Below, piece by piece: positions 1-61,337 of a DNA stretch of 61,337 nt. This stretch comes from a virus, in IMG/VR virus record IMGVR_UViG_3300021438_000016, positions 1 through 61,337 of that record, one strand, 5' to 3'. The position numbers were made by a program, and so were the translations under genes. Numbering within the stretch: position 1 is the stretch's first letter; each line of letters starts with the position of its first letter. The notes under the pieces are model-generated. The model saw only the letters and a program-made list of their open reading frames with translations, was not told the origin of the DNA and searched no databases.

Positions 1-1
1 T

Positions 2-2524
2 GCGGTAGCCCTGCGTAAATTTGTTACAGACACCGCACTACCTGATCCGTGGGTTGTTGACTCGGGCGGTGGCTTGCACGTGTACTGGCCGCTTGAAGCT
101 GAGATCCCAAAGGACGAATGGCAGCCTATCGCGCGGGGTATGGCGGCACTGGGGGCTCAACACGGGCTCGACATCGACAACGCTTGCACGACAGACGCAT
201 CTCGGATTCTCAGGGTTCCGGGCACTACGCACGTCACCTCCCGCAACACCGTGCGGATCATCCATCAGGCAGTGCGCCCTCTCAACGTCATCGAAGTCAC
301 GATGCTAAAAGAGAAGGGGCTGGCAGTATCGAAGCCCGATAGTAAGCTGGGGCCGCGCCGTCAGTTAGATGAAGCCACAAAAGCGCTGCTTAATAATAAG
401 GCAACCAAGTTCTCCCTGATTGCTAAACGTAGTTTGCAAGATGAGGGGTGCGCCCACATCAAACACATAGTCTCTGATCAAGCGTCGGTGTCTGAGCCAA
501 TGTGGAGAGCGGGGCTGTCGATTGCATGGTACTGCGACGACGCTGAGACTTCCATCCACAAGATGTCGAAGGATCACCCGAACTACGATGCAGACGAGAC
601 TCGGCAAAAAGCCGAGAAGACTAAGGGGCCTTATGTCTGTAAAACCTTTGACACTCTGGCACCGGGGGTTTGTCAGGGTTGCCCCCACTACGAGAAGATC
701 ACAAGTCCGATCCAGCTAGGGGCGCTTGTTGAGAAAGCCGCGCCGGGAACTACTGTGGCGGCGTTTAATGCAACAGGGGTTGCGGTTCAGTATCAGATCC
801 CCTCACTGCCATGGCCTTACTTTCGGGGTAAGACTGGCGGAATTTGGAAGGAGAAAGACGGAGATAACGAGAAAGAAACCTGTATTTACGAGCACGATTT
901 CTTCGTAACGCAACGGCTATACGAAGCAGGGGTTGGGGAAATGGCATGGCTACGGCTGTACCTACCCCGCGATGGATTGCGCCAATTTACTACCCCGGTT
1001 GGCGACCTGCTGTCCAAGGACAAGTGCAGGGATCTGCTATCTGCTAACGGTGTATTCGCCTACGGCAAGCAGATGGACAACATCATGACCTACATAACGA
1101 GAGTATTAAAGGAGTTACAGGTGTCAGAGAAAGCAATGAGAGCGCATGCACACTTTGGGTGGACCGAGGATGAGGGTTCCTTCGTAGTCGGAGAATCCGA
1201 GATCACCCCCATGGGGGTGATTTACACCCCGCCATCCGTGCAGACCAAGAACGTCACACCAATGTTCGAACCCAAGGGCTCCCTCACAGAATGGCAAAGT
1301 GTCTTTAATCTTTATGCTAGGCCGGGGTTTGAGCCACACGCCTTCGCCGCCTGTACCGCGTTTGGCAGTCCGTTATTCAAATTCACGGGGCATCGCGGGT
1401 CGATCATCAATCTGCTGAACAACGAGTCGGGGACTGGGAAGTCCACAATTCTCGGTATGTCCAATTCTGTTTTTGGACACCCTACCGATCTGATGATGTT
1501 GGCAGACGATACACAGAACGCCCGGATTCACCGCATGGGAGTGCTGTCCAATATCGCCGGGACGCTGGACGAGGTGACCAACATGAAGTCTGAGTTGATC
1601 TCAGACACCGCCTACACCGTCACCCATGGCCGGGGCAAGAACCGGATGCAGAGTCAGACTAACTCGGAGCGGGTCAACCACACACGCTGGTCGATGATCT
1701 TACTCTCTACATCCAACGCGTCGCTCTACGACAAGCTGCTTCAACTGAAAGCATTCCCAGACGGGGAATCCATGCGGATCATCGAATATCAGATTGATCG
1801 CGTCGGAAACCTAGACAAGACAGAAGCGGATAAATTGTTTGGCAAGCTGGCGGATAACTACGGACACGCCGGTATTCCCTACATGCAGTGGGTGGTCGAT
1901 AACAAGGCCAAGGCTAACGTCCTGCGAGAGCGCATCCAGCAGAATCTTGATAAGGCTATGGGATATACAGGCCGGGAGCGGTTCTGGTCCTCGACCATAG
2001 CGTGCAACCTAGCAGGCGGACACATCGCGCGTGACTTGGGCCTGATTGACTATGATATGGAGAGGGTTTACCAGTGGTGTTTGCAGGAGTTTAGCAAGAT
2101 GCGTTCGTCTATGAATATTCGGAGTCGGGATGCCATCTCCATGCTCGGGGAGTTTATCAACGACCACATGGCTAACATACTGATTATTAACGAGAACTCT
2201 ACCCTACGCACTGGGCTACCTGAGGCGGCGATCCGTGAACCCCGTAGCGACCTGATGATCCGTATCGAGCCTGACACCAAGCGTATGTACATCTCTGCTC
2301 GGGGGATGCGGGACTTCTGTACGCGTCAGCAATTGACATACAAGGACGTGATCAAGGAGCTAGGCGACGCCGGGATCTATATACAGAACATCAAGAAGCG
2401 ACTCAGCAAAGGCACGCACATCACTGCCACAGCGGTCGATGCGTTGGAGATTGACATGGACAAGGCGGGGATGGACCCGGTAGCCCTTGATGTTCCGGCA
2501 GGTTTAGGGGATACTGAGGGCTGA
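2..2524 (+). CDS. Primase-helicase with DUF927-like ATPase, 5' end cut by window
   Basis: The frame is open from the second base, so the true start lies to the left. The first visible residues include GGGLHVYWPL, a pattern typical of archaeo-eukaryotic-type phage primases. Near visible residues 215-230 a C-x9-C-x2-C-x-H cluster could bind zinc. A Walker A motif (ESGTGKST) at about residues 474-482 is followed by an acidic Walker B-like GTLDEV and a sensor-like LLSTSN stretch, as in DUF927 helicase-like ATPases. It would prime and unwind DNA at the phage fork, working with the family A polymerase at 57.5 kb. It lies on the early-gene strand, faces the late block, and is closed by a strong terminator. 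The ATPase call is firm; the primase part rests on an N-terminal remnant. Confidence 0.75.
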   Translation, partial: AVALRKFVTDTALPDPWVVDSGGGLHVYWPLEAEIPKDEWQPIARGMAALGAQHGLDIDNACTTDASRILRVPGTTHVTSRNTVRIIHQAVRPLNVIEVTMLKEKGLAVSKPDSKLGPRRQLDEATKALLNNKATKFSLIAKRSLQDEGCAHIKHIVSDQASVSEPMWRAGLSIAWYCDDAETSIHKMSKDHPNYDADETRQKAEKTKGPYVCKTFDTLAPGVCQGCPHYEKITSPIQLGALVEKAAPGTTVAAFNATGVAVQYQIPSLPWPYFRGKTGGIWKEKDGDNEKETCIYEHDFFVTQRLYEAGVGEMAWLRLYLPRDGLRQFTTPVGDLLSKDKCRDLLSANGVFAYGKQMDNIMTYITRVLKELQVSEKAMRAHAHFGWTEDEGSFVVGESEITPMGVIYTPPSVQTKNVTPMFEPKGSLTEWQSVFNLYARPGFEPHAFAACTAFGSPLFKFTGHRGSIINLLNNESGTGKSTILGMSNSVFGHPTDLMMLADDTQNARIHRMGVLSNIAGTLDEVTNMKSELISDTAYTVTHGRGKNRMQSQTNSERVNHTRWSMILLSTSNASLYDKLLQLKAFPDGESMRIIEYQIDRVGNLDKTEADKLFGKLADNYGHAGIPYMQWVVDNKAKANVLRERIQQNLDKAMGYTGRERFWSSTIACNLAGGHIARDLGLIDYDMERVYQWCLQEFSKMRSSMNIRSRDAISMLGEFINDHMANILIINENSTLRTGLPEAAIREPRSDLMIRIEPDTKRMYISARGMRDFCTRQQLTYKDVIKELGDAGIYIQNIKKRLSKGTHITATAVDALEIDMDKAGMDPVALDVPAGLGDTEG

Positions 2525-2561
2525 TTGCTCTCTGTCTCTCCTCTCCCTTCTCCAAGGGTTA

Positions 2562-2590
2562 AGCCCCGGCTGCAACCGGGGCTTTTTTTA
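2562..2590 (+). terminator. Rho-independent terminator after primase-helicase
   Basis: An 8-bp GC-rich stem (AGCCCCGG / CCGGGGCT) with a 6-base loop is followed by seven T. It ends transcription of the + strand primase-helicase gene. The opposing late operon also ends here, and the same stem could stop it weakly, but on that strand no T run follows. Confidence 0.9.
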
Positions 2591-5500
2591 TTCCTCCGCG
2601 TATACCGGCACTTCGGCAAAACGCTGACGGAATGGCTTGGACAGGTAGATACCGGCCTTGGTTTCCGCGCTCTGTTTGGCGCGGGTGCGGGCCGAGGCGT
2701 TGATGACACTTTGAGTGATCGCCAGACCCTTCTCAGGGTTTACCAGAGAAAAATGGTTCATCTCATCTCTGATGTCAGCCATGGCTTCGTAATCCTGCCG
2801 TGCACGAGCGTTGAAATATTGATTCAACAAGCCTTGTCTACGGTCAAGAATCTGCTTCTCAATATCTTTTTGCCAAGCGTTGAGTTGATACTGACCGGCC
2901 AACCGCTGCGGAACAAAGCCAACCGCCTGAAGCGCCGCTTCGGTTAAAGATACGTCTTCAATAATCGGATCGCCTCGGGTTGTCAGTGCGCCCTCTTTAT
3001 TTAGCCGGATGGACTTGGCAATGTTGCGCATTCCAGCCATAGGGGTGACGCCTTCCAAGAACCGATACACGTCGCCTTGAGCCAGCTTGTCTACGCCCCG
3101 TGCGATCTGTAGGGCCATACCGGCAGAAGCACCAGCGGCCTCGGCAACGTAGTTCTTCAGATCATCTTCAGCGGAGGCAGTGTTCTTGCCGTCGCGCAGC
3201 CCCAAAAGCCCACCGATGAACGGCAGTTGTTTGGTACCCCCCAAAAGTGGGGAACTCGCATATCCCACTTTACTAGCAATATCACCGCCTAAATCGCCCA
3301 GCCAACCACGAGTAATGCGGTTAGCCATGGGCTGGCCCCACATGTCGGACAAGTAGTTGTAGAAGGCGAAGTCAAAATCGTACGGGTCATCCTTGTCATC
3401 AAGGATCAGATTCATCAGATCCCGAACGATGTAGTAGAACGGCATCCCCATGGTCCCGGCAAAAATACCGGACATACCCATCAGGCCCGTGAACTGGATG
3501 CGAGCTACCTTGCGAACCTCAGGGTCCACGCTGCTAAACATATCTTTGAACAGGCGCACATAGAGTGCAGCCATGTGCGCAGGGAACTTCTTGAACATGA
3601 AGATGACGCGCATCGCTGGGCTCAAAAAGATTTTTGGAGCCAGCCCATGTTGATAGTCTCCATGCGCTTTTGTAACCATCTCAGTAGACTTGCGGATCGC
3701 TTGGTCGTACTTCTCTTGGTTACTCATGCCGGTTTTGCCACTCAACCGCTGCTTCATCAGTTGGTAAGTTGCAAGCGCACCGGCCTCACGGTTGATCGCT
3801 TCAGCCCGCTGGAACATGATCGCGGAGTATTTGGTGAAGGCACGGACACCCTTACCAAACGCGGAAGTTTCACCCGATCCGTATTTAGCTATCGAACCAA
3901 AGTCGTGGCTAGGGTCTCCGGCATTCAAGATGCCTTGATCGCGGAACGAGAGGAACACGCGCTCCATCTCGGGGAGGGCCGCGATAGCTTCCGCGCGGGT
4001 CTTGCCTTTGGCAACAGCGGCGTCGATCTTAGCCTCGGCAGATTCCACCAACTTCTCGCCATACGTCTGCTGGCCCAATGAACCGCCAATGATCTTAGTC
4101 ATGGCGCTGAACAGGGTGTTCATGATTTTGACTTGGCCCAGCCCGTGGAACTCGCCAGCCAGCAGCGGGAACATCACAGTCGGTGTCTGCAACATATTTA
4201 CAAGAGCAGACGCAGGGTTGAAGCCCATGTAGTACGTGAAGCCAAGCCGGTTCACGTTGTTGGCGATCCTGTTCAGAGGATCATCCGAGCGGATTGTATC
4301 TACCCCATAGACAACCTTGGCGACGTGCGTGATGATGTCACTCATCTTCGTGTCGGGGTTGCTGGCGTTCTGTTTGCGGGCGCTGTCGATCTCATGCTCG
4401 ATCTGACCCTTATATGCAACTTGGGAGATCTGCGTGGCATAGATCGGAGCTTTATGGTCAAACGCAGCGAGGGTGTCCTCGATATAACCCGCCGTACCTT
4501 TACGCTCAAGACCAAACTGCCGAAGCATGGATGACTCTGGGTGCAGCAGCAGGGACGCCTGATACAGACGCTCCTTCATTTCTTCACGAGCCTCGCGGAT
4601 GCGGTCAGCCGTAGAGGTGGGGTCGTCCTTGTGGATAGGCAGTGCCTTGTCTACGTTGGCTTTGATCTCGTCAAAGAACTGATTGACCGGCCCGCTCTTG
4701 TAGCTGAACTTCCTGAAGTCCGTCTGTTTGAATGACTGGACGTGCGCTATGCCTTCTTTCTTTAGCTCATCAAGGCGCGTCTTCTGAGCGCCCAGACTGG
4801 TGTAGGACTCGGCAACGGGCTTGCCGTTCTTAGGGTTAAAGTACGTGACCCAATAGTCCCCTATGCGGACGAATGGCGTGTAGGCTTCGTTGAATTTTTT
4901 ATATGTCTCGTCTAGCCCAGACAGGATCTTGTCCGCTTTAACGGGGTCATCCTGATACTGGTCGTGCACAGACTGCTTTAGGGCTTCAAAGTATTCATTA
5001 CGAAACTGCCGGTACTGTCCAACAAGATCCGACGCTAGCTTCTGAAACTTAGGATGTAGCTTGTCGTACTCAGCCCGCAAAGAAACGTAATCAGCAACCG
5101 CCTCAGGGCCGCGAGTCTTGGCAAACTCTGGAGAGGGGTCTTTACTGCCGGTCACATCAATTGCAAGATCAGATGCGCGGTTAACGAAGGCGTCCATCGC
5201 CTTCTTACCGGCAGGATCAAACCTAGCGATTTCCAGAGCCCTGTTCATGAAGTCCGAACTGCGTTTGAGCAGGGTGTTTTTCATAGCCCCAGCTTTACGC
5301 AAGCTGTTCTCAATCTCGCCAATCTGATTGAACCCCATATCCCGCGCGTTGGCGGCAATACTAGACATGGGCAGCAAAGATAGGCCCCACCGCCCCGCTG
5401 CATCTGCTGCGTTTATAAAGAACTCGCTGTTCTTGGGAGCGTCAAGCAACTGCTGCATCGGAGCGACCATTGCCCGGTTCATCGCAACTTGAGGAAGTGC

Positions 5501-8500
5501 GGCTGCGGCTGTCGATACCGTGGAAGGGACTCTGACGTTTGCAGGTAGGTCGTCAGGGGCTAAAGGATAATTATTATTCGGGGGAGGAGCCCCAATCAAA
5601 AGAGATTTTGTAGCTTCAGCAGGGGTCTTGGTAGAAGGAGGAGCCCCTTCATGAACAAGCGCACTGTAGATGTCCAGCAGTTCCGTCAAGGCACTGGGAT
5701 CTTTAAGCCCTAAAATGTCGGCAATAGCTTGGACAAACTGGGTCCACAACGAGGTCTTGCTTTCATGAGGCAGCGCAGCGAGGAGGTACTGGAACTCGGG
5801 GTTGCTGAGTCCTTCAGCAATAAACTCTGATTCAGACTTCAGACCATAAGGAAGCTCTTTAATATCTTTGGTCTTGTAGACCGCCTCTGCTTTGGCAAGT
5901 ACGTCCTTGTATAACCTGCGCAAACGATTGACGGCCGCAAGTTGCTTACCGGGAAGCGGAGTCCTGATTGCTCTTTCCGTCAAGGCATGGACAATTTCGT
6001 GGGCGACCGTGTGCTCACTGCCAGCGTAGACAGAGTTGACAAATACCGTGTTTGATCCGCTATCAAACATCCCCGCAATAGTACCGGGACGGTACCCCTT
6101 GAAGGCTTCTTGCTCTCGCAGGATTCCATCGTCGAGCCTAACTTTTATCCGGTCTGAGGGCAGGAACCGCTGCGTTGCTTGGGCACGTTGGGCAATGTCC
6201 CTGATGACAGGGTTTTTGCTATCCAGCAGGGCTTTTATTACTGCGGGCATGTCGCCCTTCGTAACTGCATCTGCTAGCGCAGCATTATCTTCCGTAGCCA
6301 GCCACGTCTTGCTGTGGGCCTTGATACCTAACGCACGGGCAAAATCTTCCCTAGAAATAGGGAATTGATCGTTGACAGGTTCGTACGCCGCTTCTTGGGT
6401 TACTTGAAAAAACTCATCATCTTCTTCCGCGTTTCTTTTAGCCCTAGCTACTTCAGCATCCTTAGACTTTTGAACCTTTGCCAGATAGTCGAAAGTCTCC
6501 TGCGTCAGAGCTTTATTTGCGTGGGCGTCTTTCCATATTTTTTGAACATCTTTATCTAGCGCAGCCCATGCTGGCTCAGACTCAGCGCTTCTAAATTGGT
6601 TATCCCATTCATCTTGTGGCGAGCCTACTTCTACTTCGGCGGCAGGGGTAGGAGTCGTGGAGGCAGGGGTGGTTTCAAAATTTAACTCTTCAAACGGAAC
6701 ATAATTTTCTCCCGTTTTTCCTTGGAGGTCGTACCGAACCTTGACAAACTGTTTCCCATCCATAGTTTCGGGTTCACCGATAACCGTGACGGGAATGTCA
6801 GTGTCTTTGTTACTCCATATAGCTGCCCTGCCCTGCGTTACTGGAGCGGGCTGTGTTCCTTCTCCCACACCAGCTTGTTGAGGAGGCTCCCCAGCAAGTG
6901 CCACTCTAGGGGGTGCAGATGTTGCAACTCCTCCGGGGGGTAGTCCTCCTCCGGGTTCGCTAGGTACGCCAACGCTTGCTCCACTTGGGATATTGACATC
7001 TGTAGGAGGTGGTGTGTTTGGTTGGACATTTGGTTGCCCTTGTTGTTGCGCGGCTGCTGCGCGGGCTTTAAGTTCTAGCCTCGCTTTTCTCAGCCAGATT
7101 TTGACTTCAAGAGAAGGATCTTGTATTGCCTCTAACCTACTCTTTTCCGCGAGTATGTTATCGACCGGCCAACTTTCAAGTTTATAATCAAGTTTAGGCT
7201 GTTCCGTCTGAACCTGCTGCTGTGCTGCGGCACGATCTTGGGCCTCTGCTTCCCGCTGAGCCATGGCGGCTTCGGATGCGGCACGCTGTCTAGCTTGATA
7301 CTCAGCAATATCTCGCTCTTGCTGCTGCTTCCTAAGCTTATCCGCTTTCTGTAGCGCGTCGATACGTACTTGGTCGTTTTGCTGCTGTTGAGCTTGCTCT
7401 TGCTGCTGTTGAGCCTGTTGGTTCTGTTGCTGCTGTTGTTGAAGAGCAGCTTGTGCTGCGGCAGCTTGGGCCACTTGGTCAGCTTGTGCAGCCTCCTCAA
7501 GAGTGGCCGCGTTGGTTTGTTCTTCTAGAGACGGGTCAATTCTGGGGGCGGCAAATTTTACCGAAGCTCTTGATTCGGGGCTAAGCACCTTATTTTCAAC
7601 GAGCAGATTGAACTCGTCCTCGGTGATGCCCTCTTGGCTCTTTAGCTTAGCCATGGCCGCTGCAAGGTTCTCAGCGGGGCCGGGGCCAACAGACCCAGCT
7701 TGTTTGGTTTCGTCGAGGCTATATTCCGGTTGCTTCGCAGGGGTTTCCCGCATAGCTTGCACCACAGCACCCGGAGCACCAATACCCACACCACCAGCCG
7801 CGCCCTTGGCAGCAGCCAGCAACATCCGGTCTACGTTCTTAGGATCAGACAACCCACCCGGAGCGCCAGCAAGCTGCTCAGCAATAATGTCTAATGATTC
7901 TTGGACAGCTTCAGTTGTACTTTCAGTAGCAGCGGTTTTGCCAATTTCTTTAGCAAGCCGAAGCTTGAAGCTTTCTGGCACGATGGTGGATCTTGCGGCG
8001 AGTTCTTCTGCCACTTTAGCCTGCCCACGCAACCCCAACTGATTCATCAACCGAGCGGGGAGAATACCGTCTAGTGCAGCTTTAAGCGCACCGATGCCAA
8101 AAGCAAGTCCGGGTTCAAGTTTGTTGGTCTCTTCGTGGATACCCGCAAAAGTTTCAGGCGCGTTGAGGCCAAAGCTACCCGCACCGATACCTACGTTAAA
8201 GCCAGTCTCGCCAGCTTGAGATCTGGCAGCGGGAGCGAGTCGATTACCTAGGCGGGTAGCGTATGTTTCAGCCGCCTCTCCAGCCAAACCACGTTGTGCA
8301 GCAGCACGAGCAGCCGCTGCCTCAACCCCATACTTAGCAGCACCACGCGCAGCAAGAGAGCCAGCCCCTCCGGTCAGCGCCATCAAACCTACGTTGGGTA
8401 AATTCTCACCAACAGATTCCGCAATAAATCCTGCAACATCTGAAGGCCCACGGATACCGCTAAGTGACGAGTAGGAGGTCGGGTATCTCTCCTCAAGCTC

Positions 8501-8794
8501 TTGGCGCTTAGCTTTACCTTCCGCTAAATATCTATTAGCAGCTTCGTCGAACCCAAGCGCGGACGCGCCAAGACCCATAGCCTCACTGCCGGTAGCACCG
8601 AGCCCTCCGAGTCCCCGCTGAAGGGAGTTGCTAAATTGACGCCCAAGGGGAATATCTCTTGGGTCCGGGCGAGTTTCTAGGTCAAGTTGTTGTAAACGCC
8701 CCTGAAGTTTGGCAATCTGTGCGTATATAGACTCATCAGAATCCGTATCTGGAAAAGATACTGGCCCAATCTTCGGGATGTTTACAACCTTCAT
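2588..8794 (-). CDS. Giant internal virion / polyvalent-type ejection protein (2068 aa) with HExxH
   Basis: This is the largest gene and the last of the late operon. Its start overlaps the previous stop by one base (TAATG). The N-terminal third is Ala/Gly-rich. Residues about 430-530 are a Gln/Ala-rich coiled-coil region. At about residues 931-935 an HEIVH zinc-peptidase motif (AHEIVHALTE) is followed some 60 residues later by ESEFIAEGL, which could give a third ligand. The C-terminal half carries hydrophobic stretches around FTGLMGMSGIFAGTMG and a PLLGG region, as in polyvalent proteins that enter the cell with phage DNA. It probably sits inside the capsid and is ejected, perhaps forming a periplasmic conduit like the large T7 internal protein. 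The virion role is inferred from size and position; protease activity is a motif-level prediction. Confidence 0.7.
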   Translation of the reverse strand: MKVVNIPKIGPVSFPDTDSDESIYAQIAKLQGRLQQLDLETRPDPRDIPLGRQFSNSLQRGLGGLGATGSEAMGLGASALGFDEAANRYLAEGKAKRQELEERYPTSYSSLSGIRGPSDVAGFIAESVGENLPNVGLMALTGGAGSLAARGAAKYGVEAAAARAAAQRGLAGEAAETYATRLGNRLAPAARSQAGETGFNVGIGAGSFGLNAPETFAGIHEETNKLEPGLAFGIGALKAALDGILPARLMNQLGLRGQAKVAEELAARSTIVPESFKLRLAKEIGKTAATESTTEAVQESLDIIAEQLAGAPGGLSDPKNVDRMLLAAAKGAAGGVGIGAPGAVVQAMRETPAKQPEYSLDETKQAGSVGPGPAENLAAAMAKLKSQEGITEDEFNLLVENKVLSPESRASVKFAAPRIDPSLEEQTNAATLEEAAQADQVAQAAAAQAALQQQQQQNQQAQQQQEQAQQQQNDQVRIDALQKADKLRKQQQERDIAEYQARQRAASEAAMAQREAEAQDRAAAQQQVQTEQPKLDYKLESWPVDNILAEKSRLEAIQDPSLEVKIWLRKARLELKARAAAAQQQGQPNVQPNTPPPTDVNIPSGASVGVPSEPGGGLPPGGVATSAPPRVALAGEPPQQAGVGEGTQPAPVTQGRAAIWSNKDTDIPVTVIGEPETMDGKQFVKVRYDLQGKTGENYVPFEELNFETTPASTTPTPAAEVEVGSPQDEWDNQFRSAESEPAWAALDKDVQKIWKDAHANKALTQETFDYLAKVQKSKDAEVARAKRNAEEDDEFFQVTQEAAYEPVNDQFPISREDFARALGIKAHSKTWLATEDNAALADAVTKGDMPAVIKALLDSKNPVIRDIAQRAQATQRFLPSDRIKVRLDDGILREQEAFKGYRPGTIAGMFDSGSNTVFVNSVYAGSEHTVAHEIVHALTERAIRTPLPGKQLAAVNRLRRLYKDVLAKAEAVYKTKDIKELPYGLKSESEFIAEGLSNPEFQYLLAALPHESKTSLWTQFVQAIADILGLKDPSALTELLDIYSALVHEGAPPSTKTPAEATKSLLIGAPPPNNNYPLAPDDLPANVRVPSTVSTAAAALPQVAMNRAMVAPMQQLLDAPKNSEFFINAADAAGRWGLSLLPMSSIAANARDMGFNQIGEIENSLRKAGAMKNTLLKRSSDFMNRALEIARFDPAGKKAMDAFVNRASDLAIDVTGSKDPSPEFAKTRGPEAVADYVSLRAEYDKLHPKFQKLASDLVGQYRQFRNEYFEALKQSVHDQYQDDPVKADKILSGLDETYKKFNEAYTPFVRIGDYWVTYFNPKNGKPVAESYTSLGAQKTRLDELKKEGIAHVQSFKQTDFRKFSYKSGPVNQFFDEIKANVDKALPIHKDDPTSTADRIREAREEMKERLYQASLLLHPESSMLRQFGLERKGTAGYIEDTLAAFDHKAPIYATQISQVAYKGQIEHEIDSARKQNASNPDTKMSDIITHVAKVVYGVDTIRSDDPLNRIANNVNRLGFTYYMGFNPASALVNMLQTPTVMFPLLAGEFHGLGQVKIMNTLFSAMTKIIGGSLGQQTYGEKLVESAEAKIDAAVAKGKTRAEAIAALPEMERVFLSFRDQGILNAGDPSHDFGSIAKYGSGETSAFGKGVRAFTKYSAIMFQRAEAINREAGALATYQLMKQRLSGKTGMSNQEKYDQAIRKSTEMVTKAHGDYQHGLAPKIFLSPAMRVIFMFKKFPAHMAALYVRLFKDMFSSVDPEVRKVARIQFTGLMGMSGIFAGTMGMPFYYIVRDLMNLILDDKDDPYDFDFAFYNYLSDMWGQPMANRITRGWLGDLGGDIASKVGYASSPLLGGTKQLPFIGGLLGLRDGKNTASAEDDLKNYVAEAAGASAGMALQIARGVDKLAQGDVYRFLEGVTPMAGMRNIAKSIRLNKEGALTTRGDPIIEDVSLTEAALQAVGFVPQRLAGQYQLNAWQKDIEKQILDRRQGLLNQYFNARARQDYEAMADIRDEMNHFSLVNPEKGLAITQSVINASARTRAKQSAETKAGIYLSKPFRQRFAEVPVYAEE

Positions 8795-10542
8795 TACTGA
8801 ACACCGTACTGACTATTAATTTCGCCGATAGAAGGAATAGAAGAACCTCCACCACTTGAGCGTGTGCCCTGCGACAAGTATTGCTTATACAACTCTTGAG
8901 CGTCTTGAACAGCTTTGAGGTATCTAGGATCATTGGGTTTCATAGATCCCTGCTGAATGCCTTTTAAAACATTTTCCCCAGTCGGAGTCATCGCTATAAA
9001 CTTAGTTGCAATAGCGCTATTCGGATTGGCAAACACTTCTTCCGCGCGTTTATCTGCATTAATTCGTTCCATCATAGTAGGGCGATTCCTATCTTGCCCC
9101 TGTTGTAACTGCAGCATCAACCGCGCAATCCCTAGCTGGTTAACAAGCCCCGCATTTTGGGCTCGGGCCGCAGCCGTTCGCTCTGATATGTCAAGCTGGT
9201 TTTGAAGTTTGAGGGCCTCAAGCTGTTTCCTACTATCCGACGCGGCGACATCTTTAAGAAGGTTGGTACTAGCAAGTCGCGTTTCCATTGTTAATTTAGC
9301 AGCAGCTTGCATAGCCCGGTCGTGCTCTGCTATAAATTCTTGCGCTGATTTTTGGTCGCCTTTCTCATCAGCCATACGCGCTTTGACGAGATCCATTTGA
9401 GCTTGGCGACGTAGGCGTTCAGCAGCCGCGCGAGCAGCATCCATTTTGTCGTTGTAGTCAATGCCTTCACCGACAGCACGGCCCAACGCGGGGCCAAATG
9501 CGCCCCGGCTAGACATCAACGCACCGCCCATCTTGCCCAACATCTTATAGACTTCGCTTTCTTTACCAGCGTTGTTAGCGGCTCGCTCTTCGTCAATCAG
9601 CTTCTGCATCATGTCGAAGTGGGGCTTAGACCGCGCTTGGTATTTTTCAAACTGCCTGTTTTCTAATGCTTCACGTTGTGCATCTGACAAACTAGGAGAT
9701 TGGTAATTCTCAAGTTCCCTCGAACGTTTGAGAGCGCTTTCCCTAAAAGCCTGCTGTTCAGGACTATCTGTAGCGACAATATCCGCGAGTCTTTTGCGTG
9801 TTTCGCTATCTGCTTTAGATGGCCCGCCACCACCGCCGCCACCCATACCACCAAACGCTTTCATAAACGCGGCAATACCGCCGTCTGGGTTTTGTACGTT
9901 TTCGATCTTGAGGTTTTCGTCGGGTTTTTTAGCGTCAGCTTTGACAGCAGGGGGTACTTTCTTTTCCTCTTTGGGAGGGCGTGGGTACGCACGGGGATCA
10001 ACCAAAGGATTAAAGTCTTTGTTCTCAGGTTGCTCTTTATCCGATCCCAGTACAAGATTTTCCCACCCAGCGTACTGACTGGGGATAGGTTCTTTTGAGC
10101 CTTCAGCAAACGCAATGATCCCACCCCCGGCCATTTTCTTTGGGCCTTGCATAGCAGGTAGTCCCATGATGGGAGGCTGCTTCGGTTGGGGCGGTTGTTG
10201 TTGCTGCTGGGGTTGCGGAGGTTGTTGAGGCTGCGGTTGTGGCGCGGCCTGTTGTGGGGGTGGTGGGGGCGGCATCATGCCCGGTTGGGGCATGGGCTGC
10301 TGAGGTTGAGGCATGAGAGACCGGACAGTCGAGTCCAGTACCGTGGGCATCTGCGCGTTGGGCGCATTCATCCCAGCCATCTCAGACTGCATCTGAGCGC
10401 GGCGGCTCAACTCCAACCCCGCTAAAGTTTTTAGAGGAATGTCGCCAATAACACGGTCAACAGGACTCTGAGCAACTTGCGTCAGATACTGGGTTGGCAT
10501 GTACCGCAGGTCGCGGCGGGTCTCTTCGAGTGTCGGTCCCAT
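8794..10542 (-). CDS. Putative internal virion protein, Pro/Gln-rich and coiled-coil (582 aa)
   Basis: No enzyme motif is visible. After a folded-looking N-terminus of about 70 residues there is a low-complexity Pro/Gln tract (residues about 75-125), then GGGIIAFAEG, a glycine motif I associate with virion proteins of freshwater and marine podovirus-like phages. A second glycine run precedes a long charged helical segment (about 270-500) with coiled-coil character. It lies between two other putative virion proteins and abuts the 2068-residue gene. A good ribosome site (AAGGA, about 8 bases) supports the start. It is probably a structural or ejected protein; the exact role is unknown. Confidence 0.55.
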   Translation of the reverse strand: MGPTLEETRRDLRYMPTQYLTQVAQSPVDRVIGDIPLKTLAGLELSRRAQMQSEMAGMNAPNAQMPTVLDSTVRSLMPQPQQPMPQPGMMPPPPPPQQAAPQPQPQQPPQPQQQQQPPQPKQPPIMGLPAMQGPKKMAGGGIIAFAEGSKEPIPSQYAGWENLVLGSDKEQPENKDFNPLVDPRAYPRPPKEEKKVPPAVKADAKKPDENLKIENVQNPDGGIAAFMKAFGGMGGGGGGGPSKADSETRKRLADIVATDSPEQQAFRESALKRSRELENYQSPSLSDAQREALENRQFEKYQARSKPHFDMMQKLIDEERAANNAGKESEVYKMLGKMGGALMSSRGAFGPALGRAVGEGIDYNDKMDAARAAAERLRRQAQMDLVKARMADEKGDQKSAQEFIAEHDRAMQAAAKLTMETRLASTNLLKDVAASDSRKQLEALKLQNQLDISERTAAARAQNAGLVNQLGIARLMLQLQQGQDRNRPTMMERINADKRAEEVFANPNSAIATKFIAMTPTGENVLKGIQQGSMKPNDPRYLKAVQDAQELYKQYLSQGTRSSGGGSSIPSIGEINSQYGVQ

Positions 10543-10551
10543 ATCTAATCC

Positions 10552-11571
10552 TTATTTCGGAGGCGTGGTCGTGCCGCTCAATTTATTAACAGCATCAGCA
10601 GCCGTACCCAAGGCACCAATACCAGTCAGTGCTCCACCAAGGATAGAGTTAGCTGGAGATGTGGGAGCGCCGTACTCATTTTCTGTAGTCATCGGATATT
10701 TACTAACAACACTGTTGAGCCAGTCGATCTGATTCTTCGGATAGTCCCGAGCTTCTTTCCACATGTCGTAATCAGATTTGAGACCTTCCTGTGTGATACC
10801 GCGCTGAGTAGCGCCAAGATCAGCTTCCTGCCTATTGGAAGCTAGTCCTAGTTGCTGTTGCTGATTACCAAACGTGCCTTGATCCCGTGCAACATCCCCG
10901 GCTTCTTTCAGGTAGTTGAGACCCTGCGTGGCACCAAACTGTCCGGACTGTTCTTTGGCTTTTAGCGCATCAAGCAGCCGGTTTTGGTCGGCGTTGTATT
11001 GGGATTGGGCAGCGGTAAACGCGGTGTCATACCCCTTGCCGGTGATGTCAGCTAGTTTGGTACCCAGATTACGCTGGGTTTCTGCATTATAAATAGCCTG
11101 TGCCCCACCACCATACGCACCAGACTTAATCAACTGCGCGTTGTTTTTCATCTGCTGTATGTCTGCCTGCCGCTTAGCCTCTTCAAGCTGTGGGTTCAGA
11201 ATTTTAGACAGATAGAGGTTCATGTACTGGTCAAGCGCAGCGGAATCAAACCCGTTACCAATACCCGTCGTATTAGACGTGAACGTCGTACCCGTATATG
11301 CAGGTTGTGTCATTGCAGACTTATACACGTCCTGCATATTGGTGGCAGCGTTACCCTGCGAAGCGTTGGGTTGAGTAAGCTGTTGAATCCCCGTGAACGC
11401 TTTGTTCTGGAGATCAGACGGACCGGCAACGGTCTGTCCACCGTAAACTTGGTATGGGTTTGAAGCTACATCGACCGCAGCGTTGACAATACCCCCGACA
11501 ACGGGAGCAGCCCAGTTTGATACGGTGCTTTCTCTTACACCTGTGGCGGTGGGTGCAACAGTGTCTGTCAT
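10552..11571 (-). CDS. Putative internal virion protein (339 aa)
   Basis: The protein is Ala/Gln-rich with a Gly-rich patch (SGAYGGGAQ) near the middle and helical segments rich in Q and A. I recognise no catalytic motif. It is preceded by a GGAAG ribosome site and ends 9 bases before the next gene of the late operon. Its place among large proteins at the distal end of the structural block, as in T7-like and P22-like phages, suggests an internal or ejected protein. Function is inferred from position alone. Confidence 0.5.
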   Translation of the reverse strand: MTDTVAPTATGVRESTVSNWAAPVVGGIVNAAVDVASNPYQVYGGQTVAGPSDLQNKAFTGIQQLTQPNASQGNAATNMQDVYKSAMTQPAYTGTTFTSNTTGIGNGFDSAALDQYMNLYLSKILNPQLEEAKRQADIQQMKNNAQLIKSGAYGGGAQAIYNAETQRNLGTKLADITGKGYDTAFTAAQSQYNADQNRLLDALKAKEQSGQFGATQGLNYLKEAGDVARDQGTFGNQQQQLGLASNRQEADLGATQRGITQEGLKSDYDMWKEARDYPKNQIDWLNSVVSKYPMTTENEYGAPTSPANSILGGALTGIGALGTAADAVNKLSGTTTPPK

Positions 11572-11580
11572 GATACTTCC

Positions 11581-14127
11581 TTACTTCGGCGTAAATTTAG
11601 CCGGGTTGATCTGTTTGCCCTGCTTCTTAGTACCAGTGCGGGCGTGACGGATACGGTCCATCATGTCGTAGAGTTGTTTGGCACCAGCCTCAGAGTTGCC
11701 ATTACCCAAGTGCGACACCACATCAGCAGGGATCACGAACTCACCACCGCTAAGTTTCGCCGGTTGCTTGTTGTCAATGGTAGCAGGAATCTTGTCAGCC
11801 ATGCCATCTTCGGCGCTTTTGAGATAGTGCAGTCCACCACCTCCAGCGTACCCATCAATCCCACCACCTTCAGCACGTTTGACCGGCACGCCCTTGAGCG
11901 CGTTATAGACTTGGTTTTGCGTAAGCCCCAGACTGCCAGCTTGCATACCCATGGGGGCAACGGGTTTGGGACGACCGGCATAGCCAAGAAGCCCACCGAT
12001 TCCGGCAGCAGCTAGCGCTTTAGTCAGGTTGGGGTTGTCTTTAGCTAGTTTTATGAGCCTGTCGAGGACGGAGCCGCTTGAATTGGAATCTACGTTTACC
12101 GGGCTATTTGTTGTGGCATCAAGCGCGTTATCACCTGTGTAGGCGTTGCCTTCGTTGCCGTAGTTTTGAGCTATTTCTTCGGGGGTGCCAAAATACCCAC
12201 TCGCCCATCGTAAATCGTTCAGAGTATTAGCACCGTCATCAGTATAGCCAGATCCAGAGGGGATGAGGGAATCAAAGTCATACCCCCAGTCATACCCTCC
12301 AACATCGCCACCCTTGTCAAAATTAGTCTTCACTTCACCACCGTCCTTTAATCCTGTTTGAGTCCAACCGGCGGGAGGTGTCCAATTTCCGGTGGTATCT
12401 GTGTAGTACCGATTCGTCGCCTGATTAAAATACTGCTTTGGCGTAGGCGTAGGCGCAGGGGTAGTCATTGCCTGCGCCTGCTGGGATGTTATCGCCGGGA
12501 TAGCTGCCGGGGCCATCGTAGCCGGGGCCATTGTCCTATTTTCTGGCGTGTCATACCAGTCAAAGAACCTTACGCCACCCTTGCCACCAGTTCCCTGTGC
12601 CCCAGTCTGACGCCAATACCGCGCATCGGAAGTCGGCAGTGCTTGCAGTCCTCTAGCGTCTGTTGTGGTCAGCGCACCAACTTGAGAAGTGTCAAGTGTT
12701 TTAGTTTGTGACGTATCAAGCGCTTTAACTTGGGAAGTATCAAGTGTTTTAACTTGGGAAGTATCAAGCGCTTTAACTTGGGAGGTATCTACCGCGTTAA
12801 TTTGAGATGTGTTACCGCCACCGCCCCCTGTGATGTTACTGACAATAGCTCCAGTAAGTGCCCCAGTTAGCAAGCTCCCAATTGGGCTAGAAGTGAGCGC
12901 AGAAATTTGATTAGAAGTAAGAGTGTTTAGCGCGGTCGTCACATTTGTATCAGTACCCCCGCCACCTACGGTCGTATCAGTACCTCCGCCACCTACGGTC
13001 GTATCAGTACCTCCGCCACCTACGGTCGTATCAGTACCGAATAAATCACTTCTTGTTAGATCAACATTTGGATCTGATATGGCACTTAGGGCGTTTGGGT
13101 CATACCCGCCGGGATTCTCAATATTGTATAGAGCTTGCAATTGTTCGGGGGTTAGCAAGCTAAGATCTGGGGATACAGATCCCGGGCCCGTAGGAGATTG
13201 TGACCCGTAAAGACTATTTAATTCGTCCTCCGGAATATTTCCTATACTTGCACCGGGAATAAACATATTGGAAATTTGATTTCCAATACCACCAAGCGCA
13301 CCGATACCAGCCTGAACTCCTGAACCAACAGCGGCATTGAGTGCGCCAAGGCCAGCGGGTCCGCCTTTTAGTTGGTTGCTTAATTCACTAGACCCAATTT
13401 TGCCCGCTATATCCGCATACTGCCCCGGCACTCCAAGAGCTTCAGCAATGTTTCCAGCAGAAGTTGCGGATACGGGGTTAAAGTCAGCGCCGCGCAGGTT
13501 AGTTAAAAGGTCTGTACCTTGAGCTAACTCATTGATTCCATAAGGCACAACGCTGGCTAGCGCTTGTCCATATTTTCCGTGGGCTAAAGCGTCAGCGGCA
13601 CCGGCGGCGGCAAAAAACGGTTGGAAGGGAGAAGGGATAATCTTTCCCGCAGCCATAATGGCCTGACCAACCGCGTTATCACGCAGAAATCCATGAGCGC
13701 GAGGACTCCACTGAGGGTCAAAACTAACATTGCCGTTCTGATCAGCATTTAGGTGGAAAAAAATGTCCCCACCCTTCAGGCCATACTGGCCGTTCTGCAT
13801 GATACCAATTCGTTCTGGATTGATCGGCTGGTTGGTGGCTTTATTGATATAGGCGTTTGTGGTTGTTTCTGGCACCCATCGCGCCGCCTCATCAGTTCCT
13901 TCAAAGTGACCGGGAACGGGGACTTTTTGCACACCAATATCTTTTACGCTGGTAATCCCTTGCTTATTAAGACCTTCGGCAATGACTCGATTGCGTGGGT
14001 TGTCACCGCCAAGCTCTGTTAGCAGCGCAGAAAGATCTGGGGCTTTAGCAGCGGTAGCAGCGGTAGCAGCGGTAGCGGCTGGGGCGGCAGTGCCGTAATC
14101 CCCGGCTAAAAGATCTTCGTTAGTCAT
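11581..14127 (-). CDS. Putative virion protein with tandem repeats and GGEFVIPADVV tail (848 aa)
   Basis: The protein has an Ala/Thr-rich start, a glycine-rich hydrophobic middle, two internal repeat arrays (nine-residue DTTVGGGGT units and eight-residue LDTSQVKA-like units), and a C-terminal region with GGGIDGYAGGGG and GGEFVIPADVVSHLGNG. The latter motif recurs at the ends of structural proteins in many aquatic podovirus-like phages. No enzyme motif is seen. The ribosome site is weak, and the gene begins 4 bases after the preceding stop, so translation may be coupled. It is probably a structural or ejection protein; the repeats suggest a flexible, variable segment. Confidence 0.55.
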   Translation of the reverse strand: MTNEDLLAGDYGTAAPAATAATAATAAKAPDLSALLTELGGDNPRNRVIAEGLNKQGITSVKDIGVQKVPVPGHFEGTDEAARWVPETTTNAYINKATNQPINPERIGIMQNGQYGLKGGDIFFHLNADQNGNVSFDPQWSPRAHGFLRDNAVGQAIMAAGKIIPSPFQPFFAAAGAADALAHGKYGQALASVVPYGINELAQGTDLLTNLRGADFNPVSATSAGNIAEALGVPGQYADIAGKIGSSELSNQLKGGPAGLGALNAAVGSGVQAGIGALGGIGNQISNMFIPGASIGNIPEDELNSLYGSQSPTGPGSVSPDLSLLTPEQLQALYNIENPGGYDPNALSAISDPNVDLTRSDLFGTDTTVGGGGTDTTVGGGGTDTTVGGGGTDTNVTTALNTLTSNQISALTSSPIGSLLTGALTGAIVSNITGGGGGNTSQINAVDTSQVKALDTSQVKTLDTSQVKALDTSQTKTLDTSQVGALTTTDARGLQALPTSDARYWRQTGAQGTGGKGGVRFFDWYDTPENRTMAPATMAPAAIPAITSQQAQAMTTPAPTPTPKQYFNQATNRYYTDTTGNWTPPAGWTQTGLKDGGEVKTNFDKGGDVGGYDWGYDFDSLIPSGSGYTDDGANTLNDLRWASGYFGTPEEIAQNYGNEGNAYTGDNALDATTNSPVNVDSNSSGSVLDRLIKLAKDNPNLTKALAAAGIGGLLGYAGRPKPVAPMGMQAGSLGLTQNQVYNALKGVPVKRAEGGGIDGYAGGGGLHYLKSAEDGMADKIPATIDNKQPAKLSGGEFVIPADVVSHLGNGNSEAGAKQLYDMMDRIRHARTGTKKQGKQINPAKFTPK
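12671..12795 (-). repeat. 24-base tandem repeats coding LDTSQVKA-like octapeptides
   Basis: About five in-frame copies with a 24-base period encode variants of LDTSQVK[AT]. Copies differ mostly by alternating GCG/GTG and TTA/CTT changes, consistent with repeated slippage or recombination inside the 848-residue virion gene. Confidence 0.85.
12947..13038 (-). repeat. 27-base tandem repeats coding DTTVGGGGT
   Basis: Three nearly identical 27-base units plus a partial fourth, with only a T/C difference in the first, encode DTTVGGGGT. Near-identity at DNA level suggests recent expansion and possible copy-number variation among relatives. Confidence 0.9.
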
Positions 14128-14130
14128 GGT

Positions 14131-15507
14131 TTACGCCGTCAAATCCCAAAATGACAAGGAACCGTAGCAGTCGCCTGCCGGTGTAGCAGAATCCACGGTA
14201 CGAATAACAAGGCTGATAATGTCGCTAACTCCGGCCAAAGACACTCCCGGTTGGAACGCCCAGTTATAACCAGACGGATCGACCAAAGGATTATTGCCGC
14301 CAGAACCAGAGGCAGTTACATAGTCAGTTTGGATAATTGATCCGCCAGTTGTTGCAGTGGCAGATACGTCATATTCCACGTTTGCATCAGCAGGCAACGC
14401 AGTCCAAGCCGCTCCAGTTAATGTTGGATTTTTAATTAAACTAACCTGATAACTCTGGCTGGTAATTGGAAGCACTTGAACACGCGCAGGAATAATAACT
14501 GCTCCGGGTCTGGTAGAAGCCAATCGAATAGAAACAATTGGAAGGTCTGTTAATCCAATAGCTGCAAGTTTAGTGGTTCTTTGAGCTACATACCCAATTG
14601 AATACTGTTCATAACCTCCTTCAGATACCACAGATGAACAGATTTGTTTTAGCGTGGCAGCTACAGCAACGGTCGAAGTGATCTCATAACGCACCGGCAA
14701 AGTTGCCGTTGTCATGTAGGTTGTGGTTATTTCGTTGGCGTTATTGAACGTGTGGCAGACAATATACTGCCCATTGATAATGAACCCGCACCGTACCGAT
14801 CCAACGCCCAACCATTCAAAGTCCATCCACAGAATCTGCGCCTTGGATGAATCAAGGGTATACCCTGATGCCCCGGTGCCGTCGAGCTTGTCGCCGTTCC
14901 AACTAGACTGATTAACAGTCCGTGCGTCACTGACCGAGCCGGTTACTTTAGAGCGCAGCACAAAAGAGTTTGTGCCATCAATGCGCTGGAAGAACACGCC
15001 GTTATCGGTGTTGAAGTACCCAACACGTTGCGTCAGGTTTAAACTTGAACTGCCGTCCATACAGAACGTGGCAAGAACAAGAAGCCCTTTACCGGGCTGA
15101 TATGGGAAAGACCGGAACGTCTGGCGTACAACTGATCCAACCCCGCCAGCAGTTACAGACATATCAAGCGCAGACTGATCTGTCTGATACGTAGTCGTAC
15201 CCGTTCCCGTGGTTGCAGTGTCAAACTGAGTATCAGCAGCGTAGCGTTGCTGGCTATCAAACAGGGTGTATGGCTGACTGACCCGCTGCCGCCCAAACGC
15301 ATCTAACGCCGTGGGAGGAAATGTAATGGGTACGGACGATCCAGAAGCCATTAGCTGCCCTAAAATCTTATCAAGCTGGTTAAAATACAGCCGCAGGACG
15401 TTGCTGTATTGATCAACAAATCGGGAATCGTAATTCTGCGGGGCAAGTGGTAGGTTTGGCGCGACGACCTGCGACAGATCATAATCTGTAGTGACGAAGT
15501 AACTCAA
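14131..15507 (-). CDS. Putative tail-associated structural protein (458 aa)
   Basis: The start is TTG and overlaps the previous stop (TTGA), with a GGCAGG-like ribosome site. The first 80 residues are helical (DQYSNVLRLYFNQLDKILG), followed by DAFGRQRVSQPYTLFDSQQ and a beta-rich remainder. That FGRQRVS...LFDSQ segment is one I recall from conserved tail or appendage proteins of several phage groups. No enzymatic residues are visible. It lies directly downstream of the nozzle-like gene, suggesting a tail-attached protein. Structural role likely; exact identity unknown. Confidence 0.55.
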   Translation of the reverse strand: MSYFVTTDYDLSQVVAPNLPLAPQNYDSRFVDQYSNVLRLYFNQLDKILGQLMASGSSVPITFPPTALDAFGRQRVSQPYTLFDSQQRYAADTQFDTATTGTGTTTYQTDQSALDMSVTAGGVGSVVRQTFRSFPYQPGKGLLVLATFCMDGSSSLNLTQRVGYFNTDNGVFFQRIDGTNSFVLRSKVTGSVSDARTVNQSSWNGDKLDGTGASGYTLDSSKAQILWMDFEWLGVGSVRCGFIINGQYIVCHTFNNANEITTTYMTTATLPVRYEITSTVAVAATLKQICSSVVSEGGYEQYSIGYVAQRTTKLAAIGLTDLPIVSIRLASTRPGAVIIPARVQVLPITSQSYQVSLIKNPTLTGAAWTALPADANVEYDVSATATTGGSIIQTDYVTASGSGGNNPLVDPSGYNWAFQPGVSLAGVSDIISLVIRTVDSATPAGDCYGSLSFWDLTA

Positions 15508-17366
15508 CGCCTGCCGTCCTGTCGGATGTCAATACGGGGGTATCCTAGCTGCCACTGAACCCCAAGGTCAGTCGATTCTACCTTTAAGATCATCTGACGC
15601 CCACGTACCCGGATGTAAACTTGCCCGGTGTATTGCTCAATTGGCACCCTTGCGGTACGGGTAATCGTAGCTTGGTCACTTCCGGCGACTGAAGTGGGGT
15701 CATTATAGCCCGACCCAGAGTTAGCCATTGGAATCAACGTCATAACAGCAGATGGGTTATCGACGGTTGACCCATCAAAAGTCATATCAGGCAGCATACG
15801 CCAGACAAAACCAAACCGGTCGCCATCGTCAATATCAAACTCAGATGAGGAGATATACGCGTCAATCGGCAGCGTCGTCTCGGTTTCTCCGTTATCGACC
15901 CCTTGTTCATGGTTGACAAGGTTGTAGCTGTATGTAGCCGCTATGGGATATTTACGCAGCCCGGAATCTAACCATGCGGTGCGAGCCATGGAGCCGTGAT
16001 ACCAGACCCCAATACCGCCTTTACCGTCATTCTCAATATAGTTATAAATAACGTACCGATCAATCGTCGTAGAGCCCGCTGAGCAATAGAACCACCAGAC
16101 TTCGTTAAACCCTTCGTTGGTGCTACAAAACACCTGCTGGTTTTGGTCAAGGTTGATGTCTTGGTAGATATACTTCCGCAGGTCGCAGTTAAGCGTGTTT
16201 ACACGACCGTCGTACACATAAAATTTATCAACCCCCATCCAGTACACCCGACCGGATGCAATCACCGCCGCGTTTGGGCTGATGATGGAGATGTTATCCC
16301 CAAGAAGCTGAGTGCTCCAAAACCCCGGAGGCCCGAGGTACTGCATGGAGTAAAGCGCGGAGTCCGTAAAGACAACCATCTCTTGCCGAGTCTGGACTAC
16401 CGTGACGATCTCTGACCCGTGAGAGAGCCTTGTGTAACTTGCTTGGCTGGCTTGCCCGGGAGTCCAGCTAGCGGCGTCTTCGTAGTTTGACCACCGGATG
16501 AGCATGGGATCTAGCGCGGTTTCTCCGTAGTTGTTGCACCCGAACGCAAACACGAACCGGTTTTCTGATACAAAAATAAAATTCTGTACCGTGGGAACGT
16601 CTGACGCGCCGGGAAGAGATGACAACAATACGCCTCTTGTACTGGTCCCGCCACTCCCATACCAGTAGTAAATTGGACCCCCGCGATACCCAAAGATAAG
16701 ATCTTCTCCGTAGTTGTTCTGAGACCATAACCGAAGAGATGAACTGGACGTGGCACCGATACCCCAAGCTCCTGCACCCCAAGCCCCTGCACCCCACCCA
16801 GTAAGCGGTAACTGAATAGCTGGCCCCGTGCTTATTTGATACGCAGCAGAAACGGCAGCGCCACCGGTTGCACCCGATGCGACAACAGAAGAAGTTGTAA
16901 TGGTGTAAGAGTTACTGCTTACGACTGTGATCTGGTATTCGGCGTTCAACAGCGTGGCATAGGTGCCGGTAACACCACTGAACGTAACAAAATCCCCAGT
17001 AGTGGCACCGTGTGATGCAGCGGTGACTGTGACGGTTGTTGTCCCGTTACCCGTAAACGGATTTGTGCCGAGTGTGGTTGTAGTACGCAACGGGGTAATG
17101 TCGTAATATACCCCGCCATTAGAAATGTAAAACTTGAGGTTGGTCCCCACCCCGATCAAGTTGGCAAACCCGAGTGTTACCCAATTCCACAGTGACCGGC
17201 AGATGCCAAGAAAAGTAGAGGAGGATATGCGCTGCCAGCCACCGATCTTCTCAGGCGTGCCTTGGCGAAACCGGACTTTCTCACTGTCGTACCAACCGTT
17301 CTCGTTGGCGTAACGCGTGTTTTCCTTATTTACACCGGGCCGAAGCTGAAGTTTCTTGAGTGGCAT
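15504..17366 (-). CDS. Tail nozzle / stabilisation-like protein (620 aa)
   Basis: The N-terminus (PLKKLQLRPGVNKENTRY and DSEKVRFRQGTPEKIGGW) is a widespread signature of phage structural proteins that resemble P22 gp10 and T7 gp12 nozzle proteins. The rest is beta-rich with many W, Y and G residues, as expected for a propeller-like tail tube component. It follows the holin gene (TAATG-type overlap region) and precedes another tail protein. It would sit below the adaptor ring and close the tail channel. The family resemblance is from memory of motifs; the nozzle assignment is inferred. Confidence 0.6.
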   Translation of the reverse strand: MPLKKLQLRPGVNKENTRYANENGWYDSEKVRFRQGTPEKIGGWQRISSSTFLGICRSLWNWVTLGFANLIGVGTNLKFYISNGGVYYDITPLRTTTTLGTNPFTGNGTTTVTVTAASHGATTGDFVTFSGVTGTYATLLNAEYQITVVSSNSYTITTSSVVASGATGGAAVSAAYQISTGPAIQLPLTGWGAGAWGAGAWGIGATSSSSLRLWSQNNYGEDLIFGYRGGPIYYWYGSGGTSTRGVLLSSLPGASDVPTVQNFIFVSENRFVFAFGCNNYGETALDPMLIRWSNYEDAASWTPGQASQASYTRLSHGSEIVTVVQTRQEMVVFTDSALYSMQYLGPPGFWSTQLLGDNISIISPNAAVIASGRVYWMGVDKFYVYDGRVNTLNCDLRKYIYQDINLDQNQQVFCSTNEGFNEVWWFYCSAGSTTIDRYVIYNYIENDGKGGIGVWYHGSMARTAWLDSGLRKYPIAATYSYNLVNHEQGVDNGETETTLPIDAYISSSEFDIDDGDRFGFVWRMLPDMTFDGSTVDNPSAVMTLIPMANSGSGYNDPTSVAGSDQATITRTARVPIEQYTGQVYIRVRGRQMILKVESTDLGVQWQLGYPRIDIRQDGRR

Positions 17367-17803
17367 TATTTGCTCGCTACACCCTTATGCTTCTCAAAAG
17401 ACCTCATACCGCCGAAACCGAGGAGGCCAGCGAGAAGAGTCATGAGTTGCTCAACATCAAGATCCGGGGGCGGATGGAGATCTTTTGGAATAATATCCAT
17501 ACCTTGCCCAAAAGACCAGCCCCACTGCATCAGGGGGTAGCCGAGGAATTGGTAAGCGAGACCAAGCACCCCAACCCAACCAACAGCAGGACGCCAGCCA
17601 GAGACAAATACGCTACTAGACGCCGCTTCAATCTTATTGACATCCACCTGCGCGAGGTCTGTAGTCTGGTCAATGCGCTTTTCTTCAAGGTCGAGCTTGC
17701 GCTCTTCCAGCGCCATCTGGAGCTTCTCTTTGTCCGTTGTATATAAGTCGCCCGCAACTTTGCCAACGCTTTCAATTATCGACCCTATTCCGATTAGGTC
17801 CAT
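17366..17803 (-). CDS. Holin, 3TM / gene-transfer-agent type (145 aa)
   Basis: A charged helical N-terminal half (residues 25-60) is followed by SGWRPAVGWVGVLGLAYQF, the hallmark of the GTA-type 3TM holin family, with membrane segments at about residues 73-95 and 118-134. It would form lesions in the inner membrane at the end of infection, letting the neighbouring endolysin reach the wall. The start overlaps the endolysin stop by one base (TAATG), so the two are co-translated. Confidence 0.85.
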   Translation of the reverse strand: MDLIGIGSIIESVGKVAGDLYTTDKEKLQMALEERKLDLEEKRIDQTTDLAQVDVNKIEAASSSVFVSGWRPAVGWVGVLGLAYQFLGYPLMQWGWSFGQGMDIIPKDLHPPPDLDVEQLMTLLAGLLGFGGMRSFEKHKGVASK

Positions 17804-18315
17804 TACTTGAGTCCGTTAAGGGTTCTGTTGAGCCAACCAAGCAGGAATTTGGATTGGGTTTTGTCTTTGTTGCAGATGTTGGCGTATCGGCTGATTTTGG
17901 CGAGCGCGTAGCTTGCAATGAAGTTCTGCGACGTGCAGCGGTTAAGCAGTTCAATAGTCTTCGGACCGATAGCGCCATCAGGAGTTGCTCCTGCTATCAA
18001 TTGAGCAAGTTTTATTGCAATACCCGGACCCGCGTTTACCGCGAAGTTAAAGATGTTTTCCGCAATAGCTTGGTCTGCAATCTCATCGCCTCTAACCAAA
18101 TTCCAATAATGTTGCCGATAAAAGTCACGAACCATAGGTGTAAGCGGTCCGCCAAACTCCTTGCGGTCAACCAAAGCCCAACCGGGCCATTGTGGATTTG
18201 GGTTGCGAGCGATGCCAGCATAGGTCATTCCTCCCCGGTCGCCCGGGATATTGGTCAGTTGGTAGCCGCCCTCGTCGGCAATCATTTTTTCAAATGCAGG
18301 GTTGAAATCAGCCAT
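17803..18315 (-). CDS. Endolysin, glycoside hydrolase 108 N-acetylmuramidase (170 aa)
   Basis: The N-terminus contains DEGGYQ (Glu15 expected to be catalytic) followed by DRGGMTYAGIA, matching GH108 lysozymes. The C-terminal part has PDGAIGPKTIELLN, resembling the peptidoglycan-binding half of the family. It cleaves the glycan strands of peptidoglycan. No signal peptide is visible, so it depends on the holin next door. I chose the ATG at 18315 because a GGGGG ribosome site is correctly spaced for it; a GTG one codon upstream is possible. It overlaps the endonuclease VII gene by 8 bases. Confidence 0.88.
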   Translation of the reverse strand: MADFNPAFEKMIADEGGYQLTNIPGDRGGMTYAGIARNPNPQWPGWALVDRKEFGGPLTPMVRDFYRQHYWNLVRGDEIADQAIAENIFNFAVNAGPGIAIKLAQLIAGATPDGAIGPKTIELLNRCTSQNFIASYALAKISRYANICNKDKTQSKFLLGWLNRTLNGLK

Positions 18316-18748
18316 CACTACCCCCGTACATCCTTATGTATTCGCTACGAAGAAACGTCACCTTCTTGCGCCCACTGTGTTTTCTAACCTTACCCAACGC
18401 GGGCGGGTTGTTCAGGTACTCGGCGGCGCGAATTAGCAGGTCCGGGCTGTCCTCAAAAACTCCTAGCGCCGTGTTACACCGCTTACACAACACCCCGCGT
18501 ACATCATCCGAGTCGTGGCAGTGGTCTACGGCAAACTTGTACTGCTTGAGCTTGAGGGGGTTGTCACAAATGGCGCAATTATACCCCTGAAGTTTCAACA
18601 GAAAGTCATAATCCGTGGGGGACAGTCCGAACCGATCAAGACGGTTTACATCAGATTTGCACGTGCTGCAAAGAAAATAGTCCTTCCGCCCGTGGGCAAT
18701 AAGGTCTTCTCGGAGGAACTCCCGTCGGCAAACCGCGCAAAATAGCAT
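18308..18748 (-). CDS. Recombination endonuclease VII family HNH nuclease (146 aa)
   Basis: Four CxxC-type pairs are visible (C4/C7, C27/C30, C58/C61, C88/C91) with the core DHCH (75-78) and RGVLCKRCNTALG, which define the endonuclease VII family. Such enzymes resolve branched DNA during packaging or act as homing-type nucleases. The gene sits in the lysis cassette, upstream of and overlapping the endolysin. Its ATG begins three bases after the T tract of a terminator hairpin and has no clear ribosome site, so expression may depend on readthrough. Packaging resolvase and mobile nuclease are both possible. Confidence 0.85.
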   Translation of the reverse strand: MLFCAVCRREFLREDLIAHGRKDYFLCSTCKSDVNRLDRFGLSPTDYDFLLKLQGYNCAICDNPLKLKQYKFAVDHCHDSDDVRGVLCKRCNTALGVFEDSPDLLIRAAEYLNNPPALGKVRKHSGRKKVTFLRSEYIRMYGGSDG

Positions 18749-18750
18749 AT

Positions 18751-18776
18751 AAAAACCCCGGTGGGTCGCACCGGGG
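18751..18776 (-). terminator. Rho-independent terminator upstream of endonuclease VII
   Basis: On the minus strand an 8-bp stem (CCCCGGTG / CACCGGGG) with a 5-base loop is followed by five T. It lies between the 71-residue gene and endonuclease VII and should reduce expression of the lysis and distal genes unless antitermination or another promoter acts. Confidence 0.85.
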
Positions 18777-18783
18777 CCAAACC

Positions 18784-18999
18784 TTAGTTGTCGGTCTGTT
18801 CGTCTTCAGCTTCGGCTTCTGCGGATGCAACCGCGTCGGCAACATCAAAATATGCGTCAACCGTGGCCGAGAACATTTCGATCAGCGTGAACTGTCCAAC
18901 ACCATTCTCAGCAGCGACAGCGTAAGCAGCAGCGAACAGAGCCTGCAGGGCGTCAACCGGCTCCGAACCCTCAAGAACTTCAATGATCTGGTCTTTCAT
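18784..18999 (-). CDS. Small acidic protein of unknown function (71 aa)
   Basis: The start at 18999 has an excellent ribosome site (AAGGAG, 8 bases), so longer in-frame extensions are unlikely. The product is acidic and helical, ending in an A/E/D-rich tail (ASAEAEAEDEQTDN). No domain is recognised. It is followed at once by a terminator and preceded by about 90 bases without a gene that hold two copies of TTGTACGA. Function unknown. Confidence 0.7.
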   Translation of the reverse strand: MKDQIIEVLEGSEPVDALQALFAAAYAVAAENGVGQFTLIEMFSATVDAYFDVADAVASAEAEAEDEQTDN

Positions 19000-19087
19000 G
19001 GAAAACTCCTTAATTGGCAAAGCGGAGGCAACTCCGGCAGGCAAGTAGCCCCCTCCAAAATCGTACAATTCGTACAAGACAGGGAAA

Positions 19088-19354
19088 TTACCTTGGCACC
19101 TTGGCTCGTTCTTCCATCAACTTGAGGCGGACTTGCAGGTCGTGGATGTCCCCGTAAATTTGTTCTTTTAGAACGTGCCTGCGTTCAGCACTGATAGGGC
19201 TATCCGTGGGAACACCCTCTTTGGTAATCAGGGCGGGCATCTGCCCTTCAATTTTAGTTAGACGTTCCGAAAAGCTATTTACCTGCCCCAGTAGCCACGC
19301 GAGTGCCATGACCACAATAGGGATAACAGCTTTGAGAACGTCAGACCAGTTCAT
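19088..19354 (-). CDS. Small membrane-anchored coiled-coil protein (88 aa)
   Basis: One hydrophobic segment at about residues 9-25 (AVIPIVVMALAWLLGQV) is followed by a charged helical tail with heptad-like spacing. This N-in, short-tail design occurs in holin-like and spanin-like proteins, and a second gene of the same shape lies at 28.3 kb. Located upstream of the lysis genes, it may help lysis, but no lipobox or spanin signature is seen. The ribosome site is poor. Confidence 0.6.
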   Translation of the reverse strand: MNWSDVLKAVIPIVVMALAWLLGQVNSFSERLTKIEGQMPALITKEGVPTDSPISAERRHVLKEQIYGDIHDLQVRLKLMEERAKVPR

Positions 19355-19365
19355 TTTAAATTTTA

Positions 19366-19641
19366 TTAGACGGGCATTGACCCGTTAAACATCCACGGCT
19401 TGATTGCACGGTTGGCAAACTCGATCTCTTCCGGCGTGGCATCGCGCACTACCCATGTCCGATACCAAATACCATCAACCTGCTCCGGCTGACCTGCCAC
19501 GCAGCGCTGCGTCTGGCAATCAAACTCCGGCATGTCCACCCATTCAACATGCGCGTAATCATCCATACCAGCAGGATCAATCTCAATATCCCCAATGTGG
19601 CGGGGGAACTCAAGAGTCGATAGTTTGATATATGAACTCAT
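19366..19641 (-). CDS. Small protein of unknown function next to propeller fibre (91 aa)
   Basis: The product is acidic with a Cys pair (FDCQTQRC) and a Trp-rich second half (GIWYRTWVVRD, IKPWMFNG). It overlaps the upstream propeller-type fibre gene through ATGA. Its size and position after a fibre gene resemble small fibre-associated chaperones, but I do not recognise the family. Confidence 0.6.
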   Translation of the reverse strand: MSSYIKLSTLEFPRHIGDIEIDPAGMDDYAHVEWVDMPEFDCQTQRCVAGQPEQVDGIWYRTWVVRDATPEEIEFANRAIKPWMFNGSMPV

Positions 19642-20912
19642 ATGGTTGTTACCGAAGAAGTAAGAGAACTTGCCGCATCTGTTAGAGAACTTGCTGCGCC
19701 CGTTAAAGCAGTAGTTGCGTCTGTTAGAGAGCTTGCTGCATTTGTTAGAGAGCTAACTGAATCTGTTAAAGAACTCGCCGCGTACGTTAACGAATATCCA
19801 CCCACAGTATAAGTTCCGGTTCTACTTCCATCATTGGGCAATTTAGCAAAAAGAAGCGCGGCAGAAGTGTTAGCGTACCCACAAACATAAACGGTTCCGT
19901 ATGAATCTACTGTTATAGCCCGTCCAAGATCATTTCCACTTCCACCTAACCGCCTCTGCCATTGAATAGTACCGGAAGTGTTGTATTTGGCTATTTGGAA
20001 ATCATTAGTGCCAGTAGCGGCGGAAGTCCCACAAATATATACATTTCCAGAAGTGTCTGTCGTTATTGAATTTCCGTAATTATCGGAACCTATACCCAAA
20101 CTTTTTTGCCACAAAAGAACGACAGAATTGTTGTATTTTGCTAATATAATATTGGGGTTAGAGCCAGTGTTAGAAGACCCGCAAACATAAATGTTTCCAG
20201 AGGAATCTAACGCTATTGAATTTCCATAACTACTGATACTTCCGTTGGTTAAAGTTCTCTGCCACTGAATGGTGCCGGATGTGTCGTATTTGGCTATCTG
20301 AACGCTGGTAACGGCGCCGTCATAAGAATCGCCACAAATATACACATTACCAGAAGCGTCTACCGCTACTGACTTTCCGGTACTAGAGCTAGTTGCGCTT
20401 AAACTTTTTTGCCATTGAATAACGCCGGAAGAATTACATTTAACTATTTGAATTGCGGTAGTGCTATTATACCCGCAAACATAAATATTCTCGGAAGAAT
20501 CTAGTGCTATTGAAAATCCATAACTAGAGGAGCTACCGCTTGACAGCTTTTTTTGAAATTGTATAGCACCAGAGGTATTATACTTTACTAATTCAATATT
20601 GTAATTTGTACCGTCGTAAGAATACCCACTAACATAAACATTTCCAGTAGAGCCTACTGCTATACCTTGCCCATAGTGGTTAAAACTCCCACCTAAACTT
20701 CTTTGCCACTGAATAAAACCAGAACTGTTGTATTTAACTGTCTCAATTGCCCCGTTAGAAAACCCGCAAAGATAGACACTTCCAACAGAATCAACCGCTA
20801 CGGAATTGCCTTCGGCTGGAGTGCCAAGAAGCCCGATCCAATACCCACCTTGTAAATTAAACAACCCGTAGCCTCGGGCCGAAGCTGCTCCAGCAGTGCT
20901 TAGCAAAGGCAT
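19638..20912 (-). CDS. Putative tail fibre / adhesin with seven SBBP-like propeller repeats (424 aa)
   Basis: Seven repeats of about 43-51 residues follow the pattern G.S[IV]A.DSSGN[IV]YVCG ... KYN.SG.IQWQ, as in SBBP beta-propeller repeats. Seven blades would close one propeller. The C-terminus is a separate array of seven-residue units (AASSLTD-like), about seven copies. The design suits a surface-exposed adhesin binding host polysaccharide or protein. It lies in a run of fibre genes. An intrinsic enzymatic role is not indicated. Confidence 0.7.
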   Translation of the reverse strand: MPLLSTAGAASARGYGLFNLQGGYWIGLLGTPAEGNSVAVDSVGSVYLCGFSNGAIETVKYNSSGFIQWQRSLGGSFNHYGQGIAVGSTGNVYVSGYSYDGTNYNIELVKYNTSGAIQFQKKLSSGSSSSYGFSIALDSSENIYVCGYNSTTAIQIVKCNSSGVIQWQKSLSATSSSTGKSVAVDASGNVYICGDSYDGAVTSVQIAKYDTSGTIQWQRTLTNGSISSYGNSIALDSSGNIYVCGSSNTGSNPNIILAKYNNSVVLLWQKSLGIGSDNYGNSITTDTSGNVYICGTSAATGTNDFQIAKYNTSGTIQWQRRLGGSGNDLGRAITVDSYGTVYVCGYANTSAALLFAKLPNDGSRTGTYTVGGYSLTYAASSLTDSVSSLTNAASSLTDATTALTGAASSLTDAASSLTSSVTTI

Positions 20913-20919
20913 ACTAAAC

Positions 20920-21777
20920 TCACTTAAATGTCGTCTGCGAAGCTAACACTGTAAAAGCCGCGTTGCCGGTCTTTATAATAGTATAGACGTAAGAGTCAAT
21001 ACCACTTGGCTGTCCTGAAGACCAAGCAACACCACCTTGATATTTTGGCGTCACAGCAGCACTATCAATCTGGACCGCGTTATTGTAGTAAGCAGTTGCG
21101 CCTTGCGTTACAAGAAACACCACGGTCATTGATTGACCAGTTGACATTAAGGTATTTAAACTTGTACCGCTTGAACCCCTGAAATTTACTGTCCAGTTTG
21201 CAGAGGCATTTGTTGTGTAATACAGAACAGCTTGCGTAGTTACGTCGTAATTGATAGTCCCCGTTGCCGCAGTTGCAGAAACAGTAATGACCTCTGCCGT
21301 ATCATTAAGAACAGCGCCTAATGTGCTGGAAGACCCAGTAAAAGTTTGTGTGGCAGTAAATGTGTTTGGCGCGGTAGTGGTGATGGAAATTTTTATAAAA
21401 TCCGTACCGTTATACGCAAGCGTGGCTTTTTCTGTCGCCGCTAATACAACACCCGTCTGACCCGTAGCTTTAAAGGTAACCGTATACGTCGCTGACGTAT
21501 TGATAACAACGTAGGTCTTACTTGCTGCCGGAGCCGTAATGGTGATGTTGGCAGACGCGGGGGACGCAATAATAATCGCGTATTGAGATGATGTAGCCCC
21601 AAGAGCCATGTTGGTGGTCTTGGTAAGTGTCGTGTCCGTTGTAACAGTTAATGCACCTGCAACTGCTGCATCAAGATAGCTTGTGATGTAGTTATTAACT
21701 GTATCGCCCCAAGATCCTGATAACTCTCCCTGAACCGGGAGAGCAAGACCCAAAAGCGAAGTGTACGAAGTTGACAT
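20920..21777 (-). CDS. Putative tail fibre protein (285 aa)
   Basis: The N-terminus (SLLGLALPVQGELSGSWGDT) is a common start of fibre or virion-surface proteins in aquatic phages, expected to dock the protein to the virion. The rest is Thr/Ala/Ser-rich beta structure. AAAGGAC gives a good ribosome site. It lies between other fibre genes; receptor binding is inferred. Confidence 0.6.
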   Translation of the reverse strand: MSTSYTSLLGLALPVQGELSGSWGDTVNNYITSYLDAAVAGALTVTTDTTLTKTTNMALGATSSQYAIIIASPASANITITAPAASKTYVVINTSATYTVTFKATGQTGVVLAATEKATLAYNGTDFIKISITTTAPNTFTATQTFTGSSSTLGAVLNDTAEVITVSATAATGTINYDVTTQAVLYYTTNASANWTVNFRGSSGTSLNTLMSTGQSMTVVFLVTQGATAYYNNAVQIDSAAVTPKYQGGVAWSSGQPSGIDSYVYTIIKTGNAAFTVLASQTTFK

Positions 21778-21789
21778 GTCAGTCCTTTA

Positions 21790-21960
21790 TTACGTCGGTA
21801 TATCCGTCCACCCCGGAACTTGGGTAGTGGGTATATCCACCCAAAATGGGTTTTGAGGCGTGTCTGTTCCTGTTGCCGCCTCAATCACTTCCAACGAATA
21901 TGTCGCTGGGTTTGAAGTAGCGTAGGGTTGCGAACTGTAGGGGCCGTCGCCGTAAAACAT
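21790..21960 (-). CDS. Small Pro/Thr-rich protein after fibre gene (56 aa)
   Basis: The chosen start at 21960 lies two bases after the preceding stop, implying coupled translation; a longer form would overlap the upstream fibre gene by about 100 bases. The product is rich in P, T, Y and W and ends in VDIPTTQVPGWTDIPT, with VDIPT and TDIPT repeating at its end. No family is recognised. Confidence 0.6.
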   Translation of the reverse strand: MFYGDGPYSSQPYATSNPATYSLEVIEAATGTDTPQNPFWVDIPTTQVPGWTDIPT

Positions 21961-21961
21961 T

Positions 21962-23218
21962 TTATAGACGATACAAAACGTAGGTGCTTGCAGCAGTCCT
22001 ACGGATACGATACCGAGCAGAAGTGCCAGTCGTAATAGAAAGTGACCCAAGAGAGGTAACACCCGTGTTCACTGCCATCGTAATGGTGCCAGTAGCGGTG
22101 TTGATGATACTAAAGTCGTACCCCATGTTCACGGTCGCCCAGTCTGCCAACGTATCCAACGTCGTACCTAACGGCATTGTTACCGTATAAGTAGTGCCAG
22201 TTGTGTTGATGATCTGCGCTTGGATGTTTGCGTTCGTGAGCGTTGCTGTTGTGCTAATTGACGCTGGAGCCGGGGCGTAAGGCATAAGCCCACCAGCTTG
22301 CATCTGCAAGTTACCCGCATTATCAACCCGAGCTTTTTCTGCAACTACAGAAGCGTTGGCAGTGTTAATAACAAAACTGCCGTTAACAGCACCCGCCGTA
22401 TTGACGTTAATGGCTGAACCGACTTGAGCGTATATAACAGTAGCGCTGCTACTGTTTTGCATTTGGAAGTCCAACAGATTCTTGTTGGCTACCGTGTTGT
22501 TGGTCCGTATGAAGGTCGCGGTGGACTCAATAGAGTCAGAAACCGTCAGCCTCTTTCCATCAGTCGCCGTGCCGACCAGCAAGTTGCCGGAGGCGTTAAT
22601 ATATACAACCCCAGCGCTGTTAGTAGCAAAACCGACTGTATTAGCAGCGGGCAAATACACCCCGTTAGTGGGTGCGGTATTGCCTGTAGGGATTAGACTC
22701 GCCGCTGTAGTCGCCCCTGTCGATGTAACTGTGGTAGCCGATACTGTGCCTGCCGCTACCGCGCCCGCCGTTGAGAAACTAGCCGCTGTAGCAGATCCAG
22801 TCGTTGCAAAATTGGTTCCGTCAAACGTAAGCGCGGTGCCCGCTGCGGCAATCCCAGAGCCAGTGTAGTAAAGTACGCCGTTGGTGGTAGCGCCGCCGTT
22901 GACCTGAACCAAAGTCCGAGTGGCTGGCTGCGTGACAAATACGTCTTTAGTACCCGCTGTGAAAGAAACCGCTGCTCCGCTATTGCTTGAGGCAAAGACA
23001 GTCGTCCGCGTTAAATTTGCACTGGTGGAATCAAGCGTCCCGTATCCAACTTCCCACTCATTCGCAGTTTGGCTAACAATCGCGTAGTAGGTAGTGTTGC
23101 TGTTCCCAATACCAGCGGCAAAAGTGCGAAATCCAAGTGGGGATCCGGATAAAGCTACAGCCCCTGTGCCAACCGTAGTTGTGGTTTCCTTTACTCGATC
23201 AGCAACAACAAATGCCAT
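21962..23218 (-). CDS. Putative tail fibre protein (418 aa)
   Basis: The N-terminus DRVKETTTTVGTGAVALSG with later IGNSNTTYYAIV is a recurrent module of phage fibre proteins. The middle is low-complexity Ala/Thr/Val, suggesting a fibrous beta shaft, and the end resembles a small globular tip. No catalytic residues are seen. It lies in the fibre cluster and is followed by a coupled 56-residue gene. Confidence 0.65.
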   Translation of the reverse strand: MAFVVADRVKETTTTVGTGAVALSGSPLGFRTFAAGIGNSNTTYYAIVSQTANEWEVGYGTLDSTSANLTRTTVFASSNSGAAVSFTAGTKDVFVTQPATRTLVQVNGGATTNGVLYYTGSGIAAAGTALTFDGTNFATTGSATAASFSTAGAVAAGTVSATTVTSTGATTAASLIPTGNTAPTNGVYLPAANTVGFATNSAGVVYINASGNLLVGTATDGKRLTVSDSIESTATFIRTNNTVANKNLLDFQMQNSSSATVIYAQVGSAINVNTAGAVNGSFVINTANASVVAEKARVDNAGNLQMQAGGLMPYAPAPASISTTATLTNANIQAQIINTTGTTYTVTMPLGTTLDTLADWATVNMGYDFSIINTATGTITMAVNTGVTSLGSLSITTGTSARYRIRRTAASTYVLYRL

Positions 23219-23220
23219 GA

Positions 23221-23733
23221 TTACGCCGCCGTTAAGCTAAATGTATAAAGTACGTTCACGGTATCCCCCGAAACAACCGTACGGTTACCGCTCGTAAAAT
23301 TTGATCCTGAGAACAGCGTTCCCGTTGCGCCAGATTTTGCGTTATTGCTTGTTAAGAACGCCCCAGCAATAATACCGCCAGCGGTAATTGTATATACAGC
23401 AACAGAAGCCGCGTTGGTTACAATTGAAGGGTTAGCAATAGTAGCAGTAGCAAAAACAGCAGAAGGTCTGGTGGCTTGGCTGTACCCCGTAAACTCCACC
23501 CAGCTATGACTTGCCATTGTATCGGTAGAAGCGTAAACAACCCCCGACCCCGGACCCGTCACAAGACCGATATACCACGCAGGGATTTGAGTAGCCCCAA
23601 CCAGCGCCGTTCCGGCCATGTACTGGATGCCGGTGTTCACCACCAAGTTGTGGTTTTTTTCTTCCCACTTTAAGTTTCCAGCGTTGTCATAACAGAGCAC
23701 ATGGAACTGACCGGAGGCCGACATTTTCTCCAT
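23221..23733 (-). CDS. Putative virion structural protein (170 aa)
   Basis: The sequence begins with HVLCYDNAGNLKWEEKNHN, then NTGIQYMAGTAL, and continues as Thr/Ser/Ala-rich beta structure. Similar small proteins occur beside fibre and adaptor genes of podovirus-like phages. An AGGG ribosome site supports the ATG. Role unknown beyond probable virion surface or tail location. Confidence 0.55.
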   Translation of the reverse strand: MEKMSASGQFHVLCYDNAGNLKWEEKNHNLVVNTGIQYMAGTALVGATQIPAWYIGLVTGPGSGVVYASTDTMASHSWVEFTGYSQATRPSAVFATATIANPSIVTNAASVAVYTITAGGIIAGAFLTSNNAKSGATGTLFSGSNFTSGNRTVVSGDTVNVLYTFSLTAA

Positions 23734-23741
23734 GGTGAACC

Positions 23742-24164
23742 CTAGTTAGACGACCGGATTAACGCATCCGCCGCGGTATTGCCCGGAAGCACAATAGCGA
23801 ATGTATTATTAGTCACTGTTTTATCCGCCCCAAAATCCAGCACTGCAATTGAACGGTTAGCTTTACTCGCGTTGTATATCAATGCTGCACGGGCTGTAAA
23901 CGAAGCCGAAGTCCAACTCGGGTTGGTGAAGCTAACGTACGCCGTGTATCCAGAAGAGTTGACCGTCACACCAGTAAGCGTAACCCCACCAGCAGTATAC
24001 CCTGCACCCGTAATTTCGTTCGTGGTGGAGTACGCGGTGGTACTTTCATTAAGCGTAGCGTTTCCCGTGTACAACGCAATCTTCAAAGTATCAGTCGTCA
24101 GGTTGTGAATAGCCTGATACAACTCCGCTTTAAAGCTAGTTGTCTGGGTCTGAATAATAGACAT
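23742..24164 (-). CDS. Putative virion structural protein (140 aa)
   Basis: A beta-rich protein with TDTLKIALYTGNATL near the start and a Ser/Thr-rich body; it resembles small structural proteins paired with the preceding type. ATGA overlap with the upstream tail gene indicates coupling. No domain with a known activity is recognised. Confidence 0.55.
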   Translation of the reverse strand: MSIIQTQTTSFKAELYQAIHNLTTDTLKIALYTGNATLNESTTAYSTTNEITGAGYTAGGVTLTGVTVNSSGYTAYVSFTNPSWTSASFTARAALIYNASKANRSIAVLDFGADKTVTNNTFAIVLPGNTAADALIRSSN

Positions 24165-24814
24165 CAGATAACCTGCACGCGAGTCTGACCACTACGGTAC
24201 GCGTCCTGACGATCCTTGCCATCACCCAGTTGTTTAAGCAGAATTAGCGCGTTGTCGTACATGCCTTTGTAGACGGCTATAAGGTCCTGCTCACCCTTCA
24301 TAAACCGGAGGGCTTCAACTAACGCACCGTTGAGCAGCGCGGAATCAAAATTATCTCCAAGCCACGTGGTCTGTGCGGTCACAATTGACTCTGGGTAATA
24401 GTAATAATGCAACTCTACGTTGTAGATTGCATCGGGCGTGGGTCCGAGAATAAACGTCAGCTCTGTCGGTATTGAATATTGCGGACCAAAAAGAGCGTAG
24501 TGGGCGGGAGTGCCGTAGTCTGTCGGATTTGGGTACGCTTCACGAATGAAGTTCACATCCTTATTGAGCAGGAATGTGTAAGACCCATCCGTCGGAAAAA
24601 TCGCCATTGAGTACACAGACAGAAAATCATCCGGGCAAGCCAGATATTTGTTGTGCACTGAGGTCGTACCGGTCACGTTCTTACGCAGGTTGGGGAGCTG
24701 GACCGTGTTATAGATCTTTTGCTCAGCCTGCTTGATGAACATGTCCATATCTCTCGTCAGGAAAGTATTTTCCGTGATGTCAGATATGTATGTGACCAGT
24801 TCCGTGTAAGTCAT
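24164..24814 (-). CDS. Head-tail adaptor / tail tubular A-like protein (216 aa)
   Basis: The N-terminal helices (YISDITENTF, FIKQAEQKIYNTVQLPNLRK), the PDDFLSVYSM segment and a C-terminal helical pair are what I expect of adaptor proteins that bind the portal ring in podovirus-like phages (DUF6682 type). A second adaptor-like gene lies at 25.7 kb. Both probably contribute to the connector. Moderate certainty. Confidence 0.6.
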   Translation of the reverse strand: MTYTELVTYISDITENTFLTRDMDMFIKQAEQKIYNTVQLPNLRKNVTGTTSVHNKYLACPDDFLSVYSMAIFPTDGSYTFLLNKDVNFIREAYPNPTDYGTPAHYALFGPQYSIPTELTFILGPTPDAIYNVELHYYYYPESIVTAQTTWLGDNFDSALLNGALVEALRFMKGEQDLIAVYKGMYDNALILLKQLGDGKDRQDAYRSGQTRVQVI

Positions 24815-25080
24815 GCCATCGGGCCCCGAGACATTGTGCCCTTGGTGGCTGCGCCAACGCCGCGCATTTTAATGCCGGAAGTCTTAGGTGGAGGGCACTC
24901 TTTACTAGAGACGTTACTGACGCTGACGCACAGGTCATCAAGACTCATGGATCGGGAGTCTTTGCTATAACCACTGTTGCTTAAATCAACACCTTTTTTG
25001 CCCGACATGCTGTGCGGCTGGGCATAGGTTGAAGCAGGGCCAACCTCTTTTCCACCACGTTTCATACTAAAATTTCCCAT
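24811..25080 (-). CDS. Small basic protein with glycine/RG motif (89 aa)
   Basis: The C-terminus GIKMRGVGAATKGTMSRG is a motif shared in style with several other small basic proteins of this block. The body is polar and probably disordered, with C51 and C62 and a PPPK stretch. Coupled by TAATG to the 58-residue gene upstream and by ATGA to the adaptor downstream. Likely a minor virion component; not recognised beyond that. Confidence 0.6.
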   Translation of the reverse strand: MGNFSMKRGGKEVGPASTYAQPHSMSGKKGVDLSNSGYSKDSRSMSLDDLCVSVSNVSSKECPPPKTSGIKMRGVGAATKGTMSRGPMA

Positions 25081-25256
25081 TACCGCCCCCGTGCGCCGCT
25101 GCGCTGGTTCATGACGCGAGCCATGTTTTTGCCATATTTCATGCGGTCATCCGTGGTCGGGCCACCGGCTTTCATGCCTTTAGCGCCCTTGTGCATCCGC
25201 TTCTCGTGAGCGCGAACTTCTGTGTCCGCAATATCTTTAACTTCCTTCCTGTCCAT
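25080..25256 (-). CDS. Small basic protein (58 aa)
   Basis: This short gene has an AGGAG ribosome site about 7 bases before the ATG and joins its neighbour through TAATG. The product is strongly basic (many K, R, H), with AHEKRMHKGAKGMKAGGP and an RSGARGR end. It resembles the other small basic glycine-rich proteins between 24.8 and 28.8 kb. Perhaps DNA-binding or packaged; function unknown. Confidence 0.75.
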   Translation of the reverse strand: MDRKEVKDIADTEVRAHEKRMHKGAKGMKAGGPTTDDRMKYGKNMARVMNQRSGARGR

Positions 25257-25265
25257 TACGGACTC

Positions 25266-25655
25266 CTATGATGTCGTAACCGTTACTGTACCAACGTATG
25301 TTGTCGCAACCAAATAATTGGGTGTTAATGGGTCGTCAAACCCCCTAGACCCGCCAACTGGATTCCAACCCCACTGAAAAATTCTACTACCTTCTGACGG
25401 GTAGCCGAGCACATTCACACCAGACTGATAGTAGCTAAGATCTTTACGGGGTTCCCGTAGTGCCTGAGGGTCCTCGACCGGATACATACCAAGCTGAAGC
25501 TGCGGCTGATCTGGTGTCCAACACTGAGGACAGACCTTGATATTTACCAGTTTTGTCTTGACTACTAGCTTTTTGAGATCCTTTAACTTAAAACGGAATC
25601 CGCACCGGTCGCACTCCGCAATAGCTCTTTTGCCAGAGGCAAACCTATTACCCAT
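25266..25655 (-). CDS. Zinc-ribbon structural protein (129 aa)
   Basis: Two CxxC pairs (CDRCGFRF near residue 15 and CPQCW near 42) form a zinc ribbon at the N-terminus. The C-terminal half is polar with many G, P and Y. It is coupled to the adaptor gene upstream. Such small ribbon proteins accompany adaptor genes in related phages and may be connector components. Confidence 0.65.
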   Translation of the reverse strand: MGNRFASGKRAIAECDRCGFRFKLKDLKKLVVKTKLVNIKVCPQCWTPDQPQLQLGMYPVEDPQALREPRKDLSYYQSGVNVLGYPSEGSRIFQWGWNPVGGSRGFDDPLTPNYLVATTYVGTVTVTTS

Positions 25656-26365
25656 TAGCTGCTACCGATAAAATACTGCCGGGGCACGAACCGATCCGCT
25701 GCTTTCTCCCGGTCTTCAGACGCGGCCAACTGCCACTGATATTCATACTCAGTCTTTAGCATGTCAAGACGTTGCGCCCCCTCAGGAATCTTCATGGCTA
25801 TATAGTAAGCCAACCCTGCGGTAAGGCAGGGGAGAAACCGGAAGTTCACGTCGGCGGTGTTGACACCCGTGTTGATGTTGTCCATCCGACGCAGCCGCCA
25901 GTAGACAAAGGTGTAGTACGGATCTAAAGTTGTACCCTGATCTGGAATAGGCCAGACAGTAATCGTGGGGGTAGCTTGCTTGCGGTCAATATAAACTTGG
26001 ATCGGACGCGCTTGGCTAAGTTTGTTTGGGATCGTGGCGTACGTTGAAACGCTAATCCGAGTGATGGTCAGATCCGCTTGGGTGGCAGTATTTCCCGATC
26101 CAGTACGGATTACGTGCTCAAGCAGGTCTACTGTGTCGGAGGGCAGATTGTAGGTCGCAGTGCCTTCGTTCATGGGAATCGAGCCCTGCTCAATCGTCCA
26201 CATATTGATACCACGGTTGGCCCACTCGGCCATCATGATATTAGCACTACGCCGCGCCGTCCGAAGATCGTAACCGGAGCGCATCTCACGACCTGCACGT
26301 TCAAACGCTTCTTCAGCGAGTTCCGTGAAGTTCATATCAAAGTTGGCGACTCCGGATACTGTCAT
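25655..26365 (-). CDS. Head-tail connector / adaptor protein (236 aa)
   Basis: The N-terminus (FTELAEEAFERAGREMRSG, then RRSANIMMAEWANRGINMW) and YNLPSDTVDLLEHVI match the helical adaptor type that attaches beneath the portal (P22 gp4-like / DUF6682-like). The C-terminal helix LKTEYEYQWQLAASEDRE is typical too. It would link portal and nozzle. Confidence 0.65.
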   Translation of the reverse strand: MTVSGVANFDMNFTELAEEAFERAGREMRSGYDLRTARRSANIMMAEWANRGINMWTIEQGSIPMNEGTATYNLPSDTVDLLEHVIRTGSGNTATQADLTITRISVSTYATIPNKLSQARPIQVYIDRKQATPTITVWPIPDQGTTLDPYYTFVYWRLRRMDNINTGVNTADVNFRFLPCLTAGLAYYIAMKIPEGAQRLDMLKTEYEYQWQLAASEDREKAADRFVPRQYFIGSS

Positions 26366-26613
26366 TTTTTAGCCGTTTTAGCAGAGTCGATAAAGTCTTG
26401 TTTGGAAGGAGCGCCCTTAGCTCCGGGCTTCCTCATCTTCTCGCCAGAGCCTTGGGCAATACGTTTGCGTTTGGCGTTGATGTTGTCGTACAGACCAACA
26501 TGCCCGCCTTCAGCATACATGGCGACATCATTTGGGTTATCTTTACGTTTGATAACCTTTTTTCCCGGCATCTTGGATGGGTCGATAGCGCCCATCCCAC
26601 GGCTTGCCATCAT
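26362..26613 (-). CDS. Small basic protein, MASRGMGAI type (83 aa)
   Basis: The ATG-ATG at 26613 lies just after the upstream stop, so I prefer it to a longer overlapping form. The product starts MMASRGMGAIDPSKMPGKK and contains VAMYAEGGHVGLYDNI, a glycine motif similar to others here, and an IAQGSGEKMRKPGAKGAPS end. It is rich in K, R and G. Conserved-looking but of unknown role; possibly packaged with DNA. Confidence 0.65.
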   Translation of the reverse strand: MMASRGMGAIDPSKMPGKKVIKRKDNPNDVAMYAEGGHVGLYDNINAKRKRIAQGSGEKMRKPGAKGAPSKQDFIDSAKTAKK

Positions 26614-26614
26614 C

Positions 26615-26953
26615 TCAACACTTCCCGCCGCCAGCCATTTTGATCTGCTTGGCTTTGGTCTTGCCACGTTGAGCGCAGCCGTCAATCGAGCCGCCCTTGG
26701 CGTAACCTTTCATTTCCGCTTTTTCATGTTTGATCATGGAAGCAGGAGCGCCTTTCTTCTTCATGAAGGCCACTTCTTTGCCAACCATTGCTTTCGATTC
26801 AGCCATGTCACCACCCTTAGAAAATTTACGACCCTTGTCAGCCGCTGCAAAGTCTTTACCAACCGATTGCGGCACACCGGCTTTTTTAGCAAACGAAGGC
26901 GAATGAGCAATCGCCTCCATAAAGTTGTGTTGGGCCTTTGAGGAAGAAGGCAT
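26615..26953 (-). CDS. Small basic protein with SKAQ N-terminus and DGCAQRGKTK motif (112 aa)
   Basis: The N-terminus MPSSSKAQHNFMEAIAH resembles DUF3008-like small proteins. A Lys-rich middle (MVGKEVAFMKKKGAP) leads to KGGSIDGCAQRGKTKAK and a final GGGKC. The DGCAQRGKTK decapeptide is repeated in the adjacent 442-residue gene with different codons. Coupled by TAATG. Function unknown; probable virion-associated basic protein. Confidence 0.65.
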   Translation of the reverse strand: MPSSSKAQHNFMEAIAHSPSFAKKAGVPQSVGKDFAAADKGRKFSKGGDMAESKAMVGKEVAFMKKKGAPASMIKHEKAEMKGYAKGGSIDGCAQRGKTKAKQIKMAGGGKC

Positions 26954-28281
26954 TACACCATCCTACCTTTGGTTTTACCGCGCTGAGCGCAACCATCTGC
27001 ACGACCGACAAATCCACCCTTCTTAAAGGCTGGGATTTTACCGCCCTTTTTCATATCGTACCGAGGAGTGGACAACCCGTCATTCGGAAGATCTTTAATG
27101 CGATTGCGTTTTTCTGCGCGGCCAGCAATATACTCTTGCATGAAGCCGGGTTCGCGCTCTTTCTGCGGAATCTTATCGCTACGCTTCTGAGCAGCGGCAA
27201 CCCGACGCGAGCGTGCCCCCAAATCGGGAGGGCCTTCGTTAGCTTTACGGGATTTTTCCATTGCGGAAGTCTCACTCAAACCCATTTCTTCCGCAGGGGT
27301 CTTCGTCTTAGCTGGCGCTGGAGGCCCTTCTTTGGCAGCTTCCTTGGCCTTACGCATCCGCTCCATCGAAGGGGTTTCTTTCAAACCCTTCCTTTCGGCA
27401 GAAGTCTTTACCCGTAGTGGTTCCGGCGGACCTTCTTTAGCGGCTTCTTTGGCCTTACGCATCCGCTCCATCGAAGGAGTGTCACGCAAGCCCATTTCTT
27501 CCGTAGCAGTCTTTGGCTTTGGTGGTGCGGATGGCCCTTCAATCTTGGCGTCTTTAACTCGCTCAACAGCGGGTTTGGCAGAAACTGTATCCGCCTTTGA
27601 GTCTAGCCTTGGCTCAATTTTGGGTGTAGATTTAGGTGCAGGGGTGGAGGCAGACTCAAACATCCGACCTAGGCCCATGGCCCCACGAATACCGGCACCC
27701 ACACCGCGCAACGCAGGAGAAGCGGCCATCGCAGACTGAGCAAGTTGTTTACCGGCTAAATTAGAGTTGTCAATTTCTTCACCCTTAGGCCCCGGAATAA
27801 CATCCGTACCGGGAATGTCTTCAGGTTTAGCCCGTCTAGGAGGAGTAGAGAACACAGGGGGGCCATCCCCTCGCATCCCGCGCGATTTACCGGCCTCAGA
27901 ATCTTGGGTGATTTTAGCGGGTTTAGGAGCAGCGGGTTTAGAAGCAGAAGCAGAAGAACCAGCGGCGGGCCTAGAAGCCGTGGTAGTAAAGCTGCTAGGT
28001 GCCGCGCCTTTATCGTAGTCCGCGCGACTTTCCTCATCAGTCATTGTAGAAGAGCTAGCTATTTTCCCACTACCACTTTCGACAGGCTTAGTTTCAGCAG
28101 GTTTAACAGGTTCCGCTCTAGTGGGGGCGTCTTCCGTTTTTTCAGCTTTAGCTTCTTTACGTTCTTCAGCTTTTACCGACCGGGCGCGGTTGCTAAAGTC
28201 CGTGTATGAGAATGGATCGCCCGAACCTGCGCCTACAGCCCCACCTTCGTCGTAGCGCTTAAACTTTTTTAGTTTTCTCAT
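26953..28281 (-). CDS. Lys/Pro-rich repeat protein with DGCAQRGKTKG end (442 aa)
   Basis: The protein is largely low-complexity and probably disordered, rich in K, E, A, P and S. Three repeats of about 33 residues (T-AE-x-x-GL-x-ETPSMERMRKAKEA-like) fill residues about 245-350. The end is FVGRADGCAQRGKTKGRMV. No enzyme motif is visible. It lies between a small membrane protein and the basic small-protein cluster. It may be a packaged, DNA-neutralising or ejected protein. Confidence 0.6.
   Translation of the reverse strand: MRKLKKFKRYDEGGAVGAGSGDPFSYTDFSNRARSVKAEERKEAKAEKTEDAPTRAEPVKPAETKPVESGSGKIASSSTMTDEESRADYDKGAAPSSFTTTASRPAAGSSASASKPAAPKPAKITQDSEAGKSRGMRGDGPPVFSTPPRRAKPEDIPGTDVIPGPKGEEIDNSNLAGKQLAQSAMAASPALRGVGAGIRGAMGLGRMFESASTPAPKSTPKIEPRLDSKADTVSAKPAVERVKDAKIEGPSAPPKPKTATEEMGLRDTPSMERMRKAKEAAKEGPPEPLRVKTSAERKGLKETPSMERMRKAKEAAKEGPPAPAKTKTPAEEMGLSETSAMEKSRKANEGPPDLGARSRRVAAAQKRSDKIPQKEREPGFMQEYIAGRAEKRNRIKDLPNDGLSTPRYDMKKGGKIPAFKKGGFVGRADGCAQRGKTKGRMV
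27228..27538 (-). repeat. Three ~100-base repeats in the Lys-rich gene
   Basis: Three in-frame units encode variants of GLxETPSMERMRKAKEAAK followed by EGPP. The first two are nearly identical in protein and close at DNA level; the third is degenerate. Boundaries are approximate. Confidence 0.75.
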
Positions 28282-28514
28282 GAGTGTTTTTCCATCAACT
28301 TATCAATCTTGATCTCAAGGCGATCAAGTCGGTCGAAAATGCGTTTCACGTCCGCATCGAGCTGTGCTCTGGTCACATACTCTCTAGGAAGTTCTTCGCG
28401 AGTTTTGTTGATAAGAATCTGAAGGCGCTTCAGTTCGTCAAACAGGTTCTTTAGGATGAAGCCAATTGCACCGGTGGCAACTGACAAAATGATGTTCCAG
28501 AGCTGGGGTTCCAC
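28278..28514 (-). CDS. Small membrane-anchored coiled-coil protein (78 aa)
   Basis: The start is GTG with a strong GGAGGTG ribosome site 7 bases upstream, directly after the previous stop. Residues about 6-22 (WNIILSVATGAIGFIL) form one membrane segment; the rest is a long amphipathic helix (DVKRIFDRLDRLEIKIDKL). The same topology is seen at 19.1 kb. A holin-like or spanin-like role is possible but unproven. Confidence 0.65.
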   Translation of the reverse strand: MEPQLWNIILSVATGAIGFILKNLFDELKRLQILINKTREELPREYVTRAQLDADVKRIFDRLDRLEIKIDKLMEKHS

Positions 28515-28760
28515 TTAGCACCTCCACGCCCGGAGGCTCTTATTGATACGGGAGTCGGGGTCGTTGGCGGTCTTGGCGCTGGTGAGTTTCTTCTTCATAC
28601 CGGTCATCCGGGCACAGAATGAGTCGCGCCGTGAGCCGCCTTCGGGCTGCGGAGGTTTGAGATTCATACCTTGCGCTTTTGCAGACGCTCTGCCCTTGGC
28701 GTTCAGTCCGCCTTCGGGGTTTTTGCCTTCTTTACGCTGCCATGCCGGGGACTTAGCCAT
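28515..28760 (-). CDS. DUF6321-type small basic protein (81 aa)
   Basis: The sequence AKSPAWQRKEGKNPEGGLN, then PPQPEGGSRRDSFCARM and DPDSRINKSLRAW, matches the DUF6321 family found in many aquatic phages. Its function is not established. It is short, basic and overlaps the upstream gene by 8 bases. Confidence 0.8.
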   Translation of the reverse strand: MAKSPAWQRKEGKNPEGGLNAKGRASAKAQGMNLKPPQPEGGSRRDSFCARMTGMKKKLTSAKTANDPDSRINKSLRAWRC

Positions 28761-29178
28761 TTTGTTTCGGCCATGTAATGTTAAACGGGTCTGGCTGGGT
28801 GGTTATATCGCGTAGTTCCTGACGATACGTTGCCCATACAGTTTTGTCAACCGGAGAGTCCGATAGCTGGGTCCAGTCCGTATCTTTGAGCATCTGATTA
28901 CGGGCGCTGCGGATCGCAGACCATTGGGTATCAACTCGTGCCTGAAGTTCTTCAGCGGTCAGCGGTTCTACATCAACCAGACAGCACATCCCGTCATACA
29001 GATGCGGGGCAGCAGAAACTAACTTCTCGGTCGCATGGTCGTAGGGTTTCCACACCGAGATGACGTAGTAGCCCTGATCCGCAATCCAGTCCAGCGACGG
29101 CCCACGGTCACCGAACGAGGTGTTAGGAAACCACTCTGTGTGGTCTTTGATGATGAGTTCTGAGTTAGCAAGCTGCAC
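28753..29178 (-). CDS. Tail fibre assembly chaperone-like protein, Phage_tail_APC type (141 aa)
   Basis: The C-terminal half has the family signature RNQMLKDTDWTQLSDSPVD then WATYRQELRDI, which defines small phage tail assembly chaperones placed after fibre genes. It would assist folding or attachment of the LamG-type fibre encoded just upstream in transcription. The start is GTG with a GAGGT ribosome site. Confidence 0.8.
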   Translation of the reverse strand: MQLANSELIIKDHTEWFPNTSFGDRGPSLDWIADQGYYVISVWKPYDHATEKLVSAAPHLYDGMCCLVDVEPLTAEELQARVDTQWSAIRSARNQMLKDTDWTQLSDSPVDKTVWATYRQELRDITTQPDPFNITWPKQNG

Positions 29179-29180
29179 GA

Positions 29181-31190
29181 TTACCTCGTCGGGAATGCTG
29201 CTGTTGGCGGTGTGAAGTTAGCGGTGTACCGAGCGTAACCTTTGGTGACCCTGAAGTCTTGCAAGTAGCCGGTGAAAAACGAACTTGGCGTGGTCAACCC
29301 CGTATATCTTCCTGCCCCAATCAAAGGAGTCGTGTCCGTCAGGTTACCCATACCAGCCGACGTGCCAACAGAAGTGCCGTTGATGTATAACGTGGTAGTG
29401 CCTGAAGCTCTAACAACAGCCACATGGGTCCACTGGTTCAGATACGTTGTGCCTGAACTTGCGATGAGAACCGCCGCGCCAGTGTAAATACGAATGACGC
29501 TGGAGCTAAAAGCAGTCAGGGTAAACCCAGCAGTTCCGCTTCCGGCTGCTCGGCCTTCGTATATCGCCGAATCACTTGCTGCCGTAGCGTATATCCAGCA
29601 CTCCAGCGTGAAGTCCCCAGTGCCAAACGCAAACGCAGGGTTACTCGGAGGATTCAAATAGTCCGTAGTCCCGTTGAACTTCATGCTGGTGACGCCCCAC
29701 TTTGGACTAATAGTGGTGCTGGCCTGTGCGCTTCCTACCGTGATCTGATTGTTCTGCGCCGCAGCGTCGTAGATTCCCGCGTTGGTGAAGTTGGTCAGTA
29801 GGCTGGTGTTGGTAATAGCCGTGACTGGTGCGGTCGGCGGCGTAAAGTTGGCAGAATAAACAGCCGTTCCTTTGACAATACGAAGGTTGGAAATATAACC
29901 TTGCAACAAACTGTTTGCGCTTCCATTTGACGCCCCGCCGACGCTAAAAGAAGTTGAAGCGTTGGTTATAGAAGTTGCATAGGTTCCAGAGTTCCCAGCA
30001 TCTACGCCATTGATAAAAGCTTTTACTACCCCACTTGCTCTTACAAATGCAACATGAGTCCAAGCGTTTAGCGGAACGGTTGATGTAGAAACGTAAGCGC
30101 CAGTGATAGACGAAGTGATTTGAAAATACAACAACCCCCCTGCTGTTAAACAAAACAGCCAATCTGCGCTAACCCCATAAATTTGGCATCCAGCAATTTG
30201 AGAACCAAAGTTTCCAGAGCCTATTCTTGATGTTGTGTAAAGCCAAGCCTCAACAGTGAAATCACCTGTGCCAAATGCAAATGCAGTGTTTGCTGGCGCA
30301 GTCAGATAATCGCTTGAACCATTGAAATACCCACTCCCCCCATACGCCGCAGTGGTGTACGAAGCTGGCGGGGAGAACGGCTGGAATGCTTGGACCTTGG
30401 GAGTGCCGGCAGCCGTAATGGCAAAGTTGTTGGTGCTGTTGTCTTTGAACCTGTTGCTTTGGCAGGTAAGAAGAGAAGTGTTGGTGATTGCCGTGAGCGG
30501 AGTCGTGGGTGGCGTGAATGCGCTCGTGTAGACCGCTGTACCTTTGACGATGCGAAGGTTGGAAATATAGCCCGGAAAATAATTAACAGTATTCCAACCG
30601 ACTCCAATTTTTAAAGTTCCGGGTTCAACGTAAGTGTTTGCGTCTGCGGCAGATGCTACTTGCACCCCGTTCAAATACAAATATGAGGTCGCCCCGTTTC
30701 TTACAAACGCAACGTGATTCCATGCATTTGTTGTTACAACAGCGCTTGACGTAAGCAAATAAGCGCCGTTTCTATAAACTCGGACGTTATATCCGCTACT
30801 TGTCTCAAAAAGAATTGCAAAACCAGCATCTGAGCCAGCGTTTCTAGAGTCAACGGCAATATATGCGCCAGAGCTATTTAAAACAAAAGCCCAAAATTCA
30901 ACGGTAAAATCACCAGCACCCAATGCCAACGCCGCGTTGTTTGGAGCGGTCAAATAATCCGAACTACCATTGAAGTAATTACTCCAATACCCATCAGGCC
31001 AGTACGGAGTCACAGAACCCTGCGTTGGGGTTCCGTTGCGAGTGATGGTGAAGTTGTTGGTGCTGGAATCTAAGAACGTGTTGTTCTGCTGACCGTTTGT
31101 GGTCGTGGTCTCCAGCAGCAACGGAACGTACTTAAAATACGGGTCTGTGGCAGCAACCGTAGACTGCCCGGATTTAGACGCAGCAAACAT
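29181..31190 (-). CDS. Tail fibre / adhesin with three LamG-like lectin domains (669 aa)
   Basis: Three tandem domains share YFNGSSDYLTAP, [GT]AGDFTVE.W, W.HVAFVR and GYISNLRIVKGTAVY, the pattern of concanavalin A-like / LamG jelly-roll domains. Each is about 200 residues, and neighbours are linked by PFTPPT-like segments. They are likely sugar-binding. The gene is followed by a tail assembly chaperone. The N-terminal 60 residues should anchor it to the virion. Confidence 0.8.
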   Translation of the reverse strand: MFAASKSGQSTVAATDPYFKYVPLLLETTTTNGQQNNTFLDSSTNNFTITRNGTPTQGSVTPYWPDGYWSNYFNGSSDYLTAPNNAALALGAGDFTVEFWAFVLNSSGAYIAVDSRNAGSDAGFAILFETSSGYNVRVYRNGAYLLTSSAVVTTNAWNHVAFVRNGATSYLYLNGVQVASAADANTYVEPGTLKIGVGWNTVNYFPGYISNLRIVKGTAVYTSAFTPPTTPLTAITNTSLLTCQSNRFKDNSTNNFAITAAGTPKVQAFQPFSPPASYTTAAYGGSGYFNGSSDYLTAPANTAFAFGTGDFTVEAWLYTTSRIGSGNFGSQIAGCQIYGVSADWLFCLTAGGLLYFQITSSITGAYVSTSTVPLNAWTHVAFVRASGVVKAFINGVDAGNSGTYATSITNASTSFSVGGASNGSANSLLQGYISNLRIVKGTAVYSANFTPPTAPVTAITNTSLLTNFTNAGIYDAAAQNNQITVGSAQASTTISPKWGVTSMKFNGTTDYLNPPSNPAFAFGTGDFTLECWIYATAASDSAIYEGRAAGSGTAGFTLTAFSSSVIRIYTGAAVLIASSGTTYLNQWTHVAVVRASGTTTLYINGTSVGTSAGMGNLTDTTPLIGAGRYTGLTTPSSFFTGYLQDFRVTKGYARYTANFTPPTAAFPTR

Positions 31191-32176
31191 TAGTAGTTCT
31201 GCCCAATTGTTGCGCCAAACCAGCTTGTGCCATCTGAAAAGAAGGAGAAGATGTCACGCTTACCAGAACCCGTACTAATAGTTGGCGCAGTGCCAGAAGG
31301 CCACACAACCGTTGTCCAAGTCACTGTTCTCGGCGTTGAATCCTGCGTCAGAATCAAGATAAAGCTCTTGCCAGCAACCGCTGTTGGCGTTGTAATCGTA
31401 GCGTTACCACCAGAGATTGTGAACCGTTGGAACGTGCCGTTTGCCAAGTTAATCGTTACTGACGTACCGGCAGTGTTGACGTATGGAGTTTCAACGTAGT
31501 TCGTGACCGTGGGGTTGGTCAACGTCATCGTGCCTGATGCCGCCGCTATCGTTCCCGTTGCACTGACCGTGATTGTGCTGTTCTGAAGCGTCGAGCCGCC
31601 AGTACCGTTAAACAGAGCAATTGCCGTATCGGTAGACGATACCGGGCCAGACATTGACCCTGCTTGAGCCAGCAAAGACCAGTTGCCGGGGAGTGACGGA
31701 GGAGCAGTCGTGCTAGATGTGGCAACCGTACAGATGTAGCTTGAACCGCTGTAGTAGACGTTATCGTTTACCGCGTAGCTTGTACCACTTACCCAAGTAC
31801 CGCGCCATGTGAACGATGTGCCGTTGGTCCCGTTCGTGCCATTAGTGCCGTTTGTACCATTGGTCCCGGCAACAGCAACGTAACTCCAATAAGTGGTAGC
31901 CGTGGAGGGGTTCTGGTTCGTTCCGTTCTGAATGGAGATGTAGCTCGACCCGTTGTAGTAAACCATGTCGTTTACTACATAGGCGGTGACGCTCGACCAA
32001 GTGCCTTTATAGGCAAAGCCAGCCGAATACCCCAGCGTGTTCCACGCGGTTGAACCTGTGCCAATCTTGAATCTGTTGGTATCTGTTTCAACACCCATCT
32101 CGCCAACAGCAAGCGTTGGGTTAGCCGCAGTCCATGCCGAGGCAGTGCCGTTTCTAAGTTGAATCTGCGTTGCCAT
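31190..32176 (-). CDS. Tail fibre with Mtd-like N-terminus and GTN collagen-like repeat (328 aa)
   Basis: Residues 1-50 (IQLRNGTASAWTAANPTLAV, then DTNRFKIGTGSTAWN) match the N-terminal module of the major tropism determinant family. Two CBM5/12-like units (GTWSSVTAYVVNDMVYYNG and GTWVSGTSYAVNDNVYYSG) flank five GTN repeats. A beta-rich C-terminus follows. No template repeat or reverse transcriptase is nearby, so it is not evidently a diversified target. TAATG couples it to the LamG gene. Confidence 0.75.
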   Translation of the reverse strand: MATQIQLRNGTASAWTAANPTLAVGEMGVETDTNRFKIGTGSTAWNTLGYSAGFAYKGTWSSVTAYVVNDMVYYNGSSYISIQNGTNQNPSTATTYWSYVAVAGTNGTNGTNGTNGTNGTSFTWRGTWVSGTSYAVNDNVYYSGSSYICTVATSSTTAPPSLPGNWSLLAQAGSMSGPVSSTDTAIALFNGTGGSTLQNSTITVSATGTIAAASGTMTLTNPTVTNYVETPYVNTAGTSVTINLANGTFQRFTISGGNATITTPTAVAGKSFILILTQDSTPRTVTWTTVVWPSGTAPTISTGSGKRDIFSFFSDGTSWFGATIGQNY

Positions 32177-33346
32177 TTACGGCGTACCTCCGTTAATCGC
32201 GGTGATGCCGCCGTAGTTACTTGTTGGCGTTCCACCGTCAAGGTTTGGACTGCCGCCACCGCCGCCAGCAGGGGTGGCCCAAGTACCGTCGCCTCTCCAA
32301 AATGTCGTGCTTGATGCGCCAGTGCCGCTGCCCAGATTAGTTACCGGCAAATTGCCGGTGACTTGAGTAGCAAGGCTGACGTTAGAAAGCGTACCACCAA
32401 GCGTTAAACTGCCGGAGCTTGTGACCGATCCAGTTAGCGTAATCCCGTTGACCGTGCCTGTTCCGTCAACCTGAGTGACTGTTCCAGACCCGCCACCAGT
32501 AGCGTAGTTTGGAATATTAAGCGTATTGCCAATAAAGGTGGCAGCACCGCTTGTACCCGTCGTTGTTAACGTGATCGGGGCTTGGTAATTTAACGAAGGA
32601 ATATCCGCAGCAACTAATGCACGGAAAGTAGGAGCACCTGCGGTTCCGTTGGGTGCAGCCAGAATATAGTTAGCTGTTTTGCTTGCGTATGGGTTTAGCG
32701 TGTCGCCATAAGCTGCGTTAAGGCTGATAGTGGGGGCCGTCCCACCACTAGAGGCCACGGGCGCAGTTGCATTAACGCTCGTAACAGACCCACCACCGCC
32801 TGTAGAAGCCAGCGTTCCGCCAACAAAGGTAAGCCCAGAACCAACCGTTACGTTGGAGAATCCGCCTGCCCCGTCACCATAAAGAATTGACGTTCCAGAT
32901 GTTGCAGGTGCGTAGTCTGTCCCGCTTGTTGCCGTACTGATTGCGGTGCCGTTGCCCTTCAGTATCCCCGTTATCGTCGTGGAAAGCGTGATCGCCGGGG
33001 TTGTGGTGGCATTTGCCACCGTGCCAGCCAAACCATTTGCAGATACTACAGAGACAGTCGTAACTGTCCCAGAACCACCACCGCCACCACCAGAGGAATT
33101 GATGGTTTGGTTAGGCCAAGTTCCAGTAATTGTGACGTTCGTACCGGCTACTAACCCCGGTGTCGCCGTTCCGGTCCCGCCGTTTGCGGGGCCGAGTATT
33201 CCGCCTAATGTAATAACGCCAGCGGTCGTGACGGGACCACCGGATGTGGTAAGCCCGGTAGTACCGCCAACTACATCAACTGACGTTACCGTGCCCGAAC
33301 CACCACCCCCACCAGAGAAAGGCTCTGTGAGCAGGACGACTGACAT
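32177..33346 (-). CDS. Glycine/threonine-rich tail fibre protein (389 aa)
   Basis: Low-complexity Gly/Thr/Ser/Val sequence with repeated SGTVTSV and GGG linkers suggests a fibrous beta-helical shaft. The second half contains LAAPNGTAGAPTFRALVAAD, common in phage fibre proteins, and GTGASSTTFWRGDGTWATP near the C-terminus, a frequent fibre tip motif. It joins the next fibre gene without a gap. Receptor-binding or shaft role inferred. Confidence 0.65.
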   Translation of the reverse strand: MSVVLLTEPFSGGGGGSGTVTSVDVVGGTTGLTTSGGPVTTAGVITLGGILGPANGGTGTATPGLVAGTNVTITGTWPNQTINSSGGGGGGSGTVTTVSVVSANGLAGTVANATTTPAITLSTTITGILKGNGTAISTATSGTDYAPATSGTSILYGDGAGGFSNVTVGSGLTFVGGTLASTGGGGSVTSVNATAPVASSGGTAPTISLNAAYGDTLNPYASKTANYILAAPNGTAGAPTFRALVAADIPSLNYQAPITLTTTGTSGAATFIGNTLNIPNYATGGGSGTVTQVDGTGTVNGITLTGSVTSSGSLTLGGTLSNVSLATQVTGNLPVTNLGSGTGASSTTFWRGDGTWATPAGGGGGSPNLDGGTPTSNYGGITAINGGTP

Positions 33347-33891
33347 TACAACCCTTCGATGAAGGCTTTAGTCTTCGCCAGCAGTGCTGCCTTGATGTCG
33401 TTTACTTCTGCTTGCAGGGCTTCAGCCGCCGCTTGCGCCGTTGCCAAACTATCAGATTGAGCTTTAGCCGCAGCAGTTGCTGCTTTGGCCTCGGACTCTG
33501 CCCGTTTGACATCAGCCAGAGACGCTTTTGATTGCGCTAGCACCGCGTCAGATTCATCTTTCTGAGCTTTAGCTTGTGCTACCAAAGTATCTGCTTGGCC
33601 TTGAGCTTCTGCAAGAATAGCCGCAGCATCTGCTTTAGCACCGTTAACAATACTGTCAGCTTGAGTTTTTGCATCTGCTACAGCTTTAGCTGCGGCTGCA
33701 CGATCTTCATCTGCTTGCGCCCGAGTAGCCAGAATCTCAGAGGCGGGGCCAACCAATTCCACATACTTTTTGTTTTCAGCAGTGGCTTCGGTCAGCGCCT
33801 TGAGCTTATCTGCATAAACAGTTGGGTCAGCAAGCAGCGTAGACAGCAAATCAAGCGTTGAGTTAGAACCGTCAATGCTGCTAGCAATCAT
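33346..33891 (-). CDS. Coiled-coil protein in fibre cluster (181 aa)
   Basis: From residue 40 to the end the sequence is an Ala/Lys/Glu-rich heptad-repeat helix. The first 35 residues look globular. Possible fibre stalk, fibre-attachment or scaffold-like chaperone. It overlaps neighbours on both sides by a few bases. No family recognised. Confidence 0.6.
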   Translation of the reverse strand: MIASSIDGSNSTLDLLSTLLADPTVYADKLKALTEATAENKKYVELVGPASEILATRAQADEDRAAAAKAVADAKTQADSIVNGAKADAAAILAEAQGQADTLVAQAKAQKDESDAVLAQSKASLADVKRAESEAKAATAAAKAQSDSLATAQAAAEALQAEVNDIKAALLAKTKAFIEGL

Positions 33892-34244
33892 GCTAATCCG
33901 CCTCCACCACCTTGGATGATGGTCAAAGTAGCAGTGCCGGTAGACGCAGGGGATGCCGGAGAAATAATCCGAATGCCCCGCACTGGGTACGAAATATTGG
34001 AGTCTTTCGTAATCGTTTGCGTACCTAGCGTTGGGTGGCTAGTCCAGTTTGCACTGCCCGCATTCGGGTCATATCCAGCCGCAAACACGTTATCAAACGT
34101 GTACTGCACCGTGTAGGTGATGGTCCCAGTGACCACTACGTTCAAACCGATATTAGCCGGGGAAACATAGTGATCAACTGGGCATACGGGGGAGTAGGTC
34201 TGAGTACCATTCCCCCCAGTGATTGTATAAACAATCGGGCGCAT
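33888..34244 (-). CDS. Small beta-rich structural protein (118 aa)
   Basis: A beta-rich protein (VVVTGTITYTVQYTFDNVF) with a glycine-rich C-terminus (IIQGGGGGLA). It resembles small head or tail surface proteins of aquatic podophages. The role is unknown; virion location is inferred from neighbours. Confidence 0.5.
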   Translation of the reverse strand: MRPIVYTITGGNGTQTYSPVCPVDHYVSPANIGLNVVVTGTITYTVQYTFDNVFAAGYDPNAGSANWTSHPTLGTQTITKDSNISYPVRGIRIISPASPASTGTATLTIIQGGGGGLA

Positions 34245-34257
34245 GTCAGCCCCTTAA

Positions 34258-34740
34258 TTAGTTCTGCTGCGAGGTCGGATACATCGAGCCATCAGAGCCA
34301 CGGACAACGTACGCGATGGTCAAAATACCTGCGCCAGTCGAACCAGTCACGTTAGCTTGTGTAAATGACACAACCGCATCAGTCGTTCCCACGTTAGCAA
34401 CCAAAGCTGGGTTAGACGTTCCCAGAGGGATGTCCGTTGATCCAGTGTTACCAAACGCGCTAACCGAAGTTGCAGCAGAAACCGCATTGCCGTTCACTTG
34501 AACAACAATCGTAGGCGTGGTAGTCGCATAAGCGGTCGTAACCAAGTACGTTACGCGCTGGATCAATGCGCCAGCAGGGAGCACAAATGCCGTCGTTGCA
34601 GCGGTGATGTCAGTAGCGGCAACAGTTTTGGTCTGAACACAAGGCGTTGCGCCCATGTTCTGAATCGTGCCAGCGGTCGTACCGGTGGTGTACTTGTTGG
34701 TGCCAAGTAGCCACGGGCCAAGGTGGGAAGCGAAACCCAT
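34258..34740 (-). CDS. Putative head decoration or surface protein (160 aa)
   Basis: The N-terminus MGFASHLGPWLLGTNKYTTG is one I recall from small virion proteins near capsid genes. The remainder is Ala/Thr/Val-rich beta structure with AFVLPAGALIQRV. It is the first gene after the inserted HNH gene and has a GAGGAC ribosome site. A capsid decoration role is possible but not shown. Confidence 0.5.
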   Translation of the reverse strand: MGFASHLGPWLLGTNKYTTGTTAGTIQNMGATPCVQTKTVAATDITAATTAFVLPAGALIQRVTYLVTTAYATTTPTIVVQVNGNAVSAATSVSAFGNTGSTDIPLGTSNPALVANVGTTDAVVSFTQANVTGSTGAGILTIAYVVRGSDGSMYPTSQQN

Positions 34741-34824
34741 TATATGTCCTCAAATCAAAACTTGCTGTCTCTTGAGGGAAGTCTGCCTAGTCAGTCAGCA
34801 AGTCGGGTGGTCTAGGTATGAGTG

Positions 34825-34853
34825 TTTATATCACGCTATTTTGTGGAACGCAA
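34825..34853 (-). promoter_or_regulatory. Possible promoter downstream of HNH gene
   Basis: On the minus strand TTGCGT and TATAAA are spaced 17 bases, with TGA just before the -10 (extended -10 type). The -35 is poor (3 of 6). It would restart transcription of the fibre block after the HNH insertion. Confidence 0.45.
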
Positions 34854-35451
34854 GTGCTTCGGAGTCATCCGGCAGGGTGTTTGACTTTCGCAGGTTTTCC
34901 GCCTGCGTGATGACCCGTAAATTCCAAGGCACATGCAGCCCGCACACCTCATCTGAGCGCAAAGGCCAGATGTGGTCCACTACGTACTGCTCCCCCGTGG
35001 TCTTCGTCATCGTGATCGCAATCTGATACATGTGTCGTATTTGGGCCTTTTGTTTTTGCGTCAACCATGGCGGAGTAGCGTGCCGGTGTTTGCGGCGTCT
35101 AGCTTTAGTATCCGCTCGAACCCATAACGTATTTTGAGCTTTCCACGTAGCTTGGTACTGCTTTTTAAGATGGGGTGGAGTTGCTTTTGCTCGTTCGACT
35201 ACCGTCTCCCGATTCTGAATGTACCACTCATGTTTGGCGTCTTTGACTGATTCTTTCCGGTTGTACTCTTTGAAGTATTCCGCTCTAGTTACGGCGGACT
35301 TCTGCCACTCAATTTTCAGGCACTCGACGCAAGGCCCCTTGGTCTTACGTGGAGCGACGTGCCCGTGCTTGCACGGTTCCCCCGTGAAGTAGTAGGCGGC
35401 TCCGGTTTCTTGGGCTTCTTTGCGGGTTTTGGGTAGGTTGGTGGTGTCCAT
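34831..35451 (-). CDS. HNH homing-type endonuclease inserted next to capsid gene (206 aa)
   Basis: An N-terminal Cys/His cluster (TGEPCKHGH, then CVEC at 41-44) precedes a long basic helix and a C-terminal HNH core (YVVDHIWPLRSDE with D159/H160, NLRVITQAENLRKSN). The family contains free-standing homing nucleases. It stands between the capsid terminator and the decoration-like gene with its own consensus-like promoter and an excellent GGAGGT ribosome site, which suggests insertion as an independent mobile cassette. Confidence 0.85.
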   Translation of the reverse strand: MDTTNLPKTRKEAQETGAAYYFTGEPCKHGHVAPRKTKGPCVECLKIEWQKSAVTRAEYFKEYNRKESVKDAKHEWYIQNRETVVERAKATPPHLKKQYQATWKAQNTLWVRADTKARRRKHRHATPPWLTQKQKAQIRHMYQIAITMTKTTGEQYVVDHIWPLRSDEVCGLHVPWNLRVITQAENLRKSNTLPDDSEALAFHKIA

Positions 35452-35477
35452 GTGACCTCCGAGATTTAGTAACAGGT

Positions 35478-35506
35478 AATGTACTAAAGAGCCGACAAGA
35501 AGTCAA
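35478..35506 (-). promoter_or_regulatory. Sigma70-type promoter for the HNH gene
   Basis: On the minus strand TTGACT and TACATT (4 of 6) are separated by 17 bases, just after the capsid terminator and about 27 bases before the HNH start codon. Predicted RNA start near 35470. Confidence 0.7.
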
Positions 35507-35536
35507 GAAAAAAGAAAAGGGCCCCTTGCGGGGCCC
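35507..35536 (-). terminator. Terminator after major capsid gene
   Basis: A 7-bp stem GGGCCCC / GGGGCCC with a TTGC loop is followed on the minus strand by TTTTCTTTTTTC. It lies about 35 bases after the capsid stop codon and separates head genes from the HNH and fibre block. Confidence 0.88.
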
Positions 35537-35571
35537 CCAACCTAGCTAAATGCTTGATTTATATAGAGTTT

Positions 35572-36483
35572 TTAGCTCGAACCGGGCGATCCGTACATTC
35601 CGAGCGGGTCGCTCACTCCAAACGAATACCTCTCGCGCGCTTTGTATCTCACGTTGCCAGTATCAAAGTCTCCATCCATGGAAGTTGACAATGGAACGCG
35701 GACAAAGTGCTTCAGGCCGTTAGGAACGTCGGTCGTAAGGAACCATGCGTTCGTGTCGGTCAAGAAGTGGTTAACGGTGTAACCCTCAGGGATCGAACCG
35801 TTGTTCTTGATTGCGTTGATGTCGTTGTCGGTAGTACCAACACGGAGGCTGGTTTCCAACAGACGAGTAGCAACGAACATCAGAGCAGGCGGAATGACCA
35901 GCTTCTTCGGCTTAGCGGCGATCAGCAGACCACGCTCGTCCGTCCACCCAGCGATCTGAATCACTGCGTTTTCAAGAGCGGTTTCGTTAAGATCGACAGC
36001 GGTCGAAGGAGTGTTGCTGTTAACGCCACCAGAGATCAGCGGGTGCTGAGTGCTGAACAGGGGCTTGCCGTCGCCATACGTGAACGCGGAGCTAAAGCCG
36101 TTGTTCAGGATGTTGGCAGCTTTGACCTGCTTGGTGTACGACATTGCGCGAGCCAGAGCTTTGGTGTAACGGCTGGACAAACTGTCATACAGGTTGTCTT
36201 CCATTGCTTCTTCGGTAACCGAGAAGCCCATCGCAACAGTCTCGTGGTTGTAACGAGCGGTCCATGCTTCTTGTGCGTTGTCGTACGAGATTGCCTGACC
36301 TTCGTTCTTAACCGGCGCAGCACCAAAGCCCGAGAGCTTGGTCTCTTCTTCGAAGGAACGCTCGGAAGTCTCCTGCTCGTAGATTTCCTTGTGCTCCTCG
36401 CCGTAGCGGGCGTACTCCAAACCAAACAGCGCGTTAAGCCCCGGAAGGAGTTCCTTGAGTAGTTGGGCGCGTGAAATTGCCAT
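35572..36483 (-). CDS. Major capsid protein, Mu gpT-like / HK97 fold (303 aa)
   Basis: The sequence resembles Mu gpT-like major head proteins: a helical start (AQLLKELLPGLNALFGLEY), EEEAT-type acidic segment, MGFSVTEEAMEDNLYD, AANILNNGF, GKPLFSTQHPL and a long beta-rich half ending in YSFGVSDPLGMYG. Position after scaffold and next to a terminator fits. It forms the shell of the head. No prohead protease gene is seen nearby, so maturation may be cleavage-free. Confidence 0.85.
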   Translation of the reverse strand: MAISRAQLLKELLPGLNALFGLEYARYGEEHKEIYEQETSERSFEEETKLSGFGAAPVKNEGQAISYDNAQEAWTARYNHETVAMGFSVTEEAMEDNLYDSLSSRYTKALARAMSYTKQVKAANILNNGFSSAFTYGDGKPLFSTQHPLISGGVNSNTPSTAVDLNETALENAVIQIAGWTDERGLLIAAKPKKLVIPPALMFVATRLLETSLRVGTTDNDINAIKNNGSIPEGYTVNHFLTDTNAWFLTTDVPNGLKHFVRVPLSTSMDGDFDTGNVRYKARERYSFGVSDPLGMYGSPGSS

Positions 36484-36496
36484 TTTAAGTTACTCC

Positions 36497-37408
36497 TTAG
36501 ACGCTGGTAGCGTTGTAGTAGCCGTGATAGCCAAAGTTCCACTTAACCAGAACTTCAGGGTATCCGACAAATGCAACAGCCGATCCGCTGGCAGCAGTGA
36601 TGCTAGCCGAGACGGTAACTGCCGTCGAACTCGTCACAGCCGTGACATAAGTGTTGTATCCAGCGCCGCCAGCACCAGCCGTGAAGCTAGGGATGATGAC
36701 CTGCATACCGGGGAACACACCAGTGGTCGAAGCAACCGTCAGGGACGTAGACGATGCCGCAGCAGTCAGCGAAGTCGTGACCGTAACAGCCGTCTCATCC
36801 ACCAGACCAACAACGCGGAAAGCCGCAGTGTTGGCGTTGGTTTTCAGCAGGTTACCGGCACCGTTGCCTGCGCCAGCAGTGTTACCGACCACACCACCGG
36901 TGGAGTTACCCGTTGCGGTGCTACCGACGTTAGCGCCGACGTAGTACACGTTGCTACCAACAAAGGTAGGCGACATGTAGCCAATCGTACTAAGAGCTGT
37001 AGCCGTGTTAGTCGCAGCCGCTGGCATAGCCAGCACAGCCGACTTGAACACAGTGTCAGGATCGTCCACAACATAAGCAACAGCATCAGTTGCGTTCGTC
37101 CCAGCAGGCCAATACTGAGCGCGTTGAGCGCCATAAATCGGGCCGCTTGGAGGCGAATACTCACAACCAACAAACACACCAATCGTTGCAGGGACAACGG
37201 TCTGCGCAGCTTGCGAGGTCGTGGAGATTGCCAAAGTGGTAGCAGCTACAGTTCCAGTAGCAGCCAGTTGTACAACATCGCCGTTAAAGAGGCCGGTGCC
37301 GTACGCTTGAAGGATCGGATACATGCGAGTGGAACCCGCAAATACCTGACCACCGATCAGATTGATCGGCTTTAGCCCGTAGGGCGCGTCAATCACAGGG
37401 TAAGCCAT
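36497..37408 (-). CDS. Capsid-associated or decoration protein (303 aa)
   Basis: The N-terminus MAYPVIDAPYGLKPINLIGGQ, Ala/Thr-rich body and C-terminal YPEVLVKWNFGYHGYYN recur in proteins encoded between scaffold and capsid genes in related phages. The start has a GGAGC ribosome site. It probably decorates the head or is a second capsid protein. No catalytic motif is present. Confidence 0.6.
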   Translation of the reverse strand: MAYPVIDAPYGLKPINLIGGQVFAGSTRMYPILQAYGTGLFNGDVVQLAATGTVAATTLAISTTSQAAQTVVPATIGVFVGCEYSPPSGPIYGAQRAQYWPAGTNATDAVAYVVDDPDTVFKSAVLAMPAAATNTATALSTIGYMSPTFVGSNVYYVGANVGSTATGNSTGGVVGNTAGAGNGAGNLLKTNANTAAFRVVGLVDETAVTVTTSLTAAASSTSLTVASTTGVFPGMQVIIPSFTAGAGGAGYNTYVTAVTSSTAVTVSASITAASGSAVAFVGYPEVLVKWNFGYHGYYNATSV

Positions 37409-37425
37409 TTAAAGCTCCAAAAAAA

Positions 37426-37884
37426 TTAATTACCTTTGCCAAAACTCACCTCAGATCGCCGCTCTTTAAAGAGAGGCATCTTTGGATTGTTCTCGCGCAT
37501 GAAGTGGCTATCAATCGAATTCATCTGGCCGTCGGTCTGCTTCTGATAATAAGCATCCCTCTGCTCAACAAATTCTCTGGGTGTCTTGCAAAGCATCAGC
37601 CCGCCGACCACAATATTGTCTTTAAAGCGACCATTGTCGTCGCTGTAGACGTGGACTTCGGGATGGTCTTCCGCACGCACCGGCTCCCAGCCCTCACGGA
37701 GTTTTGCGGAAATATTAGTCGGATCGTTTTGCCCAAGGGTTGAAAGACGAATCCAACGGTAGGCCCAGCCATCTTGCGGCTTTGGGTCAGGAAGCAGTGT
37801 AGGTGGTGCCCACTGTTTTGGACGCTCCGCCATTACGCGGGATTCAGTAGCACGATCTTCACGATTCTGTTGGGTTACTTTCAT
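37426..37884 (-). CDS. Head-region protein of unknown function (152 aa)
   Basis: Polar protein with WAYRWIRLSTLGQNDPTN, LREGWEPVRAEDHPE and VVGGLMLCKTPREFVE. I recall this type between scaffold and capsid genes of aquatic podophages, without known role. It may be a minor head or assembly protein. Confidence 0.6.
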   Translation of the reverse strand: MKVTQQNREDRATESRVMAERPKQWAPPTLLPDPKPQDGWAYRWIRLSTLGQNDPTNISAKLREGWEPVRAEDHPEVHVYSDDNGRFKDNIVVGGLMLCKTPREFVEQRDAYYQKQTDGQMNSIDSHFMRENNPKMPLFKERRSEVSFGKGN

Positions 37885-38853
37885 TTAGGCACGTTCCTTC
37901 CGCATTTCCAGAGCGACTTGCTTGGCATAAAGCTCAAGCGGGATTCCGAGACGCTTCGCCAAGCTGACCTGACTCGACTTCAGCACGATTTTCTTTGGCG
38001 CAGTGCTGCGTGTTGCCGGGGCCACTACGTTCGACCGTCTGGGCTGACTACTGAACTTCTCGGGGAACTTCTCACGCATACGGGCGTCAATGCGCTCGTA
38101 ATATGCGTCAGACTGAGGATTAACCCCTTCCTCTTCGACCAGCTTCTCATGCACTGCGAGAGCGAAGCCAGTCATTTCCCGGTCTTTGTTGAACCAGCTA
38201 TTACGGTCTTTCCACCGCAACGCTTTTTCATCAACTGGGGCCTCCCTCGCAGGAGTTGGAGGCTGTGGTTGACTTTGTACCACATTTTCGCGTTCTTGCA
38301 AAGATTTTTGCCTTGCGGCTTCAATCCGGTCGGCTTTCAACTTTGCATTAGTGAATGCCTCTTGCGCTGTAACTAGCGCATCAGCATCACCGGACTCGTA
38401 TGCAGCTTTGAATTGCGCCTTTGCTTGCGCGAATTCCTGCTCGGCAACCGTCTTTGCCTGATCCAGAATAACCTTGTGGTTATTCCCCATGGAGTTCTTT
38501 AGCTGCTCATTCTCAGCCAGAATCCGCTGCGCTATATTAATAGCCTCTTCCCGCTCGCGGAATGCGGCCTCTTTCTGACGCCGCTCCTCATGACGAGCTT
38601 TGCTCAGATGCGACAGGCGATCACGCAAGCGCGTGTCTTTGTACCGGGATAGCTCCTCGTCGGTGACCTCATCCGGCTCGTCTTCCATCGGCTTGCGCCC
38701 ACGGTCCTCGGCGGGGGTGTCATCGACAACCTCCAGCTTTACCGGCGCTTCATCGTCTTCGATCTCAAACTCGACCTTATCTTCTTTTCCGTCCTTCGCA
38801 TTAATCTCCACCTCATCGGGGAACTTAAAGTCGTCTTTCTCCATATCTGCCAT
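37885..38853 (-). CDS. Putative capsid scaffolding protein (322 aa)
   Basis: The N-terminus is strongly acidic (DDEAPVKLEVVDD), the middle is a long charged helix (RHEERRQKEAAFREREEAI and following), and the C-terminus is basic and mixed (KKIVLKSSQVSLAKRLG). Acidic start, coiled-coil body and position between portal and capsid genes are typical of scaffolds. A GGAG ribosome site lies 7 bases before the ATG. Confidence 0.75.
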   Translation of the reverse strand: MADMEKDDFKFPDEVEINAKDGKEDKVEFEIEDDEAPVKLEVVDDTPAEDRGRKPMEDEPDEVTDEELSRYKDTRLRDRLSHLSKARHEERRQKEAAFREREEAINIAQRILAENEQLKNSMGNNHKVILDQAKTVAEQEFAQAKAQFKAAYESGDADALVTAQEAFTNAKLKADRIEAARQKSLQERENVVQSQPQPPTPAREAPVDEKALRWKDRNSWFNKDREMTGFALAVHEKLVEEEGVNPQSDAYYERIDARMREKFPEKFSSQPRRSNVVAPATRSTAPKKIVLKSSQVSLAKRLGIPLELYAKQVALEMRKERA

Positions 38854-38863
38854 GGGTATCTCC

Positions 38864-39253
38864 TTAGTTCACGCGGCCAATGCCACGGGGATCTTCAACA
38901 ACCGCTTCAATCGAGTCGTCATTAATTAGCCGAAACTCCCGGCCATGGATCTTGAACCGGGTGCCCGTGTTGGCGCGGCACATGACAAAATCACCCTTCT
39001 TACACCACGGACCGGTGGGGAACCGGGTGGTGTCGGAGTACGCCATGTCGCCTAGCTCGACCACGAAAAGGACGTTGGAGAGGAGCTGCTCGTGGTACAC
39101 AACTTGAGAGGGCTTGATAATCCCGCTCTCAAATTCCTCGTCAATGTCAGGCAATGTCACAAGGATCTTATAGCCTTTAGGCTGGGGTAGCTGGGTAGCT
39201 TTCTGTTCTTCGGTCTTATTTAGCAGCAACGATAGATCCACGGCGTCATTCAT
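38864..39253 (-). CDS. Phage GroES-like co-chaperonin (129 aa)
   Basis: The core KGYKILVTLPDIDEEFESG followed by IIKP, VVELGDMAYSD, GPWCKKGDFVMCRANTG and IHGREFRLINDDSI follows the GroES 10-kDa beta-barrel, with a mobile loop expected around ESGIIKPSQ. It would form a lid for the host GroEL, as T4 gp31 does, to fold the capsid protein. The chosen ATG at 39253 has an AAGGAA ribosome site; a TTG two codons upstream is possible. It sits between portal and scaffold. Confidence 0.82.
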   Translation of the reverse strand: MNDAVDLSLLLNKTEEQKATQLPQPKGYKILVTLPDIDEEFESGIIKPSQVVYHEQLLSNVLFVVELGDMAYSDTTRFPTGPWCKKGDFVMCRANTGTRFKIHGREFRLINDDSIEAVVEDPRGIGRVN

Positions 39254-39443
39254 TCTCAAATTCCTTCATCCGATCAAAAAGTTCCTCAAGGTCTTGATTT
39301 GCTTGGAGTAGACCTTTGATGACTCCAACCGCTTCGCGGTACTCTGCAACGTCTTTAGCGCCACCAGAACTCAGGAAGTCCATGATGACCTCCCTCCTGT
39401 TCTGGTTGCGCTCTTGTAGGTAACGGAACATCCGTTCATCCAT
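39246..39443 (-). CDS. Small helical protein between portal and co-chaperonin (65 aa)
   Basis: A charged, fully helical small protein (MDERMFRYLQERNQNRREV, LLQANQDLEELFDRMKEF). Its neighbours suggest a role in head assembly. The first codon lies next to the portal stop. No family recognised. Confidence 0.6.
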   Translation of the reverse strand: MDERMFRYLQERNQNRREVIMDFLSSGGAKDVAEYREAVGVIKGLLQANQDLEELFDRMKEFENE

Positions 39444-41822
39444 TTATTTCCCCGGTGGTCGTGGTGGTGCAGGTGGTGGACGATTAGCCTGTGCTTTGAC
39501 CTGTGCGGCCCGGATGTGCGCGTCAACCCCGATCCGGTCGCGCTCAAGCTGGAGCTTAGCCGCAGCAATCTGAGCGTCAGTCTGATCTTTCTGGGCCTTG
39601 CGCTGCACGTCTTGGGATTTAATCTGCAACTCTTGCTGCTGCATTTGGATGAGCGGATCTTGTGCCACTTGCTGCGCCTGTTGTTGAGCCGCCTGACCTT
39701 GGTGAATCTGAAGTAGCTGCTGGCTGGCCTGCGCGACCATCCGTGACAACTGAACCTCAACTTCTGGAGGCATCTCAGCATCTGGCGCTGGCATGTGCAC
39801 GCCCATCCGGTCCTCGATCTGTTTGCGGTATGAGAACCCAAGGTGTTCAGCGATGTGTGCTTGCATGGATGCCATCAACATCTGAGCCTGTGGATTCTGG
39901 CCCATCTGCTGCATGATCATCGGGTCGTGCATGAACGCGTTGTGCGCTGCAATATGAGCGTCGTGATCCTGATAGATGAACGCCTTGACGGGCTTACCCT
40001 TGAGCACGGACATATTCTCGCTGATCGGATCACGAGGCTTCTCGTCATCCTCGACCGGAACTAAGTCCTCGCCATTCTTAATACCAAGGATCTCGATCAT
40101 CTGCCGGTGCAGGTTTGGCAGGTTATAGATCTGGGGCGCTGTGCTTGCTAGTTGTATGACCGCCTGATACTGCATGATGCGTTGTGCCATCGTGCTGCTG
40201 TTGGGGTCGGACACGGGGATGATGTCCACCATGTCATAGTCAGACTGCTTGACCTTGCGATCAGACGTGAAGTCTGGCGTGTAGCTATACTCCGGAGGCG
40301 TATAGTCCCGAATGATGTTCTTGAGGAGCTTGAACTCCTCTTTCATCGAGAAATGCACCCGAGCTTGGACCGCAGACATGGTTTTGAGGGTGCGTTCTAA
40401 TAGAGCGAGCGTGGTTCCGACAGGTGCGTTGGCACTCATGTCGGAGATGTTCATATCACTAATAGCACCGAGGCGGCGACCTTCTTCCGTGATTTTGTCC
40501 AGCAGACCAGACAAAACTTGGCTAGGTTCCTTGTACGGCAGCGGCATTACGTTGTCTTTCAACGCCCCGCTAGGAATGTCCACGTCCCTAAACTCTCCGG
40601 GGGAGATGGGCGTGTCGTCGCCTTTGATCCGCAGTCCTCGGGTCTTCAGACCACCCGGCAGGTTGGAGAGAGTACCGGCGTCAACGAGTTGGCGAATTAA
40701 TGAGGTCCCCGCACGGGCGTAGCCCCCGATGATGTGAATAAGGCCCATGCCATACACCCCGAATCCGGGGATGTAGTTGTACTGCGCGAAATGCTGGCGT
40801 TTGAGTCGTTTAGGGTCATCCGGCTCCCAATTGCGTCGAATTGCTAGGACTTTTAGCGTCCCACGCTCGTATGTGATGATGTACGGCAGGGCAATCTCGT
40901 CAGGGTCTTCGTACCCCGGCAAGTTGTAGTCAATATGGACTTCGCACGTCTGATACCGGTCATCGTCGGTAATAGAATAGCCTTGCTCGTCGGCTTTCTT
41001 TTTCTCAATGTCAGTTGCGATATTGACAGGCTCGCCAAGCTCAATATCTCGGTAAAAACCCGCTACTTGGAGTTTGCGAATCTCGTTTTTTGTCTTACGC
41101 ATCATGTGCGTAACACGCTCAGCCGTCTGAATATTAGATGACCCATAGGGCATAATCAGGTCTTCAGCCGAGACGTATAGCGATACTTGGCGGTCTAATG
41201 ACGGATCAAAATAGACCTTTTTGAATGCGGCACCGGCAAGTCCGAGGCTAAACAGCATGCGCTCATGTTCTGAGCGATATTCCGTCATTTTCTCGGTCAA
41301 TTGGTAGTTCATGTCATCCCTGACACGATCTGCCGCTTCTTCCTTAATCTCGTCAATTTCACCAATAATCTGGGTTTTTACCGGCCCTTGAGCCGGAAAA
41401 GTCTCCATAATCGTCTCGGCTTGGAATCTGATAGCCGCTTCGGTCAATACGGTGGAAAATACCCCGCAAGCGCCATCCCACGGCTCGGTGCGCTGCTCAT
41501 ATTTGAGCCCAAGCACTTCCAATCCGCGCACATAGGTGTCCGCCCAGTCTTTGCGACTATTAATATCTGCCGTTACTAACTCGTCAATCTCGTCTGCAAT
41601 GAGGGAAAGCTCGCTTTCCGACATGTTTTCGGCCAAATTTGCGTCAAAATCCTCGTTTTCGGTGTCAATTTCACCTTCTCCGATGATAATTTCGACATCG
41701 GCGTCGTTTTCGTCTTCCAAATCTGGCAGCATAAGCTCAAAACCGGGCGAATCGAGGCTTTCGTCCTCAATTCCAGCCAATCCAGCCCCCAAACCAGTCG
41801 TATTCTCGATATTCACAGCCAT
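39444..41822 (-). CDS. Portal protein, P22 gp1-like (792 aa)
   Basis: An acidic N-terminus precedes WADTYVRGLEVLGLKYEQR, a common portal segment. Later parts contain SLGLAGAAFKKVYFDP, YNLPGYEDPDEIALPY and ISDMNISDMSANAPVGTTL, and a C-terminal Gln-rich coiled coil (about 690-790), as in large P22-like portals with a barrel. The dodecamer forms the DNA gate at one vertex and docks the terminase encoded upstream. Length about 790 fits the family. Confidence 0.88.
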   Translation of the reverse strand: MAVNIENTTGLGAGLAGIEDESLDSPGFELMLPDLEDENDADVEIIIGEGEIDTENEDFDANLAENMSESELSLIADEIDELVTADINSRKDWADTYVRGLEVLGLKYEQRTEPWDGACGVFSTVLTEAAIRFQAETIMETFPAQGPVKTQIIGEIDEIKEEAADRVRDDMNYQLTEKMTEYRSEHERMLFSLGLAGAAFKKVYFDPSLDRQVSLYVSAEDLIMPYGSSNIQTAERVTHMMRKTKNEIRKLQVAGFYRDIELGEPVNIATDIEKKKADEQGYSITDDDRYQTCEVHIDYNLPGYEDPDEIALPYIITYERGTLKVLAIRRNWEPDDPKRLKRQHFAQYNYIPGFGVYGMGLIHIIGGYARAGTSLIRQLVDAGTLSNLPGGLKTRGLRIKGDDTPISPGEFRDVDIPSGALKDNVMPLPYKEPSQVLSGLLDKITEEGRRLGAISDMNISDMSANAPVGTTLALLERTLKTMSAVQARVHFSMKEEFKLLKNIIRDYTPPEYSYTPDFTSDRKVKQSDYDMVDIIPVSDPNSSTMAQRIMQYQAVIQLASTAPQIYNLPNLHRQMIEILGIKNGEDLVPVEDDEKPRDPISENMSVLKGKPVKAFIYQDHDAHIAAHNAFMHDPMIMQQMGQNPQAQMLMASMQAHIAEHLGFSYRKQIEDRMGVHMPAPDAEMPPEVEVQLSRMVAQASQQLLQIHQGQAAQQQAQQVAQDPLIQMQQQELQIKSQDVQRKAQKDQTDAQIAAAKLQLERDRIGVDAHIRAAQVKAQANRPPPAPPRPPGK

Positions 41823-41831
41823 TTTTAGCCT

Positions 41832-43364
41832 TTAGTAGTACGCTAAGCGGCGGCGAGACTTGAAATACTCTTCAGCATCCTTCTCGTCGCTCGGTAATTG
41901 AATAAATCCACCTTGACGGAACCGCATCAGGGCCTGCGTGCAGGAGTCTACCAAGTCGTCGTTTTCCCCAGCAGGGAAAGATGCAAATTCCTCGATAACT
42001 TCCTCAGCAAACCGGGTCTGCGGGGCCCATATTACGCCACTTGCGAACAAATCTGCTATCGAATTGACGCGAGCAATCTTGTCGTTACTCGCCGCCCGTG
42101 AACCTCTTGACGGAGTATACTCCGAAAGCATGACCCCCATGCTACGCAACTCTTGAATCAGAGGGGTTCCTGACGCCTTTGCCTCGATGATGCAGGTGTC
42201 TGGGTTGTACTCTTTATATAGCTCTAGTGCTTTTCGCTTTAAATCGGGAAAGTCTATCCGCGCTTTGAACGCATCAAGCAGGATGAGGTTTGGCATCCTA
42301 TCGCCGTGCTCATTCTCACGATTAAACACGCCCCACGTGGTGCAGGCAGAGTAGTCGGCCCGCTCCTTGGCTGAGAACGCGCAGTCCCACGACTGTATAA
42401 TATAGTCAACATCTGGTGGGTCTTCCTTCTCCCACTCCTTCCACCATTCCCTCTTAATAATAGAGCCCCCGGCACCGGAGGGCTGCTGCATGTACTGCGC
42501 GTCCCACTTGTGGACCGGCAACTCGTCTTTAAGGGCCTGAAGTTCTTTTAGAGACCAGAACTGAGGCCATAAGGGTTTACCCGAGGGCATGATGGCAGGT
42601 AGCTCGATCACCTCCCACTCCTCACCGCCACGGGTGAGCGAACTCTTGATGACCTGCGCCGTGAGGTCGCGCTTAGACCAGCGCGTCATCACTATAATAA
42701 TAGAGCCCCCCGGTTGCAGACGCTGGCGCGGCCCGGACGTGTACCACTCGTACACCCTGTCGTAGACCTCACGGTTGGTCTCCCCTAGGGCAGCTTCCTG
42801 CTCAGAATGGGGGTCATCAATAATAAGCAGATCCGCACCCTTACCGGTGACGGCACCTCCAACCCCGATAGCAAAATAGTCGCCTCCCTTATTGGTGCTC
42901 CACCGCCCAGCAGCCTTGGAATCTGCTTGGAGGGAGACTTCGGGAAAAATAGTCTTGTATGCGTCAGAGTCAACAAGGTTTCGCACCTTGCGACCAAAGC
43001 CGGTGGCTAGCTCCGACGTGTGAGAAGTCTGGATGACTTTTTTCTCTGGATAGCGACCGAGGAACCATGCAGGTAGTAGGAAGGAGGCGAATTCGGATTT
43101 TGTGTGCCGTGGCGGCATGTTGATGATGACCCTCTTGATTTCGCCCTCGGCTACTTTCTCGAATGCATCAGCCATGATCCTGTGATGCTTGCCATGGATA
43201 AACCCCGGCCACATCTCTTGCACAAACGACAAAAAATCTGACTTGCAACCCTCAACCTTGCGGCGACGGTTTAATTCCTGCAACAGGGAAGACGCCTTCT
43301 CCCGAACCTCCGGCGGCATGGCAGCGAGTGCTGCCTGTATTGCAACGGGGTCGAGATTAAGCAC
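41832..43364 (-). CDS. Terminase large subunit (510 aa)
   Basis: A Walker A-like MPPRHTKSE (residues 83-91), Walker B LLIIDDP (179-185), the MTRWSKRDLTA segment and a C-terminal RNase H-like nuclease beginning IQSWDCAFSAKERADYSA identify the packaging motor. It pumps DNA through the portal and cuts it. The start is GTG with no clear ribosome site; the first internal ATG at residue 16 is an alternative. It follows the small terminase candidate by 26 bases. Confidence 0.92.
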   Translation of the reverse strand: MLNLDPVAIQAALAAMPPEVREKASSLLQELNRRRKVEGCKSDFLSFVQEMWPGFIHGKHHRIMADAFEKVAEGEIKRVIINMPPRHTKSEFASFLLPAWFLGRYPEKKVIQTSHTSELATGFGRKVRNLVDSDAYKTIFPEVSLQADSKAAGRWSTNKGGDYFAIGVGGAVTGKGADLLIIDDPHSEQEAALGETNREVYDRVYEWYTSGPRQRLQPGGSIIIVMTRWSKRDLTAQVIKSSLTRGGEEWEVIELPAIMPSGKPLWPQFWSLKELQALKDELPVHKWDAQYMQQPSGAGGSIIKREWWKEWEKEDPPDVDYIIQSWDCAFSAKERADYSACTTWGVFNRENEHGDRMPNLILLDAFKARIDFPDLKRKALELYKEYNPDTCIIEAKASGTPLIQELRSMGVMLSEYTPSRGSRAASNDKIARVNSIADLFASGVIWAPQTRFAEEVIEEFASFPAGENDDLVDSCTQALMRFRQGGFIQLPSDEKDAEEYFKSRRRLAYY

Positions 43365-43390
43365 AGAAGAAAAAAGAAGAAAAATAAAAA

Positions 43391-43873
43391 TTAAGGAGAA
43401 TCAAACGAGTCCTCCTCTTCCGGCTCGCTAATTACAGCGTCCTCAATCTCTTCAACCGGCTGAACCTCCTGCACGTACTTGCTGAAGTACGCCTCAAGCT
43501 CTTTCTCAAGATCCCGAGTGGTCTTGTCCTTAATAGTGATCTCAGTGCGGTCGGCAAACAGTCCGACATCGGCAACTTTACCCAACAACTCCAGCGCCTT
43601 GATCCGGATCTTCACGTCCGGGTCGTCCGTCAACTCCAGCAGTCGGTTGGTTGCGTAATACCGGATCTGGGCGGGGTCGTCCACCACCCGTTTGTCGTAA
43701 GCATTTAGCAGGTTAGAGATCTGGCCCAGTGGCCCACTGGAGATTTTGGTGGGGAGCGCTTGGGGGATTTGAGGCAGTGGTGCCGTAAACCCCGGCTCGA
43801 ACAGACTCTCTTGCGGCGGTGTCTCGCTGCAAGCTGCTTTGGCATTTGCAAAGATTGTGCTGAAATCAGACAA
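43391..43873 (-). CDS. Putative terminase small subunit (160 aa)
   Basis: This is the first gene of the late operon, just before the large terminase. It has a polar start, a helical core (RYYATNRLLELTDDPDVKI, then ALELLGKVADVGLF) and an acidic tail. I recall similar proteins in the small-terminase place, but no helix-turn-helix is clear. The start is TTG without a good ribosome site; a stop lies shortly upstream in frame. Confidence 0.6.
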   Translation of the reverse strand: MSDFSTIFANAKAACSETPPQESLFEPGFTAPLPQIPQALPTKISSGPLGQISNLLNAYDKRVVDDPAQIRYYATNRLLELTDDPDVKIRIKALELLGKVADVGLFADRTEITIKDKTTRDLEKELEAYFSKYVQEVQPVEEIEDAVISEPEEEDSFDSP

Positions 43874-43905
43874 TGTAAAGGGAAGAAGTTATGGCAAAAA
43901 TATAT

Positions 43906-43919
43906 ACCCCCCGGGGGGT
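43906..43919. repeat. 14-base perfect palindrome in late leader
   Basis: ACCCCCCGGGGGGT lies between the predicted late RNA start (about 43922) and the first late gene. It could be a protein site or a short hairpin in the leader, and would be near the 5' end of the RNA. Confidence 0.7.
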
Positions 43920-43928
43920 GTGTTGGAA

Positions 43929-43957
43929 ATGATAAGGGGGTGGGTGTGCAATGTCAA
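43929..43957 (-). promoter_or_regulatory. Late operon promoter
   Basis: On the minus strand TTGACA and TATCAT are separated by 17 bases, matching 11 of 12 sigma70 consensus positions. It points into the terminase genes, about 50 bases from the first start codon, and is the only strong promoter I see for the packaging and head part of the late block. Confidence 0.82.
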
Positions 43958-44081
43958 GAAATAGAGGTGGGGGACGAAAGTTGGGAAGTGAGGGATTGGA
44001 TGTGCAAATTAGTATAGTAGCTGAGCCGCGCTCGCCCGGTACTTATTCGGGCCTCCCCGGGTATAGTGGGGTCCGCCAACC

Positions 44082-44098
44082 CTGTAAAACTTTTACAG
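44082..44098. promoter_or_regulatory. Palindromic repeat copy 1 (GTAAAACTTTTAC)
   Basis: CTGTAAAACTTTTACAG is a 17-base perfect palindrome. It ends 4 bases before the -35 of the first early promoter, a natural place for an operator. Copies of the core recur through the early region. Confidence 0.85.
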
Positions 44099-44102
44099 AG
44101 AC

Positions 44103-44131
44103 TTGACAATGTACAGCGTTTGCCTGATAAT
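44103..44131 (+). promoter_or_regulatory. Early promoter of the 233-residue gene
   Basis: TTGACA and GATAAT are spaced 17 bases (11 of 12 consensus positions). A CCAGC/GCTGG hairpin lies in the leader. The gene start at 44177 is about 40 bases after the predicted RNA start. Confidence 0.82.
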
Positions 44132-44176
44132 TCACTCACTCCAGCGATTTTGCTGGGGCATCAAAAGGAACCTATC

Positions 44177-44878
44177 ATGGCAAAAACGCCAATTCTCGCA
44201 GTTACCCTCAACGCTACTGAGGCCGCTAAACTCACCGAGGCCGTTAAGGCCGATCAGTCCGCCCGTTCGCTGGCTGGGGAAGTCGGGGTTATGTACGTGA
44301 AGCGCACCGGCCACAAGGTCTGGGACTCGTCCCTGCCACTATATGATCACTTCGCCACCGCAGTGTCGGACGTGATCCTCAAGGCCTCGCCCACGTACTC
44401 AAACGTCCGCATGATGACCAAGTATGCCCGGGACTCTGCACAAGCGTGGTTTATCGCGGAGGGTGATGCGGACCTCAAGGCCGCACGTGATGCGGCCGAT
44501 AAGGCCAAACTTGACGCGAAGGCCTTGGACGCAAAGGTCGCGGAGGCCGAGCGTCAAACCAAACGCGAGGACATCACGGTCGCGGAGGTCAAGGTTGCCA
44601 AGGCCGCACTAGCGGAGGCCAAGGCCGAACGCGGGCTGGCAAAGGCCACAGCGTCTCGACTGGCTGGAGAGTACGCCATGGCGTACGAAACCAAGTTTCC
44701 AGCCAAGGTCGTCGTGATGTCCAAACAGGACAAGATCGATAACTTCGTGAAGGCCGTCAAGTCTATCAAGGCCACGTTCGAAGCGCTGGAGGATGCCAGC
44801 GTGGACAAGTACGTGCATGAGGCCACGACGGCCTACCTTGAGAAAATGAAGCGCTGGACGGAAGTTAAGGCCAAGTAA
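44177..44878 (+). CDS. Stand-alone early protein of unknown function (233 aa)
   Basis: The ATG at 44177 has an AAGGAA ribosome site 8 bases upstream, so longer forms starting before the promoter are excluded. Residues 1-105 look globular (AGEVGVMYVKRTGHKVWDSS), 105-165 are an Ala/Lys/Glu coiled coil, and the end is helical. The gene has its own promoter with an upstream palindrome and its own terminator, so it is transcribed alone. This resembles early host-takeover genes in layout only; no family is recognised. Confidence 0.75.
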   Translation: MAKTPILAVTLNATEAAKLTEAVKADQSARSLAGEVGVMYVKRTGHKVWDSSLPLYDHFATAVSDVILKASPTYSNVRMMTKYARDSAQAWFIAEGDADLKAARDAADKAKLDAKALDAKVAEAERQTKREDITVAEVKVAKAALAEAKAERGLAKATASRLAGEYAMAYETKFPAKVVVMSKQDKIDNFVKAVKSIKATFEALEDASVDKYVHEATTAYLEKMKRWTEVKAK

Positions 44879-44892
44879 CCTTCCCCACCCCT

Positions 44893-44925
44893 AAAAACCC
44901 CCGGAGAAATCCGGGGGTTTTTTTT
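44893..44925. terminator. Bidirectional terminator
   Basis: An 8-bp stem CCCCCGGA / TCCGGGGG with a GAAA loop is followed by eight T on + and, on the other strand, by five T. It closes the 233-residue gene on + and the nuclease gene on -. Confidence 0.92.
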
Positions 44926-44975
44926 CGCCCGTGATTCTGGTGAATCACCAGTTCCGCGCTCACTCTCGCGCGCTT

Positions 44976-44992
44976 GCGTAAAAGTTTTACGC
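44976..44992. promoter_or_regulatory. Palindromic repeat copy 2 (GTAAAAGTTTTAC)
   Basis: GCGTAAAAGTTTTACGC is a 17-base perfect palindrome. The TAA stop codon of the minus-strand nuclease gene lies inside it. Confidence 0.85.
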
Positions 44993-45337
44993 GAAGGTCT
45001 CAATGGCTACGGGTGTGATCTTCGCACCGTCTGCGGTGATCTCGTATATGCAGTGGCTAGCGGTGCCCGCGCAGTATATCCACCACACTCGCCTAGCCGC
45101 ACCAGATAGCGGGGCTTCTAAAAGTTTTTTGTAGTGTCGGTATGGCTTCGACGTAGACCCGCTTCGGGTACTTACAAGTTTTACCTGCACTCCGACGGTA
45201 GACTCGCCCTTAGATGCAACGATGTCAAAAACACCTCTGGACTTCGGAGCACGCCACACCGAGTAGCCCATGTCGCGGAAGATTTTAGCAACGATGGCCT
45301 CTCCGCGATTCCCAAGTCTCATTTTATTGGTCTGCAT
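44987..45337 (-). CDS. PD-(D/E)XK nuclease, Holliday-junction-resolvase-like (116 aa)
   Basis: GEAIVAKIFRDMGYSVWRAP, then RGVFDIVASKG and VGVQVKLVST, give E13, D38, Q51 and K53 in the spacing of archaeal-type resolvase and related restriction-fold nucleases. It would cut branched or foreign DNA. It is the only minus-strand gene in the early region and is flanked by the bidirectional terminator. No clear promoter was found for it; it may be transcribed from the gene-free stretch upstream. Confidence 0.7.
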   Translation of the reverse strand: MQTNKMRLGNRGEAIVAKIFRDMGYSVWRAPKSRGVFDIVASKGESTVGVQVKLVSTRSGSTSKPYRHYKKLLEAPLSGAARRVWWIYCAGTASHCIYEITADGAKITPVAIETFA

Positions 45338-45834
45338 TGCTTCGTACCCTACGCTGTCTGCTACGCAACCAGCGTACCTGAAGATGTGCTAGAAGTCAAG
45401 CAAAAATACCCCGTCAGTTGCGTATACCCCCAAAATGCTCTGAAACCCGCACCAGCACTGGGTTTCGCAGGGGGAGGGAGGGAGGGGTGTGTGTTCCAAC
45501 TGTTCTGTATGTTCTATTAATGTTCTATATCTATATCTATATCTATCTAGTATCTACGCGGGTTCTAGCCTTTTGTTCTAGGGTTCGGCTTTTACCCCCC
45601 CAAAACGACGAAAGGGAAAATTGGTCGGAGAAAAACGATCGTGCTAATTTTTTTAGCTTGTTTCTTCATTGTCTAACTTCCGCTTTCCCCAAATGACCAT
45701 TTTTTACCCGAACCTTAGAACCCTAGAACAACTTGACACCGTAAAGCCGCTAACCCGCGCCGTTCCTAGGCCCTCCAAAAAACACCCCCTAACACTTCGA
45801 ACATAGCCAAGAACATAGGGAACACAATTCAGGT
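45338..45834. other. Gene-free stretch with G-quadruplex motif, iterons and inverted repeat; candidate origin
   Basis: About 500 bases hold no credible gene. They contain a run of four G tracts (45470-45487: G5-A-G3-A-G3-A-G4), three TGTTCT copies at 45501, 45510 and 45521, a TATATC tandem array to about 45550, two GTTCTAG copies, and a 14-base inverted repeat (TTGTTCTAGGGTTC at 45573-45586, complement at 45718-45731). An AT-rich hairpin GCTAA-n5-TTAGC lies at 45643-45657. This combination is usual for a replication origin or complex control region; direct proof is lacking. Confidence 0.5.
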
Positions 45835-45863
45835 TTGACTTTTTTACGGAGGCCTGATACACT
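45835..45863 (+). promoter_or_regulatory. Early promoter with extended -10
   Basis: TTGACT and TACACT are spaced 17 bases, and TGA directly before the -10 gives an extended -10. It points to the degenerate HNH gene, with about 45 bases of leader. Confidence 0.72.
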
Positions 45864-45913
45864 AACCCTTCCTTAACCCAGCCGTATCCCAGCGGCGCAT
45901 CGGAGACTGCCAA

Positions 45914-46387
45914 ATGGCACCCACTGCCAAGACCCACACCGTAACCGACCTCCCTCCAAACGTATCCAAGTACATCGACGTGCAGGAAAAAGACGCAAGC
46001 TCCCCCAAGTGGAGCGACCACTGGATCTGGACTGGCGTGTACCACTCGGACGGAATGCCACTCATCGGAAGCAAGACGGCCCATAGCGTTATCTACCGCT
46101 ACCTCAACCCTGAGATAGCAAAACTCGACGGGCGCATCCTGCGCCAGTGCGGAGATAAACGGTGTGTGAACCCTGCCCACATGCGGTACCCCATGCACGA
46201 GGGCCCGCTGAAGCTAAGCAAGTTAGACCCTGCCGTACGTAAGGCGTGGTTAGGCAGACCCTCAGGCTCCAGCGTGACCATCGCGCAGATAGAGAAGGAG
46301 CATGAAGAAAGTACCCCAGCTATCGTAAAAGTTTTACAAAGGATCGCAGAGGCGTTGGAGGAGGCAAACAAACTAGCAAGTAAGTAG
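45914..46387 (+). CDS. HNH-derived protein lacking a core histidine (157 aa)
   Basis: The middle follows an HNH_3 fold (HWIWTGVYHSDGMPLIG, RILRQCGDKRCVNPAHM), but the first histidine, H78 in the intact HNH gene at 57 kb, is Arg77 here. Cys79, Cys84 and His89 remain, so zinc binding may persist while cutting is doubtful. The C-terminus is a coiled helix (QRIAEALEEANKLASK). First gene after the candidate origin, with its own promoter and a GGAG ribosome site. It may be a DNA-binding regulator repurposed from a nuclease. Confidence 0.65.
   Translation: MAPTAKTHTVTDLPPNVSKYIDVQEKDASSPKWSDHWIWTGVYHSDGMPLIGSKTAHSVIYRYLNPEIAKLDGRILRQCGDKRCVNPAHMRYPMHEGPLKLSKLDPAVRKAWLGRPSGSSVTIAQIEKEHEESTPAIVKVLQRIAEALEEANKLASK
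46325..46337. promoter_or_regulatory. Palindromic repeat copy 3
   Basis: GTAAAAGTTTTAC lies inside the end of the HNH-derived gene, coding VKVL, about 170 bases before the next promoter. Confidence 0.8.
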
Positions 46388-46492
46388 GAAGGAGAGGAAG
46401 GGGTGGGAAGGACGTTCTTACCCCAAGTAAAAACTTGAGACTGCAAAGCAGTCCCTATGCCATAAAAACACAAAAATAACCCACCTAAAAAC

Positions 46493-46521
46493 TTGACAAA
46501 GTATATTCTTTGTGGTATAAT
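46493..46521 (+). promoter_or_regulatory. Perfect consensus promoter of module A
   Basis: TTGACA and TATAAT are spaced 17 bases: all 12 consensus positions match. It should fire strongly with the host sigma70 polymerase and drive the run of small genes from 46612. Confidence 0.93.
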
Positions 46522-46584
46522 GACCGTAGGTCATGTGGTGTTGTTCAGCCGCATGACCGAGGGGCAATCCCGCCCCGACGTAGC

Positions 46585-46597
46585 GTAAAAATTTTAC
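46585..46597. promoter_or_regulatory. Palindromic repeat copy 4
   Basis: GTAAAAATTTTAC is the only copy with a central A. It ends 14 bases before the start codon at 46612, directly 5' of the ribosome site. Confidence 0.85.
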
Positions 46598-46611
46598 AGA
46601 AGAGGTGTGAG

Positions 46612-46713
46612 ATGAGTGCTGAGAGAGTGATGAACTGGGTAGCCGCGTTTTGTGTGGGCTACGTAATCGGCGTGTCAATCGCCGCGTTGGTAATCTTTTA
46701 TTGGAGAGGGTGA
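46612..46713 (+). CDS. Single-span membrane microprotein (33 aa)
   Basis: The ATG follows a GAGG ribosome site and is the first start codon of module A. The product is short, with one hydrophobic helix (VAAFCVGYVIGVSIAALVIF) reaching almost to the end. An early membrane microprotein could change host membrane functions or exclude other phages; this is inference. It overlaps no neighbour, the next ATG lying one base after its stop. Confidence 0.7.
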   Translation: MSAERVMNWVAAFCVGYVIGVSIAALVIFYWRG

Positions 46714-46714
46714 G

Positions 46715-46900
46715 ATGAGAATTAACGGTTGGTCAATCGTGGATTCCCCTGCGGGGGTGTCGGTGCGGTACGAGACGCGTGACCCGGAGATATGTTTCCG
46801 GGTTGCTAATGACATGATCATCATTACGATCTACAAAAACTATGAGGACGACACGCCTGTAACTTTGACTGTGCCACTAGAGATGGAAGGGAGCGAGTGA
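46715..46900 (+). CDS. Small beta-rich early protein (61 aa)
   Basis: The product has alternating hydrophobic residues (VSVRYETRDPEICFRVAND, IIITIYKNYED) suggesting a small beta fold. It has a GAGAGGG ribosome site and joins the next gene through TGATG. Not recognised. Confidence 0.65.
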   Translation: MRINGWSIVDSPAGVSVRYETRDPEICFRVANDMIIITIYKNYEDDTPVTLTVPLEMEGSE

Positions 46901-47091
46901 TGGACAAGAACGAGGAATACGCCATGAGGCGCGTGTTAATTGCAAAAGCCGTTTTGAAGATCGTGCAGGACATTCAGAAAAATCACTACGATGCCATCGA
47001 GACTGTGCTTGCTTGGCATTCAACCGAAGATCTTGAAGCGTTCATTGAGTACGACAACCCCCCAACGAGGACTAAAGAAAATGCTAGTTAA
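46900..47091 (+). CDS. Small helical early protein (63 aa)
   Basis: Mostly helical (AMRRVLIAKAVLKIVQDIQ). ATG at 46900 overlaps the previous stop; a GTG one codon earlier is an alternative. It overlaps the next gene by 11 bases. Function unknown. Confidence 0.6.
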   Translation: MDKNEEYAMRRVLIAKAVLKIVQDIQKNHYDAIETVLAWHSTEDLEAFIEYDNPPTRTKENAS

Positions 47092-47287
47092 AAACGACGA
47101 CGGACAGATGGCGATCCGCAAGGACTGGGGACCGACACTGATCGGGATCGGATACACACGCCCCGGCCCAAAGAACTGCGCGGTCATATCGTGGGACATG
47201 GAGAGGTTGCAGACCAGTCTCCTGCTACGGCACAAGGCACCGATGCGGACCCGCTTAGTAAAACTTTTACGGTTTGGGAGAGTGTGA
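47081..47287 (+). CDS. Small early protein (68 aa)
   Basis: Begins MLVKNDDGQMAIRKDWG and ends in a basic segment (MRTRLVKLLRFGRV), part of which is encoded by palindrome copy 5. The ribosome site is only moderate. Overlap with the next start (TGATG) shows coupling. Not recognised. Confidence 0.55.
   Translation: MLVKNDDGQMAIRKDWGPTLIGIGYTRPGPKNCAVISWDMERLQTSLLLRHKAPMRTRLVKLLRFGRV
47258..47270. promoter_or_regulatory. Palindromic repeat copy 5
   Basis: GTAAAACTTTTAC sits in the end of the 68-residue gene (coding VKLL) and 16 bases before the start codon of the first GYT-family gene at 47287. Confidence 0.8.
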
Positions 47288-47514
47288 TGGATGGGTACAC
47301 GGTAGAAGAGTTTGAGGCGATGATGAAGTTGATGGGTACGCAGGGGATCTACAACACGGCAGTTGCCAACGGGTGGGCAAAGCCCCCTCTTATCCTGACA
47401 CCGCAAGAAAGGATGATGCTGGTCAATCAGTATCGTGCAAACAAGGACATCCCTGCATATTTTTTCAACCTCGGAGATCAGGGCAAGTGGGGAGAAAAGC
47501 GTGGAGAAGAGTGA
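47287..47514 (+). CDS. GYT-x-EEF family small protein, member 1 (75 aa)
   Basis: Begins MDGYTVEEFEAMMKLMG and later has LTPQERMMLVNQYRANKD. The same plan, GYTxEEFxA...LMG then P-x-x-R-x-x-x-I-x-x-Y, recurs in the next three genes, so they are tandem paralogues. The helical, acidic proteins may bind a host protein. Strong GGGAGAG ribosome site; overlaps the next member by 14 bases. Family not recognised. Confidence 0.7.
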   Translation: MDGYTVEEFEAMMKLMGTQGIYNTAVANGWAKPPLILTPQERMMLVNQYRANKDIPAYFFNLGDQGKWGEKRGEE

Positions 47515-47680
47515 AGAGGTCACCGGCTACACCGAAGAGGAGTTCAGGGCGATAGCCACGTTGATGGGGATAGGTACTTCTGTAAAGAACGTGTGGGTTG
47601 AGACGGAACCCATGACGCCTGAGTACAGGTTCAAGTTAATCCAAGCATATAGGAGGGTGTTAGAAAGTGGAGACTACTGA
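47501..47680 (+). CDS. GYT-x-EEF family small protein, member 2 (59 aa)
   Basis: A GTG start at 47501 with GGGGAG 8 bases upstream gives VEKSEEVTGYTEEEFRAI, aligning with the starts of the other members. It continues LMGIGTSVKN and MTPEYRFKLIQAYRRV. A longer in-frame form would lie mostly inside member 1 and has no ribosome site. Overlaps the next by 14 bases. Confidence 0.65.
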   Translation: MEKSEEVTGYTEEEFRAIATLMGIGTSVKNVWVETEPMTPEYRFKLIQAYRRVLESGDY

Positions 47681-47861
47681 AGACAAGATGGAGGGATACA
47701 CGCACGAGGAGTTCTGCGCTCTGCTTGATCTGATGGGGGTGAACTACGTCACGCGCGACCCGAACGCACGGAGCCCAAGGGATCGGATGAAGATCATCAA
47801 CTACTTCCGCTCGCAGAAGCGAGCAGAGCGCAAGGTGCAGGAGTTCTTGCATGAAATCTGA
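47667..47861 (+). CDS. GYT-x-EEF family small protein, member 3 (64 aa)
   Basis: GTG start with AGGAGG about 11 bases upstream; MEGYTHEEFCALLDLMG follows from residue 8, then SPRDRMKIINYFRSQKR. An ATG at residue 8 is an alternative. Overlaps the next member by 11 bases. Confidence 0.65.
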   Translation: METTEDKMEGYTHEEFCALLDLMGVNYVTRDPNARSPRDRMKIINYFRSQKRAERKVQEFLHEI

Positions 47862-48033
47862 GGAGGAAGAGGAAGAGGAAGAGATGGAGGGCTACACGCT
47901 GGGTGAGTTCCACGCGTTGCTCCTGCTTTTGGTAGACATAGAACCACGGCACCATGAGTTCATTGCGAAGTATTTTGGAAATGACATGACTCCGAAGCAG
48001 AGGATGGACTACATCAAGGTGCTCATGCGCTAG
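47851..48033 (+). CDS. GYT-x-EEF family small protein, member 4 (60 aa)
   Basis: An acidic run (MKSEEEEEEEE) precedes MEGYTLGEFHALLLLL, and the end TPKQRMDYIKVLMR matches the other members. The middle is shorter and lacks LMG. The run of E comes from GAG/GAA repeats, probably slippage. Last of the four tandem genes. Confidence 0.65.
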   Translation: MKSEEEEEEEEMEGYTLGEFHALLLLLVDIEPRHHEFIAKYFGNDMTPKQRMDYIKVLMR

Positions 48034-48094
48034 GCTTGAGTTGTGTTGATTTCGTTTTTGTTCGTACGTGGGCACACCCACTAGTTTGATTAAC

Positions 48095-48107
48095 GTAAAA
48101 CTTTTAC
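48095..48107. promoter_or_regulatory. Palindromic repeat copy 6
   Basis: GTAAAACTTTTAC lies in the gap after the GYT-family genes, 15 bases before the start at 48123, followed by AGAGAGG that is the ribosome site. Confidence 0.87.
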
Positions 48108-48122
48108 AGAGAGGACAAAGAA

Positions 48123-48914
48123 ATGAGAAGTGTCTTGCATAACCTGCCACGGATTCACAACTTCACATCGGCAGAGAGAACGTACAACAACATCGAGCCC
48201 ATCAGGGGGACGACGATCCGTCCGTTGGGTAATCGCAGAGCCAAGCACTATGCGATTGAGAAGATCAGCGACACGCAGTATGCGTGTACGTTGTACGGAC
48301 ACCGTGTAATAACCTACACAAAAGAGACCAAGCCGGGAGAGGGTACGCTGGGTGAGATTAGCCTGTGCGGGTACGACACACAGACCACGCGCGGGTTCAT
48401 CACGCGGGTGCTGGGTACAGACTGCTATTCACACAAGGGTAAAACCTACATTGAGATAGGCAAGAGAGTCACTGAGGTGGATGGGAAATACAAGGTCACG
48501 GGCGCGTACTACCTGCCGTCCAATCACACCTTGCAGATCCGTCACGCGCAAGTGTTCAACCCTGTGCCCGTGAAGAAAAAAGTCCTAGACCGTGAGGTTA
48601 CAAAAGAACTTCGGGACAAGTACAAGAATGAGATGGTCGCCGCCGAGTCCATGTTGCGTATGGGTACGCCGAGGTATAGCGAGGAGTACGACCCGCGCGA
48701 GAGGAAGGATTACTACAGTATGCAGTTCCTGACTGACCTCACGAGCGAGGAGATGAGTGAGTACCTGTGGTTGATCGCGGGGGACAGCTATGCCCACGAC
48801 CGCATTCAGCCTACGTACCGTTCATACATCGTGGACGCCCTGTATCACATTGCAGCGCTTGACGCTATAACTATTCACAAGGAGGTGGAGGTGCCCGTCG
48901 GACAACGGGCGTGA
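48123..48914 (+). CDS. Early protein of unknown function (263 aa)
   Basis: GAGG lies about 8 bases before the ATG. The N-terminal half is beta-rich (TQYACTLYGHRVITYTKET, GKTYIEIGKRVTEVDG), and the C-terminal half is helical (EVTKELRDKYKNEMVAAES, LTSEEMSEYLWLIAGD). No enzyme motif or family is recognised. It is the last gene before module B. Confidence 0.7.
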   Translation: MRSVLHNLPRIHNFTSAERTYNNIEPIRGTTIRPLGNRRAKHYAIEKISDTQYACTLYGHRVITYTKETKPGEGTLGEISLCGYDTQTTRGFITRVLGTDCYSHKGKTYIEIGKRVTEVDGKYKVTGAYYLPSNHTLQIRHAQVFNPVPVKKKVLDREVTKELRDKYKNEMVAAESMLRMGTPRYSEEYDPRERKDYYSMQFLTDLTSEEMSEYLWLIAGDSYAHDRIQPTYRSYIVDALYHIAALDAITIHKEVEVPVGQRA

Positions 48915-49000
48915 GGGTGGGGCGCAACACCCCAAAAAGTTTCCCTAAAAACTTGGGTCTGCACAACGCAGACCGTACGCCAAAAAGTTCCCCTAAAAAC

Positions 49001-49029
49001 TTGACATTGTACAGAAAGTATGTTATAAT
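49001..49029 (+). promoter_or_regulatory. Perfect consensus promoter of module B
   Basis: TTGACA and TATAAT spaced 17 bases, all 12 positions consensus. It drives the MoxR/VWA operon. Confidence 0.93.
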
Positions 49030-49093
49030 GACCGTAGGTCATGTGGCATGAAGCACATGACCGGGGAAGTTTCCCCAGACCGTAACCGTAACC

Positions 49094-49106
49094 GTAAAAC
49101 TTTTAC
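49094..49106. promoter_or_regulatory. Palindromic repeat copy 7
   Basis: GTAAAACTTTTAC, preceded by a short CCGTAA triplication, ends 20 bases before the MoxR start codon. Confidence 0.85.
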
Positions 49107-49126
49107 ACACAGAGGAAGTTAGAGAA

Positions 49127-50203
49127 ATGGCTCAGATCAATCTTGCAAACAAGACCGTATCCCTTGCCGAAGCCGCCCGCCTGATCGAAGCGGTGGGCAC
49201 GAGCGTCACCATCATGCTTCAGGGCGAGCCGGGTATCGGTAAGTCCAGCATCCTGAAGATGATGAGCGACAAGACCCCGGACGGTGAGACTCGCATCAAG
49301 TCCTACATCGACGTGACTAACTTAGATCTCGGCGACATCGCTATGCCTTGGATCAACAAAGAGGACGGGTGCACACACTACGTACCCAACGCGCGGTTCG
49401 GGTTGCACACAGGCGCACCTGTGTTACTGATGCTCGACGAGTTGAGCAAGGGCCCCGACGCTATTCAGAACATGCTCCTGCCATTGTGTCTTGAGCGCCG
49501 CATGGGTGAGAAGAAGAATCACAAGAACACGATTATCTTTGCAACAGGCAACCTGTCCGGTGACGGGGTGGGCGACAAGCTCAAGCCCCATGCAATGAAT
49601 CGCTTCACGGTGGTGAAGGTTCGCAAGCCTACGTACAGCGAGTGGATCGAGTGGGGTATCGCCAACGGCATCGTGCCTGAGGTGCTCGCGGCAGTGAAGC
49701 AGTTCCCCGACTGCCTTGCATCGTATCAAGACGGTGACTCTCAGAAAGAGAACACCATGATCTATCACCCGACCCGCGCAGTGCAGGCGTTCGTATCCCC
49801 ACGGTCGCTAGAAAAAGCTAGTGACATCGTACGTATGCGTCGCGTGATCGGTGACGATCCGATGGAGGCCGCGCTGATCGGTACTGTGGGCGCGACGTTC
49901 GCACAGAAGCTGATGACGTTCCTGCACGTAGCAGATCAACTGCCAGCGCGTGAGAACTATCTTAACAACCCCGAGACTTGTCCCGTCCCTACCGACCCCA
50001 TGGCTCTGTGCATGTTGGTGTTTAGTGCAGTGACGTGGGTCGAGCGCAAGGACATGGACGCATGGATGAAGTACCTGCAACGCTTCAGCAAAGAGCATCA
50101 GGCTCTGTTCTGTACGGGTATCTGGAACTCACCCAAGCAGGGCATGGCGGCGACGTGCCGACCGTTCGTTGACTGGGCGCGGGTCAACAAGTACATCCTG
50201 TGA
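49127..50203 (+). CDS. MoxR-type AAA+ ATPase (358 aa)
   Basis: Walker A GEPGIGKSS (33-41), Walker B LLMLDE (100-105), sensor 1 ATGN (139-142) and MNRF (158-161) with a candidate arginine finger. The layout and the SPRSLEKASDIVR stretch fit MoxR-family ATPases that remodel proteins together with a VWA partner. That partner is encoded two genes downstream (50398). It may remodel a host or phage complex early in infection. Promoter, structured leader and palindrome lie directly upstream; AGAGGAAG is the ribosome site. Confidence 0.85.
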   Translation: MAQINLANKTVSLAEAARLIEAVGTSVTIMLQGEPGIGKSSILKMMSDKTPDGETRIKSYIDVTNLDLGDIAMPWINKEDGCTHYVPNARFGLHTGAPVLLMLDELSKGPDAIQNMLLPLCLERRMGEKKNHKNTIIFATGNLSGDGVGDKLKPHAMNRFTVVKVRKPTYSEWIEWGIANGIVPEVLAAVKQFPDCLASYQDGDSQKENTMIYHPTRAVQAFVSPRSLEKASDIVRMRRVIGDDPMEAALIGTVGATFAQKLMTFLHVADQLPARENYLNNPETCPVPTDPMALCMLVFSAVTWVERKDMDAWMKYLQRFSKEHQALFCTGIWNSPKQGMAATCRPFVDWARVNKYIL

Positions 50204-50216
50204 GGTGAGGATGTAT

Positions 50217-50345
50217 ATGAAAGTTTACTTTAGAGGTAGTGGCAACAAAGCCCCGTTCGTCATTGAGACTAATCTTGATTGGGCGATACCCTATTGGACT
50301 GCCCGTAAAAAACACAACCCTAAAATATTTTGGGTGTTTGCGTAA
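50217..50345 (+). CDS. Small aromatic-rich protein (42 aa)
   Basis: The ATG at 50217 has GAGG about 8 bases upstream. MKVYFRGSGNKAPFVIETN is followed by DWAIPYWTARKKHNPKIFW. Its TAA stop is provided by palindrome copy 8. An ATG two codons earlier is less well spaced. It lies between the two partners of the MoxR pair. Unknown function. Confidence 0.55.
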   Translation: MKVYFRGSGNKAPFVIETNLDWAIPYWTARKKHNPKIFWVFA

Positions 50346-50354
50346 AACTTTTAC
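50342..50354. promoter_or_regulatory. Palindromic repeat copy 8
   Basis: GTAAAACTTTTAC supplies the stop codon of the 42-residue gene. A GGGGGC...GGCCCCC hairpin follows between it and the VWA start codon, 43 bases downstream. Confidence 0.85.
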
Positions 50355-50397
50355 AACGGGGGCGCAACACCATGGCCCCCAACAACTGGAGAGAGTG

Positions 50398-51609
50398 ATG
50401 TTTAAAGATACATTGACAGTCGAGCAACGCATCGAGCGTAGCCACGTGCAACTCATGAAGGACAAGCGGTTCGTGCGCTGGTCTGGGTTGTTCATGATCG
50501 GCAAGGTTGAGGTGGTGGACAACCCCTTCGTGACTGCATGTACCAACGGGCGTGACGTTCTGTATGGGCGTGAGTTCTGCAAAGATCTCACCGAGAAGGA
50601 ACTCAACTTCCTTGTCATGCACGAGAATATGCACAAGGCGTACCGTCACCTGACTACGTGGAAGCATCTGTTCAAAGAGGACAAGCGGTGTGCCGGTGCG
50701 GCGTGTGACTACGTGATCAACCAGCAGTTGGTTGACTACGACCCCAACGGTTCGATGCTTCAGATGATCGAGGGTGGTCTGATCGACGAGAAGTATCGCG
50801 GCATGGACACCCAGCAGATCTACGACATTCTCCGTCAGAAGAAGAAAGAGAAAGGCAAGGGTCGCAAGCCGGGGGACCAGCCCTGCGAGGGTAACGAGGA
50901 TGGGCTCGATGGGTTTGACGAGCACGACTTCGAGGGAGCGGAGCAGATTAGCGAGGAGGATAAGAAAGTATTGACACGCCAGATCGAGGACGCGCTACGC
51001 CAAGGTGGCATGTTGGCGGGCAAGCTCGGTGCTAACGCTGACAAACTATTCGACGAACTTGTCGATCCCAAGGTTGACTGGAAGGAAGTGTTCCGTCAGT
51101 GGTGCAAGGCAGTGGCGGCAGGGCGTGATCGTTCTACGTGGCGCAAGCCCAACCGTAGGTTCTTACACAACGACATCATCATGCCTAGCATGGAGAGCGT
51201 CACCCTTGGTCGCATTGTCGTAGGTATTGATACGTCCGGGTCTATTGGCAGTGCCGCACTTGCTGAGTTCTTTTCCGAGCTTGTCGGTATCTGTACAGAT
51301 GTGGTGCCTGAGTGTGTCGATCTTCTGTATTGGGATACCAAGATCGCTTCGCACGAGGTGTACTCGCAGGACATGCTCGGGTCTATCGTCAACACGACCA
51401 AGCCCAAGGGTGGCGGGGGCACTGACCCCGACTGCATCCCCGTCTATATTAAGAAGGAACGCATGGACCCGGTGTGCGTGGTCATCCTGACCGACGGGTA
51501 TATCGGACGATGTGAGGAAGATTTATGGACAGGTCTCGCGCCAACGCTCTGGGTAGTGACTCAGAACAAGGGGTGGAAGCCCCCGTACGGTCAATCAGTC
51601 AACATGTAG
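50398..51609 (+). CDS. DUF2201-type metallopeptidase / VWA-like protein (403 aa)
   Basis: An N-terminal putative zinc-peptidase domain has HENMH (75-79) and CDYVINQQL (103-111), the DUF2201 pattern. An acidic, Gln/Lys-rich linker (145-195) leads to a VWA-like domain with MIDAS residues DTSGS (278-282), a Thr in GGGGTDP (338-344) and TDG (365-367). It is the usual partner of MoxR ATPases; the VWA part would bind targets. GGAGAG ribosome site. Whether the peptidase is active is not known. Confidence 0.85.
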   Translation: MFKDTLTVEQRIERSHVQLMKDKRFVRWSGLFMIGKVEVVDNPFVTACTNGRDVLYGREFCKDLTEKELNFLVMHENMHKAYRHLTTWKHLFKEDKRCAGAACDYVINQQLVDYDPNGSMLQMIEGGLIDEKYRGMDTQQIYDILRQKKKEKGKGRKPGDQPCEGNEDGLDGFDEHDFEGAEQISEEDKKVLTRQIEDALRQGGMLAGKLGANADKLFDELVDPKVDWKEVFRQWCKAVAAGRDRSTWRKPNRRFLHNDIIMPSMESVTLGRIVVGIDTSGSIGSAALAEFFSELVGICTDVVPECVDLLYWDTKIASHEVYSQDMLGSIVNTTKPKGGGGTDPDCIPVYIKKERMDPVCVVILTDGYIGRCEEDLWTGLAPTLWVVTQNKGWKPPYGQSVNM

Positions 51610-51776
51610 GAGAGCACACACAAGAAGAACTTATCGCACTGCTTGCCCTGTCTGGCATCGAGGTGGAGTACATCGACGAGGTGGCTCTGCTTCGTGTCAC
51701 GGGGCACAACGACGACGACTCAGCAATACTTAAAGCGCTATTGCGTAAAACTTTTACAGAGAGCAAATCATCATGA
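51525..51776 (+). CDS. Small protein, possible distant GYT-family member (83 aa)
   Basis: Starts inside the end of the VWA gene (85-base overlap) with a GAGGAAG ribosome site. Residues about 30-43 (EHTQEELIALLALSG) resemble the GYT-x-EEF-x-ALL-x-LMG motif, and ILKALLRKTF ends the helix-rich part. No in-frame ATG or GTG with a ribosome site lies after the VWA stop, supporting the overlapping start. Membership of the family is suggestive only. Confidence 0.55.
   Translation: MDRSRANALGSDSEQGVEAPVRSISQHVGEHTQEELIALLALSGIEVEYIDEVALLRVTGHNDDDSAILKALLRKTFTESKSS
51745..51757. promoter_or_regulatory. Palindromic repeat copy 9
   Basis: GTAAAACTTTTAC lies in the end of the 83-residue gene (coding RKTF) and 15 bases before the start at 51773, with AGAGAG next to it. 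Confidence 0.85.
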
Positions 51777-52657
51777 CTTCGATCATCACGACCCCAACCT
51801 TCGGCCCATCCATCGCATCCAGCGCCATGCTGGTCAACCTCAGCGTAGGCAACTGGACCGCTCGCAAGCTAGATCGCAAAGTTAGCGAGGACGTAGACAA
51901 GCAGAACAATACGATGGGACGAGCGGGCAACTACCATAAGAACTTACTGGCAGGTGCACAACAACTCGATCTGATAAACAAGTTCGTAGCTAACACGCGC
52001 AACCGGCACTATCACCTCACACTGCCATGGGCAGACACCGGCCCACGCTTGCTCCCGATGAAGCGGTTCTTCGACTACAAGGCAGAGGCAGACACATGGA
52101 TCGGCAAGTACAACGAGATGGTCAAGGAGTTCTTCGTAGCCTACCCGACCATGGTCAGTGCCGCCGCGTTCCAACTCGGTGCAATGTTTGATCGCTCCGA
52201 GTACCCAGAGGTCGAGCAGTTGCAGAGGAAGTTTTACATGGAGGTCAACTTCTGGCCTGTGCCGGAGACCGGAGACTTTCGTGTTGACTGCGAGATGCAG
52301 ATCCGTGACGAACTCAACGAGCACTACCGTCAGCTATACGACAAGCAGGTGGGTGCGGCTATGGGCGACGCGTGGTCACGCTTGCACACGGTGCTCAAGC
52401 ATCTGGTTGACCGACTGACTGACGGGGAGGAGGGTGACCGTAAGATCTTCCAGTCATCCATGATCGAGAAGGCTAACGAACTTATCGACACGCTCGACAG
52501 CATGAACATCACCAACGACCCGCAGTTGGAAGGTGCGCGTGCTCATCTTGCCGCCGCCCTTGCCGGTGTCTCCGTAAAAGATTTACGAGATTCCAAAGCT
52601 GTACGCTTCGATGTACGTACACAAGTCGAAGACATCCTCAACAAGTTTGCATTTTAA
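51773..52657 (+). CDS. Protein of MoxR/VWA operon, possibly DUF3150-like (294 aa)
   Basis: Mostly helical, with SIASSAMLVNLSVGNWTARK, ARNRHYHLTLPWADTG-like and DRLTDGEEGDRKIFQSSMI segments. DUF3150 proteins, which I recall beside MoxR-VWA pairs in phages, have this size and a similar helical build, so a link is likely but unproven. It may form a third part of the system. A one-mismatch copy of the palindrome lies in its end. Confidence 0.6.
   Translation: MTSIITTPTFGPSIASSAMLVNLSVGNWTARKLDRKVSEDVDKQNNTMGRAGNYHKNLLAGAQQLDLINKFVANTRNRHYHLTLPWADTGPRLLPMKRFFDYKAEADTWIGKYNEMVKEFFVAYPTMVSAAAFQLGAMFDRSEYPEVEQLQRKFYMEVNFWPVPETGDFRVDCEMQIRDELNEHYRQLYDKQVGAAMGDAWSRLHTVLKHLVDRLTDGEEGDRKIFQSSMIEKANELIDTLDSMNITNDPQLEGARAHLAAALAGVSVKDLRDSKAVRFDVRTQVEDILNKFAF
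52574..52586. promoter_or_regulatory. Palindromic repeat copy 10, one mismatch
   Basis: GTAAAAGATTTAC differs at one position from the perfect arms. It is inside the 294-residue gene (coding VKDL), 87 bases before the next start. May be a decayed or weaker site. Confidence 0.6.
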
Positions 52658-52673
52658 TTTTAGGAGAGAGAGC

Positions 52674-53663
52674 ATGACCATACTGCACAAAGGCAAACGC
52701 CACCACTACTTCACCCTTACCGCGCTCCGCAAGGTAGGGACCCAAGAGATCGTCGAAGAGGTGGCCGGTGCTGACATCTGGAACGACAGAGTTTTCCATC
52801 AACCGCTGATCTGGTTGCTCGACGCCATGCGTGTGACGTACACAGACCCGACAATCTACTTCGAAGTACGGAACAAAAAGTCCATCGCTGTGATGCAAGC
52901 GGGTATTAACATGGGCGTGCTAGGTACGTTCAAACCCAACGGTGACGTGCGTGACACGGTACAGGCAGAGGTGTGTAGTCCTAGGATCAAGAACCGCAAG
53001 TCTCCCGCAGATGTTAAGCGCTCAAGCACTCGGGCCAAGGCGGAGAAGCTGGTAGAACTTCTGGACTACAAGACTCCTGAGGTGTACGCCGAACGGCAGC
53101 GCTACCACCTAGATAGCAATATCAACAGGATAATCCACAAGTCCGCGCCGATAGAGGACAGGGTGTTGACCAACTTCGTTGAGAGTATTCACTACTCTTT
53201 TGAGTACGCCCTGCTAGCGAGGATGATGCGTGGGCAGACCACTGCGGCAGACCAGCAGGAGTTCGAGAAGTATCTGACTGCGTACGACAAGGTGCAGGAT
53301 CAGCGCATGGAGCAAGCGCTTCTGAGAGATCTTTGGGTAACTCTTCAAGAACTCCCGCCGGGCGGTCCGTCCTTGTACCGCATGGTCATACATCAGCGCA
53401 CGGCCACCGGGGGGGCCGGAATCACAGAGACATTCGTGAACACAATTAGGGATTTCCCTAGTACCGACGCGCTACCTGACGTGATACAAAGTAAGCTCGC
53501 TCTGCTGCAATTGGGCACAGGGGATGAGGCCAAGATGGTGGGGTTCCGACACGAGGCTGATTGCGATTGGCTTACGCGTTATGGCTTCATCGGTGAAGAT
53601 CTAGGAGAGTTGCTTGACACCGGAAGGGAAAGTAAAGAAGGAGGTGGTGGCCTATCTGAATGA
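52674..53663 (+). CDS. Early protein of unknown function (329 aa)
   Basis: TAGGAGAG gives a strong ribosome site for the ATG at 52674. The sequence is mixed with SRIKNRKSPADVKRSSTRA-type basic stretches and LLARMMRGQTTAADQQEFE. No motif is recognised. It overlaps the VRR-NUC gene by 50 bases and follows the MoxR operon genes, so it may belong to the same unit. Confidence 0.65.
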   Translation: MTILHKGKRHHYFTLTALRKVGTQEIVEEVAGADIWNDRVFHQPLIWLLDAMRVTYTDPTIYFEVRNKKSIAVMQAGINMGVLGTFKPNGDVRDTVQAEVCSPRIKNRKSPADVKRSSTRAKAEKLVELLDYKTPEVYAERQRYHLDSNINRIIHKSAPIEDRVLTNFVESIHYSFEYALLARMMRGQTTAADQQEFEKYLTAYDKVQDQRMEQALLRDLWVTLQELPPGGPSLYRMVIHQRTATGGAGITETFVNTIRDFPSTDALPDVIQSKLALLQLGTGDEAKMVGFRHEADCDWLTRYGFIGEDLGELLDTGRESKEGGGGLSE

Positions 53664-53907
53664 GAGGGGCGCATACTATTTCTTCCCCGTCACGGGCGGC
53701 TACGGTCGCTCGGGCGTGCCTGACATAGTTGCGTGTCTGAATGGTAGGTTCGTAGGTATCGAGTGCAAGGCTGGCGACAACCAGCCTACCGCATTGCAAG
53801 TGAAGAATCTGAAGGCCATCCGTTCTGCGGGGGGCCTTTCTTTTTGTGTGAACAGCGTAAAAGTTTTACGCGAACAACTGGAGAGTGACCTTGAAGGATT
53901 GGAGTGA
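53614..53907 (+). CDS. VRR-NUC domain nuclease (97 aa)
   Basis: GRSGVPDIVACLNGRFVG followed by IECKAGDNQPTALQ shows D37, E50 and K52 of the VRR-NUC PD-(D/E)XK fold, in the usual minimal size. Such phage nucleases can act on branched DNA. The start is TTG with TAGGAG about 7 bases upstream. Confidence 0.85.
   Translation: MTPEGKVKKEVVAYLNERGAYYFFPVTGGYGRSGVPDIVACLNGRFVGIECKAGDNQPTALQVKNLKAIRSAGGLSFCVNSVKVLREQLESDLEGLE
53857..53869. promoter_or_regulatory. Palindromic repeat copy 11
   Basis: GTAAAAGTTTTAC, extended to GCGTAAAAGTTTTACGC, is in the end of the VRR-NUC gene (coding VKVL), 15 bases before a possible GTG start at 53885. Confidence 0.85.
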
Positions 53908-53911
53908 ACCA

Positions 53912-54112
53912 TTGATTAACATCGAGCATTTAGCTATCACCCTAAAGGATACGCTGAATGCCAATCGTATCTACCACGCCGAGGGAATCGTCAAGCAGAT
54001 GCTTGCCGAACTTCTTGATCTACACGCCGCGATCCTGATTGCTCAGTGGGACGAGATTCGGATTGAGGACGCCCGCGCTAAAACCCAAGCATCGCCAGTT
54101 CCAAGAGCCTAA
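53912..54112 (+). CDS. Small helical protein (66 aa)
   Basis: Helical and acidic-basic mixed (AEGIVKQMLAELLDLHAAI). I chose the TTG at 53912, with GGAGTG 6 bases upstream and after the VRR-NUC stop; GTG at 53885 would add nine residues and fits the palindrome spacing seen elsewhere. Unknown function. Confidence 0.55.
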   Translation: MINIEHLAITLKDTLNANRIYHAEGIVKQMLAELLDLHAAILIAQWDEIRIEDARAKTQASPVPRA

Positions 54113-54115
54113 CCA

Positions 54116-54331
54116 ATGACCAAACGCAAAGAAACTAAAACCATGCAACCCTGCTTTTACGTGGGGCGGCAGATGTACATACCGCATGTTCGCTTTTATA
54201 AATGCTGGGCGACTTACGCAGGGGAATACAAGACCCTTGAAGAATTGCTGTCTCTCGGAGCAACCATGCGACACGAGATGCTCGCACCGCAAATGGACGG
54301 TCGGGATTGGATTAGTAAATTCAAACTATGA
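54116..54331 (+). CDS. Small basic protein (71 aa)
   Basis: Basic start (MTKRKETKTMQP), aromatic-rich middle (FYVGRQMYIPHVRFYKCW). The ribosome site is weak. Joins the next gene by ATGA. Not recognised. Confidence 0.6.
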   Translation: MTKRKETKTMQPCFYVGRQMYIPHVRFYKCWATYAGEYKTLEELLSLGATMRHEMLAPQMDGRDWISKFKL

Positions 54332-54609
54332 AAGAAAGACAGGAAACGCCGCGCTGTTTTAACAACTACAAGGAATTCAAACTATGGATCACCGCTGCAC
54401 GAGGGGCTCACCCAGCACCGGCTCACTCTTATTGCGAGGACTGCACACCTGAATATAGAGACAAGATGATTGAAGAGAACCGATGCGCTTACCCGCAGAC
54501 GACTTTCAAAATACTTCAGGGAGAGTTTGTTGGGAGGCGATCTATCGAAGATGTAAAAGCAATACGCGCAATGTCTTGGACTAACCTGATACGTGGGAGG
54601 TTGGGATGA
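54328..54609 (+). CDS. Small Cys-containing protein (93 aa)
   Basis: Contains YCEDCTPEYRDKMIEENRC, a cysteine-bearing segment I recall in phages of Burkholderiales-like hosts. The C-terminus SIEDVKAIRAMSWTNLIRG is helical, perhaps an HTH. Coupled on both sides. Function unknown; DNA binding is a guess. Confidence 0.6.
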   Translation: MKERQETPRCFNNYKEFKLWITAARGAHPAPAHSYCEDCTPEYRDKMIEENRCAYPQTTFKILQGEFVGRRSIEDVKAIRAMSWTNLIRGRLG

Positions 54610-54800
54610 AACTAGGTGACGCTTGGAGGCAATGGTGGATAGGAACACACGGGCACAACATGCCCATGGGCGGGTATCACCCGATGGAAGGACACATGTT
54701 CGATGCGTTTAAGGCGGGATGGGAAGCAGCGGAGGCGCAATCTTGCCCTCCTTGCAATGGCAATTGCAACCAAGGAAGAGAATGTCCAGCACGGGACTGA
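54606..54800 (+). CDS. Small Cys-rich protein (64 aa)
   Basis: MFDAFKAGWEAAEAQ is followed by CPPCNGNCNQGREC, a four-Cys cluster that may bind zinc. Coupled through ATGA. I recall similar small proteins in betaproteobacterial phages without known function. Confidence 0.6.
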   Translation: MKLGDAWRQWWIGTHGHNMPMGGYHPMEGHMFDAFKAGWEAAEAQSCPPCNGNCNQGRECPARD

Positions 54801-54934
54801 AGAACTGCCAGCAGTGTCGGATCAAACCAGCAACATACAAAGTACCAACGGCAAACGGAAAGAGTTTTCGTTGGAAGTGCGAGAGTTGTTACAAACGACT
54901 CGCGCCGAGTGGCTTTAAGGAAAAATATGTTTAA
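54782..54934 (+). CDS. Zinc-ribbon microprotein (50 aa)
   Basis: The ATG at 54782 has AAGGAAGAG directly upstream. NCQQCRIKPATYKVPTANG leads to RWKCESCYKRL, giving CxxC...CxxC. It lies out of frame with its neighbour, overlapping it by 19 bases. A zinc-ribbon that may bind DNA or RNA polymerase; unknown partner. Confidence 0.65.
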   Translation: MSSTGLKNCQQCRIKPATYKVPTANGKSFRWKCESCYKRLAPSGFKEKYV

Positions 54935-54954
54935 AGGATCAATGGAGAAGAACG

Positions 54955-55143
54955 ATGGATAAGATACCTCACCCAAATAACGTAGACATGGACGCAATGA
55001 CGCTGCGCGATTATTTTGCGGCCAAGGCAATGCAAACATTTACAAAAAATTTGGGTTGCCAGTCTGACCAAAAATGGTTTGATGGAGTCGCAGAAGGTGC
55101 GTACCGAATGGCTGACGCAATGCTGAAAGCGAGGCAACAATGA
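54955..55143 (+). CDS. Small helical protein (62 aa)
   Basis: GGAG lies 8 bases before the ATG. The sequence MTLRDYFAAKAMQTFTK and FDGVAEGAYRMADAML is of a type common in phages and prophages of betaproteobacteria and enterobacteria, with unknown role. Joins the next gene by ATGA. Confidence 0.65.
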   Translation: MDKIPHPNNVDMDAMTLRDYFAAKAMQTFTKNLGCQSDQKWFDGVAEGAYRMADAMLKARQQ

Positions 55144-55505
55144 AGTACCGCAAGAAGCCGGTGGTCGTTGAGGCGACGCAATGGTTCAAGAACGGCGACC
55201 ATCCGCTGGACTACAGCAAAACGCACGACGGTCTTGAAAACGGTGAATTGCGCCAGTTCACACCAGAGGAACGGAAATCAAATCAATGGGAAGGCGACAT
55301 CGTTCGCTACTACCGAGTACCCGGCCTCGATGGGAAGGCGGAGTGCGCGTATTGTGGCGACATCATGCACAACCACGGCTGGATTGATACATCGGAAGGC
55401 GGGCATGTTGTCTGCCCCGGCGACTGGATTATCACGGGCGTAATGGGCGAACACTACCCCTGCAAAGACAAAATCTTTCGGATGACCTACGAGGCAGCGG
55501 AATGA
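55140..55505 (+). CDS. Conserved phage protein with PGDWI motif (121 aa)
   Basis: The N-terminus KYRKKPVVVEATQWF and C-terminus CPGDWIITGVMGEHYPCK form a signature frequent in phage genomes of many hosts. C105-like cysteines and HNHG occur between. Function unknown. Translation is coupled to both neighbours. Confidence 0.75.
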   Translation: MKYRKKPVVVEATQWFKNGDHPLDYSKTHDGLENGELRQFTPEERKSNQWEGDIVRYYRVPGLDGKAECAYCGDIMHNHGWIDTSEGGHVVCPGDWIITGVMGEHYPCKDKIFRMTYEAAE

Positions 55506-55720
55506 AGCGTGAACTATACGACTTCATAACCCCACCCGATTCAAAGGGGGCACACGTTAGTTTGTATTACTTCCCACACAATCAGCGCAGCAGTCTCGGC
55601 CTTCAGTCTCTCGCACCGAACTACAACGAACCCCCCTGCATGGTGGCAAACTACGACAGAGACGGTAACCTGCTGTACACGCGGTTCATATTTAAAGACG
55701 GGACATGGAGAGATGACTAA
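55502..55720 (+). CDS. Small protein (72 aa)
   Basis: Polar and aromatic-rich, KRELYDFITPPDSKGAHVSLY and NYDRDGNLLYTRFIFKDG. Coupled by ATGA upstream, overlaps the next gene by 8 bases. Not recognised. Confidence 0.55.
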   Translation: MKRELYDFITPPDSKGAHVSLYYFPHNQRSSLGLQSLAPNYNEPPCMVANYDRDGNLLYTRFIFKDGTWRDD

Positions 55721-55859
55721 GTACGGAATCCTTGATGACGAAGGCAAGGTGATCCGGTGGGTGTGGCATCTCCCGCCATACCCGCACGTGGTTGAGAAAA
55801 TTAAACGCAAACGTAAACCCAAGTTGGATTTGTCCAACGTACCGGACGCATTATTTTGA
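55713..55859 (+). CDS. Small basic protein (48 aa)
   Basis: GGAGAG directly upstream of the ATG. MTKYGILDDEGKVIRWVW followed by a strongly basic stretch KIKRKRKPK. Overlaps neighbours on both sides, the pattern of a real gene in a dense early operon. May bind nucleic acid. Confidence 0.6.
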   Translation: MTKYGILDDEGKVIRWVWHLPPYPHVVEKIKRKRKPKLDLSNVPDALF

Positions 55860-56011
55860 GCACACCTATTACCCCACAACAGATGATTGAATACATGCTG
55901 GCGCTATTAGACAGTGTGGTCAAAGATTATCCTGAAGAAGAGCAGGAAGCTACCAAGGCGAAGATACTGGATGCGTTTAGTGCGGCTATGTTTAAAGGAG
56001 CAAAAGAATGA
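55856..56011 (+). CDS. Small acidic helical protein (51 aa)
   Basis: The start is TTG overlapping the previous stop (TTGA); an ATG at residue 10 is the alternative, neither with a clear ribosome site. Helical, YMLALLDSVVKDYPEEEQ and KILDAFSAAMFKGAKE. Joins the DUF3310 gene by overlap. Confidence 0.5.
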   Translation: MSTPITPQQMIEYMLALLDSVVKDYPEEEQEATKAKILDAFSAAMFKGAKE

Positions 56012-56247
56012 GTATCAAAGACGTTAGAGCAGACGACATGCAAGTGGGCGGCGACCACTACAAAGAGATGGGAGTCCCGCCATGGGACGTGATTGAAGCC
56101 GTGCTGTCTCGCAAGGAATTCATAGGGTTCTTGAAGGGCAATATCATCAAGTACGGAATGCGGCAGGGTAAGAAGGACTCTGACGACGCGGGCAAGTGCT
56201 TGCACTACAAAAGGAAATTAGAAGAGATAGAGGGGAAACTGTGGTGA
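56008..56247 (+). CDS. DUF3310 small protein (79 aa)
   Basis: MQVGGDHYKEMGVPPWDVIE, KGNIIKYGMRQGKKD and KCLHYKRKLEEI are the DUF3310 family signature, common in phages. It has been called nucleotide-kinase-like in some phages, but no kinase motif exists here. Coupled by ATGA at both ends. Confidence 0.85.
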   Translation: MSIKDVRADDMQVGGDHYKEMGVPPWDVIEAVLSRKEFIGFLKGNIIKYGMRQGKKDSDDAGKCLHYKRKLEEIEGKLW

Positions 56248-56519
56248 CTAGAGAAGATGTTATTAGGATGGCACGAGAGGCAGGCGCTAAGCCCTCGCAT
56301 CACCCTGAGCTATGGGACATTTGGAACATTCGAGACACGGACCTTGAACGCTTTGCCGCACTTGTTGCCGCGCATGCACGAGAGGCCGAGGCCGCTAAAT
56401 GGGCAAAAGGCGCAAACATTAGTGTTCCCACTAGAGTAATGGAGCAGCAATTTTCTATATATTACCGCCGTGGATACGAAGCTGGAGTATTAGTTAATAA
56501 GGAGAAGAATGGTGGATGA
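56244..56519 (+). CDS. Small phage protein (91 aa)
   Basis: GTG start overlapping the DUF3310 stop (GTGA), GAGGGG ribosome site. VTREDVIRMAREAGAK, LERFAALVAAHAREAEAAK and a C-terminal YYRRGYEAG are common in phage small proteins of unknown role. Overlaps the next start by 11 bases. Confidence 0.65.
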   Translation: MTREDVIRMAREAGAKPSHHPELWDIWNIRDTDLERFAALVAAHAREAEAAKWAKGANISVPTRVMEQQFSIYYRRGYEAGVLVNKEKNGG

Positions 56520-56685
56520 TAAATACACATACGAAACATATGACATGGCGCGGTTCAATATCCCTGAAGGCATGTACTCAATAGCAGAAGTTGAAAACAT
56601 GCTTGCCACCATGAAAGAGGCAAAGAATCGACAGGACGAAATGCTAAAAGCCGCGATGCAAGGGTATGAGGAGAAGAACGGATGA
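56509..56685 (+). CDS. Small helical protein (58 aa)
   Basis: AAGGAG precedes the ATG by 4 bases. MVDDKYTYETYDMARFN and IAEVENMLATMKEAKNRQ. It overlaps genes on both sides, and the ribosome site supports it. Unknown function. Confidence 0.6.
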   Translation: MVDDKYTYETYDMARFNIPEGMYSIAEVENMLATMKEAKNRQDEMLKAAMQGYEEKNG

Positions 56686-56930
56686 CTTGGGAAGAATATA
56701 ACCAACTGTTTCACCGCGCTCATGTCAACGAGGTGGCGTTCAAACGAGTGATTGATTGCGACGAAGAGCTTCGTAAGATGGTTGAGATGGCGATTGAAGA
56801 TGAGCGGGAAGAGTGCGCCAAGGTGTGTGAAGCCGGGGTCGTACAGACAAACAACTGGGACGCCAGCGACTGGAACCAAGCCTGTGAAATCCGAGCCGCC
56901 GCTATCCGAAGAAGGGGAGAGAAGGCTTGA
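56682..56930 (+). CDS. Small phage protein (82 aa)
   Basis: Contains EDEREECAKVCEAG and CEIRAAAIRRRGEKA, widespread at the ends of small phage proteins. GAGG ribosome site, ATGA overlap. Ends on the -35 of the following promoter. Confidence 0.65.
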   Translation: MTWEEYNQLFHRAHVNEVAFKRVIDCDEELRKMVEMAIEDEREECAKVCEAGVVQTNNWDASDWNQACEIRAAAIRRRGEKA

Positions 56931-56955
56931 CAGGGGGTCAAGTAGACTGTATATT
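56927..56955 (+). promoter_or_regulatory. Promoter for leaderless HNH gene
   Basis: TTGACA and TATATT spaced 17 bases (11 of 12 consensus). The ATG of the HNH gene starts 7 bases after the -10, where transcription should begin, so the RNA would have little or no leader. Confidence 0.8.
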
Positions 56956-56961
56956 ACACAC

Positions 56962-57465
56962 ATGAGCCATAAAAATACACCTGAGAATTTTTGGAGTAAG
57001 GTACGCAAACCAACCCCAACAGACTGTTGGGAGTGGCAGGGGGCTCTTACCTCTACTGGGTACGGAAATTTGGGATGGCATGGGCGACATGTACAAGCCC
57101 ATCGAGTTGCATACTTTTTAACTCATGGGGGTATTCCTCTGGAAACCGGGTTTCGTGAGGGGGCCGCTAAAGCAGGTAAACAATTTGTATTGCATAAGTG
57201 CGATAACCGAAAGTGTTGCAACCCTGATCATTTATTTTTAGGGTCTATGCGGGATAATCAAATAGATGCCTATAAGAAAAAACGTAGGGAACAACCAAAA
57301 AGTAAACATGTCAATGCAAAATTAACTCCAGAACAAGTGAAAGAAATCCGCACTCGATATACCGCAGGGGGTGTAGGACAAATACCTTTGTCTAAAGAAT
57401 TTGGTGTAAGCCAACGAGTGATTAGCCTTGTGGTTAGACGAGAGACATATAAGGATGTGACATGA
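56962..57465 (+). CDS. HNH endonuclease with C-terminal helix-turn-helix (167 aa)
   Basis: CWEWQGALTSTGYGNLGW and HRVAYFLTHGG precede the HNH core (VLHKCDNRKCCNPDH with H78, C80, C85, H90). The end LTPEQVKEIRTRY ... IPLSKEFGVSQRVISLVVRR is a helix-turn-helix for site recognition. Codon use is A/T-richer than its neighbours. Own promoter and position between small genes and polymerase suggest a homing gene. Confidence 0.85.
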   Translation: MSHKNTPENFWSKVRKPTPTDCWEWQGALTSTGYGNLGWHGRHVQAHRVAYFLTHGGIPLETGFREGAAKAGKQFVLHKCDNRKCCNPDHLFLGSMRDNQIDAYKKKRREQPKSKHVNAKLTPEQVKEIRTRYTAGGVGQIPLSKEFGVSQRVISLVVRRETYKDVT

Positions 57466-59297
57466 TATTTGTCGATCTGGAAACCTACTACGACCGAGAC
57501 TTCAGCCTCTCCAAAATATCTACCGAAGAGTACATCCGTGACCCAAGGTTTGAAGTCATCGGCGTGGCGGTTAAAGTGGACGATGAGGAAACGCAGAGCT
57601 TCTCTGGCTCGCGTGCCGAAACGAAGGCTTGGCTACAACAGTTCGATTGGGGGAATTCCCTCGCCTGTGCTCACAACGCGCTTTTTGATGCGGCAATTAT
57701 GGCGTGGCACTTCGAGATTTATCCGAAGGCTTGGGCTGACACTATGTCGATGGCTCAAGCGTTATTGGGGACACGGTGCAAGGTCGGACTAGCGCACCTC
57801 GCTTCGTACTTTAATATAGGTACAAAAGGGACCGAGGTAATTAACGCATTGGGTAAGACGCGTAAAAGTTTTACACATGTCGAGATGGAGCGGTACATGT
57901 CGTACTGCCGAAATGACGTTGACCTGACCGCCGCGCTGTATACACGGATGTACAACTTCAGGGCCAACGATGACTTCACGTTCGAGGAGTTCCCTCTAAA
58001 AGAACTTAAGCTAATCGACCTCACTATCCGCATGTTTACTCAGCCCGTACTTGAAGTGGACGTGCCACTGCTGGAGGCGCACCTCATCAAGGTGAAAGAA
58101 GACAAGGCAAAGCTACTTGACGATGCGGGTATCAACCTTGAAGACGTGATGAGCAACCCGAAGTTTGCCGAGATACTACGCAGACTTGGTATTGATCCCC
58201 CCACCAAAATATCTCCCACTACTGGCAAACAGACCTACGCTTTTGCCAAGACGGACGAGGCGTTTAGGGCGTTGGCTGAGCATCCCGACCTGCGGGTGCA
58301 AGCGGTGGTAGCTGCGCGGCTTGGGGTGAAAACAACCATCGAGGAGTCTCGCACCGAGCGGTTCATCGGCATAGGCAAGCGGGGGCCACTGCCAGTCCCT
58401 CTTAAGTATTACGCTGCCCATACAGGCAGGTGGGGCGGGTCTGACAAACTTAATATGCAGAACCTACCTAGTAGGGGGAACGCATCCGCCCTGAAAAAGT
58501 CTCTCCGCGCACCGGCTGGGCACGTCATCATCTCATGCGACTCCTCGCAGATCGAGGCGCGGACCCTTGCGTGGCTGGCTGGACAGGAAGACTTGGTGAC
58601 TGCCTTCGCTAACGGCGAGGATGTCTACAAGATCATGGCGTCAAAAATTTATCATAAGCCGGTTACTGAAATAACCAAGGAGGAGCGGTTCTTCGGAAAA
58701 ACCGTGACCCTTGCATGCGGTTTTAGTATGGGGGCGGAGAAGTTTCATGGCATGTTGTCTCTCATACCGGGAGCAAAGATCAGCATGGGCGAGGCCGAGC
58801 GCATCATCGCCGTGTACCGGGGGGTCAACCCCAAGATCGTGCGTCTGTGGAAACTCGCAGACAGAGCCATACACTACATGGGTGCCTCCCAAGGCTGGAG
58901 GTTCGGTAGGGACGACCTGCTGGAGTTGGGGCCCAAGTGCATCATCCTGCCCAACACCATGAAGATCGAGTACCACGACCTGAGGAACACCAACATAGAT
59001 GGATGGAGGTACAGCACGCTGCGGGAGAGAAACGTAAAGCTATACGCGGGAAAATTGGTTGAAAATGTGGTGCAGGGGCTCGCGCGGATCATTGTGGGTG
59101 AGCAGATGCTGAGGATCGCTAAGAAGTACCGTCCCGTCTTGACAGTTCATGATGCAGTGTCTATAATTGTTCCAGAGCAGGAGTCTATCGAGGCGATGGC
59201 GTATGTTCAGGAATGTATGCGCTGGGTTCCTAAGTGGGCTAATGGTTTACCCGTAGATTGCGAAATAGGATGCGGCCCAACTTATGCAGATTCTTGA
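57462..59297 (+). CDS. DNA polymerase family A with 3'-5' exonuclease (611 aa)
   Basis: Exonuclease motifs: D5-x-E7 (VDLETY), N72/D76 (AHNALFDA), Y148/D152 (YCRNDVDLT), so proofreading looks intact. Polymerase motif A CDSSQIEART (D360), motif B R409-K413-x3-L417-x3-F421, motif C VHDAVS (D564). Residue 417 matches E. coli Pol I Phe762 and is leucine. It replicates the phage genome with the primase-helicase at the left end. ATGA joins it to the HNH gene upstream. Confidence 0.93.
   Translation: MIFVDLETYYDRDFSLSKISTEEYIRDPRFEVIGVAVKVDDEETQSFSGSRAETKAWLQQFDWGNSLACAHNALFDAAIMAWHFEIYPKAWADTMSMAQALLGTRCKVGLAHLASYFNIGTKGTEVINALGKTRKSFTHVEMERYMSYCRNDVDLTAALYTRMYNFRANDDFTFEEFPLKELKLIDLTIRMFTQPVLEVDVPLLEAHLIKVKEDKAKLLDDAGINLEDVMSNPKFAEILRRLGIDPPTKISPTTGKQTYAFAKTDEAFRALAEHPDLRVQAVVAARLGVKTTIEESRTERFIGIGKRGPLPVPLKYYAAHTGRWGGSDKLNMQNLPSRGNASALKKSLRAPAGHVIISCDSSQIEARTLAWLAGQEDLVTAFANGEDVYKIMASKIYHKPVTEITKEERFFGKTVTLACGFSMGAEKFHGMLSLIPGAKISMGEAERIIAVYRGVNPKIVRLWKLADRAIHYMGASQGWRFGRDDLLELGPKCIILPNTMKIEYHDLRNTNIDGWRYSTLRERNVKLYAGKLVENVVQGLARIIVGEQMLRIAKKYRPVLTVHDAVSIIVPEQESIEAMAYVQECMRWVPKWANGLPVDCEIGCGPTYADS
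57862..57874. promoter_or_regulatory. Palindromic repeat copy 12
   Basis: GTAAAAGTTTTAC lies inside the polymerase gene (coding RKSF, between exonuclease motifs), with no nearby start codon. The rightmost copy found. Confidence 0.8.
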
Positions 59298-59964
59298 GAA
59301 ACCGATAACGTGGTCTTACAGCGGGATGTCGCTGTTCAAGCAATGCCCCAAAAAGTATTTCCACTTACGGATTCAGAAAGATTTCAAGGACAAAGAGACT
59401 GAAGCGCTGCTGTACGGCAGCGCCGTACATAAGGCGGCAGAAGACTACATCACTGAGAAAAAACCTATTCCTCCTGAGTATAAATACTTGGAGGAGTACA
59501 TGAGCAAGATTGATGCGTACGAGGGTGACAAGTACGCAGAGTACAAGATGGGGCTACGCCAAGACGGATCGCCCTGTGAGTTCCATGACCCCGACGTGTG
59601 GTGGCGGGGCATAGCGGACCTGATCATAGTCAATGGAGAACTCTCCAAAGTAATTGACTACAAGACGGGAAAGACTTCCCGTTACGCGGACACCGTACAG
59701 TTAGACCTCCTTGCTCTGGCTACCTTCGCGCACTTCCCCGGCGTCAAGATGATCAAGGCCGCGCTGATCTTCGTAGTAGCCAACGAGTTGGTAAAACGCA
59801 AGTACCATAGAGAATCTTCCGTGGCTCGGCTTATGCAGGAGACTCGGGATAGCTACGTCCCACTGAAGGAAGCCTACGACTCCGACGTGTGGAACCCGAA
59901 ACCTAACTTCACCTGTAGAAAATATTGCCCCGTGGCAATATGCCCACACAACGGAAGAAACTAA
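59284..59964 (+). CDS. RecB/Cas4-like PD-(D/E)XK exonuclease (226 aa)
   Basis: GSAVHKAAEDY (H49), WWRGIADLIIV (D112) and VIDYKTGK (D125, K127) are the nuclease motifs; C21 and C211/C215/C220 may hold an iron-sulphur cluster. It would process DNA ends in recombination or degrade host DNA. Start overlaps polymerase by 14 bases. Confidence 0.85.
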   Translation: MQILEKPITWSYSGMSLFKQCPKKYFHLRIQKDFKDKETEALLYGSAVHKAAEDYITEKKPIPPEYKYLEEYMSKIDAYEGDKYAEYKMGLRQDGSPCEFHDPDVWWRGIADLIIVNGELSKVIDYKTGKTSRYADTVQLDLLALATFAHFPGVKMIKAALIFVVANELVKRKYHRESSVARLMQETRDSYVPLKEAYDSDVWNPKPNFTCRKYCPVAICPHNGRN

Positions 59965-59965
59965 A

Positions 59966-60232
59966 ATGCCCTACACCAAGACCCCCCGTCCCTACAAACA
60001 CGAATGGGAGATGGAGCAGAAGCGTGACGAGAAAGCCCCACGTGCCGCCCGTGCTAGGGCACGGCGAGCAATGGATGCGAAAGGGGTTGACAGGACTGGA
60101 AAAGACATTGATCATGTCAAGCCCCTCTCTAAAGGAGGGACTAATGCAAAGGGTAACCTGCGCTTAGTGAGCCCAAGCAACAACCGATCCTTCCAAAGAA
60201 ATTCTGACCACACGGTCAAGAAAAACACGTGA
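59966..60232 (+). CDS. HNH nuclease, short form (88 aa)
   Basis: A basic helical N-terminus leads to DIDHVKPLSKGGTNAKGNL (D49/H50) and SPSNNRSFQ, a minimal HNH. It may be a resolvase-like or homing nuclease. No separate promoter is seen; it starts two bases after the upstream stop. Confidence 0.8.
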   Translation: MPYTKTPRPYKHEWEMEQKRDEKAPRAARARARRAMDAKGVDRTGKDIDHVKPLSKGGTNAKGNLRLVSPSNNRSFQRNSDHTVKKNT

Positions 60233-60238
60233 GAGAGC

Positions 60239-61337
60239 ATGGAAATAGTAGAGGGGAAGAGCCTATTACTTAACCTCAATAGGCCCGAGAGAGTCCTTGA
60301 CGCGATAAAAACAAGTAAAGTTGTCAACAAGTTAGATGGTATTTCGCAGGTGCTTGTACCTTGGGGTATACCCGAGACGCATGCGCTAAAGATCTTAAAG
60401 ATCAAGAACGTGCCTAGTCCCATCCAGCGGGACTACAAGTGGGCGGGGGTACACAAGCCCTTCGCTCACCAGAAGGAAACAGCCGCGTTCCTGACCATGC
60501 ACAAGCGGGCCTTCTGCTTCAACGAGCAGGGCACGGGCAAGACCGCCAGCGTCATCTGGGCGGCTGACTATCTCATGTCGCTGGGCTTCATCCGCAGGGT
60601 CTTGGTGGTATGCCCCCTGTCCATCATGCAGTCGGCGTGGCAGTCGGACCTGTTCAAGTTTGCTATGCACCGCACGGTGGACGTGGCACATGGCGCTCCA
60701 GAAAAACGCAGGAAGATTATTGATGGTGGTGCTGAGTTCATCATCATTAACTACGACGGCATCGAGATCGTCGAGAAAGAAATTGATAAAGCTGACTTCG
60801 ACCTGATCGTCATCGACGAGGCGTCGGCCTACAAGACCGCAACCACCAAGCGGTGGAAAGCGATGAACCGGCTGGTCAACGAGAACCGCTGGCTGTGGAT
60901 GCTGACGGGTACACCCGCTGCTCAGTCTCCCGTGGATGCCTTCGGCTTAGCCCGTCTGGTCAACCCCGCAGGTGTACCTAAGTTCGCAGGGGTGTTCCGC
61001 GATATGGTGATGTACCGCCTGACGCAGTACCGCTACCTGCCAAGGGACAACGCCAAAGAGATCGTACACAGGGTGTTGCAACCAGCGATCCGGTTTCTGA
61101 AGGCAGACTGCCTAGACCTGCCAGACATGATGTACGTTGATCGGGACGTACCGATGACCAAGATGCAACAGGCGTACTACAAGAGCATGTTGGTACACAA
61201 CATGGTCTCAGCGGCAGACGAGGAGATCAGCGCAGTCAACGCCGCAGTTCTCATGAACAAGTTGCTCCAGATGGCGTGCGGCACGGTGTACACGGATTCA
61301 AAAGAAACTGTGAACTTCGACGCATCTTCTAGGCTCA
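60239..61337 (+). CDS. SNF2-type helicase, 3' end cut by window
   Basis: GAGAG precedes the ATG. Motif Q-like HQKETAAF, Walker A GTGKT (98-102), DEAS (193-196) and TGTPAAQS (223-230) belong to an SF2/SNF2 helicase. The frame is open to the right end, so the second RecA domain is not visible. It probably acts in replication or recombination. Confidence 0.88.
   Translation, partial: MEIVEGKSLLLNLNRPERVLDAIKTSKVVNKLDGISQVLVPWGIPETHALKILKIKNVPSPIQRDYKWAGVHKPFAHQKETAAFLTMHKRAFCFNEQGTGKTASVIWAADYLMSLGFIRRVLVVCPLSIMQSAWQSDLFKFAMHRTVDVAHGAPEKRRKIIDGGAEFIIINYDGIEIVEKEIDKADFDLIVIDEASAYKTATTKRWKAMNRLVNENRWLWMLTGTPAAQSPVDAFGLARLVNPAGVPKFAGVFRDMVMYRLTQYRYLPRDNAKEIVHRVLQPAIRFLKADCLDLPDMMYVDRDVPMTKMQQAYYKSMLVHNMVSAADEEISAVNAAVLMNKLLQMACGTVYTDSKETVNFDASSRL

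Follow-up and report, generated by a model that had tools for sequence, protein, structure and literature searches.

A shared strand segment may pair in DNA across the transcription start and in RNA at the 5' end in duplicated early promoter modules of an uncultivated phage

The window analysed here is the full length, 61,337 bases, of a virus record that belongs to a collection of uncultivated viruses. It contains two paralogous control modules, A and B, which raise the question whether their hairpins are a selected RNA or DNA structure or simply came along with a copied promoter. The leftward genes of the window encode structure and packaging functions (terminase, portal, tail, a virion protein of 2068 aa), and the rightward genes form the early/replication region, with an AAA_5 ATPase, a DUF2201 metallopeptidase/VWA protein, a family A DNA polymerase and an exonuclease. 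Both modules are in the rightward region. The first open reading frame 3' of module A (46,612–46,713, plus strand) encodes 33 aa with a hydrophobic stretch, and the AAA_5 ATPase gene (49,127–50,203, plus strand) lies directly 3' of module B. Comparison of the module region with isolated phages by blastn yielded no match, and an Rfam search of the window yielded zero matches at the gathering score.

The two modules are present at the coordinates, and with their parts in the order, that the earlier note had described. Each has the consensus promoter that had been claimed, TTGACA, a 17 nt spacer and TG-N-TATAAT, with 12 of 12 matches, at 46,493–46,521 in module A and 49,001–49,029 in module B, both on the plus strand. 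These are the only two 12/12 sites with an extended -10 between 43.3 and 61.3 kb. The identity from the -10 onwards comprises 23 nt (TATAATGACCGTAGGTCATGTGG), a sequence that is absent elsewhere in the window and for which no copy is expected by chance. In addition, AAAAACTTG is present twice per module on the plus strand, with one copy overlapping the -35 (46,487–46,495 in A, 48,995–49,003 in B) and a second copy at 46,429–46,437 and 48,947–48,955, respectively. Judged from sequence, we consider it an even chance that a tailed phage here carries an early-promoter/leader cassette in duplicate, which the host sigma-70 RNA polymerase would use and which would drive the ATPase/DUF2201/replication region.

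The usual distance from the -10 sets the transcription start at the seventh base after it, which is A46528 in module A and A49036 in module B (plus strand), and in both cases this is the A of the loop of a short dyad, ATGACC-GTA-GGTCAT. The dyad occupies 46,520–46,534 in module A and 49,028–49,042 in module B (plus strand) and thus straddles the predicted start. Its left arm, segment a, has the form ATGRNC and begins with the last two bases of the -10; the loop is G(N)1-2A, and the right arm, segment b (GNYCATG...), lies just 3' of the predicted start. A third segment, c, follows about 20 nt downstream. Because the predicted +1 is at the loop A, segment a would belong to the promoter DNA alone, and transcription would begin one base before b. 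The earlier note placed a hairpin at the RNA 5' end without saying which one. The inner part of the dyad, GACC-GTA-GGTC, has the predicted start inside its loop, so that only its 3' arm is transcribed; therefore, this hairpin probably does not form in the RNA, and the 3' arm pairs with the third segment.

This b-c hairpin occupies 46,529–46,558 in module A (arms 46,529–46,539 and 46,548–46,558) and 49,037–49,062 in module B (arms 49,037–49,045 and 49,054–49,062), so that the stem begins at +2 of the predicted start in both window modules. A second hairpin follows after 0–2 nt, GGGGC/GCCCC at 46,561–46,576 in module A and, abutting the first, at 49,063–49,076 in module B; the palindrome discussed below and then the ribosome site come next (all features on the plus strand). 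Folding of about 57 nt of leader per module, compared with 300 dinucleotide shuffles, showed that both leaders are more stable than all of their controls, with -30.5 versus -17.1 kcal/mol (z = -4.4) for module A and -24.3 versus -13.4 kcal/mol (z = -4.1) for module B.

Related phages were used to characterize the conservation of the two helices. A search with the ATPase led to two close relatives (L003 and L004, 94–96% identity), and with an alignment of it 80 loci were kept of about 500 relatives, the further ones having about 45–48% identity. The promoter pattern identified homologous modules in L003 and L004 (two each), L007, L008 and the deep relative L011, the ATPase of which is about 36% identical and the neighbour genes of which correspond. 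A search with the -10/dyad pattern produced seven new viral contigs, four of which had broken arms and one of which (L111) had no -35, so that only L109 and L112 were kept. L112 is again a deep relative, with 32% identity for the ATPase and about 37.5% for both DUF2201 and one neighbour, and in L011 and L112 the modules precede the same genes, while the module of L109 is found in an apparently unrelated phage. The total is eleven modules in eight viruses, nine of them outside the window in other uncultivated viruses. Four matches of the module pattern in cellular genomes were rejected, because two resemble T-box leaders and two lack the rest of the design. In the examined stretches of the nearest isolates by terminase (DSL-LC04, HTVC023P, HTVC027P and 023Pt_psg01), neither repeated palindromes nor such promoters were found.

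Pairs changed on both sides were found in the a-b as well as the b-c helix, as would be expected for selected structure, although only two pairs vary per helix and the sequences are related. In all eleven modules (ten of them distinct) the a-b dyad is 100% paired, exclusively by Watson-Crick pairs, and the two pairs that changed on both sides are A-T/G-C and A-T/C-G/T-A. None of 500 shuffles reached the a-b score, and sliding the partner segment destroyed it. The absence of any wobble pair fits DNA. The b-c helix reaches 95.9% pairing across the eight close modules, again with two double-change pairs; its covariation score of 0.247, compared with 0.140, was reached by 1 of 500 shuffles. Six cells of this helix are G.U and none is A.C, which points to RNA. 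The suggestion of the earlier note that an RNA and/or DNA structure is selected is thus supported, more firmly than the note itself could do, by a-b covariation in eleven modules of eight viruses and by b-c covariation in the eight close modules. The helices differ in their distribution, and in L011 a-b is present and b-c is absent. L008 has one broken b-c pair and competition from a-b. It is unlikely that a-b and b-c together form an RNA switch, because the promoter's own RNA does not contain a, and even when a was included b-c was clearly favoured in most of the nine modules folded, with L008 as an exception and a mixed fold for L109.

The loop of the dyad is C-GNA-G or C-GNNA-G in all eleven modules; the close group has GTA, GTTA or GCTA, L011 and L109 both have GTA, and L112 has GAA. 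The pattern that retrieved L109 and L112 presupposed this loop class and required the core, and therefore only the arm complementarity is independent for these two. Loops of this class are extraordinarily stable in DNA, according to the citation of Yoshizawa et al. (1997) in PMC6479982. A scan with free inner bases that included further loci yielded at least 104 distinct sites. Among the matches listed, 19 sites have three inner pairs; 11 of these are the modules, all with GNA or GNNA loops, and 10 of the 11 have a local RNA hairpin of at least 7 bp at +2 or +3, whereas none of the 8 others has the loop or the hairpin. The co-occurrence of the GNA/GNNA dyad with the RNA hairpin at +2 has a post hoc p value of 1e-4.

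Many cousin phages have strong consensus promoters about 100 bp upstream of the ATPase gene. In 14 of 44 distinct promoters the best hairpin begins six to nine bases after the -10, a position that corresponds to about +1, compared with 21 of 264 shuffles (p = 5e-5), and in 31 of 48 cases the transcript strand folds better than its complement (p = 0.02), both values being optimistic because the phages are related. The +1 hairpins of L026, L042, L043, L053 and L095 have unrelated sequences. Many promoters of the family have no +1 hairpin, and therefore protection by such a structure would not be universal. In the L027/L029/L030/L037 group the hairpin arms resemble the phage's own palindrome and for this reason may be operators.

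Of two further parts of the modules, one is not conserved in relatives and the other is not confined to the modules. The upstream hairpin is located on the minus strand at 46,437–46,455 in module A, where it forms a leftward terminator-like pattern with CAAGTTTTT at its left, and at 48,956–48,974 in module B, likewise terminator-like in the leftward direction. Read leftwards, AAAAACTTG together with this hairpin accounts for the two highest-ranking terminator-like patterns in the region, in a scan in which terminator-like sites as a whole were no commoner than in shuffles. As the best leftward terminator-like pattern in both modules, the upstream hairpin with CAAGTTTTT may simply insulate against leftward transcription. 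The exchange of GACTGC for GTCTGC in this hairpin had been put forward as covariation. One compensated pair does exist, but the hairpin is absent in the second L004 module and in L011, is replaced by an unrelated stem in L008 and by a different dyad in the second L003 module, and the example is therefore weak evidence.

The palindrome had also been regarded as a part of the modules. It is present in module A (GTAAAAATTTTAC, 46,585–46,597) and in module B (GTAAAACTTTTAC, 49,094–49,106, both on the plus strand), but it is not module-specific, as 11 exact copies of GTAAAANTTTTAC are distributed over the window between 44.0 and 57.9 kb. Shuffled sequences never had more than 4 matches, even when two mismatches were allowed. 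Of the 11 copies, 8 have a start codon with SD-like purines within the 45 nt that follow them, compared with 14% at random. GTAAAANTTTTAC palindromes also occur inside genes. Cousin phages have other palindromes (CTAACA-N(1-2)-TGTTAG, ATTAAC-N4-GTTAAT, GTCACA-N-TGTGAC, TTATCA-N2-TGATAA and GTAACA-N2-TGTTAC), with copy numbers from several up to 20 in a retrieved stretch, some of them inside genes. That an exact sequence is repeated, and not just the pairing, fits protein-bound DNA sites with a specificity that changes between phages, and the palindrome is a dispersed phage site in its own right, to which a protein probably binds. Among the small early open reading frames no recognisable DNA-binding domain was found that would indicate a candidate regulator of the palindrome. 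The nearest described parallel are the start-associated sequences (SAS) of cluster K mycobacteriophages, which are 13 bp long and precede translation starts immediately, with 11–19 copies in each genome (PMC3203893). GTAAAANTTTTAC is likewise repeated just upstream of many start codons; however, SAS are asymmetric (GGGATAGGAGCCC), whereas GTAAAANTTTTAC is a perfect palindrome, occurs also inside genes and is replaced in cousin phages.

The arrangement at the start can be explained in several ways. A dyad over the transcription start is in the classical position of a repressor site, and cousin promoters carry short TGT...ACA dyads at the start that resemble their own palindromes. It is thus conceivable, if unlikely, that the a-b dyad is a protein operator and that the RNA hairpin is incidental. 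However, the two modules of L004 differ in the arms and in the loop spacing (3 or 4) and are nevertheless complementary, which a single protein would not require, and b-c covaries independently and with G.U pairs. A different explanation starts from the RNA. In phage HK022, putL and putR form two stem-loops just downstream of early promoters (PMC9378689), and a put-like antiterminator would act in cis on the polymerase so that terminators are passed. The modules share the paralogous pair of leaders and the two adjacent stem-loops, 0–2 nt apart, just downstream of an early promoter at the 5' end of the transcript. Yet the loops and the second hairpin vary freely between modules, while putRNAs share sequence similarity (PMC9378689), the leaders are shorter (43–61 nt instead of about 70), and the a-b dyad is left unexplained. 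We therefore regard this kind of antitermination as improbable here.

The loop class also recalls the early promoters of phage N4, at which an injected virion RNA polymerase reads a cruciform hairpin. The C-GNA-G loop with its C-G closing pair is the same, the N4 promoter depends on these loop ends and this closing pair for its extrusion (PMC4496689), and the virion protein of 2068 aa matches phrog_2206, annotated as 'virion RNA polymerase' (E = 2.9e-12). This match, however, is confined to residues 897–1052, where an HExxH stretch is zinc-peptidase-like, and among polymerase structures there was no match to the protein, in a record that may be incomplete. Furthermore, N4 carries its GNA loop in the template strand, together with -8G and +1C (PMC4496689). 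In the modules the loop belongs to the coding strand, and in the opposite reading direction neither -8G nor +1C fits. The modules also have sigma-70 elements. Because of the strand of the loop, the missing -8G and +1C and the lack of a virion polymerase, this explanation was rejected as highly improbable. A precedent for a hairpin on the non-template strand is the ops element, the non-template hairpin of which has a GGTA loop closed by C-G and recruits RfaH (PMC5995543). By sequence, such a hairpin could form in the coding strand of 11 of 11 modules, where a C-G pair closes a G..A loop that reads GTA, GTTA, GCTA or GAA instead of GGTA. In contrast to ops, the dyad lies over the -10 and the predicted start and not at an elongation pause, has a stem of 6 bp, and has no known RfaH-like partner.

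The best explanation overall, although with only an even probability of being correct, is that b pairs with c in the RNA, forming a 5' cap stem, and with a in the DNA. The host sigma-70 polymerase would initiate at A46528 and A49036, and when b and c have emerged, the 5' end of the RNA would close as a stem that leaves one unpaired base, with the second stem-loop nearby. RppH and RNase E prefer single-stranded 5' ends, and 5' secondary structure protects transcripts from them (PMC3997798). As hardly any of the 5' end stays single-stranded once b and c have paired, both enzymes would be blocked, and a longer-lived early mRNA would result. The idea of the earlier note that a 5'-terminal hairpin protects the transcript is consistent with the stem from +2 and with the excess of +1 hairpins in the wider family, and the protection itself would follow from this position. 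The stabilising 5'-terminal stem-loops of ompA and papA are comparable in that no more than one or two bases separate the stem from the predicted 5' end; they differ in that the stems described here belong to duplicated phage early promoters, share their 5' arm with a DNA dyad over the start, and have a putative stabilising effect.

The DNA side of this explanation is a weaker inference. During initial transcription, the non-template strand is single-stranded from about -8 to +7 as a result of scrunching, and the a-b dyad spans about -8 to +7. Within the expanded initiation bubble the dyad might fold as a hairpin of the non-template strand; alternatively, supercoiling might extrude it as a cruciform. 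In either form it could affect promoter opening, promoter escape or the recruitment of a factor. Hypothetically, a GNA hairpin could ease the escape from a very tight promoter or sense supercoiling. A more specific and more tentative proposal is that b is under double selection, as part of a non-template GNA/GNNA mini-hairpin on the discriminator, which would act on promoter escape or recruit a factor at the start, much as ops does at the later stage of elongation, and as the 5' arm of the protective stem of the RNA. One overlapping element of three segments, conserved throughout a large family of uncultivated phages, would then serve both initiation and message stability. The single parts are of known kinds, and their overlap on one strand, together with its conservation in an uncultivated phage family, was not met in the literature searched. 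Taken together, the observation of the earlier note is largely correct, and its interpretation is supported in part and extended.

If this is true, the modules would represent a compact natural regulatory part, with one strand connecting a sigma-70 promoter to the fate of the message made from it. They would also offer a direct test case for the question whether non-template DNA hairpins act during initiation. In addition, for the environmental phages with the AAA ATPase/DUF2201 gene pair, a large and uncultivated family, the analysis yields start sites that can be tested and a dispersed-palindrome regulon.

The palindrome GTAAAANTTTTAC is present in 11 exact copies in the window, at positions 44084, 44978, 46325, 46585, 47258, 48095, 49094, 50342, 51745, 53857 and 57862, and most of these directly precede ribosome sites. 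Between modules A and B, the two paralogous promoter and leader cassettes, lie tandem paralogous small ORFs (47287-48033), which have the motif GYTxEEFxALLxLMG in common and for which Pfam yielded no match. A weaker copy is found further downstream, at 51612-51776.

A full (12/12) match to the sigma-70 promoter hexamers is located within the DNA polymerase gene (59139-59167). It codes for a conserved stretch, recurs at the equivalent place in the viral loci L017 and L098, and is probably a coincidence. The 2068-aa virion protein, encoded on the minus strand at 2588-8794, contains an HExxH stretch. This stretch aligns with a portion of an N4 virion RNA polymerase profile and also with DarB-like profiles; the protein looks like a polyvalent injected protein rather than a polymerase. 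In the deep relative L016, several ORFs that are unrelated to each other (709-1197, 6128-6496 and 6816-7388) carry a YDFLSPENYARITG-like peptide at their ends or close to them, and this is possibly a mobile coding repeat.

In the cousin phages, which are related through the AAA_5 ATPase gene, dyads were observed in -35/-10 spacers (L027 3129, L029 5886, L030 1914), with arms like ACATAGGG-tat-CCCTATGT in L027, and these might be repressor sites within the promoter. Cousin phages also have multi-copy palindromes of their own, different from GTAAAANTTTTAC, among them GTCACA-N-TGTGAC, ATTAAC-N4-GTTAAT and CTAACA-N-TGTTAG, the last of which reaches 20 copies within 13 kb; some of the palindromes lie within genes. 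The dispersed palindromes may represent a family-wide operator system, the specificity of which shifts between phages.
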